DNA from: a virus
Length of the DNA: 24,265 bases
Strand: one strand, 5' to 3'
IMG/VR virus record: IMGVR_UViG_3300032046_003457
Location: 1 to 24,265 of that record
The first letter of the stretch is position 1; each line of letters starts with the position of its first letter. The notes beneath the pieces are model-generated. The model worked only from the letters and a program-made list of their open reading frames with translations, was not told the DNA's origin and did not search any database. A program made the position numbers and the translations under genes. Positions 1 through 24,265 of this stretch are shown one piece after another.

Positions 1-394
1 TTAACTGTCCAGTCGTCGGGTCAACCAAATAAACGGGAGTTTGAGTTGTAATTGGTTTAAATCTTTTACCCACCACTCCAAAAGGAGTCCCTTCAAAAGT
101 TCCTGCACCAGTTTCTTCAGTTTCTGTAATTTTTCCTTCTGCCAAACCCTTAGGGATTAAACTTGCCCTTTCTTCTTTCGCCTTTTCTTTCTCTAACTCT
201 TGTTTATAGAGATAATCTTTGTTCAAAAGTAACAATGACTTCTGTAATTCCCCTTCCTCTTTTTTCCTCTCTTGGTCTTCTTTGTATCTGCGTGCTTGGG
301 CTTCCCGAAAGCGACCAAGAATTATGTTGAAAGGATTTTTTTCGTTCTGTGCTTCGGCGGTTGCTACGCCTTCCATAAAAGGATTATTGGGCAT
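1..394 (-). CDS. Hypothetical late protein, C-terminus cut by window edge
   Basis: The frame opens with ATG at 394-392, behind a good SD (GGAGGT), and stays open for 131 codons to position 1, so the C-terminus lies outside the window. The N-terminal half is highly charged and helix-prone, rich in Lys, Glu, Arg and Gln. The last part has Gly, Thr and Pro and looks like the start of a folded domain. It is the most distal gene seen in the late operon. Its start overlaps the end of the HNH remnant in another frame. I do not recognise a family; a virion-associated or ejection role is only a guess from position. Confidence 0.7.
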   Translation of the reverse strand, partial: MPNNPFMEGVATAEAQNEKNPFNIILGRFREAQARRYKEDQERKKEEGELQKSLLLLNKDYLYKQELEKEKAKEERASLIPKGLAEGKITETEETGAGTFEGTPFGVVGKRFKPITTQTPVYLVDPTTGQL

Positions 395-571
395 TTTTTA
401 TTACCTCCAAAAATTCTTTTTCTGTCTTAGTATGTTTCTTACAATTACAATTATGACACGCTATTGCTAAATTATTGTATTCATTAGTGCCACCACGAGA
501 TAAAGGGATTTTATGTTCAAGATTATCTTTACCAAGTGATATTCAGTTCTTTGATAAATCCCTCTCGGCAT
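384..571 (-). pseudogene. HNH endonuclease remnant, internally deleted and frameshifted
   Basis: An SD (AGAGGTG) precedes ATG at 571-569, which opens MPRGIYQRTEYH, the start typical of phage HNH/homing endonucleases of the MPKGIYKRT type. In the next frame, from about 534 to 384, lies a typical HNH C-terminal half: DNLEHKIPLSRGGTNEYNNL, then a CxxC-like CHNCNCKK and KTEKEF, ending at TAA 386-384. The two halves are out of frame, and the central region with the first Cys pair is missing. The N-terminal frame runs into a stop after 34 codons. I read this as a homing-endonuclease gene that suffered an internal deletion. A functional short HNH protein is unlikely because the C-terminal frame has an in-frame TGA just upstream and no start codon. 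Confidence 0.7.
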
Positions 572-583
572 TAATTTCACCTC

Positions 584-1720
584 TTATAAATTTGCATATA
601 AATCTGAAAGTTCAGAACCAGTCAATTCGCTGAGTCTTTTTCTTGGACTTGATTTTGAGGTTGCTTCCAATAATTCGTCATAGGTTGAGGGTGTAGTGGT
701 TTTGGTTGCAGAGGGTTGACTTAATTTATACCCTAAATAATCTGCCGCACTCTCCCCTATTGACGTCAGACCTGCCTCTGCTGGGCTTTGTATTGCACCT
801 TTATATCCCTCTAACCCCATTAAATCAGAATAAGTCTGTCCTATGGTCTGTTGTGCTTGTTGTGAAGCACCAGTTGCGACTTGAGCCACCCTGCCTTTAG
901 ATGAAGTACTTGCCTGTTCCAACATTGTAAGGAAACGTTGTAATTCTGACCTTGCCCCTGTCTGTTCGCTTAAAGCCCTTTCTCCGACAGTTGCCGCCTC
1001 GCCTCTTGCCCCAGTTGATAAACTTTGAAAAAGATTTGCTAAGACAGAAGCATTGGCTAAATCTTGTTGTTTTGCTGCGGCTTTTTCAGTAGCAGATTTT
1101 ATTGCCAAATCCACCCCAGCCCTACCTAAGTTCTCAAACCTTATCCCGCCTTCAGGCAGACCGCCGAATACTCCCCTTCGGTTAGCCTCGGCGTTCACCA
1201 TAGTCCTCGCCAATTCTAACTGTTGATTTAAGGTATCAATATAACCTGCCCCAGGTGCTTGGACATCTTTTAATATCTGGTCTGCCAAAGCAGAAGGGAT
1301 TGCTCCTTCTTCTTTAAATAATTCCTCGCCAGTCTTGCCTTGTCTGGCGGCGATGGTTTCTAATAAGGCACGGGTATCTGGGCCGACCTCTTTTAAAAGT
1401 TCCTCGCCACTCATCCCCGCCCTGCGTTCAAGGTCGGTCTGTTGCCTTGCCTCTAAACCTTCTGAAATCTTTATCGGTTGTTCGCCTTCCGCAAGACCGT
1501 ATAATCTTTGCTCTCTGGCTAACTCCCCAGGGGTGAGCCCGTATTTTTCCTCTAAGCGTTTTTGTTCGGCAAGGGCTTGGTTTTGTTGTTCTCTGGCTAA
1601 TTCTTCCGCACTTTCGGCGGCTTTACTTTGGGCGGATGAGGATATTGCGGCTGCACCAGTTGCTGCCGCCCCTACTATACCTGCCGCTGTTAAAATTGCC
1701 ATAGTAGTTCCTAATGCCAT
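584..1720 (-). CDS. Putative ejection/internal virion protein
   Basis: This 378-residue protein begins with an Ala/Gly-rich hydrophobic stretch (residues about 7-27), followed by long Ala/Glu/Gln-rich helices. Two similar elements of the form L-T/S-P/G-E-E/G-L occur at about 61-67 and 101-106. The C-terminus is Ser/Thr/Pro-rich and then basic. Low-complexity amphipathic helices after a hydrophobic N-terminus are common in DNA-ejection proteins of short-tailed phages such as P22 gp7/gp20 or T7 gp14. The assignment rests on that style and on its place after the tail genes, not on a recognised domain. The start at 1720 has a clear SD (AGAGGTG) inside the end of the upstream acetyltransferase gene, whose stop is 1 nt away. 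Confidence 0.55.
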   Translation of the reverse strand: MALGTTMAILTAAGIVGAAATGAAAISSSAQSKAAESAEELAREQQNQALAEQKRLEEKYGLTPGELAREQRLYGLAEGEQPIKISEGLEARQQTDLERRAGMSGEELLKEVGPDTRALLETIAARQGKTGEELFKEEGAIPSALADQILKDVQAPGAGYIDTLNQQLELARTMVNAEANRRGVFGGLPEGGIRFENLGRAGVDLAIKSATEKAAAKQQDLANASVLANLFQSLSTGARGEAATVGERALSEQTGARSELQRFLTMLEQASTSSKGRVAQVATGASQQAQQTIGQTYSDLMGLEGYKGAIQSPAEAGLTSIGESAADYLGYKLSQPSATKTTTPSTYDELLEATSKSSPRKRLSELTGSELSDLYANL

Positions 1721-1721
1721 T

Positions 1722-2189
1722 TTACACCTCTTTTATAAAATGATTTTCCATAAGTTTATAACTTAATTTTTCATAAAATCTTTTTAATTCATCAGATAAT
1801 AGATTGCCCATATATATCATAGAAATAAATTTTGCTCCCCGCTTTACACATTCCTCTTCAAATGCTTTTAATAGCCTAATTCCCATTGTGCCTTTTCTTT
1901 CTTCTTTAGTTATATACCATATCACCTCTTGGGCGATTTTTTGGTCTTTATCAAATATAGAAGGCATAACTACTCCACCTATAACTCCGATAATTTTTCC
2001 ATCTTTTTCTGCCACTAAACCAATATGATTAGTGATAAAATTAAAAATGGTATCTATTAAGGTTTCTACTTTAAAAGACAATCCATATTCTTTTAAACTT
2101 TCCTCATAAAACTCTTCAATTAAAGCCAAAGTTGCTTCGGTATCATCAAGAACCGCCTGTCTAATTATTGTTGATGAAATTCCTATCAT
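1722..2189 (-). CDS. GNAT-family N-acetyltransferase
   Basis: This 155-residue protein has GNAT features. An N-terminal segment IIRQAVLDDTEATLALIEEF matches beta1-alpha1. The central strands GLVAEKDGKIIGVIGG and EVIWYITKEERKGTMGIRLL carry the acetyl-CoA binding turn, here ERKGTMG in the place of Q/R-x-x-G-x-G/A. FYEKLSYKLMENHFIK is the usual beta6-beta7 end (xFYxKxGY). The family moves an acetyl group from acetyl-CoA to an amine. The substrate is unknown; phage copies may modify virion or host proteins. The ATG overlaps the preceding micro-ORF stop (ATGA), so its weak SD suggests translational coupling. Confidence 0.85.
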   Translation of the reverse strand: MIGISSTIIRQAVLDDTEATLALIEEFYEESLKEYGLSFKVETLIDTIFNFITNHIGLVAEKDGKIIGVIGGVVMPSIFDKDQKIAQEVIWYITKEERKGTMGIRLLKAFEEECVKRGAKFISMIYMGNLLSDELKRFYEKLSYKLMENHFIKEV

Positions 2190-2331
2190 TTTAATCCAGG
2201 ATAATTTTCGTAAATGTATTTAGAGAGTTCTATCATTTTACTGTCCGTATTCTTTACTTCTTTCGGTGAGTATCATTTTACCATTCCACTAAAATTCCAA
2301 TACTACTAAATTGTTTGTATTCTGAAGTCAT
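2186..2331 (-). other. Run of three coupled micro-ORFs (17, 12 and 16 codons)
   Basis: Between the long fibre gene and the acetyltransferase, three consecutive tiny frames are linked by stop/start contacts. They are 2331-2278 (MTSEYKQFSSIGILVEW), 2276-2238 (MILTERSKEYGQ) and 2236-2186 (MIELSKYIYENYPGLK). The first start overlaps the fibre gene stop (ATGA). The next two follow TAA by one base, and the last stop overlaps the GNAT start. The sequence TAAAATGATA occurs at each internal junction. They may be real mini-cistrons keeping ribosomes moving along the operon, or a decayed gene; there is no homology that I recognise. Confidence 0.35.
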
Positions 2332-3878
2332 TTTATTGCTTCTATTTCATCTTTCGTTAATCCCAAAACTTTTAGTTTGTCTTCAGCAGATTTTTTATTC
2401 TGCTCTTTCTTAATCTTGTCTTGCTCCGCCTTCTGCATCGCCTGTTGTCTTTTGACTTCTTTTTCGTTTTTCTCTGTTTGGGTTAAAGCAATAAGTTTTC
2501 TAACTTTAATATATGGAGGAATATTTTCTATCAATTCCTTAACTTGTTTGCCATCTTTGGTTAAATATTTTCCAGAGTGCAGAGGTTTATAAACTTCTTC
2601 CTTGTCCATATTCGGTTTGTAGTATTCATTAACTAAAGTAAGCAAACTTTTTTCCTCTGTAACCTGTGCCTTTAATTCTGCAATAGTATCTTGGTCAACA
2701 AGGATTATCTCGTGTTTAGTTTCATCATAACTACCAAATGGATGAGGCATTTTATCAAAATCTCCGCCATTTCCATAAGCAGGATGGTCTGGGGCAGAAT
2801 AGGCACTCATAATCTCCTTCGTTATCTTATCCACCAACAAGAATAACCAATGGTCTGTGCCTGAAGCGGTTATATAGCGTTGTTTGGCATAAAAAGTTAT
2901 ATCGTTTTGAGTATACATACTCAAATTCGTTACATAAGAAGTCCAACCTGCAAAGTTATATGAGTCTCCACCAGTTTCCAATCCTACAGGCCAAGCTTTA
3001 TATGTGGAAGCTGTAGTGCCACTCATTTTAAATTGCGGATAGAATCCATATTCTCCACCAGGCAAAGTATTATTACTATAAGCAGTTGCACTAACGCTTA
3101 CCTCTCCCGTCGCTGTTTTGAGAGCTGTGGTATCTACGGAAGCGTCAGGCAAATAGGCAGAGGCATCTAATACTACTACTCCATTTGCCGCATTGGCATT
3201 GGCGGTTGAACCTGTGCCGCCATTGGCAGTAGGGAGAGTTCCTGTAATTTCCGAAGTCAAGTCTATCTTTCCATCTAAATAGTTTAATTCATCATAAGTA
3301 AGCGTTCCCGCAATCCCATCCAATACATTCAATTCTGCGTAAGTAAGCGTTCCCGCAATCCCATCCAATACATTCAATTCTGCGGCTGAAGAAGTAACTG
3401 TTGTCCCACCTAATAAAATGACTTCTCCTGAATCATTAGGGATAGTAATTGTCCTGTCCGCTGTCGGGTCGGTAATGCTCAAAGTAGTTTCATAGGTGTC
3501 ATTTGTTGTGCCTTCAAATGTTATTCCCGTCCCTTGTAAGACTGTGCTTGGGGCTGAACCATCGGTTGATAATATCCAGTAGTTATTTGTATCGTCGTAT
3601 TTTATGTAGGGTTTGTTGGTGTCGGCATTGTAGGCGGTTATGCTTTTATCTCCTGCCAGAGCATCACCGACATTGAGAGTATTTGTAACTTGGGAAATGT
3701 CCGTATGGGTATGGGCGTTATAAATGGTAGTAATGACATTGTTGCGGGAATTTTCATCAGAGGCAGTGATGGTTGTCGCATCCACCGCCACAGGGACTAC
3801 GGAAAGAGTATTACTCGGTGCAGCGAAAACGATTTGTGGTAGAAGCAAGATTAAAATTAGTAATAAGTATTTTTTCAT
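2328..3878 (-). CDS. Tail fibre-like protein with signal peptide
   Basis: The chosen start (3878) gives 516 residues beginning MKKYLLLILILLLPQIVFA, a classic Sec signal peptide with an AFA-like cleavage site. An upstream ATG at 3956 in the same frame lies inside the previous gene and is unlikely. Residues 20-110 contain DENSRN, NAHTHTDISQ, KPYIKYDDTNNYWI and form a module shared with the neighbouring 159-residue protein. The middle has ELNVLDGIAGTLTY repeats and a GTLPTANGGTG segment, usual in phage fibres. The C-terminal 90 residues are a charged coiled coil (Lys/Glu/Gln). It probably adsorbs to the host. The DNA repeat at 3295-3384 encodes the middle repeats. The SD is poor, so coupling to the upstream gene 4 nt away is likely. 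Confidence 0.8.
   Translation of the reverse strand: MKKYLLLILILLLPQIVFAAPSNTLSVVPVAVDATTITASDENSRNNVITTIYNAHTHTDISQVTNTLNVGDALAGDKSITAYNADTNKPYIKYDDTNNYWILSTDGSAPSTVLQGTGITFEGTTNDTYETTLSITDPTADRTITIPNDSGEVILLGGTTVTSSAAELNVLDGIAGTLTYAELNVLDGIAGTLTYDELNYLDGKIDLTSEITGTLPTANGGTGSTANANAANGVVVLDASAYLPDASVDTTALKTATGEVSVSATAYSNNTLPGGEYGFYPQFKMSGTTASTYKAWPVGLETGGDSYNFAGWTSYVTNLSMYTQNDITFYAKQRYITASGTDHWLFLLVDKITKEIMSAYSAPDHPAYGNGGDFDKMPHPFGSYDETKHEIILVDQDTIAELKAQVTEEKSLLTLVNEYYKPNMDKEEVYKPLHSGKYLTKDGKQVKELIENIPPYIKVRKLIALTQTEKNEKEVKRQQAMQKAEQDKIKKEQNKKSAEDKLKVLGLTKDEIEAIK
3295..3384 (-). repeat. Two perfect 45-bp tandem repeats in fibre gene
   Basis: Positions 3295-3339 and 3340-3384 are identical. 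The 45-bp unit encodes 15 residues around AELNVLDGIAGTLTY, so unit gain or loss keeps the frame. A diverged third unit (DELNYLDGK) follows in the protein. Confidence 0.95.
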
Positions 3879-3882
3879 TTTT

Positions 3883-4362
3883 TTAAGGACAAGTTGCATC
3901 AGCACAAGACCAAGCAGTGCCTGCTGCATCAACTCCACAAGAAGAACATCCGCCATCGGGTTGTCCTATGTATAACTTGGCGGCACTTCCGTGAATATAC
4001 ACAGCGTTGGAATGAATAGTTATTCCAGTGATAGTATCAGCAGAAATTATCCATTTGTTGTTAGTATCATCAAATTGGATATATGGTTTAGTAGTATCGG
4101 TATTATTGGCTTTGATGGTTTTATTCCCTGCAACACCATCACCTATGCTTAAAGTGTTTCCCGTCTGGGATATGTCTGTATGGCTGTGGGCGTTGAATTT
4201 AGATGATACTTCGGAATTTCTTGAGTTCTCATCGTCAGCCTTAATAGTAGTATTATCAACCGCAGAGGGCGAAATGCTCATAGTCGTATCAGGCACAGCA
4301 TAAACCATAGTCGTCAATGCAAAATAAGCCAATATGAATAAAAAAGTTTTTTTAAGGAACAT
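3883..4362 (-). CDS. Short fibre/tip protein with signal peptide and Cys-rich end
   Basis: This 159-residue protein starts MFLKKTFLFILAYFALTTMV, followed by YA and then VPD, giving a clear Sec signal peptide. Residues 24-115 repeat the N-terminal module of the next fibre gene: DENSRN, NAHSHTDISQ, NTLSIGDGVAG, KPYIQFDDTNNKWI. The C-terminal 45 residues are different: AKLYIGQPDGG, CSSCGVD, WSCADATCP, with four or more Cys. The two genes are tandem paralogues sharing an N-terminal domain with different tips. The start overlaps the upstream stop by 11 nt, with an SD (GGAG) inside that gene. Confidence 0.8.
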   Translation of the reverse strand: MFLKKTFLFILAYFALTTMVYAVPDTTMSISPSAVDNTTIKADDENSRNSEVSSKFNAHSHTDISQTGNTLSIGDGVAGNKTIKANNTDTTKPYIQFDDTNNKWIISADTITGITIHSNAVYIHGSAAKLYIGQPDGGCSSCGVDAAGTAWSCADATCP

Positions 4363-4642
4363 CGGTCAACTCCACGCATCGCCAGGTTGTAAGGCTGTCA
4401 ACATTTTCACAGTGGTAGTATTTTCCCCCAGTTTGTAAATGAAGCATATCGCCCTTCTTGCCTGAACGGTTGCCGTCTGGCTTTGTCGTTACGACTTCGA
4501 GCCTGTTAAAATTCTGGAATATCTCATAAAGATAGTGTTGCTCGGCGGCAGACTCACCTGGTAAAGGCGGGGGGGCAGAGATTTTTGCAAAGGCGACAGA
4601 TACAAATGTTAATAAAATAATAATGAATAGGAAATATTTCAT
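4352..4642 (-). CDS. Small exported tail-associated protein
   Basis: This 96-residue protein has an N-terminal Sec signal peptide (MKYFLFIIILLTFVSVAFA). After it come a Pro-rich SAPPPLPGES and a folded segment with NFNRLEVVTTKPDGNRSGKKGD and ending WRCVELTDVP. The PPPLPG plus TTTxPDGN plus WRxxxLTDxP pattern resembles short tail-tip or fibre-base proteins that I have seen in environmental phages, but I cannot name a family. The gene start overlaps the beta-propeller gene stop by ATGA, and the stop overlaps the next gene, so the four tail genes form one coupled unit. Confidence 0.65.
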   Translation of the reverse strand: MKYFLFIIILLTFVSVAFAKISAPPPLPGESAAEQHYLYEIFQNFNRLEVVTTKPDGNRSGKKGDMLHLQTGGKYYHCENVDSLTTWRCVELTDVP

Positions 4643-6204
4643 ATTCTATCGCTTCCATCTATCCACATCTGAAAACCTTTTACTTCAAATGGTTGGTCTG
4701 AAGTGGAATTAGAAAACTTTATCTGAAAGAATTTACCCTCCAGATTGATTTCAAGCCTGCCAGTGATTAAGTTCTGTCCGCCATAAAGGTCAGTTCCATA
4801 AATCGCTGTTCCCCACAAGGAAGCCCCTGTCCCGAGAAGATTGACCGATTGAGTGCTCCCAGTAGTGCCGAAATCCTTGCGTGCTTCAACGGATAGATTG
4901 TAATTACCCTCCTGTGCGGCATAGACATTCAACAACTTCCAGTCTTTGTCTGGATTGAGTTGTGGAAAACGGAAGTGTTTTGTGGTGTAAAATGCGTCTA
5001 TCGCCGTATCAGCATCGTTAGTGCCAGAGGGATATTTATACACAAATCCGCCATAGTCCCCGAAGATAAGCATATCCTCACCAACGCCATCATCGGCAAC
5101 CGCCATAGCGTTTGCGTTCATCCCTGTGAATTTAACCCACGCCTGATTGAAACTATCAAAGACTAAAATCCTGTTATGCGTGGACATCCCAGTATTTGAA
5201 AAAGACAAATAATAATCATCATTGAACTGTTCGCTTACTGCATACTGCCATCTTGAGAAATTCGCATTGTTTATCGTTCCCTGAACCTTTGTTGAGATAT
5301 TTAATAATTTAATCGCCCCGTCATAGAGATAGGTGTCGCCTTGCGTAGAGGTGAAAAAGAAATCGTTTCCAATTCTGGAAACCGCCTTTGGTGAACTGCA
5401 TCCCACCCCAGTAATCATTCTTTGTAACTGGAAAGTATCCTTATCATCCCCGCTTAACCGCCAGATAGAATAATCTTTCCAGATATATAAAGCATCATAA
5501 CCTGGCATAATCACCCTAATCTCAGAACCGTCATTGGTTGCAATAGAAACATTCCCGCTTATTCCAGTAGTCCAGTTCTCGATATTCCCTACATCGGTAA
5601 AATAAAGGGTTGAGGGATAAGTGTTGTTGCCTGCCGCAAATGCCATATTCTTGTGATAGGCAATCATCGTGGCGTTTGGCGGAGAACCGCCTAAATCTTC
5701 AACATTGCCAGAACCATCCCATTTGAAAGGTGCGGTGGTGTTCAGTCCATCCTCAATCATCAAAACATCTTCACCAACCGCAAAAGAGGCGAGATTATTT
5801 TGACTTACAAGAAAAGACACCAAGCCCGTAATATCATCCCAAGTGCCGTCAGGCCCGCCCCCGATTTGGTAGTCCATCTTGTATATCTTGTCGTTGTCGA
5901 ATATCCCGACGATATATTTAGTGCCCGATGTAGGGGCATAGTATTTTAACCCAGTGCAGATAACCGAAGCACCCAGAGTAAGAGAGTTTAATTTTGCATA
6001 CCCATCCCTTGTCTTGAATGTTCCATAGGTAGATAAGACTATATTTTGCAAATCACTGGCTTCGTTGTCGGCTATCGCCATAGGTGCAAATCCATCGTTA
6101 AGTCCGCCTGTATTGGCGAAGAAATCAAACGGTGTCCATTTTACTGCCGCAAAGGCTGGATTTGTTATTGCTAAAATCAATAATAAAGTTAGTATTTTCT
6201 TCAT
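4639..6204 (-). CDS. Beta-propeller tail protein (gp10/gp12 nozzle-like) with signal peptide
   Basis: This 521-residue protein starts MKKILTLLLILAITNPAFA, a textbook Sec signal peptide. The body is a string of beta-rich blades: DLQNIVLSTYGTFKTRDGYA near the N-terminus (the usual opening of this family), then FKWDGSGNV, ALYIWKDYSIWRLSG, DFFFTSTQGDTYLYDG, ILVFDSFNQAWVKF, MLIFGDYGGFVYKY. The size and blade style resemble stabilisation or nozzle proteins of short-tailed phages (P22 gp10, T7 gp12), which extend the adaptor ring. It follows the adaptor gene directly, with an ATGA overlap. A signal peptide on such a core tail part is odd, because tail proteins normally assemble in the cytoplasm. Confidence 0.8.
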   Translation of the reverse strand: MKKILTLLLILAITNPAFAAVKWTPFDFFANTGGLNDGFAPMAIADNEASDLQNIVLSTYGTFKTRDGYAKLNSLTLGASVICTGLKYYAPTSGTKYIVGIFDNDKIYKMDYQIGGGPDGTWDDITGLVSFLVSQNNLASFAVGEDVLMIEDGLNTTAPFKWDGSGNVEDLGGSPPNATMIAYHKNMAFAAGNNTYPSTLYFTDVGNIENWTTGISGNVSIATNDGSEIRVIMPGYDALYIWKDYSIWRLSGDDKDTFQLQRMITGVGCSSPKAVSRIGNDFFFTSTQGDTYLYDGAIKLLNISTKVQGTINNANFSRWQYAVSEQFNDDYYLSFSNTGMSTHNRILVFDSFNQAWVKFTGMNANAMAVADDGVGEDMLIFGDYGGFVYKYPSGTNDADTAIDAFYTTKHFRFPQLNPDKDWKLLNVYAAQEGNYNLSVEARKDFGTTGSTQSVNLLGTGASLWGTAIYGTDLYGGQNLITGRLEINLEGKFFQIKFSNSTSDQPFEVKGFQMWIDGSDRI

Positions 6205-7325
6205 CTGTTTAGTGATATTGGCACATTATAACCTGCTGGATAATTGTATTTTCTTCGGTTGTAAGCGATGTCATCCTGAGACCTTCTGGGAAAAGTCAGG
6301 TTGCGGGAGATATTCCCTATCCTACGCCACATATTCCATACCTGTGCCTCAAACAATGCCTCTTGTTTTGTCGCCTCTTCCTTGTCTTTGGTCATCCACG
6401 CCCAGATTAGCCCAGCGGTAACCAAGATGTAATGGTATTTCTCTGGTAAATCTGGTATATCCTCATCGTTTATTAAGGGATAGGGTATTCTCTGATATCT
6501 GAAATAGATATTTTCCACTGCATCGGGTATCTGATAGAATTGGATAATATAGTTGTCAAGATGTATTATATAAGTAGTTCCAGCAGAAACCGTCGCTGAT
6601 AATTTCTCATAAATGGTAATCTGGGTATCACTATCAACAGATTTCACTGTATAAACAACAGTCCCTATGGTTATCCGGCTTCCCTTACCTAATCCTTCAA
6701 CCGAAGTCCAAACAGTTGAAGAACCCGTCAAGGTGGAGGTATTGATTGTCCCCGATAGAGTCCCAGTCGTATAAGTATCTAACTCCGTCCCTTTTAATAT
6801 CTCAAAGTTAGGGCTTCCTTTACTTTGCGGGGTAGGTTCGTATATATCAAATGCCGATGCCTCAAGTCCCACCATTGCCACACTGTTTTCTATCTGACGC
6901 ATTATTTTATAAACATCCAAATCAGCGGGCAGACGATATTCGTCTTTATAGATGGAATAAGTTGCATCAGTGTCTGTAGTGCCTTGATAGGGAACTTCTA
7001 ATACCAAATTAGTCCCATTAGTTACGCTTTTTATACGATAATAGGCATTGTCAGAACCGAACCTGATTTTTCTTTTCGCCATCGCCGATGTCCAGACTGT
7101 GTTTGTTCCCGCTACCGCAGTTGAACCATTGGTCATTGCCACTGTTCCCGTTTCGTATGGTGCGACAGTGGTTACAAAACCCTCTGTCATCAGATAGGGT
7201 AAATCAGCCATAGTCGCCCTGTCCAGACCCATCTGTATTGCGTCTTTTATCAGAGTGTCTTGACTGGTAACATTTGAAAGGGATTCAACCCTTGCCAAGA
7301 TAGTTGAAAACTGCAAACGAGGCAT
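6201..7325 (-). CDS. Head-to-tail adaptor (P22 gp4-like/phage adaptor family)
   Basis: This 374-residue protein has helical ends and two beta-rich inserts. The N-terminal helix LARVESLSNVTSQDTLIKDA and the C-terminal Trp/Arg-rich helices (HYILVTAGLIWAWMTKDKEE, then FEAQVWNMWRRIG) match adaptor proteins that bind the portal. Residues about 56-108 and 187-252 are two copies of one beta module, with GTVAMTNGSTAVAGTNTVWT in the first and GTINTSTLTGSSTVWT in the second. IYFRYQRIPYPL before the last helices is typical of the family. The SD is strong (AGGAGG). The gene lies between the coiled-coil genes and the beta-propeller, as expected for a portal-adaptor-nozzle order. Confidence 0.75.
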   Translation of the reverse strand: MPRLQFSTILARVESLSNVTSQDTLIKDAIQMGLDRATMADLPYLMTEGFVTTVAPYETGTVAMTNGSTAVAGTNTVWTSAMAKRKIRFGSDNAYYRIKSVTNGTNLVLEVPYQGTTDTDATYSIYKDEYRLPADLDVYKIMRQIENSVAMVGLEASAFDIYEPTPQSKGSPNFEILKGTELDTYTTGTLSGTINTSTLTGSSTVWTSVEGLGKGSRITIGTVVYTVKSVDSDTQITIYEKLSATVSAGTTYIIHLDNYIIQFYQIPDAVENIYFRYQRIPYPLINDEDIPDLPEKYHYILVTAGLIWAWMTKDKEEATKQEALFEAQVWNMWRRIGNISRNLTFPRRSQDDIAYNRRKYNYPAGYNVPISLNR

Positions 7326-7334
7326 AAAAACCTC

Positions 7335-7820
7335 CTATTTCTTTTTAGATTTCTTTTCTTCTTTTTTTTCTTCTACTTTCTCTTTTGCGACTCCACCAAT
7401 TTCGTCCAGTTTTTTCGTGTATTGCTCTATCAAAAGATTGGCATTATGTTCTTTTTCTGTTGCTAAGGAAAGTGCCGTTTGTGCCTGTTTTTCCGAATCC
7501 GCAACCGCACTCTGTTTTTCATTGAGTTTTTTTATCTGTTCGTTGATGGCTTCGGAATCTTTTTCTCTCTGTTCGGCTATTTTAAATTTTTCCTTTGTAT
7601 CTTTTAATACTTTGTTTGCCTCGTTGATTTTTTCTTGGCATTCAGCGTCATTCTGTTGTTTTTGCTGGGCAATCTCTTTATTGGTCTTATCCTTGAGGCT
7701 GTTCACTTCTTTGGTCAGACTCTCCAAATCTGTTTGTAAGACTAATTTCCTTTTCTCCATTAAGTTTATCTCTACCTCAAGTGTAGATAGTTTCTGTAAA
7801 TCAACCTCTATTTTAGACAT
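7335..7820 (-). CDS. Coiled-coil protein with lysine-rich tail
   Basis: This 161-residue protein is predicted to be almost entirely helical, with heptad-like Leu/Ile spacing from about residue 5 to 140 and no Gly/Pro breaks. It ends in a KEEKKSKKK tail. It overlaps the upstream coiled-coil gene by 8 nt, so the pair is probably co-translated and may form a heteromeric rod. A role in head completion or as an internal or connector component is possible from its position just before the adaptor gene. I recognise no family. Confidence 0.65.
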   Translation of the reverse strand: MSKIEVDLQKLSTLEVEINLMEKRKLVLQTDLESLTKEVNSLKDKTNKEIAQQKQQNDAECQEKINEANKVLKDTKEKFKIAEQREKDSEAINEQIKKLNEKQSAVADSEKQAQTALSLATEKEHNANLLIEQYTKKLDEIGGVAKEKVEEKKEEKKSKKK

Positions 7821-8421
7821 TTGCGGCCTCCTTGTTTTGTTTTAGTCCTAAAAAGTTTTCTTTTTCAATTTGGAACTTCTTTCTTTCTTCTTCCAAAAGT
7901 CCGATACAGTCATTCCAGTATTTTTCTTCTTCCTTGACTTTCTTCTCCCGTCCTAAAAGCATATCATTGGCTATCTTTAGTTTTTCCTCAAGTGCGTTTG
8001 CCTCGGCAATGGTAACCTTGGCCTCCGCAAGTTGGTCTTCTATGCCAACCTTGTATATCTCAAAGTTAGCCCTTTGCTGGTTCATCTCGGAGATTTTTAC
8101 CTCCAACTCCATTGTTTTTAATTCTCTTTTCTCAACCTCAATGACACGGTTATCCAAATCTCTCTGCATCTTCTCAGCAGAGTCAATCCTTCCCTCCGCT
8201 TCAATCCTTTTCAATTCAATGCGTCTTTCGTCGCTGGCGAATTTATTTAAGGTTTCAATTTCCTTTAATTTTGTCTCCCCTTCGTCTTTAATCTGTGAGG
8301 AGTGTTCTTGTGCCTGAAGATTGCCGAGAATAATCTGTAATCTGTCTATCTCTTTTTGAACATTCGTCTTTATGTTCCTCAATACCTCGATTTCCTGCAA
8401 TTCTTTGTTTATTGTTTCCAT
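7813..8421 (-). CDS. Coiled-coil protein
   Basis: This 202-residue protein is Glu/Lys/Gln-rich and helical throughout, with long runs of heptads (for example RDLDNRVIEVEKRELKTMEL) and a single Trp near residue 168. The start is ATG 8421, preceded by AAGGAG. The gene pairs with the similar but not clearly homologous coiled-coil gene downstream. Function is unknown; a structural rod, a chaperone, or a protein that organises the adaptor or tail are options. Confidence 0.65.
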   Translation of the reverse strand: METINKELQEIEVLRNIKTNVQKEIDRLQIILGNLQAQEHSSQIKDEGETKLKEIETLNKFASDERRIELKRIEAEGRIDSAEKMQRDLDNRVIEVEKRELKTMELEVKISEMNQQRANFEIYKVGIEDQLAEAKVTIAEANALEEKLKIANDMLLGREKKVKEEEKYWNDCIGLLEEERKKFQIEKENFLGLKQNKEAANV

Positions 8422-8432
8422 CTTATTCTCCT

Positions 8433-9572
8433 TTATAATTGTGCCTCTAAAGCCGATATATAGATAATCCCCATCAATGAAAGCGGGACAATACTAATAA
8501 GAAAACTGCCCATTCCCAGAACCAGATAAACGACAAATGCCATCGTGTATCCAGCCAAAAGCATACTGTCTTTGGTCATAATTATCCGTTTGAATAGGTT
8601 GCATAAATAACCACAGATTAATACAAAAAGAATAATCCCCCCGTTGTGCAATATCTCCAGAAAATCATTCTCAACAGCAAAAGCCAAAGATTGGGTATGG
8701 TCTCTAATCTGACGAAGCAGGACACTGCCTATCCCCCAGCCCGTAAGTGGTCTTGCCTTCCAGTCTAAAATGACGAGCTTCCACAATTCGAGACGCCCAG
8801 AGAAGGAAAAATACTGCGGATGGTATTGATAGACTAAAACGCCCATCGTTAGTAATGTGATTAAAATAAAAACGATTGCTTTAAATTTCTTCATAAACAA
8901 AAGATAAGTTAAAAATCCGATTATAAATGCAACCAATGAAATGGTGCTGTTTATCAGGGTTAATGTTATAAAAGCCGATACATAAAAAAGTTTATATCTT
9001 AAATCCTTGAATATAAGGCATAGCGGAGATAACATAGCGATGAAATTTCCAGTGTGCATACTATTGCCCAAAAAAGTAATCATATGCGAGGACTTAGTAT
9101 TGATTATCCATTTTAAATCTTTGGTGAAAATCTGGTCTAATCCGAAAAACTGCAATAGGGCATAGGTGGAAAATCCGAAACAAACCCAGCATAAAGCCTT
9201 CGCCATCGTTACCCATCTTGTGAGATTATCCGTATATTCCACCAAATCTTTAATTAAGAAAATCGCCAAGATTGCATTTAACGACGGAAGAAAATTCCAG
9301 ATATTCCATAATACCTTTTGCCCTTCCTTTGCCATTATGATAGGTTTATAAAAATACCAGCCAAAAGATAAGATGACATAAATCAGAATGAGGCCAAGCC
9401 ACCTATTCTTAAAAGTCGCAGTTTTTTCTTTCTGAGATATAAAATTATAACCGAGCAGAATAAATCCACCCATTAAAAATACTATGTTTTTAGGAAGCCA
9501 GAAGTTGTCAATTATGTTTGGGATTATCGTCAGTGACGATAAAATCAACAATGAAATTAAAATATTAAACAT
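8433..9572 (-). CDS. O-antigen ligase/polymerase-like (WaaL/Wzy superfamily) membrane protein
   Basis: This 379-residue protein has about ten hydrophobic segments. It shows the signature of the Wzy_C/O-antigen ligase superfamily in the large periplasmic loop: SGRLELWKLVILDWKARPLT, then GWGIGS, then ENDFLEILHNGGIILF. Family members join lipid-linked sugar polymers or transfer them to lipid A core. The arginine of SGR..LW is present. The position usually occupied by His in the HN(D)xxLxxLxxxG motif reads Glu (VENDF), so catalysis may be altered. The gene sits between a head protein and coiled-coil genes inside the late operon, an unusual place. No SD is visible upstream; a hairpin lies 9 nt before the start. 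It could alter host surface polysaccharide during infection. Confidence 0.75.
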   Translation of the reverse strand: MFNILISLLILSSLTIIPNIIDNFWLPKNIVFLMGGFILLGYNFISQKEKTATFKNRWLGLILIYVILSFGWYFYKPIIMAKEGQKVLWNIWNFLPSLNAILAIFLIKDLVEYTDNLTRWVTMAKALCWVCFGFSTYALLQFFGLDQIFTKDLKWIINTKSSHMITFLGNSMHTGNFIAMLSPLCLIFKDLRYKLFYVSAFITLTLINSTISLVAFIIGFLTYLLFMKKFKAIVFILITLLTMGVLVYQYHPQYFSFSGRLELWKLVILDWKARPLTGWGIGSVLLRQIRDHTQSLAFAVENDFLEILHNGGIILFVLICGYLCNLFKRIIMTKDSMLLAGYTMAFVVYLVLGMGSFLISIVPLSLMGIIYISALEAQL

Positions 9573-9580
9573 AATTTAGT

Positions 9581-9611
9581 AAAGAGGGCGAACTCATCGC
9601 CCGCCCCCTTT
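9581..9611 (-). other. Hairpin between head protein and O-antigen ligase-like genes
   Basis: On the minus transcript, AAAGGGGGCG and CGCCCTCTTT form a 10-bp stem with one G-U pair and an 11-nt loop; AGTA/TACT can extend it outside. It lacks a real U-tract (CTTTACT follows). It may be a weak terminator, a processing site, or a barrier that lowers expression of the membrane gene that starts 9 nt later. Confidence 0.5.
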
Positions 9612-9618
9612 GTTTTTA

Positions 9619-10161
9619 CTAATCTGAATTAGATGGATTTACCCAAATAAACAGATAACTTGCATTTGTTCCGTCACCTGCTTCAAGGGCAACACCTAAA
9701 TTAGTTCCTGCTCCAACTAATCCTGCCGTACCAGTTCCTGCCGTTCCGACTTGACCTCCAGCCGCAATTGCTTCGGAAGAATCCTGAACAAGGGTATCAA
9801 TCGGGCCTTTGGTAACTACTATTACAGGAGTCTGATTATTAGCAGCTACTTTTACAACCCCAACTGCTAAATCACTATCAGCAGTTGCTACAAGAGCTTC
9901 TACACAAGCTCCTAAAGTAGTCTCAGCTGTAGGGGCTATTTTAACAGGGTCAGTAGATGATGCTGTTGAATCTAAATCCAACACAACTGCCATTCCGTGA
10001 ACTATCCTTATACCTGAGTTGTTGAAAAACACTGCGGTTTCCTGAAGTTGTCCGTAATCTTCGCCGTCTCCGCCTGTGCTTCCCCAACCAAATGCCACTC
10101 CGTTAGATGCCAATACTATCGCAAATAACAGAGTGACTAATGAAAATAATCTTTTAGCCAT
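9619..10161 (-). CDS. Head decoration-type protein with signal peptide
   Basis: The chosen start is 10161, because the SD (GGAGG) lies just upstream and overlaps an earlier in-frame ATG at 10173. The product (180 residues) begins MAKRLFSLVTLLFAIVLASN, with cleavage plausible after AFG. The mature part is beta-rich, Ala/Gly/Thr/Val-rich, with VAVGVVKVAA-like strands, and resembles small capsid decoration/stabilisation proteins. Its place directly after the capsid gene supports that. The signal peptide is unexpected for a decoration protein. An alternative is an exported protein that mimics the fold; structure prediction would help. Confidence 0.65.
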   Translation of the reverse strand: MAKRLFSLVTLLFAIVLASNGVAFGWGSTGGDGEDYGQLQETAVFFNNSGIRIVHGMAVVLDLDSTASSTDPVKIAPTAETTLGACVEALVATADSDLAVGVVKVAANNQTPVIVVTKGPIDTLVQDSSEAIAAGGQVGTAGTGTAGLVGAGTNLGVALEAGDGTNASYLFIWVNPSNSD

Positions 10162-10178
10162 TTTATCCTCCATTATTT

Positions 10179-11399
10179 TTAATAAGTATCGCCATTTAAC
10201 AATACGCCATTACGACCCAAATTGGTCATAGCGGCGTTTCCAGCCCACAATACAAAGGTTACTAAATCATCTTTAGTCTGGGACTTGATAAAATCACCTA
10301 TCTCGGCATCTCTGCCCTCTCTTACAAACAGGCGATAATATTTAGCCACATTTAAGTAGTAACCATAGTTTGCGGGACATCCATCATCGGCAAATATCAA
10401 AGCACCTTTATAACGAATGTTGCCAACAATCTACCCGATATTTCTATCGGAATTGGACTATATCATCCCTTTCGGGGACTGCACATTAGTCTCTACGCAC
10501 GCACCAATTTCTTGGGCTTGGTTCGGTATTGCCATACTTGATAAAACAAGGTTAGGTTTCACCGAGTTCGCAGTCTTTGCTTTTGCACTATGTTTTAATT
10601 TATGACAAGACAAAAACATATTGCAAAAGGGGCTTGGTTTAGCAAACCCCGCATCAATCATCTTTTCGTCGCCAGGCCCTATGCCCATTATGGGGAGATT
10701 GACTGTAAAAGTAGATGTCAATTCTCTCTCAAAGTTATCCATCTGAGCACCCGTAAGAACTATCGTATCGGGTGTCTCGTCAAATCTCGAACACTGACGA
10801 TACAAAGTCCTCATCATATTCAGACCATTGGTGTTAAACGCAGAAGCGACATTTTGTGATTGATGCTTCCACACTGACAAAGTTGCCCTTGATAATCCTC
10901 CGACTGTTCCCGTAGTTGTAGATGAAGTAAGCATATTTTGTAATCCCGTGATTGCCCGCAGGTTAGTTTCTGCGGCATCCGAGAAAATCCCGACAGTTGA
11001 ACCACCGATAGAATCTCGCATTGCGATTTCCGCTGACTGCAAGAACATCTCAATCAGGTCAATCTCATTCCCCTCTGGTGTCTTAATCATATCAAGACCA
11101 GACACCTGAACGGGAACTGCGATTTGTTTCCATTCATAGATGCAACTCGTTGTTGGGTCTCCTCTCACAGGAGTTAATGTATCAAGGTCAGTATAACCCT
11201 GTGCCGTCGGAAGTTCCTTCAAGATGTTGAAACGAAGATGCGGTTTTCCGCCAGTCCGGATTATCGCTCCCATATCTTTTGCACGATATAGAAGTGCTGT
11301 CCTGCTTGACACATTGTCAAACAAAATAGGCTCGGCTTCATCAGCGACTATCGAGAAAATACGTTGGTATTCTCTTGTGACACTGAGATTCCCTGCCAT
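10179..11399 (-). CDS. Major capsid protein, HK97-fold, split by a group I intron
   Basis: Exon 1 runs 11399-10646 and exon 2 runs 10426-10179. Splicing gives a continuous 333-residue product. Exon 1 holds an N-terminal arm and the segments YEWKQIAVPVQVSGLDM, AEIAMRDSIGGSTVGIFSDA, GLQNML and GTVGGLSRATLSVWK, typical of phage capsid proteins of the GGIxR/xxxW type. The spliced junction reads DAGFGNIRYKGALIFADDGC, which fits the conserved 'DAGFxNLxYKGxPIxxD' region. The C-terminal end holds FVLWAGNAAMTNLGRNGVL, also typical. Without splicing, exon 1 reads 62 residues into the intron and stops at TAG 10458-10460. The SD is AAAGGAGA. The scaffold gene is just upstream. Confidence 0.93.
10427..10645 (-). 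ncRNA. Group I self-splicing intron (219 nt) in the capsid gene
   Basis: Manual folding on the minus strand gives all core elements. P1: exon GGGGU (10650-10646) pairs with GCCCC (10633-10629), with the U-G wobble at the 5' splice site. P2: 10628-10613 with 10596-10581, two 7-bp stems. P3: GACTGC (10575-10570)/GCAGTC (10482-10477). P4: TCGGT (10565-10561)/ACCGA (10527-10523). J4/5 GAAA. P6: ACCAA (10522-10518)/TTGGT (10507-10503). P7: GACTA (10491-10487)/TAGTC (10460-10456), in S-element context GATATAGTCC. P8: CCC-GAAA-GGG. P9: CCGATA-GAAA-TATCGG. The terminal G is 10427, and P10 pairs TTGG (10426-10423) with CCAA. The predicted splice restores the capsid frame. The intron carries no endonuclease ORF. 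Confidence 0.92.
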
Positions 11400-11445
11400 T
11401 TTTTCTCTCCTTTAGTTGTCTATAAAATCAGAAAGAAATCGGAGA

Positions 11446-12288
11446 TTATTTCCTTCCCAAACGTTCCAAAACCCTGTCCTTAAAACTTTCAAAGGTTACT
11501 CTTCCCGCCTTGTCCTTTTTTAACTCGGTCTTGGCGGTAAAAGAAGGTTCTGCACCGCTGGGAGAAGCACCCTTTTTCTTTCTTTCCAATTCCTCTTTTT
11601 CTTTTTTCTTTGCTTGGTTTAGGAGAGCAGTTTCGACCTCAGAGTCATCAGCGAAGTGATAGAGAAGTTTGGTAACTGATTGATGGGGATATTTTATAGC
11701 TGTCGCCATAATATCCTTTTTATATTTATCAACCAATTCTTTTCCAAACCTTTCCTCTAATTTCACCAGTTGGCTTTCTACCCTATCGGTTTGCCCTATT
11801 AAAGCGGCATTCTCTATGATAGAAAGTTTTTGTTCCAATTTGGATACAGTCTCTTTTAGGGATTCCATATCCTTCGTCGGAGTTTCTTCTTTGATGATTT
11901 CTCTGATGTCCCGCAACTGTTCTCTTTGTGCTGGGTCAGAAGTATCCTCAAGGAGTTTATCGAGTTTTTTAAGATTTCTGTCTTTGATTTCATCAGACTT
12001 AGAAATCTTGCCCGACTTGTAGTCAGAGTAAACCTTATTAAGGGTTTCTTTAAGTTTTGGGTCGGTTTCCATCTCGTCAACGATGGCTTTTAAACCCGCA
12101 ACTTTTGTTTCTTCCACCTTAATGGTTTCTTCTCGCTTCTTTAGGGCTTCGGTATTCTGGGCATAATCATCACCTTGTTGTGCTAACCGAATTAACTCAT
12201 CTTGAGTAACTTCTCTTTCCTGCCCTTTGACCTTAATCTTAAAAACCTGTTTAGATGGGTCTTGGGTCGTAGTAGTTGTTTCTGCCAT
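11446..12288 (-). CDS. Scaffolding protein
   Basis: This 280-residue protein sits just before the capsid gene and is almost entirely helical and charged. The N-terminus is Thr-rich, then KIKVKGQEREVTQDELIRLA and QQGDDY form a motif very common at the start of phage scaffold proteins. The middle is a coiled coil (KETVSKLEQKLSIIE). The C-terminus is basic, with KKKEKEELERKKKG and a final helix ending in LERLGRK, suited to binding capsid. Role: it guides procapsid assembly and leaves the head before maturation. SD is present (GAAGGAG); the start is GTAAAATGGC-type as for two other genes in the window. Confidence 0.8.
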   Translation of the reverse strand: MAETTTTTQDPSKQVFKIKVKGQEREVTQDELIRLAQQGDDYAQNTEALKKREETIKVEETKVAGLKAIVDEMETDPKLKETLNKVYSDYKSGKISKSDEIKDRNLKKLDKLLEDTSDPAQREQLRDIREIIKEETPTKDMESLKETVSKLEQKLSIIENAALIGQTDRVESQLVKLEERFGKELVDKYKKDIMATAIKYPHQSVTKLLYHFADDSEVETALLNQAKKKEKEELERKKKGASPSGAEPSFTAKTELKKDKAGRVTFESFKDRVLERLGRK

Positions 12289-12343
12289 TTTACACTCCTT
12301 CTTTAGTCGGCTTCTTCAGCTAAGACTTTTAGGTTGGTGTTAA

Positions 12344-12490
12344 TTATTTCTTTTTGCCTCTGTTAAAAGGCTGGATGTTACTGGATGAAGCGGTTGGGCC
12401 TTCCACGATGGAAGTCTTAACCTGCTTAATCCCGCCTGCCCGACTCGGTTGAGTTGGGCTCGATACTCTTTTAGGATTGTTACTACCCAT
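12344..12490 (-). CDS. Small basic Ser/Pro-rich protein (48 aa)
   Basis: Start ATG 12490 has a strong SD (AGGAGG). The product begins MGSNNPKRVSSPTQPSRAGG and ends NRGKKK; it looks disordered and basic. It fills the gap between the DUF6496-like gene and the scaffold gene. Its function is unknown. The good SD and fit between neighbours support a real gene. Confidence 0.6.
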   Translation of the reverse strand: MGSNNPKRVSSPTQPSRAGGIKQVKTSIVEGPTASSSNIQPFNRGKKK

Positions 12491-12507
12491 CTTTACTCCT
12501 CCTTCCT

Positions 12508-12762
12508 TTAAGATTTAGATGGTATTTGAGCCCCCATCTGTCGGGCTTTCGATAACATAATCGCAACTTTTTGTTTTTCCGCTCTTTTCTTTCCAAACTT
12601 TTTTCGTGTATGAACCAGTATCTTAGGCGGATTTTCTTTAATCTCGTGCCCCGCCGCCTCAATTTTTGCCTGTGTTTTTACCCCGATATTGTGCGGAGTT
12701 CCCTGTCCACCCCTCTGTGCCAAATAAGTATTGCAGTTAGCTAATCGCATCATTCCCTTCAT
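12508..12762 (-). CDS. DUF6496-like small basic protein
   Basis: This 84-residue basic protein ends with KFGKKRAEKQKVAIMLSKAR then QMGAQIPSKS, which fits the DUF6496 pattern (AIAxxLSxARxxGAxxP) preceded by a GHEIKE-like helix. The family has no known function and occurs in phages and bacteria. The start overlaps the upstream stop (ATGA). An SD, GGAG, lies about 10 nt upstream. Confidence 0.65.
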   Translation of the reverse strand: MKGMMRLANCNTYLAQRGGQGTPHNIGVKTQAKIEAAGHEIKENPPKILVHTRKKFGKKRAEKQKVAIMLSKARQMGAQIPSKS

Positions 12763-13019
12763 TGTGCTATTCTCCTCGCAAAATTTAATATCCCACCTTT
12801 TGCTGGGATTACTTTTCGTTGTTGGGCTTTCAAGATATGAACATCAACCCCCTGTTTGCCCAAATCGCACATTCCATATCCAATTATTTTGTCTGGGACA
12901 TTAGTTTCAAAAGCAAAATCTTTAGTTTCAGTATTAAAGAATATTTTTATAAAACAATTAAACTGCGGTTTTTCCTCTGTAAGTTTTCCATTATCTCCAT
13001 TTTTGTTTTCTTCCATCAT
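12759..13019 (-). CDS. Hypothetical small protein (86 aa)
   Basis: The product has a charged N-terminus (MMEENKNGDNGK), a beta-like FNCFIKIFFNTETKDFAFET and an Ile/Val-rich C-terminal helix. The start uses ATGATG overlapping the upstream stop; either Met could be used. No family recognised. It lies in the block between portal and scaffold, where small accessory genes are common. Confidence 0.55.
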   Translation of the reverse strand: MMEENKNGDNGKLTEEKPQFNCFIKIFFNTETKDFAFETNVPDKIIGYGMCDLGKQGVDVHILKAQQRKVIPAKGGILNFARRIAQ

Positions 13020-13444
13020 CTCCTCCTGAATTTTAACAATTCTCTGTTTTTCTCAAATATCCTCTCGGCAGTTTTATTTATTTCTCTCGGTCTGTCTTCA
13101 TTGTTCAGTCTTTTTCTAAACTCTGCCTCTTGCCTGCATTCCTTGATTGAGGCATCTGCCATCCCGTGCTGTTTAAGCAAGGTTCTATATTGTCGTTTAG
13201 AACGGATAACAACTGGCTTCCCGTCAAATACCTCTGTAGTAAAATTGTAAGCCAAATCCTTATGGGTGTTTATATTCCCGAAAGAATTTTTACTCGGCTT
13301 TTTCAAAAAACATTCCTTGCAAAGATAATCCCCGTTATATTTATAAACTGCCTTCGCCTCCTGATTGCATTCTTTACAAAGAATACTTCGTTTATCCGTT
13401 ACCGCTACGGAAAAACTTTTTTTCTCCCAATCGCACCCACTCAT
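13016..13444 (-). CDS. Zinc-ribbon protein with basic helical tail
   Basis: This 142-residue protein holds CKECNQEAKAVYKYNGDYLC then KECF near residues 23-46, two CxxC knuckles separated by about 17 residues. That spacing is right for one zinc site. Downstream, VFDGKPVVIRSKRQYRTLLK and KHG-like QHGMADAS form a segment I have seen in phage proteins next to portal genes. The C-terminus is Arg/Lys/Glu-rich. A role in head assembly or packaging is likely from position. The start overlaps the portal stop by ATGA. Confidence 0.6.
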   Translation of the reverse strand: MSGCDWEKKSFSVAVTDKRSILCKECNQEAKAVYKYNGDYLCKECFLKKPSKNSFGNINTHKDLAYNFTTEVFDGKPVVIRSKRQYRTLLKQHGMADASIKECRQEAEFRKRLNNEDRPREINKTAERIFEKNRELLKFRRR

Positions 13445-15462
13445 CTTCTACCGCCTATGTTTTCTCCTGTCCCTGGCAAACTCCTCACCGCACCAACCAA
13501 ATCTGAGAAATCGGCGACTCCAGTTTCTGGTTTAGTCCCGACTTTTCTTGAAACTCCCTCTTTTCCCAATACCTGTGGATTTTTCATATCGTAATATTTT
13601 TTGTGCATTAAGATATGTTCATCCATCTGCGGGGTAATCTGCAATCCAGCGGTCTGGTATGCTTGACTATGCACCTGTAAATGCAAAAGATGATTTTCAT
13701 TCGGGCTTGTTAATTGCGGGATGCCTTGTAATAATAATTTATTCTCCTCTTGGGCAATCCTGACCTCTTCATCGTCGTAACCAATGACCGCCCTCTCAAT
13801 ATCTTTAAATTCAAACTTCTTTAATAACTGTGGTAAAATAACATCGTCTTTCAACCTGTTCGGGAAATATACCTTCAATCTTTCCACCAAATCCATCCAT
13901 TGCTTGCGTTCTATCGCCTCGTCTTTCGGGGGGCGAGTAGAACCTGCCTCTATCGTGAACAGTAATTCCTTCTGGATTATCCGCCTTGCCTCATCTCTGT
14001 CCTCTGGCAGTGTCGGCCACATCTCCTCAGTTATAGACTCACCGACTATTTCCTCAATTCTTTTCTTATCCTGGATATACTGCCATATCAAACCAGCCAA
14101 ACCTTTTGCTATCTGCACGGTAAATTCTTCTATGATGTCAACCTTCTCTGACTGTCGTAATACCGCACCCATCCTGATATTCTCGCTTTCAGTGGCGGTA
14201 TTCACCCCTCTGGCTACGCCCAATAACTGGTTGTATCCAGATATACGCATTAAATCTTCCAACAACATTGCCCGTAAATTGTAAAAATCCTGTGGTAAAG
14301 CGGGCGGAGTAAATCCTCTTACTGTTGCTTCTGAAATATCGTCAAGCAATATCAAGTCCACATCGCTTGAATTTTGTATATTTGTAGCCTCGGTTTCGGT
14401 AACTGCTCCTCGTTTGCCTATCAATAATGTTCCTGCCCTTTTTCTGTGCCTCAACATAGCAGAGGAAATCAAAGACAATTCTTTTAACTGCGGTATCATC
14501 GGAACAATGTCTGACAAACCAAAGGCATTACTATCCTCATCCGTTTTGGGGACTTCATTAAAAATCAACGGATAAATAGGATGTCCATCTATTAAATAAT
14601 CCCACTCTGCCTCATATAAAGTGTCATCTGGCAAATCCTTCGCCAGAGTAAATCTCTGACGACCCATCAAATCGTTAATATGATAGAGTGTAATTTTGAC
14701 CAATTCATCATCTCCAGAATAAGTGGAGTTCTCCTGTTTCGGCAACGCCTTCATATTGTAGGCGGTAACAGGACTGATAGAGTCTTTCAATGTCCTTCGG
14801 TTACGGAGTTTATCCGTGTTTTTATACATCGGGTTGGCAAGTAACTTATCCAAAGTAACGACCTGTTTTTTTATCAAATACGGACATTCCCTTATGTCGT
14901 GGTAACCATCGGGAAATAATACATCCCAACTTGAGAGATGGCTCAAAAACACATCATCTTCTTTTATGGTCTCATCGGTTATCCCTTGTTCTACTTCGGT
15001 CTTTTCTGCTTTTTCGCCGACTTCTTTTAGTTCTGGAAATTCACTCTCAATCTGTTTTATGACCTTGGTTTTCTCAGTGAACAGAAAATAACCTATTTCG
15101 ATAAATCCAGGCGGTTGCAAAACCCCGTCAATTATGGCTTTCTTTGCTTTTGCCTTTCCTTGTTTATCATACCAGTAATGATTAAGCACGATTTCCATAG
15201 TCTCGGCGAATTGCCCTAATCTTGAATTTTTAGTCCTTACGAACAAGTGAGGATTTCTGGCATAAATGGCGGACACCAATATCTGCATATATTCATAAAC
15301 GAAATTAACTTCGTTCGATTCAGGGTTATTCGTAATCGGCGAGCCGAAGAAAGTCCCTGTATAGAGTTTGAGTATCTGTTTCCTTTCGTTGGAATGTTTT
15401 GCCTGCAAGTCCTCGCAACGCTGTATCCTGCCGAACCACATTGAAATATTTTGTTTATCCAT
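13441..15462 (-). CDS. Portal protein
   Basis: The chosen start (15462) gives 673 residues; its ATG overlaps the upstream TAA and has an AAGGA SD. An in-frame ATG at 15477 lies inside the previous gene. N-terminal ESNEVNFVYEYMQILVSAIY then ARNPHLFVR is the typical portal opening (asparagine, aromatic helix and xxNPxxxV). A middle YPLIFNEVPKTDEDSNAFGL then a helical SDIVPMIPQLKELSLISSAM fits the clip/wing region of P22-like portals. A C-terminal helical part is rich in Leu, Glu and Gln. It forms the dodecameric ring for DNA entry and exit; terL and the adaptor flank it in the expected order. Typical size is 500-750 residues. Confidence 0.85.
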   Translation of the reverse strand: MDKQNISMWFGRIQRCEDLQAKHSNERKQILKLYTGTFFGSPITNNPESNEVNFVYEYMQILVSAIYARNPHLFVRTKNSRLGQFAETMEIVLNHYWYDKQGKAKAKKAIIDGVLQPPGFIEIGYFLFTEKTKVIKQIESEFPELKEVGEKAEKTEVEQGITDETIKEDDVFLSHLSSWDVLFPDGYHDIRECPYLIKKQVVTLDKLLANPMYKNTDKLRNRRTLKDSISPVTAYNMKALPKQENSTYSGDDELVKITLYHINDLMGRQRFTLAKDLPDDTLYEAEWDYLIDGHPIYPLIFNEVPKTDEDSNAFGLSDIVPMIPQLKELSLISSAMLRHRKRAGTLLIGKRGAVTETEATNIQNSSDVDLILLDDISEATVRGFTPPALPQDFYNLRAMLLEDLMRISGYNQLLGVARGVNTATESENIRMGAVLRQSEKVDIIEEFTVQIAKGLAGLIWQYIQDKKRIEEIVGESITEEMWPTLPEDRDEARRIIQKELLFTIEAGSTRPPKDEAIERKQWMDLVERLKVYFPNRLKDDVILPQLLKKFEFKDIERAVIGYDDEEVRIAQEENKLLLQGIPQLTSPNENHLLHLQVHSQAYQTAGLQITPQMDEHILMHKKYYDMKNPQVLGKEGVSRKVGTKPETGVADFSDLVGAVRSLPGTGENIGGRR

Positions 15463-15836
15463 TATTTTCCTTCCCAATCCTCTAAAACTGGCTTATCGTA
15501 TGGTATCCAAATCCAGTTCCCGTCTTTGTTAGATAATAAACTCACTGCTGGATAATGGAATACTGGAGATTTCAGTCCCTTCTCCCAAAAGATATATTCA
15601 TAAGCATTTAAAGGAGCACCGCAAATAGGGCATACCATCGGGTCGGCTTCTTTTGGTTGTGGTATGTCGTTTACTGGTTTAAAATCTTCAGCCTTAACTT
15701 GTTCGCCTTTTATAATTTCTTTTTGGTAATAATATAAAAGTTTATGTTCTTTGGGGCAATAGATAGGAATTTCGGCAAAGGCAGAATTAACAACTGTTAA
15801 TAATAAAAAAATAGTCAATAAAAATCTATTTTTCAT
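15462..15836 (-). CDS. Secreted zinc-ribbon protein
   Basis: This 124-residue protein begins with the Sec signal peptide MKNRFLLTIFLLLTVVNSAFA. The mature part has a single CPKE at about residue 27 and CPIC at about 69, followed by GAPLNAYEYIFWEKG, so it could bind one metal, though the first site has only one Cys. Zinc-ribbon proteins without signal peptides are common between terL and portal, so the export signal is unusual. Its start overlaps the terL stop by ATGA. Function unknown. Confidence 0.6.
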   Translation of the reverse strand: MKNRFLLTIFLLLTVVNSAFAEIPIYCPKEHKLLYYYQKEIIKGEQVKAEDFKPVNDIPQPKEADPMVCPICGAPLNAYEYIFWEKGLKSPVFHYPAVSLLSNKDGNWIWIPYDKPVLEDWEGK

Positions 15837-17539
15837 CTTCCCACTGTTTGAAATTTACCCCAAGGGTTTCTATGAAATTCCTTCAACCTCTCATCCCGTA
15901 TTTTAGTATACTCCCCGAAAGTCATCCCCTCATCTTTCTCTTCCTCTTGTGGTTTCTCTGGATAGACCAAAGACAATCTGCTCAAAAAGGTCATAGCATC
16001 TAATAGGTCATCGTGTTCACCCATCGGGAAGTGCATAAACTCGAGTTCCATCTCTTCCGTCAAATCATAGTTCCTTCCATCAAAAATGCTATGTTTAACT
16101 ATTTTTCCTTTTTTAGCCCAGAGCCATTTATGCTGGGCATATTGCGGGACTAAAATGTTTCGGATGTTGTCCTCTTTGGCAACCCTTATTGTTTTTATGG
16201 GGGTTACGGTAAAAAACAACCTTTTCTCCCTGCGTTTTTCTTCCAAGTAAAAATTGTCATCCCCTAACCCGACTTCCTCCCATCCGCTTTCCCTGATAGA
16301 CCATTTGGTAGCCAACTCCATAGCGGTATCAATTCTTTGTTTTGGGTCAAGTTTGTCCCTGATGCCGTCAACTATTAAAAACCTTAACCTATCTTCAACA
16401 TAGGCGAGTTTTACGACTAACATAACCGTATAATCAGACCTCTTTTTCCTTTTTGAGGCAGGGTCAACCAGAAGATAACTTATTCCATCTTTTGGTATCG
16501 CATCGAAATAAGCAATCATCTCCTGCTTAAACTGCATCTTGCCTGGGTCGTCGGGTTTCAAAAGCAACTGACAATTAAAATACCACATATCTTTTTTTAG
16601 TTCTTCTATCCCTTCGGGGGTGTATCTTTGTGGATTTGAGATATTTTCAATACTCAAGTTGTTCGAGTCTCTGTCTTTAAGTATTGGTATATCAATCACT
16701 TTTATTCTGGGGTCGTTCAGTTTGGCGGAATAAAGGTCGGCAAAATTATACCTTGTCCCTTCGTAATCCTGCAAGGGTGTCTGTTGGTCGTCAAAATGCC
16801 CCAGATTAAATATAGTATCCCAATTATGGGTCTTTTTAATCTGTTCTTCCGTATTTACGCTATCCTCGGTAACCAAATCGTTTTTCTTGACAATCTGCCA
16901 ATGCCCACCAGTTATCTCCGTATCCACCCCTACCGCCATAATAGTATGCTCATCTCTTCCCCAGTCAGTCCGATTGGCAACCGAAAACTCTTTCATATTG
17001 CCCCACTCTTTTGTGTTGGGGATGTATTCTGGATATAAATTCTTAATTCCTGTGGTAAGAAAATAGTTCTTTATCGAAACGAGGTTCGCAGAGGCGTTGT
17101 CCTGTTTGTTGTGGGCGATTAGGATGTGGATGTTGGAAAAGTTCAAAATCAACTGTAAGGAATGGACTTTGGTGATGATGGTCGTTTTGTAAAATATCCG
17201 ATAACATAAATAAAGCCTTTGTAAAAACTCCAAATCTTTCTCTGGATTGTCGGTTACTGCATCCATAGGAAGCATATATCTGTTCGGTTTGTGTATATCC
17301 AGACTCACAATCTTCCAGTTCATCAAAGAGACCTCATCACAGAAAGGTTTATAATAATCTGGATATCGGGCTATCTTATCATTACCTACAAAGCAACAAA
17401 GCCAGAACAAATCATTCTGAGCCAAGAATCGTCTCTTGTCCCGTATCAGGCCTAAAGCGACTTTATCGGATGAGGCTGATTTTATCTCCTCATCGAATTG
17501 AGCGGTTTTCTGTTCTATTGCTTGTCTGAGTTTAAGCAT
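15833..17539 (-). CDS. terL: Terminase large subunit (terL)
   Basis: This 568-residue protein combines an ATPase domain with an RNase H-like nuclease that cuts and packages DNA. The nuclease is clear: YLLVDPASKRKKRSDYTVML around residues 359-378 and the final HDDLLDAMTF near 512 are the acidic clusters of the family. The ATPase signals deviate: the Walker A site reads RIFYKTTIITK instead of R-G-x-x-K-T/S-T, and the Walker B region is IVKKNDLVTED rather than hhhhDD. The start codon is directly after a terminator-like U-tract with no SD. The stop overlaps the next gene's start. Confidence 0.85.
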   Translation of the reverse strand: MLKLRQAIEQKTAQFDEEIKSASSDKVALGLIRDKRRFLAQNDLFWLCCFVGNDKIARYPDYYKPFCDEVSLMNWKIVSLDIHKPNRYMLPMDAVTDNPEKDLEFLQRLYLCYRIFYKTTIITKVHSLQLILNFSNIHILIAHNKQDNASANLVSIKNYFLTTGIKNLYPEYIPNTKEWGNMKEFSVANRTDWGRDEHTIMAVGVDTEITGGHWQIVKKNDLVTEDSVNTEEQIKKTHNWDTIFNLGHFDDQQTPLQDYEGTRYNFADLYSAKLNDPRIKVIDIPILKDRDSNNLSIENISNPQRYTPEGIEELKKDMWYFNCQLLLKPDDPGKMQFKQEMIAYFDAIPKDGISYLLVDPASKRKKRSDYTVMLVVKLAYVEDRLRFLIVDGIRDKLDPKQRIDTAMELATKWSIRESGWEEVGLGDDNFYLEEKRREKRLFFTVTPIKTIRVAKEDNIRNILVPQYAQHKWLWAKKGKIVKHSIFDGRNYDLTEEMELEFMHFPMGEHDDLLDAMTFLSRLSLVYPEKPQEEEKDEGMTFGEYTKIRDERLKEFHRNPWGKFQTVGR

Positions 17540-17577
17540 AAAAAAAAGCGACCCAGGTAATTAAATACCCAAGTCGC
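17540..17577 (-). terminator. Rho-independent terminator-like hairpin abutting terL start
   Basis: On the minus transcript the stem GCGACTTGGGTA/TACCTGGGTCGC is 12 bp (three G-U or U-G pairs) with a 6-nt loop UUUAAU, followed by eight U. It meets the normal definition of an intrinsic terminator. The terL ATG follows the U-tract at once. It could end part of the transcripts from the small-terminase block and so set the ratio between small and large terminase. Confidence 0.75.
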
Positions 17578-17594
17578 CTTAGTGAGCTCAGCGA

Positions 17595-17762
17595 TTAGTC
17601 TATAATCGTTTCTTTCCTACATCTTTCTTTGTTGTCTGGATAAACATAAATCTCTGGTATTCTGTCTCTGTCACGTTTTATGACTATCATCCGAAGTTCC
17701 CCGCCCTCTATCATAATCTTGTTCGCCGCCCTCCAGAGGACATCTTTCCAATGTTCTTCCAT
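17595..17762 (-). CDS. Small charged protein (55 aa)
   Basis: ATG 17762 opens MEEHWKDVLWRAANKIMIEG and ends RKETIID; the product is mostly charged with aromatic residues. It is just before the terL leader hairpin. The SD is weak (GAAGTGAG). The upstream hydrophobic gene stops 1 nt before the start, so coupling is likely. No family recognised. Confidence 0.55.
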   Translation of the reverse strand: MEEHWKDVLWRAANKIMIEGGELRMIVIKRDRDRIPEIYVYPDNKERCRKETIID

Positions 17763-17763
17763 C

Positions 17764-17901
17764 TCACTTCCATACCCTCCAGAAGCGGATGATGGTAAAT
17801 AGGGCGATGATGTCTAAGTCAAAAAGAACGAAAAAGATTACTTGGTCGTAGGGGGTTTCCCAGATTTTAAAGAACTTCAAAGCCAAAAAGAAAAAACTCA
17901 A
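17764..17901 (-). CDS. Possible small hydrophobic protein (45 aa)
   Basis: A TTG start at 17901 opens a highly hydrophobic frame with FFFLALKFFKIWETP and VIFFVLFDLDIIALFTIIRF, ending RVWK. One or two membrane helices are possible. TTG and the lack of a strong SD lower confidence. The stop is 1 nt from the next gene's ATG. It could be a small membrane protein of unknown role. Confidence 0.35.
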   Translation of the reverse strand: MSFFFLALKFFKIWETPYDQVIFFVLFDLDIIALFTIIRFWRVWK

Positions 17902-17981
17902 TTTTTTGCTATAAAATTTTTAAAGAAAGGATTTTCTAAAAGTTGTGGAAATGAGGAAGTGGTGGGAAGAGATATATATAC

Positions 17982-18047
17982 CTACCCCCTGTCCCGAACT
18001 CCCTTATCTCTGAGCCTGTCCCTCTCCCGCTCAATCAGCCTAATCAC
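17982..18047 (-). CDS. Possible micro-protein (21 aa), GTG start
   Basis: A GTG at 18047 overlaps the stop of the 105-residue gene (GTGA). The frame reads a charged 21-residue peptide, IRLIERERDRLRDKGVRDRG after the start. Its TAG is followed by GTATATATA, similar to the repeats upstream of the small terminase. Very short, so doubtful. Confidence 0.25.
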   Translation of the reverse strand: MIRLIERERDRLRDKGVRDRG

Positions 18048-18361
18048 TCTGACCTAAACTGCCCCTTATTACCACGCTTCCAATAGTCTATGTCTATCTT
18101 GCTCTTCTTAATGCCCAGTATCTCACGCTGTATAAAGTCAAGGCACTGTCTAATACCTGGACTCAAGTTCTCATAATGGATATAGTTCTCTACCGTTCCC
18201 TTTGCGTGCTCGTGCCCCATTGTAGCTCTAAGCACGCCTAACAAGGTAATAACCATTCCTAACTGCATTATGTTCATCCCGGGATAATGCTTGTCTATAA
18301 TCTTAATATGTTCTGCTATGACTGTTTTATCCATTCTCTTGGCTTGCCCCTTGCCCTGCAT
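18044..18361 (-). CDS. Hypothetical protein (105 aa)
   Basis: The frame begins MQGKGQAKRM; an internal ATG at 18334 (MDKTVIAEHIKII) is an equally reasonable start. The product has an amphipathic helix-rich middle (NIMQLGMVITLLGVLRATMG) and a charged C-terminus (DYWKRGNKGQFRSE). It overlaps the 49-residue gene. I recognise no family. It lies between the two terminase subunit genes and may aid DNA packaging. Confidence 0.55.
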   Translation of the reverse strand: MQGKGQAKRMDKTVIAEHIKIIDKHYPGMNIMQLGMVITLLGVLRATMGHEHAKGTVENYIHYENLSPGIRQCLDFIQREILGIKKSKIDIDYWKRGNKGQFRSE

Positions 18362-18465
18362 TTCCAGTATCCCCGGGCTGTCAGTTCCTCTTTAAGCAGT
18401 TTATAGAGCTTAGTTTCTCTGGTCATCTTACGTATTCTATGCCTTAAATCCTCTAAATCTGGCAT
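18316..18465 (-). CDS. Small basic protein (49 aa)
   Basis: ATG 18465 opens MPDLEDLRHRIRKMTRETKL and a basic C-terminus, GYWKCRARGKPREWIKQS. It fills the gap after the small terminase. The mix of basic residues and Trp suggests a DNA- or RNA-binding accessory role, an inference. The next gene starts inside its 3' end in another frame. Confidence 0.5.
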   Translation of the reverse strand: MPDLEDLRHRIRKMTRETKLYKLLKEELTARGYWKCRARGKPREWIKQS

Positions 18466-18493
18466 TAGTCGCTGTTATTGCCCTCTAATTGCC

Positions 18494-18928
18494 TCAAGAT
18501 TGAGCGTTCTCTAAAGGAGTGATGATAGATAACCTTGAAAGAGGAAATAATCTGTCTTTTATCCTGCTTAGCTCTTCCTTTTCTTCTGGTGTATAGTCAA
18601 TATGCCCTTTAAATTCCTGTTTGTCTGTGAACATAGCCAGGTATTTACCAAGCAGTTCGTCAACTCTTGTCATTGTAGCGATGTCGCCTTTTTTTTCAGC
18701 TAAGTCTCTATCATAGTTTAATCTCTCTAATACCATTACTGGCGTTATCTCGCTTGCTTTGAATTCTGTAGTTATCTGCAATAATGCCTCTTGAATAACC
18801 TTATTTCTTATACCTACCTTTGCGGTGTTTTTAGAGTAGTTGCTAAGAATAAGGGCTTTTTGGTAAGACTTACCTTCTTTGAGTTTATTTGCTACTTTGA
18901 TTGTATTTAAAGGATTGACCTTATTCAT
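18494..18928 (-). CDS. terS: Small terminase subunit-like protein (terS)
   Basis: This 144-residue protein has the helix-turn-helix style of Terminase_2 small subunits: KALILSNYSKNTAKVGIRNK matches the A-x-x-x-x-GYSxxTA pattern, followed by VMVLERLNYDRDLAEKKGDI (a helical region) and ELLGKYLAMFTDKQEF, the common C-terminal motif (GKYLxMFxDK). Small subunits recognise the packaging site and stimulate TerL. It is the first sizeable gene of the late operon and stands about 950 nt upstream of terL. ATG 18928 is preceded by GGTAGGT. Confidence 0.8.
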   Translation of the reverse strand: MNKVNPLNTIKVANKLKEGKSYQKALILSNYSKNTAKVGIRNKVIQEALLQITTEFKASEITPVMVLERLNYDRDLAEKKGDIATMTRVDELLGKYLAMFTDKQEFKGHIDYTPEEKEELSRIKDRLFPLSRLSIITPLENAQS

Positions 18929-18937
18929 TTATTTTAC

Positions 18938-19036
18938 CTACCCTTTGGGTTTTTTCCTACCCTGATATATAATCCAATGCCTTCCGAGTATCCAGAACAT
19001 CAAGTCATCTAATATAATCTTTAATCTGTTTATCAT
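18938..19036 (-). CDS. Possible micro-protein (32 aa) in late leader
   Basis: ATG 19036 with an AGGAATAGGT SD-like site opens MINRLKIILDDLMFWILGRH, ending GRKKPKG. The end of the frame lies in repeat copy 1. It may be a leader peptide or a small membrane-associated protein; no homology recognised. Confidence 0.35.
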   Translation of the reverse strand: MINRLKIILDDLMFWILGRHWIIYQGRKKPKG

Positions 19037-19045
19037 TTTATATAC

Positions 19046-19099
19046 CTATTCCTTTGGGGTTTTCAGAAGAGCCGAGCAGAACAAAATCCTTTTCTTCAT
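19046..19099 (-). CDS. Possible 17-residue leader peptide in late leader hairpin
   Basis: ATG 19099 opens MKKRILFCSALLKTPKE, within the loop of the 5' hairpin, and ends at a TAG in repeat copy 2. No SD is seen. Translation here would disturb the hairpin, so an attenuation-like role is conceivable, but this is inference. Confidence 0.25.
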   Translation of the reverse strand: MKKRILFCSALLKTPKE

Positions 19100-19130
19100 A
19101 TCTGACTTGGCGGACTATCTCTCGGCTCTT
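19067..19130 (-). promoter_or_regulatory. 5'-end stem-loop of the late transcript
   Basis: AAGAGCCGAG (19130-19121) and CTCGGCTCTT (19076-19067) form a perfect 10-bp stem separated by 44 nt. The first base of the stem lies about 6 nt after the -10 box, so the hairpin would sit at or very near the mRNA 5' end. It may protect the mRNA or be a binding site for a regulator. Confidence 0.65.
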
Positions 19131-19136
19131 AAAAAG

Positions 19137-19165
19137 ATATTAACTCAAGGGGAAGCGTTTGTCAA
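19137..19165 (-). promoter_or_regulatory. Sigma70-type promoter for the late operon
   Basis: Minus-strand TTGACA (19165-19160), 17-nt spacer, TAATAT (19142-19137): near-consensus. The predicted start, about 19130, is at the leader stem-loop. It drives the small terminase and the genes beyond it. Divergent early genes begin about 240 nt to the right. Confidence 0.8.
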
Positions 19166-19407
19166 GATTTTATTTACCTATCCTTTCGGGATTTTCGCAA
19201 ATGTTATTTCTTAAAAACAAAGATTTATTTATAGTTAACATAACTTGACACACCTTTTTTAAGACCTCGTCGATAAAAAACTTTTGTAGTTAACAGAGTT
19301 ATTATTTTATTTTCAAATGAGGACTTGACAAATACCTATATATTATGGTATATTATATGTAGAAGTTAAGTTAAGAGTTTTATCACAAGAGGAGGAGGTG
19401 AGAGAAA
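19166..19407 (+). promoter_or_regulatory. Early (rightward) promoter and control region
   Basis: TTGACA (19325-19330), 18-nt spacer, TATATT (19349-19354) faces the plus-strand genes. A second TTGACA at 19245-19250 has no good -10. Two TAGTTAACA copies (19232 and about 19286) with short inverted repeats (AGTTA-ACA-TAACT; TAAC-AGA-GTTA) could be repressor operators. Apart from repeat copy 3 at the left, I see no gene here. Confidence 0.6.
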
Positions 19408-19572
19408 ATGTTAAAATTAAGAAAAGCCCAGATAATCCGAAACCTCGCTAATCCCGAATGGGGCGACTTTGTAGTTTTGCGAGAATACCATAAAAATATC
19501 TTTGAAATAAGAAGCAAAAGAGGCGTCAGAATACTAAACCAAGATGAAGCAAAGTTTTGGAAGGAGGCATAA
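19408..19572 (+). CDS. Small basic protein (54 aa)
   Basis: ATG 19408 has a very strong SD (GGAGGAGGTG). The product starts MLKLRKAQIIRNLANPEWGD and ends in AKFWKEA. It is the first gene of the rightward operon, and its end carries the SD of the next gene. No family recognised; early regulatory or host-interaction roles are possible. Confidence 0.65.
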   Translation: MLKLRKAQIIRNLANPEWGDFVVLREYHKNIFEIRSKRGVRILNQDEAKFWKEA

Positions 19573-19573
19573 A

Positions 19574-19957
19574 ATGGACACTTTAACAAAACGAGATACT
19601 CGTAGCTATGAAATGAAAAAGGCGTTACAGAAACAATATCCAACAGCCAAGTTTACAGTCAAAATCCATAAGTATTCAATGGGCGAGTCAATCTATGTTA
19701 AAACTGATTTAATCAAAGCATGGACACAGGAAGATAGCGATAACGACTTTAAACAACGCTATAGGGCAAATATGCCTTACGAAATAACCGATAGTATAAA
19801 AGCAACAAGAGCCAAAAGCGAACGAAACGAAGTCATAAGGCACGAAATAGAGGCATTACTTAAAAACTTCTGGCATATTGATTATGATAGTTACTCTGGA
19901 GAGATTTTGGGCGGAGGCAATACTTATATGAACATAGGCGAATTAAGGGAGGCGTAA
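19574..19957 (+). CDS. LPD29-like domain protein (127 aa)
   Basis: The chosen start (MDTLTKRDTRSYEM) follows AAGGAGG by 6 nt; an earlier in-frame start has no SD. KKALQKQYPTAKFTVKIHKY then SMGESIYVKTDLIKAW resembles the large-polyvalent-protein-associated domain 29 pattern (LxxxFPxxKFSVxxxxYxGGxSIxV). The C-terminal half has NFWHIDYDSYSGEILGGGNT with aromatic/Gly content. The domain's function is not known. The match is by eye only. Confidence 0.5.
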   Translation: MDTLTKRDTRSYEMKKALQKQYPTAKFTVKIHKYSMGESIYVKTDLIKAWTQEDSDNDFKQRYRANMPYEITDSIKATRAKSERNEVIRHEIEALLKNFWHIDYDSYSGEILGGGNTYMNIGELREA

Positions 19958-20102
19958 ATGGAGTGTTTCAATCTTATTTACTGATGATAAAGGCGACGAA
20001 TGTCTAAACTTACATTTAGAAGTGATGGACGCTCGCCATATGGCAAGAATGATATTAAAAACAACAGCTTGGAATAAGAAGGAGGAATTGTGCAAGAAAT
20101 AG
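19958..20102 (+). pseudogene. Small early gene with an apparent frameshift after the start
   Basis: ATG 19958 has a fine SD (GGGAGG) but its frame stops after eight codons. The next frame reads SVSILFTDDKGDECLNLHLE and VMDARHMARMILKTTAWNKK up to TAG 20100-20102. Removing one G of ATGG would make a 47-residue protein beginning MSVSILF. The alternative is a natural start at GTG or ATG (about residue 22), without SD. It is either a recent frameshift or a sequencing error. Confidence 0.45.
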
Positions 20103-20284
20103 GAAAATACTTTATTGTAAGAATGGGTTGGCGTTGTAATATCTGCGGTAAAATGTATTATACTAATAAGAAAAGAAAACCTCATTGTAACTCTGCCCCT
20201 TATATACAAAGTCAAGGTTTTGAATGTCAAATACCAAGAAGTTTATTCTTAAAAATTAAAAAACAAATACGGGGTGAAAAATGA
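20090..20284 (+). CDS. Zinc-finger-like protein (64 aa)
   Basis: GTG start 20090 with GGAGG SD. The product has CNICGKMYYTNKKRKPHC, a C-x2-C-x13-H-C pattern, likely binding one zinc with a later Cys. The C-terminus is basic (SLFLKIKKQIRGEK). Possibly a DNA/RNA-binding early protein. The stop overlaps the next start. Confidence 0.6.
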   Translation: MQEIGKYFIVRMGWRCNICGKMYYTNKKRKPHCNSAPYIQSQGFECQIPRSLFLKIKKQIRGEK

Positions 20285-20445
20285 CAAATGAATTAGCCAT
20301 TAAAATACTGAATTCTATGAAAGACCACGAGGAAAATAATTTAATAATATTCGGTGATAAAAAACAAAATTCCGAAGCATTACAATTTGGTATAAATGCC
20401 CTTAAAAACGACCAAGAAACAAGAATTGGCTCAAAGGAGGAATAA
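20281..20445 (+). CDS. Hypothetical early protein (54 aa)
   Basis: ATG 20281 overlaps the previous stop (ATGA) and its own stop overlaps the next ATG (TAATG). The product begins MTNELAIKILNSMKDHEENN and includes ALQFGINALKN, like the helix pairs of small phage proteins of the 'IKILxxM ... ALxxAIxAL' type. No function known. Confidence 0.6.
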   Translation: MTNELAIKILNSMKDHEENNLIIFGDKKQNSEALQFGINALKNDQETRIGSKEE

Positions 20446-20627
20446 TGGAAAAGAAAATTTATAAAGTTGACTTAGAAAATGGCGACACTCTTCTTAATAT
20501 GTTTGATTATCTTTGCTCTCGGGTAAATTGGGCTAAATCCGCATTAGATAATGAGGGAATAAATTGTATGAATATTTTATTCTTAGAGTTAAGAAAAGAT
20601 AAAAGAATAATTAAACCAAAACCATAG
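20445..20627 (+). CDS. Hypothetical early protein (60 aa)
   Basis: MEKKIYKVDLENGDTLLNMF and a helical middle, ending KRIIKPKP. The start overlaps the upstream stop by TAATG and the SD AAGGAGG is 5 nt away. No family recognised. Confidence 0.55.
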   Translation: MEKKIYKVDLENGDTLLNMFDYLCSRVNWAKSALDNEGINCMNILFLELRKDKRIIKPKP

Positions 20628-20640
20628 GAGAGATAAGAAA

Positions 20641-20946
20641 ATGAAAGATACCCAAACACCTAACATTGATATTGTAGTTTTAGAAAGTTTTATTAACCTT
20701 TGGCTTTGTAAAACAAGAATTGAAATAGAAACATTAGTAAAAGATAACTTCACACTACGAGAGGATATGTTAAGAAGTCAATTATCCTCGCCATTAGAGG
20801 CGTGGCACAACATAAAAAAGAGATTGGAAATAAAGGTTGTGGATGTAGAAGATTGCACCATTTGTGGCTATACTTGGACAGAATTAAAACAGATAATAGA
20901 CTTTGCTAAAAGTAAAGATTTTGACCCAAGAAAGGAGAACCTATGA
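20641..20946 (+). CDS. Hypothetical early protein (101 aa)
   Basis: The protein is mostly helical with one CTICGYTW segment near residue 75 (a lone CxxC, so no complete zinc site). The SD (GGAGAG) is close. The stop overlaps the start of the RHH-like gene (ATGA). Function unknown. Confidence 0.6.
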   Translation: MKDTQTPNIDIVVLESFINLWLCKTRIEIETLVKDNFTLREDMLRSQLSSPLEAWHNIKKRLEIKVVDVEDCTICGYTWTELKQIIDFAKSKDFDPRKENL

Positions 20947-21089
20947 CAAAGCCTAACTATCACCACATTATCAGTTTAAGCGAGGAAGACGAGGCAAGAC
21001 TTGAAAAACTCCAAAAGGAAGGTATCAAGATTATAGACATCTTCAAGAAAGGCCTTGAGAGGTTAGAGAAGGAAGTTTTTAAGACCTAA
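20943..21089 (+). CDS. Ribbon-helix-helix-like small protein (48 aa)
   Basis: The frame holds HIISLSEEDEARLEKLQKEG then IKIIDIFKKGLERLEKEV, the strand-helix-helix rhythm of Arc/CopG repressors (xVxLxxxExxxLxxLxxxGxxxxxxxxxGL). It may regulate transcription, perhaps its own operon. The identification rests on pattern only. Confidence 0.55.
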   Translation: MTKPNYHHIISLSEEDEARLEKLQKEGIKIIDIFKKGLERLEKEVFKT

Positions 21090-21110
21090 TTTAAGGGGGT
21101 TTTCACAAGG

Positions 21111-21172
21111 AAAGGAGAACAATAAAAAGATTGTTGTTGGTTTCACTAAAATTGGGTGTCTATTGTAAGTAG
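21111..21172 (+). pseudogene. Decayed copy of an early gene start (ATG to ATA)
   Basis: AAAGGAGAACAATAAAAAGA followed by TTG mirrors the lysozyme gene start, AAAGGAGAACAATGAAAAGA followed by CTG, at 21636-21658. The start codon is ATA here, and the frame stops after 16 codons (IKRLLLVSLKLGVYCK). It looks like a duplicated, decayed 5' end. Confidence 0.4.
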
Positions 21173-21189
21173 AAAAGGAGGTGATTAAA

Positions 21190-21438
21190 ATGGAGACGAT
21201 TTTTATAATAACTGGTGGAATTACAAGAGAAGATTATCAAATTAGGAAAATCAAAAAAGATGAAAAAGGTAATTCTTTGAGTGAAACAGTTGAACAAGAG
21301 GGTTTAACCTATAAAGAAGCGGAAAAATGGCTTAAAAGGTATGAGTATATTCAAAAAATAATCTTACAATGTCAAGAAGCATTTAAAAAGGAATTTGCTT
21401 CTTTATTTAAAAAATTGGGGTCAGAACCTAACTCCTAA
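21190..21438 (+). CDS. Hypothetical early protein (82 aa)
   Basis: The start at 21190 is preceded by AAGGAGGTGAT; an upstream GTG (21181) is part of that SD. The product begins METIFIITGGITREDYQIRK and is followed by a charged helix (YKEAEKWLKRYEYIQKIIL). Function unknown. Confidence 0.6.
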   Translation: METIFIITGGITREDYQIRKIKKDEKGNSLSETVEQEGLTYKEAEKWLKRYEYIQKIILQCQEAFKKEFASLFKKLGSEPNS

Positions 21439-21476
21439 CCAAATTGGGATTTTTACGAAAGGGGGGAAAAGAGAAA

Positions 21477-21626
21477 ATGGACATAAATGAAGCTATTGAA
21501 ATATTAAAAGATTTGCGTAAAGGAAATGAAGTATTGATATCTCAAGAACAATATGATGCATTAAATTTAGCCATAGAAGAATTAGAATTAAAAGAAAAAA
21601 TATTAGGGTATCCGAATAACCAATAA
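21477..21626 (+). CDS. Small helical protein (49 aa)
   Basis: MDINEAIEILKDLRKGNEVL and ALNLAIEELELKEKILG follow a common phage helix-hairpin pattern. The start at 21477 follows a G-rich SD (GGGGGG); an upstream start at 21444 is less likely. Function unknown. Confidence 0.55.
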   Translation: MDINEAIEILKDLRKGNEVLISQEQYDALNLAIEELELKEKILGYPNNQ

Positions 21627-21647
21627 TCCATTAACCAAAGGAGAACA

Positions 21648-22001
21648 ATGAAAAGACTGCTCATAATGGTATTTTTACTGCTCTTATTACCTATTCGTCA
21701 GGGTTTTTCTTATACTGACCAAGACCTTGCTGACGCTATTTTTAAGGCAGAAGGCGGTCATAAGGCGAGGTTTTTATATGGGATTGTGTCTATAAGATAC
21801 AAAGACGAGGCGGAAGCCCGGAAAATATGCCTAAATACCATTAGAAACCAACATATAAGACATTTAAAACATAACTGTGGTAAGGATTTTTTGACTTGTC
21901 TTCGGGATAGATATTGTCCTTTGAACGCAAAGAATGACCCGAAGGGATTAAATAAGAATTGGCTTAAAAATGTCAAGTTTTATCTTAAAAAAGACCGTTA
22001 A
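21648..22001 (+). CDS. Exported lysozyme-like protein, possible endolysin
   Basis: This 117-residue protein starts MKRLLIMVFLLLLLPIRQG, a signal peptide or signal anchor. The body has DLADAIFKAEGGHKARFLYG with Glu at about position 35, then ARKICLNTIRNQ, DFLTCLRDRYCPLNAKNDPK and WLKNVKFYL, a layout typical of small muramidase/transglycosylase-type phage enzymes (EGG..YGI and RYCPxxxxD). Substrate: peptidoglycan. A Sec signal would send it to the periplasm, as SAR-type endolysins do. SD AAAGGAG. The stop overlaps the convergent gene's stop by 3 nt. Confidence 0.65.
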   Translation: MKRLLIMVFLLLLLPIRQGFSYTDQDLADAIFKAEGGHKARFLYGIVSIRYKDEAEARKICLNTIRNQHIRHLKHNCGKDFLTCLRDRYCPLNAKNDPKGLNKNWLKNVKFYLKKDR

Positions 22002-22264
22002 ACATATCTCTTTAAATTCTCTTCAAAAGTCCTGCCCTTTGTCCAGATTGCTGATAACCTCTTGTCTTTAGGGTGCTGTTTCCATTGATAAGGGATGTTG
22101 TCTCTCTCCAGATAGCCTATGGCGTGAGCAAGAAACCCTGGCTCATCCCATAAGGTCAACTGATACCAGAACTTACCGTATTTTTGTTTATACTTTTCTA
22201 TTAGTTTTTTATCCTGTTTAAGAGACATCTTTTGTCTAATCGGGCGTTTCTCTCTCGTTGGCAT
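21998..22264 (-). CDS. Hypothetical protein (88 aa)
   Basis: The frame begins MPTREKRPIRQKMSLKQDKK; ATG 22264 has a purine-rich SD (GGAAAGAAG). The middle has KYGKFWYQLTLWDEPGFLAH and the end RTFEENLKRYV. It overlaps the zinc-ribbon gene by 64 nt in another frame. No function known. Confidence 0.55.
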   Translation of the reverse strand: MPTREKRPIRQKMSLKQDKKLIEKYKQKYGKFWYQLTLWDEPGFLAHAIGYLERDNIPYQWKQHPKDKRLSAIWTKGRTFEENLKRYV

Positions 22265-22389
22265 TTCTTCTTTCCGCAGGTTACTTGAACCTTACGACCC
22301 TTCATACCTATTCTGGGGCGGAATTTACGCTTACAAATGACGCACATCTTAAAGTAATCCTGCCTTCGTTTAGGTGAACTCCAGGTCAT
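22201..22389 (-). CDS. Small zinc-ribbon protein (62 aa)
   Basis: CVICKRKFRPRIGMKGRKVQ then VTCGKKKCQRERNARL shows two CxxC/CxxxxC knuckles, a single zinc site and a basic tail, typical of small phage zinc-ribbon proteins that bind nucleic acid. The SD is weak. It overlaps the next gene. Confidence 0.6.
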   Translation of the reverse strand: MTWSSPKRRQDYFKMCVICKRKFRPRIGMKGRKVQVTCGKKKCQRERNARLDKRCLLNRIKN

Positions 22390-22403
22390 AACTTTTCTTT
22401 TAA

Positions 22404-22473
22404 GGGCAGGGGCGAATTTAATCTACACGCCTGCAAATTATTTTTCTTTAACCTTCGCTAAGAACCCCTGCCC
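22404..22473 (-). other. Perfect 9-bp inverted repeat bounding a 70-nt structured element
   Basis: On the minus strand, GGGCAGGGG (22473-22465) and CCCCTGCCC (22412-22404) pair over 52 nt. Inner pairings TTCTT/AAGAA and AATTT/AAATT can form, giving a three-way junction. It covers the end of the 54-residue gene and the spacer before the zinc-ribbon gene. A tRNA was considered and rejected. Confidence 0.5.
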
Positions 22474-22622
22474 AATTCTTTTAGTAATCTGATGTTCTGC
22501 TGATTAAGTTCTTTTTCTCTTTTTTTATAATATAAATAATTCCTGTCGCAATGAGCGAGTTTCTGGAAGTTCTTTTCGTAAGCAATACGTAATTGAGCAA
22601 GTCGCTTTTCGTTATTTTTCAT
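22458..22622 (-). CDS. Small basic helical protein (54 aa)
   Basis: ATG 22622 overlaps the upstream stop (ATGA) and follows GGAAAGATAAG. The product, MKNNEKRLAQLRIAYEKNFQ to LLKELGRGS, is a likely single helix or coiled coil. Function unknown; it follows the lipoprotein and membrane protein pair. Confidence 0.55.
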   Translation of the reverse strand: MKNNEKRLAQLRIAYEKNFQKLAHCDRNYLYYKKREKELNQQNIRLLKELGRGS

Positions 22623-22762
22623 CTTATCTTTCCGAAAAAGAAAAAGTCCAAACTATTAAAAACATCCGCCATCCCATAATCCGTAAACAACCAAAGGAAA
22701 AAACAGAAGATATAAAACGCTATCACAGTCATTATGAATAATCGCAAAGGGTTAATCTGCAT
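22619..22762 (-). CDS. Small single-pass membrane protein (47 aa)
   Basis: The frame MQINPLRLFIMTVIAFYIFC and FFLWLFTDYG has one long hydrophobic helix (about residues 6-27) and a short hydrophilic end. The start is 1 nt after the lipoprotein stop. It may be part of a lysis set (holin or spanin-like), but that is inference. Confidence 0.5.
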   Translation of the reverse strand: MQINPLRLFIMTVIAFYIFCFFLWLFTDYGMADVFNSLDFFFFGKIR

Positions 22763-22763
22763 C

Positions 22764-22988
22764 TTATTTTTTTAAGTTATATTCCTGAATCTGGGCTTGT
22801 CTTTCCTGAGCTTGGGTTTGTCTTTCCTGAGCTTGGGTTTGTCTTTCCAAAACCTCGCTTTTAGGGCTTTCGTATATTGCATAAGTATTTTTTAAGTCAT
22901 CAATACTCTGCCTTATTGCCCTCAAGTCTTTTGAATAAGCACAGCCGCTTAAAAATAAAATTAGGATTAACACAAAAATCTTTTTCAT
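22764..22988 (-). CDS. Lipoprotein with heptad repeats (74 aa), spanin-like
   Basis: MKKIFVLILILFLSGCAYSK holds a lipobox (LSGC, Cys16), so it is probably lipidated and anchored in a membrane. The C-terminal region has three near-perfect heptads (ERQTQAQ), a predicted coiled coil, from a 21-bp tandem repeat. The size and design suit an outer-membrane spanin subunit, paired with the membrane protein next to it. SD: AAAGGAGA. Confidence 0.65.
   Translation of the reverse strand: MKKIFVLILILFLSGCAYSKDLRAIRQSIDDLKNTYAIYESPKSEVLERQTQAQERQTQAQERQAQIQEYNLKK
22793..22855 (-). repeat. Three 21-bp tandem repeats in the lipoprotein gene
   Basis: Units 22793-22813, 22814-22834 and 22835-22855 (third is diverged at the end) each encode seven residues of a heptad. 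Unit change keeps both frame and coiled-coil phase. Confidence 0.85.
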
Positions 22989-23168
22989 CTAATCTCCTTT
23001 CCCTTCGTCCATAAATTTATCTAACTTATCATTTGGGTTTTCCACTTTTATTTGACATTCACACTCTTCGTTATCTTCAACAATCGCACCACAATAGAAA
23101 CATTTGTAGGTTTCTGATTGATATTGGGGGTCGTGTAGGTTATAAATTATTGGGTGTTTAGGTTTCAT
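22989..23168 (-). CDS. Small zinc-ribbon-like protein (59 aa)
   Basis: MKPKHPIIYNLHDPQYQSET then CFYCG and CECQ: four Cys that could hold one zinc. The tail is acidic (FMDEGKGD). SD AGGTGA is present and the downstream lipoprotein starts 1 nt after its stop, with its SD in this gene's 3' end. Function unknown. Confidence 0.6.
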   Translation of the reverse strand: MKPKHPIIYNLHDPQYQSETYKCFYCGAIVEDNEECECQIKVENPNDKLDKFMDEGKGD

Positions 23169-23174
23169 TATATT

Positions 23175-23378
23175 TCACCTGCCTTTTTGGTAGAATTTAA
23201 TATGTATCTGATTCTGTGGGGTTTTCATAGCATTATTTTGGGGGGCAAGAATGCAATATGAGAAACCTTTTTGGTGGCTGTTTCCAGCAAACCAAGAGGA
23301 ACGGGTATCGCTTCCCATTATACTCGGCGATGCCTTTTGTTCTGCCCCCGCAGGTGGCTTTATGTTTCCCTTTGCCAC
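23175..23378 (-). CDS. Possible small protein (67 aa), GTG start
   Basis: The frame starts at GTG 23378 (VAKGNIKPPAGAEQKASPSI), 3 nt after the upstream stop, and ends 6 nt before the next gene. It lacks a good SD, and a plus-strand frame of similar length overlaps. The tight fit between neighbours is the main support. No family recognised. Confidence 0.4.
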   Translation of the reverse strand: MAKGNIKPPAGAEQKASPSIMGSDTRSSWFAGNSHQKGFSYCILAPQNNAMKTPQNQIHIKFYQKGR

Positions 23379-23381
23379 CGA

Positions 23382-23654
23382 TTATAATTCAATTCTGTTT
23401 CTAATATCGTTTATGTTTTTTGTCGCTAAAATAATCCTCTCGGAAAATGACCGTAGATTATTGGCTAACATTACTATTGGTTCTTGAGGTGGCGTTTTGC
23501 TTTCTTCTTGAGGTTGAGGATTATGAAGCACACCTTCTAATCTTTTTGCTAATTGTTCTGTGCTTTGTTCTAATAGGTCAATAGCACTTGCCAATTTACC
23601 GATTTGTTGTTGAACTTGTGTTTCTTTTAATGTCCCTACGTCGCCCATTGCCAT
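23382..23654 (-). CDS. Helical protein (90 aa)
   Basis: Start 23654 has a clear SD (AAGGAGGTG). The product has helical segments (VQQQIGKLASAIDLLEQSTE and a C-terminal VMLANNLRSFSERIILATKN) joined by a Pro/Gln-rich linker. No family recognised. It follows the DUF6475 gene. Confidence 0.6.
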   Translation of the reverse strand: MAMGDVGTLKETQVQQQIGKLASAIDLLEQSTEQLAKRLEGVLHNPQPQEESKTPPQEPIVMLANNLRSFSERIILATKNINDIRNRIEL

Positions 23655-23703
23655 TTTACACCTCCTTTATTTGTAAAATCCCCCCCCAAATTAGGTTAAA
23701 TAA

Positions 23704-24265
23704 TTAAAATATCTTTAAGGGGTGTTCAAGTTGTTTCTGTTCTTCTGTAAATCCAATCTTTATAGGTTCTGGAATATCCGTAAAATATCCTTTTTCAAAG
23801 TTTTTAAGTTCTACAAAACCCACCAATTTCATCGGTTCTTTAACCTCACGCTTTAAAAATAAGTTATATAAATTCATAAAACGCTTTTCTATAAAGGGTA
23901 ATTCCTCTATTTGAGCCGAACAGAAGGCAATCCATCCGCCTAATTCGTTTAAACAATGGGAGATAATCGGGTCTTTAAATTCTACGCTTTGCCAGTGACC
24001 TACTGCTATGGCCGCATTGTGAGCCTGAAGCCAGGCGCTTAAGGCCTTGTCATCCCTTGTGCCTACCAGATACTCAAGAATCTCGGCAGGTTTGGGGATA
24101 CAGTTATATTTGTTATTGGCAATAACTTGCTTCACCGCTTTTTCTAACCGTGGATATTCGTAATCTTTTAAAATATCATAATATATATCCAAAGCAAAGG
24201 GTGATAAGTCCTTATCATATAATTGCGATAGTCCAGTCATTAACTCTAAAAATCTACTTTTTTCC
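23704..24265 (-). CDS. DUF6475-like replication-associated protein, N-terminus cut by window edge
   Basis: The frame is open at the right edge and continues upstream as KKVDFLELM before the internal ATG at 24240. The sequence MTGLSQLYDKDLSPFALDIY, the motif KPAEILEYL, DKALSAWLQAHNAAIAVGHW and FKDPIISHCLNELGGWIAFC match the phage DUF6475 pattern (LxxxYxKxLSxxAL..PAEI..ALxAWxxVxxAxxxxGxYxSVxFDDPxI..xGGW). The family sits near replication genes; its function is not proven. The ATG at 24240 lacks a good SD, and the homologous opening lies before it, so the true start is outside the window. Confidence 0.75.
   Translation of the reverse strand, partial: EKSRFLELMTGLSQLYDKDLSPFALDIYYDILKDYEYPRLEKAVKQVIANNKYNCIPKPAEILEYLVGTRDDKALSAWLQAHNAAIAVGHWQSVEFKDPIISHCLNELGGWIAFCSAQIEELPFIEKRFMNLYNLFLKREVKEPMKLVGFVELKNFEKGYFTDIPEPIKIGFTEEQKQLEHPLKIF

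Follow-up and report, generated by a model that had tools for sequence, protein, structure and literature searches.

The window, by which we mean the whole stretch of DNA analysed, is a linear virus record of 24,265 bases whose late genes lie on the minus strand. Among them is terL (15833..17539, minus), which encodes a terminase large subunit of 568 amino acids (PHROG 38, E 2.8e-38). Immediately upstream of its start codon (ATG, 17537..17539, minus) is a terminator-shaped stem-loop (17545..17580, minus; 36 nt) with 15 pairs, a 6-nt loop, a folding energy of −20.5 kcal/mol, and a z score of −6.7. The stem is built from 6 G-C, 5 A-U, and 4 G-U pairs, arranged as a 12-bp core with an AAG/UUU extension. 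It runs into a U8 tract (17540..17547, minus), whose first three U can pair with the AAG that opens the stem at its 5′ foot. The terL ATG begins at the very next base (17539), leaving 0 nt between tract and start codon. Read on the minus strand, the junction is ...CACU AAGGCGACUUGGGUA-UUUAAU-UACCUGGGUCGCUUU UUUUU AUG CUUAAACUC..., comprising the hairpin, the U-tract, and the start of terL. The first-pass annotation had placed a hairpin and eight U directly before this ATG, with no SD sequence in between; both observations were borne out, the stem (17580–17545) extending slightly beyond the 17540–17577 originally noted. Upstream of the hairpin lies an ORF of 55 amino acids (17595..17762, minus) with an SD-like sequence of its own. 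A small-terminase block had also been proposed on this side of terL and could not be confirmed: 18494–18928 has no Pfam or PHROG match, so that the label reflects position only.

Reading 5′ from the terL ATG, the in-frame codons reach a stop inside the hairpin loop with no further ATG, GTG, or TTG on the way, which makes ATG 17539 the first start of the ORF. Irrespective of what precedes the gene, the start residue is the same as in the window in 8/9 full-length TerL relatives (L002, L003, L004, L005, L007, L020, L021, and L023), which share the N-terminal pattern M-x-[KR]-[LI]-R; in L009, the most distant relative, the start was called one to three codons off. This conservation indicates that the terL start call is reliable and that the gene has no SD sequence of its own, and it rules out a wrongly assigned start codon. 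SD sequences are present at 21/35 ORF starts in the window and absent at terL. Together with a hairpin occupying the SD slot, this absence suggests weak initiation at terL.

The hairpin and its U-tract satisfy the usual description of an intrinsic terminator, having a stable GC-containing stem-loop on the sense strand, a U-tract directly 3′ of it, and a structure that is kept while its sequence is not. None of 200 shuffles of the hairpin segment folded as well. Across 60 dinucleotide shuffles of the whole window, a run of at least seven T following a hairpin of −15 kcal/mol or better never occurred, compared with −20.5 kcal/mol at the real site; no other terminator-like site in the window comes close to it in strength. 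The hairpin sequence is unique within the window, and Rfam family models gave no match around 17480–18100. Folding of the opposite strand yields only −11.1 kcal/mol (sense, −20.5), and the same asymmetry is seen in the sister phage L002 (−13.1 versus −21.5 kcal/mol). Because of the G-U pairs in both hairpins, the structure is strong in the late-sense RNA only.

We then considered the terL junction in related phages. Ten IMG/VR contigs belong to the same group, three of them referred to here as G4 (L005/L019; 21.5 kb), G5 (L007/L015; 40.8 kb), and G7 (L009/L017; 43.8 kb). Isolate phages gave distant TerL matches only, with no near relative and no nucleotide match, and no relative was found among prokaryote genome contigs. 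L002, whose TerL is 64% identical, carries a different hairpin (−21.5 kcal/mol) at the same spot, followed by UUUUUUAUUU and ATG. In L003, L004, L007, and L009, terL abuts or overlaps the preceding gene; in L005 it is preceded by different stem-loops and a weak SD sequence, and no such hairpin precedes terL in L021 or L023. We rejected L020 as a third strong case, as its hairpin is weak (z −0.7), which leaves the window and L002 only. The terL tree joins these two phages (support 92/99), and for this reason the simplest history would be that the hairpin was gained once, on the branch leading to both, and that its sequence then turned over while the signature persisted. Absence of the hairpin from most other relatives indicates that it is not essential to the family, and this absence is also what could be expected of a hairpin without regulatory effect, left as a remnant or arisen incidentally in a compact junction. 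We regard such an origin as very unlikely given the strength of the hairpin, its U-tract, its sense bias, and its retention in L002 despite turnover of the sequence.

Similar elements recur at other late junctions of the group. From the late regions of 11 contigs we collected hairpins that fold at −13 kcal/mol or better and have at least six U among the next eight bases. Intergenic matches numbered 9 in the sense and 1 in the antisense direction, while coding sequence contained 5 sense and 4 antisense matches; intergenic DNA makes up 5,229 of the 140,366 bp screened (3.7%). Two of the sense matches counted as coding (L023 and L008) stop 30–31 nt short of the portal start and overlap an ORF that was called mechanically. 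Different phages use different junctions: terL in the window and L002, portal in G5, L021, L023, and L008, scaffold in L020 and L021, and the gene for a Wzy_C-like protein in G5, L021, and L023. Of 15 such hairpins folded on both strands, 12 favor the sense orientation by at least 2.7 kcal/mol, 3 are equal to within 1 kcal/mol, and 0 are clearly stronger in antisense. Before portal and scaffold, the start codon is found 20–68 nt downstream of the hairpin and U-tract, in several cases behind an ordinary SD sequence. Contact with the start codon is thus particular to the terL and Wzy cases and does not characterize the whole set.

A terminator signature in the late direction is common to terL, portal, and scaffold, and on this basis we read the terL-start hairpin as an intrinsic terminator within the late operon that may serve as a leaky attenuator or as an antitermination target. 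Judging from sequence, we assign this reading a probability of roughly 0.6. An intrinsic (Rho-independent) terminator would then sit between terL and the genes upstream of it. RNA polymerase arriving from upstream would pause on the U-tract, and some transcripts would end at about 17540–17543, just before the terL AUG. The remaining RNA, arising by read-through or antiterminated late in infection, would carry terL, portal, and the head genes. Partial ending versus read-through at the U-tract would in this way set the ratio of upstream RNA to distal late RNA. Phage late operons have to supply thousands of copies of the capsid protein but only a few packaging motors. Since the AUG directly follows the U-tract and has no SD sequence, read-through RNA would probably also be poorly translated at the terL start, so that little is made of a motor protein required in few copies. 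Using the sigma-70 consensus only, we found no clear promoter between the terL-start hairpin and the head genes; the gap before the scaffold gene, considered as a promoter site, was rejected because it proved to contain a conserved small gene and lacks a sigma-70-like promoter. Strong termination would accordingly starve the capsid genes unless much of the RNA reads through, and read-through would have to be substantial if these genes depend on it. The first-pass annotation had proposed an attenuator or an antitermination target. The stem with U8, its retention in L002, the sense bias, and the sense terminators at other late junctions favor such a terminator, whereas no antiterminator (or phage RNA polymerase) was recognized among the subset of genes scanned, which comprised the window and part of G5.

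A second junction bears on how the hairpin might work. A gene for a Wzy_C (O-antigen ligase-like) membrane protein (8433..9572, minus; PF04932, E 3.4e-11) forms part of the late operon in 7/7 genomes (window, L011, L012, L013, L020, L021, and L023), where head genes lie on one side of it and tail genes on the other. Its product could possibly have a serotype-converting or receptor-changing function. In the window its ATG at 9572 has no SD sequence and follows a hairpin in the SD slot (minus strand; inner part 9586..9602, full stem about 9610–9580). A strong hairpin fills this slot in 7/7 genomes at a mean pairwise identity of 57%. Three of the Wzy-junction hairpins (G4, L020, and G7) have no U-tract, indicating that not every member of the wider set is terminator-like, and the pattern at this junction looks translational or RNA-protective rather than terminating. 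We screened 257 predicted starts (ORFs of at least 60 aa in eight family contigs) for hairpins folding at −14 kcal/mol or better whose foot lies at most 13 nt from the start. The only matches were the Wzy_C-like gene, in 7/7 genomes having it, and terL, in the window, in L002, and weakly in L020; none of these starts has a good SD sequence. Among control phages, such starts occur in T4, where most are accompanied by an SD sequence, and several are found in two phages of 51–54% GC; a Vibrio phage (43% GC) lacks them.

This restriction to two SD-poor starts, and the invariance of the Wzy hairpin compared with its variable U-tract, are consistent with a hairpin that serves as a translational brake or RNA-stability element. 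By filling the SD slot it would block ribosome loading, or run-on from the upstream gene, and protect the 3′ end of the upstream RNA, keeping TerL (and the Wzy_C-like protein) low with little termination of transcription. We consider this somewhat unlikely, since a brake has no need of the 8–10 nt of almost pure U that both strong terL cases keep at the stem foot, and since the similar portal and scaffold hairpins with U-tracts are 20–68 nt away from the start and in several cases precede an ordinary SD sequence. Because the Wzy hairpin is kept in 7/7 genomes while the U-tract is absent in three, we keep a dual role open as a tentative possibility. The hairpin in the SD slot would then be a leaky terminator and, on read-through RNA, a barrier (or structured ribosome-landing site) at a start without an SD sequence, tuning the low-copy TerL and Wzy_C-like membrane protein within a strongly expressed late operon.

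The hairpin could instead promote translation of terL. T4 genes 25 and 38 have an accommodated, or split, RBS (PMC3014915, citing Nivinskas 1999 and Malys and Nivinskas 2009). The terL site resembles these in having a hairpin in the SD slot directly before the AUG and a possible SD sequence at the 5′ foot, and in occurring in close relatives only. The corresponding motif, UAAGG (17577..17581, minus; SD-like duplex of about −3.2 to −3.6 kcal/mol), is found at the hairpin foot in the window and also in L002. Folding of the hairpin would bring it to 8–10 nt from the AUG; with the hairpin looped out, the spacing is 9 nt in the window and 7 nt in L002, within the required range of about 5–11 nt. 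Compared with the T4 sites, however, the SD-like motif in the window is weak and paired into the stem, the energetics are unfavorable, and the U-tract is long. The net energy is +7.6 kcal/mol in the window and −1.6 kcal/mol in L002, against −4.6 for gene 25, −3.5 for gene 38, and −1.5 for denA, so that scoring against these three T4 genes does not support an accommodated RBS in the window, where the SD-like motif is not free to pair as long as the hairpin is folded. UAAGG may act as a weak SD-like motif, or it may only be the A-tract that pairs with the U-tract, a role in which AAGG would be expected anyway. The layout also fails at the Wzy sites of the window and G5, and a spacer consisting only of U is unnecessary for it. 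Promotion of terL translation by this route therefore appears unlikely. The initial suggestion that the hairpin itself controls terL translation is compatible with the occupied SD slot and the lack of a normal SD sequence, whereas the T4-type layout is energetically unfavorable in the window. We also discarded the idea that G-rich 5′ arms are hidden SD sequences, as control hairpins are themselves mildly biased (59% G over C) and the energetics fail at most Wzy sites. T4 denA (L032, T4 118001–167000, around 19927, minus) has the arrangement UAAGGAG-UGGGCC-gcaa-GGCCCA-UUUUAUU-AUG; this resembles an accommodated RBS and would be the third in T4.

The leaky-terminator reading has partial precedents. 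In T7-like phage LUZ100, as in T7, the capsid gene is directly followed by an apparently strong terminator, and termination sites are read through serially (PMC10134795). The window site shares with this terminator a GC-based stem with a U-tract, the sense orientation, and a structural-operon junction at which read-through is needed. It differs in that its U-tract ends at the ATG of the next gene, which has no SD sequence, and in its place in the operon, ahead of terL instead of behind the capsid gene. In lambda-type late antitermination (the Q and N systems), a terminator upstream of the late genes must be passed. The window terminator is likewise upstream of late genes and needs passage; in contrast to the lambda targets, however, no nut- or qut-like site was identified, nor an antiterminator gene among the genes scanned, and the terminator is not a leader terminator beside a late promoter. 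A limited collection of literature, when searched, contained no report of a terminator touching the terL start. The site is a textbook-shaped terminator in an unusual place, its arrangement being new and the kind of signal known. Terminators that shift between junctions, together with an SD-slot hairpin fixed in 7/7 genomes, would show a single late transcript being graded without extra promoters. Such sites also call for caution, as automated prediction of starts and of operons can go wrong when a terminator and a start codon are in contact.

Several other elements were observed in the window. About 300–700 nt upstream of terL is a conserved non-coding G-rich element (about 17970–18030, minus; AAGGGAGTTCGGGACAGGGGGTAGGTATATATATCTCTTCCC), with counterparts in L002 (~670–745) and L020 (~500–545) and equivalents in L021 and G4; it is a candidate cos/pac site. 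Between the plus- and minus-strand blocks, region 19137–19354 contains divergent sigma-70-like promoters (minus, 19165–19137, TTGACA-17-TAATAT; plus, 19325–19354, TTGACA-18-TATATT) and probably acts as the main switch between early and late expression. In the major head protein gene (10182–11399, minus), an insert of about 217 nt at about 10420–10640 interrupts the coding sequence and matches the Rfam group I intron family RF00028 (46.4 bits, E 8.6e-11, just below the gathering score of 50). The gene is uninterrupted in relatives, and both halves were recovered by tblastn; the intron-like insert makes the C-terminus of the window ORF 10458–11399 false. A few nucleotides before the SD sequence of the scaffold gene (11446–12288, minus) lies a small conserved RNA element, AGWC-YAA-NNN-GAAA-NNN-[AC]-GWCU (about 12300–12350, minus), present in 7 genomes. 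Counted on 5 rows, one of them loop-trimmed, it covaries, with 4/7 of its pairs changed on both sides and 100% of cells paired; it is a candidate translational operator. Finally, a minus-strand ORF contains an imperfect tandem repeat that reads CCTGAGCTTGGGTTTGTCTTT on the plus strand (22786–22837).
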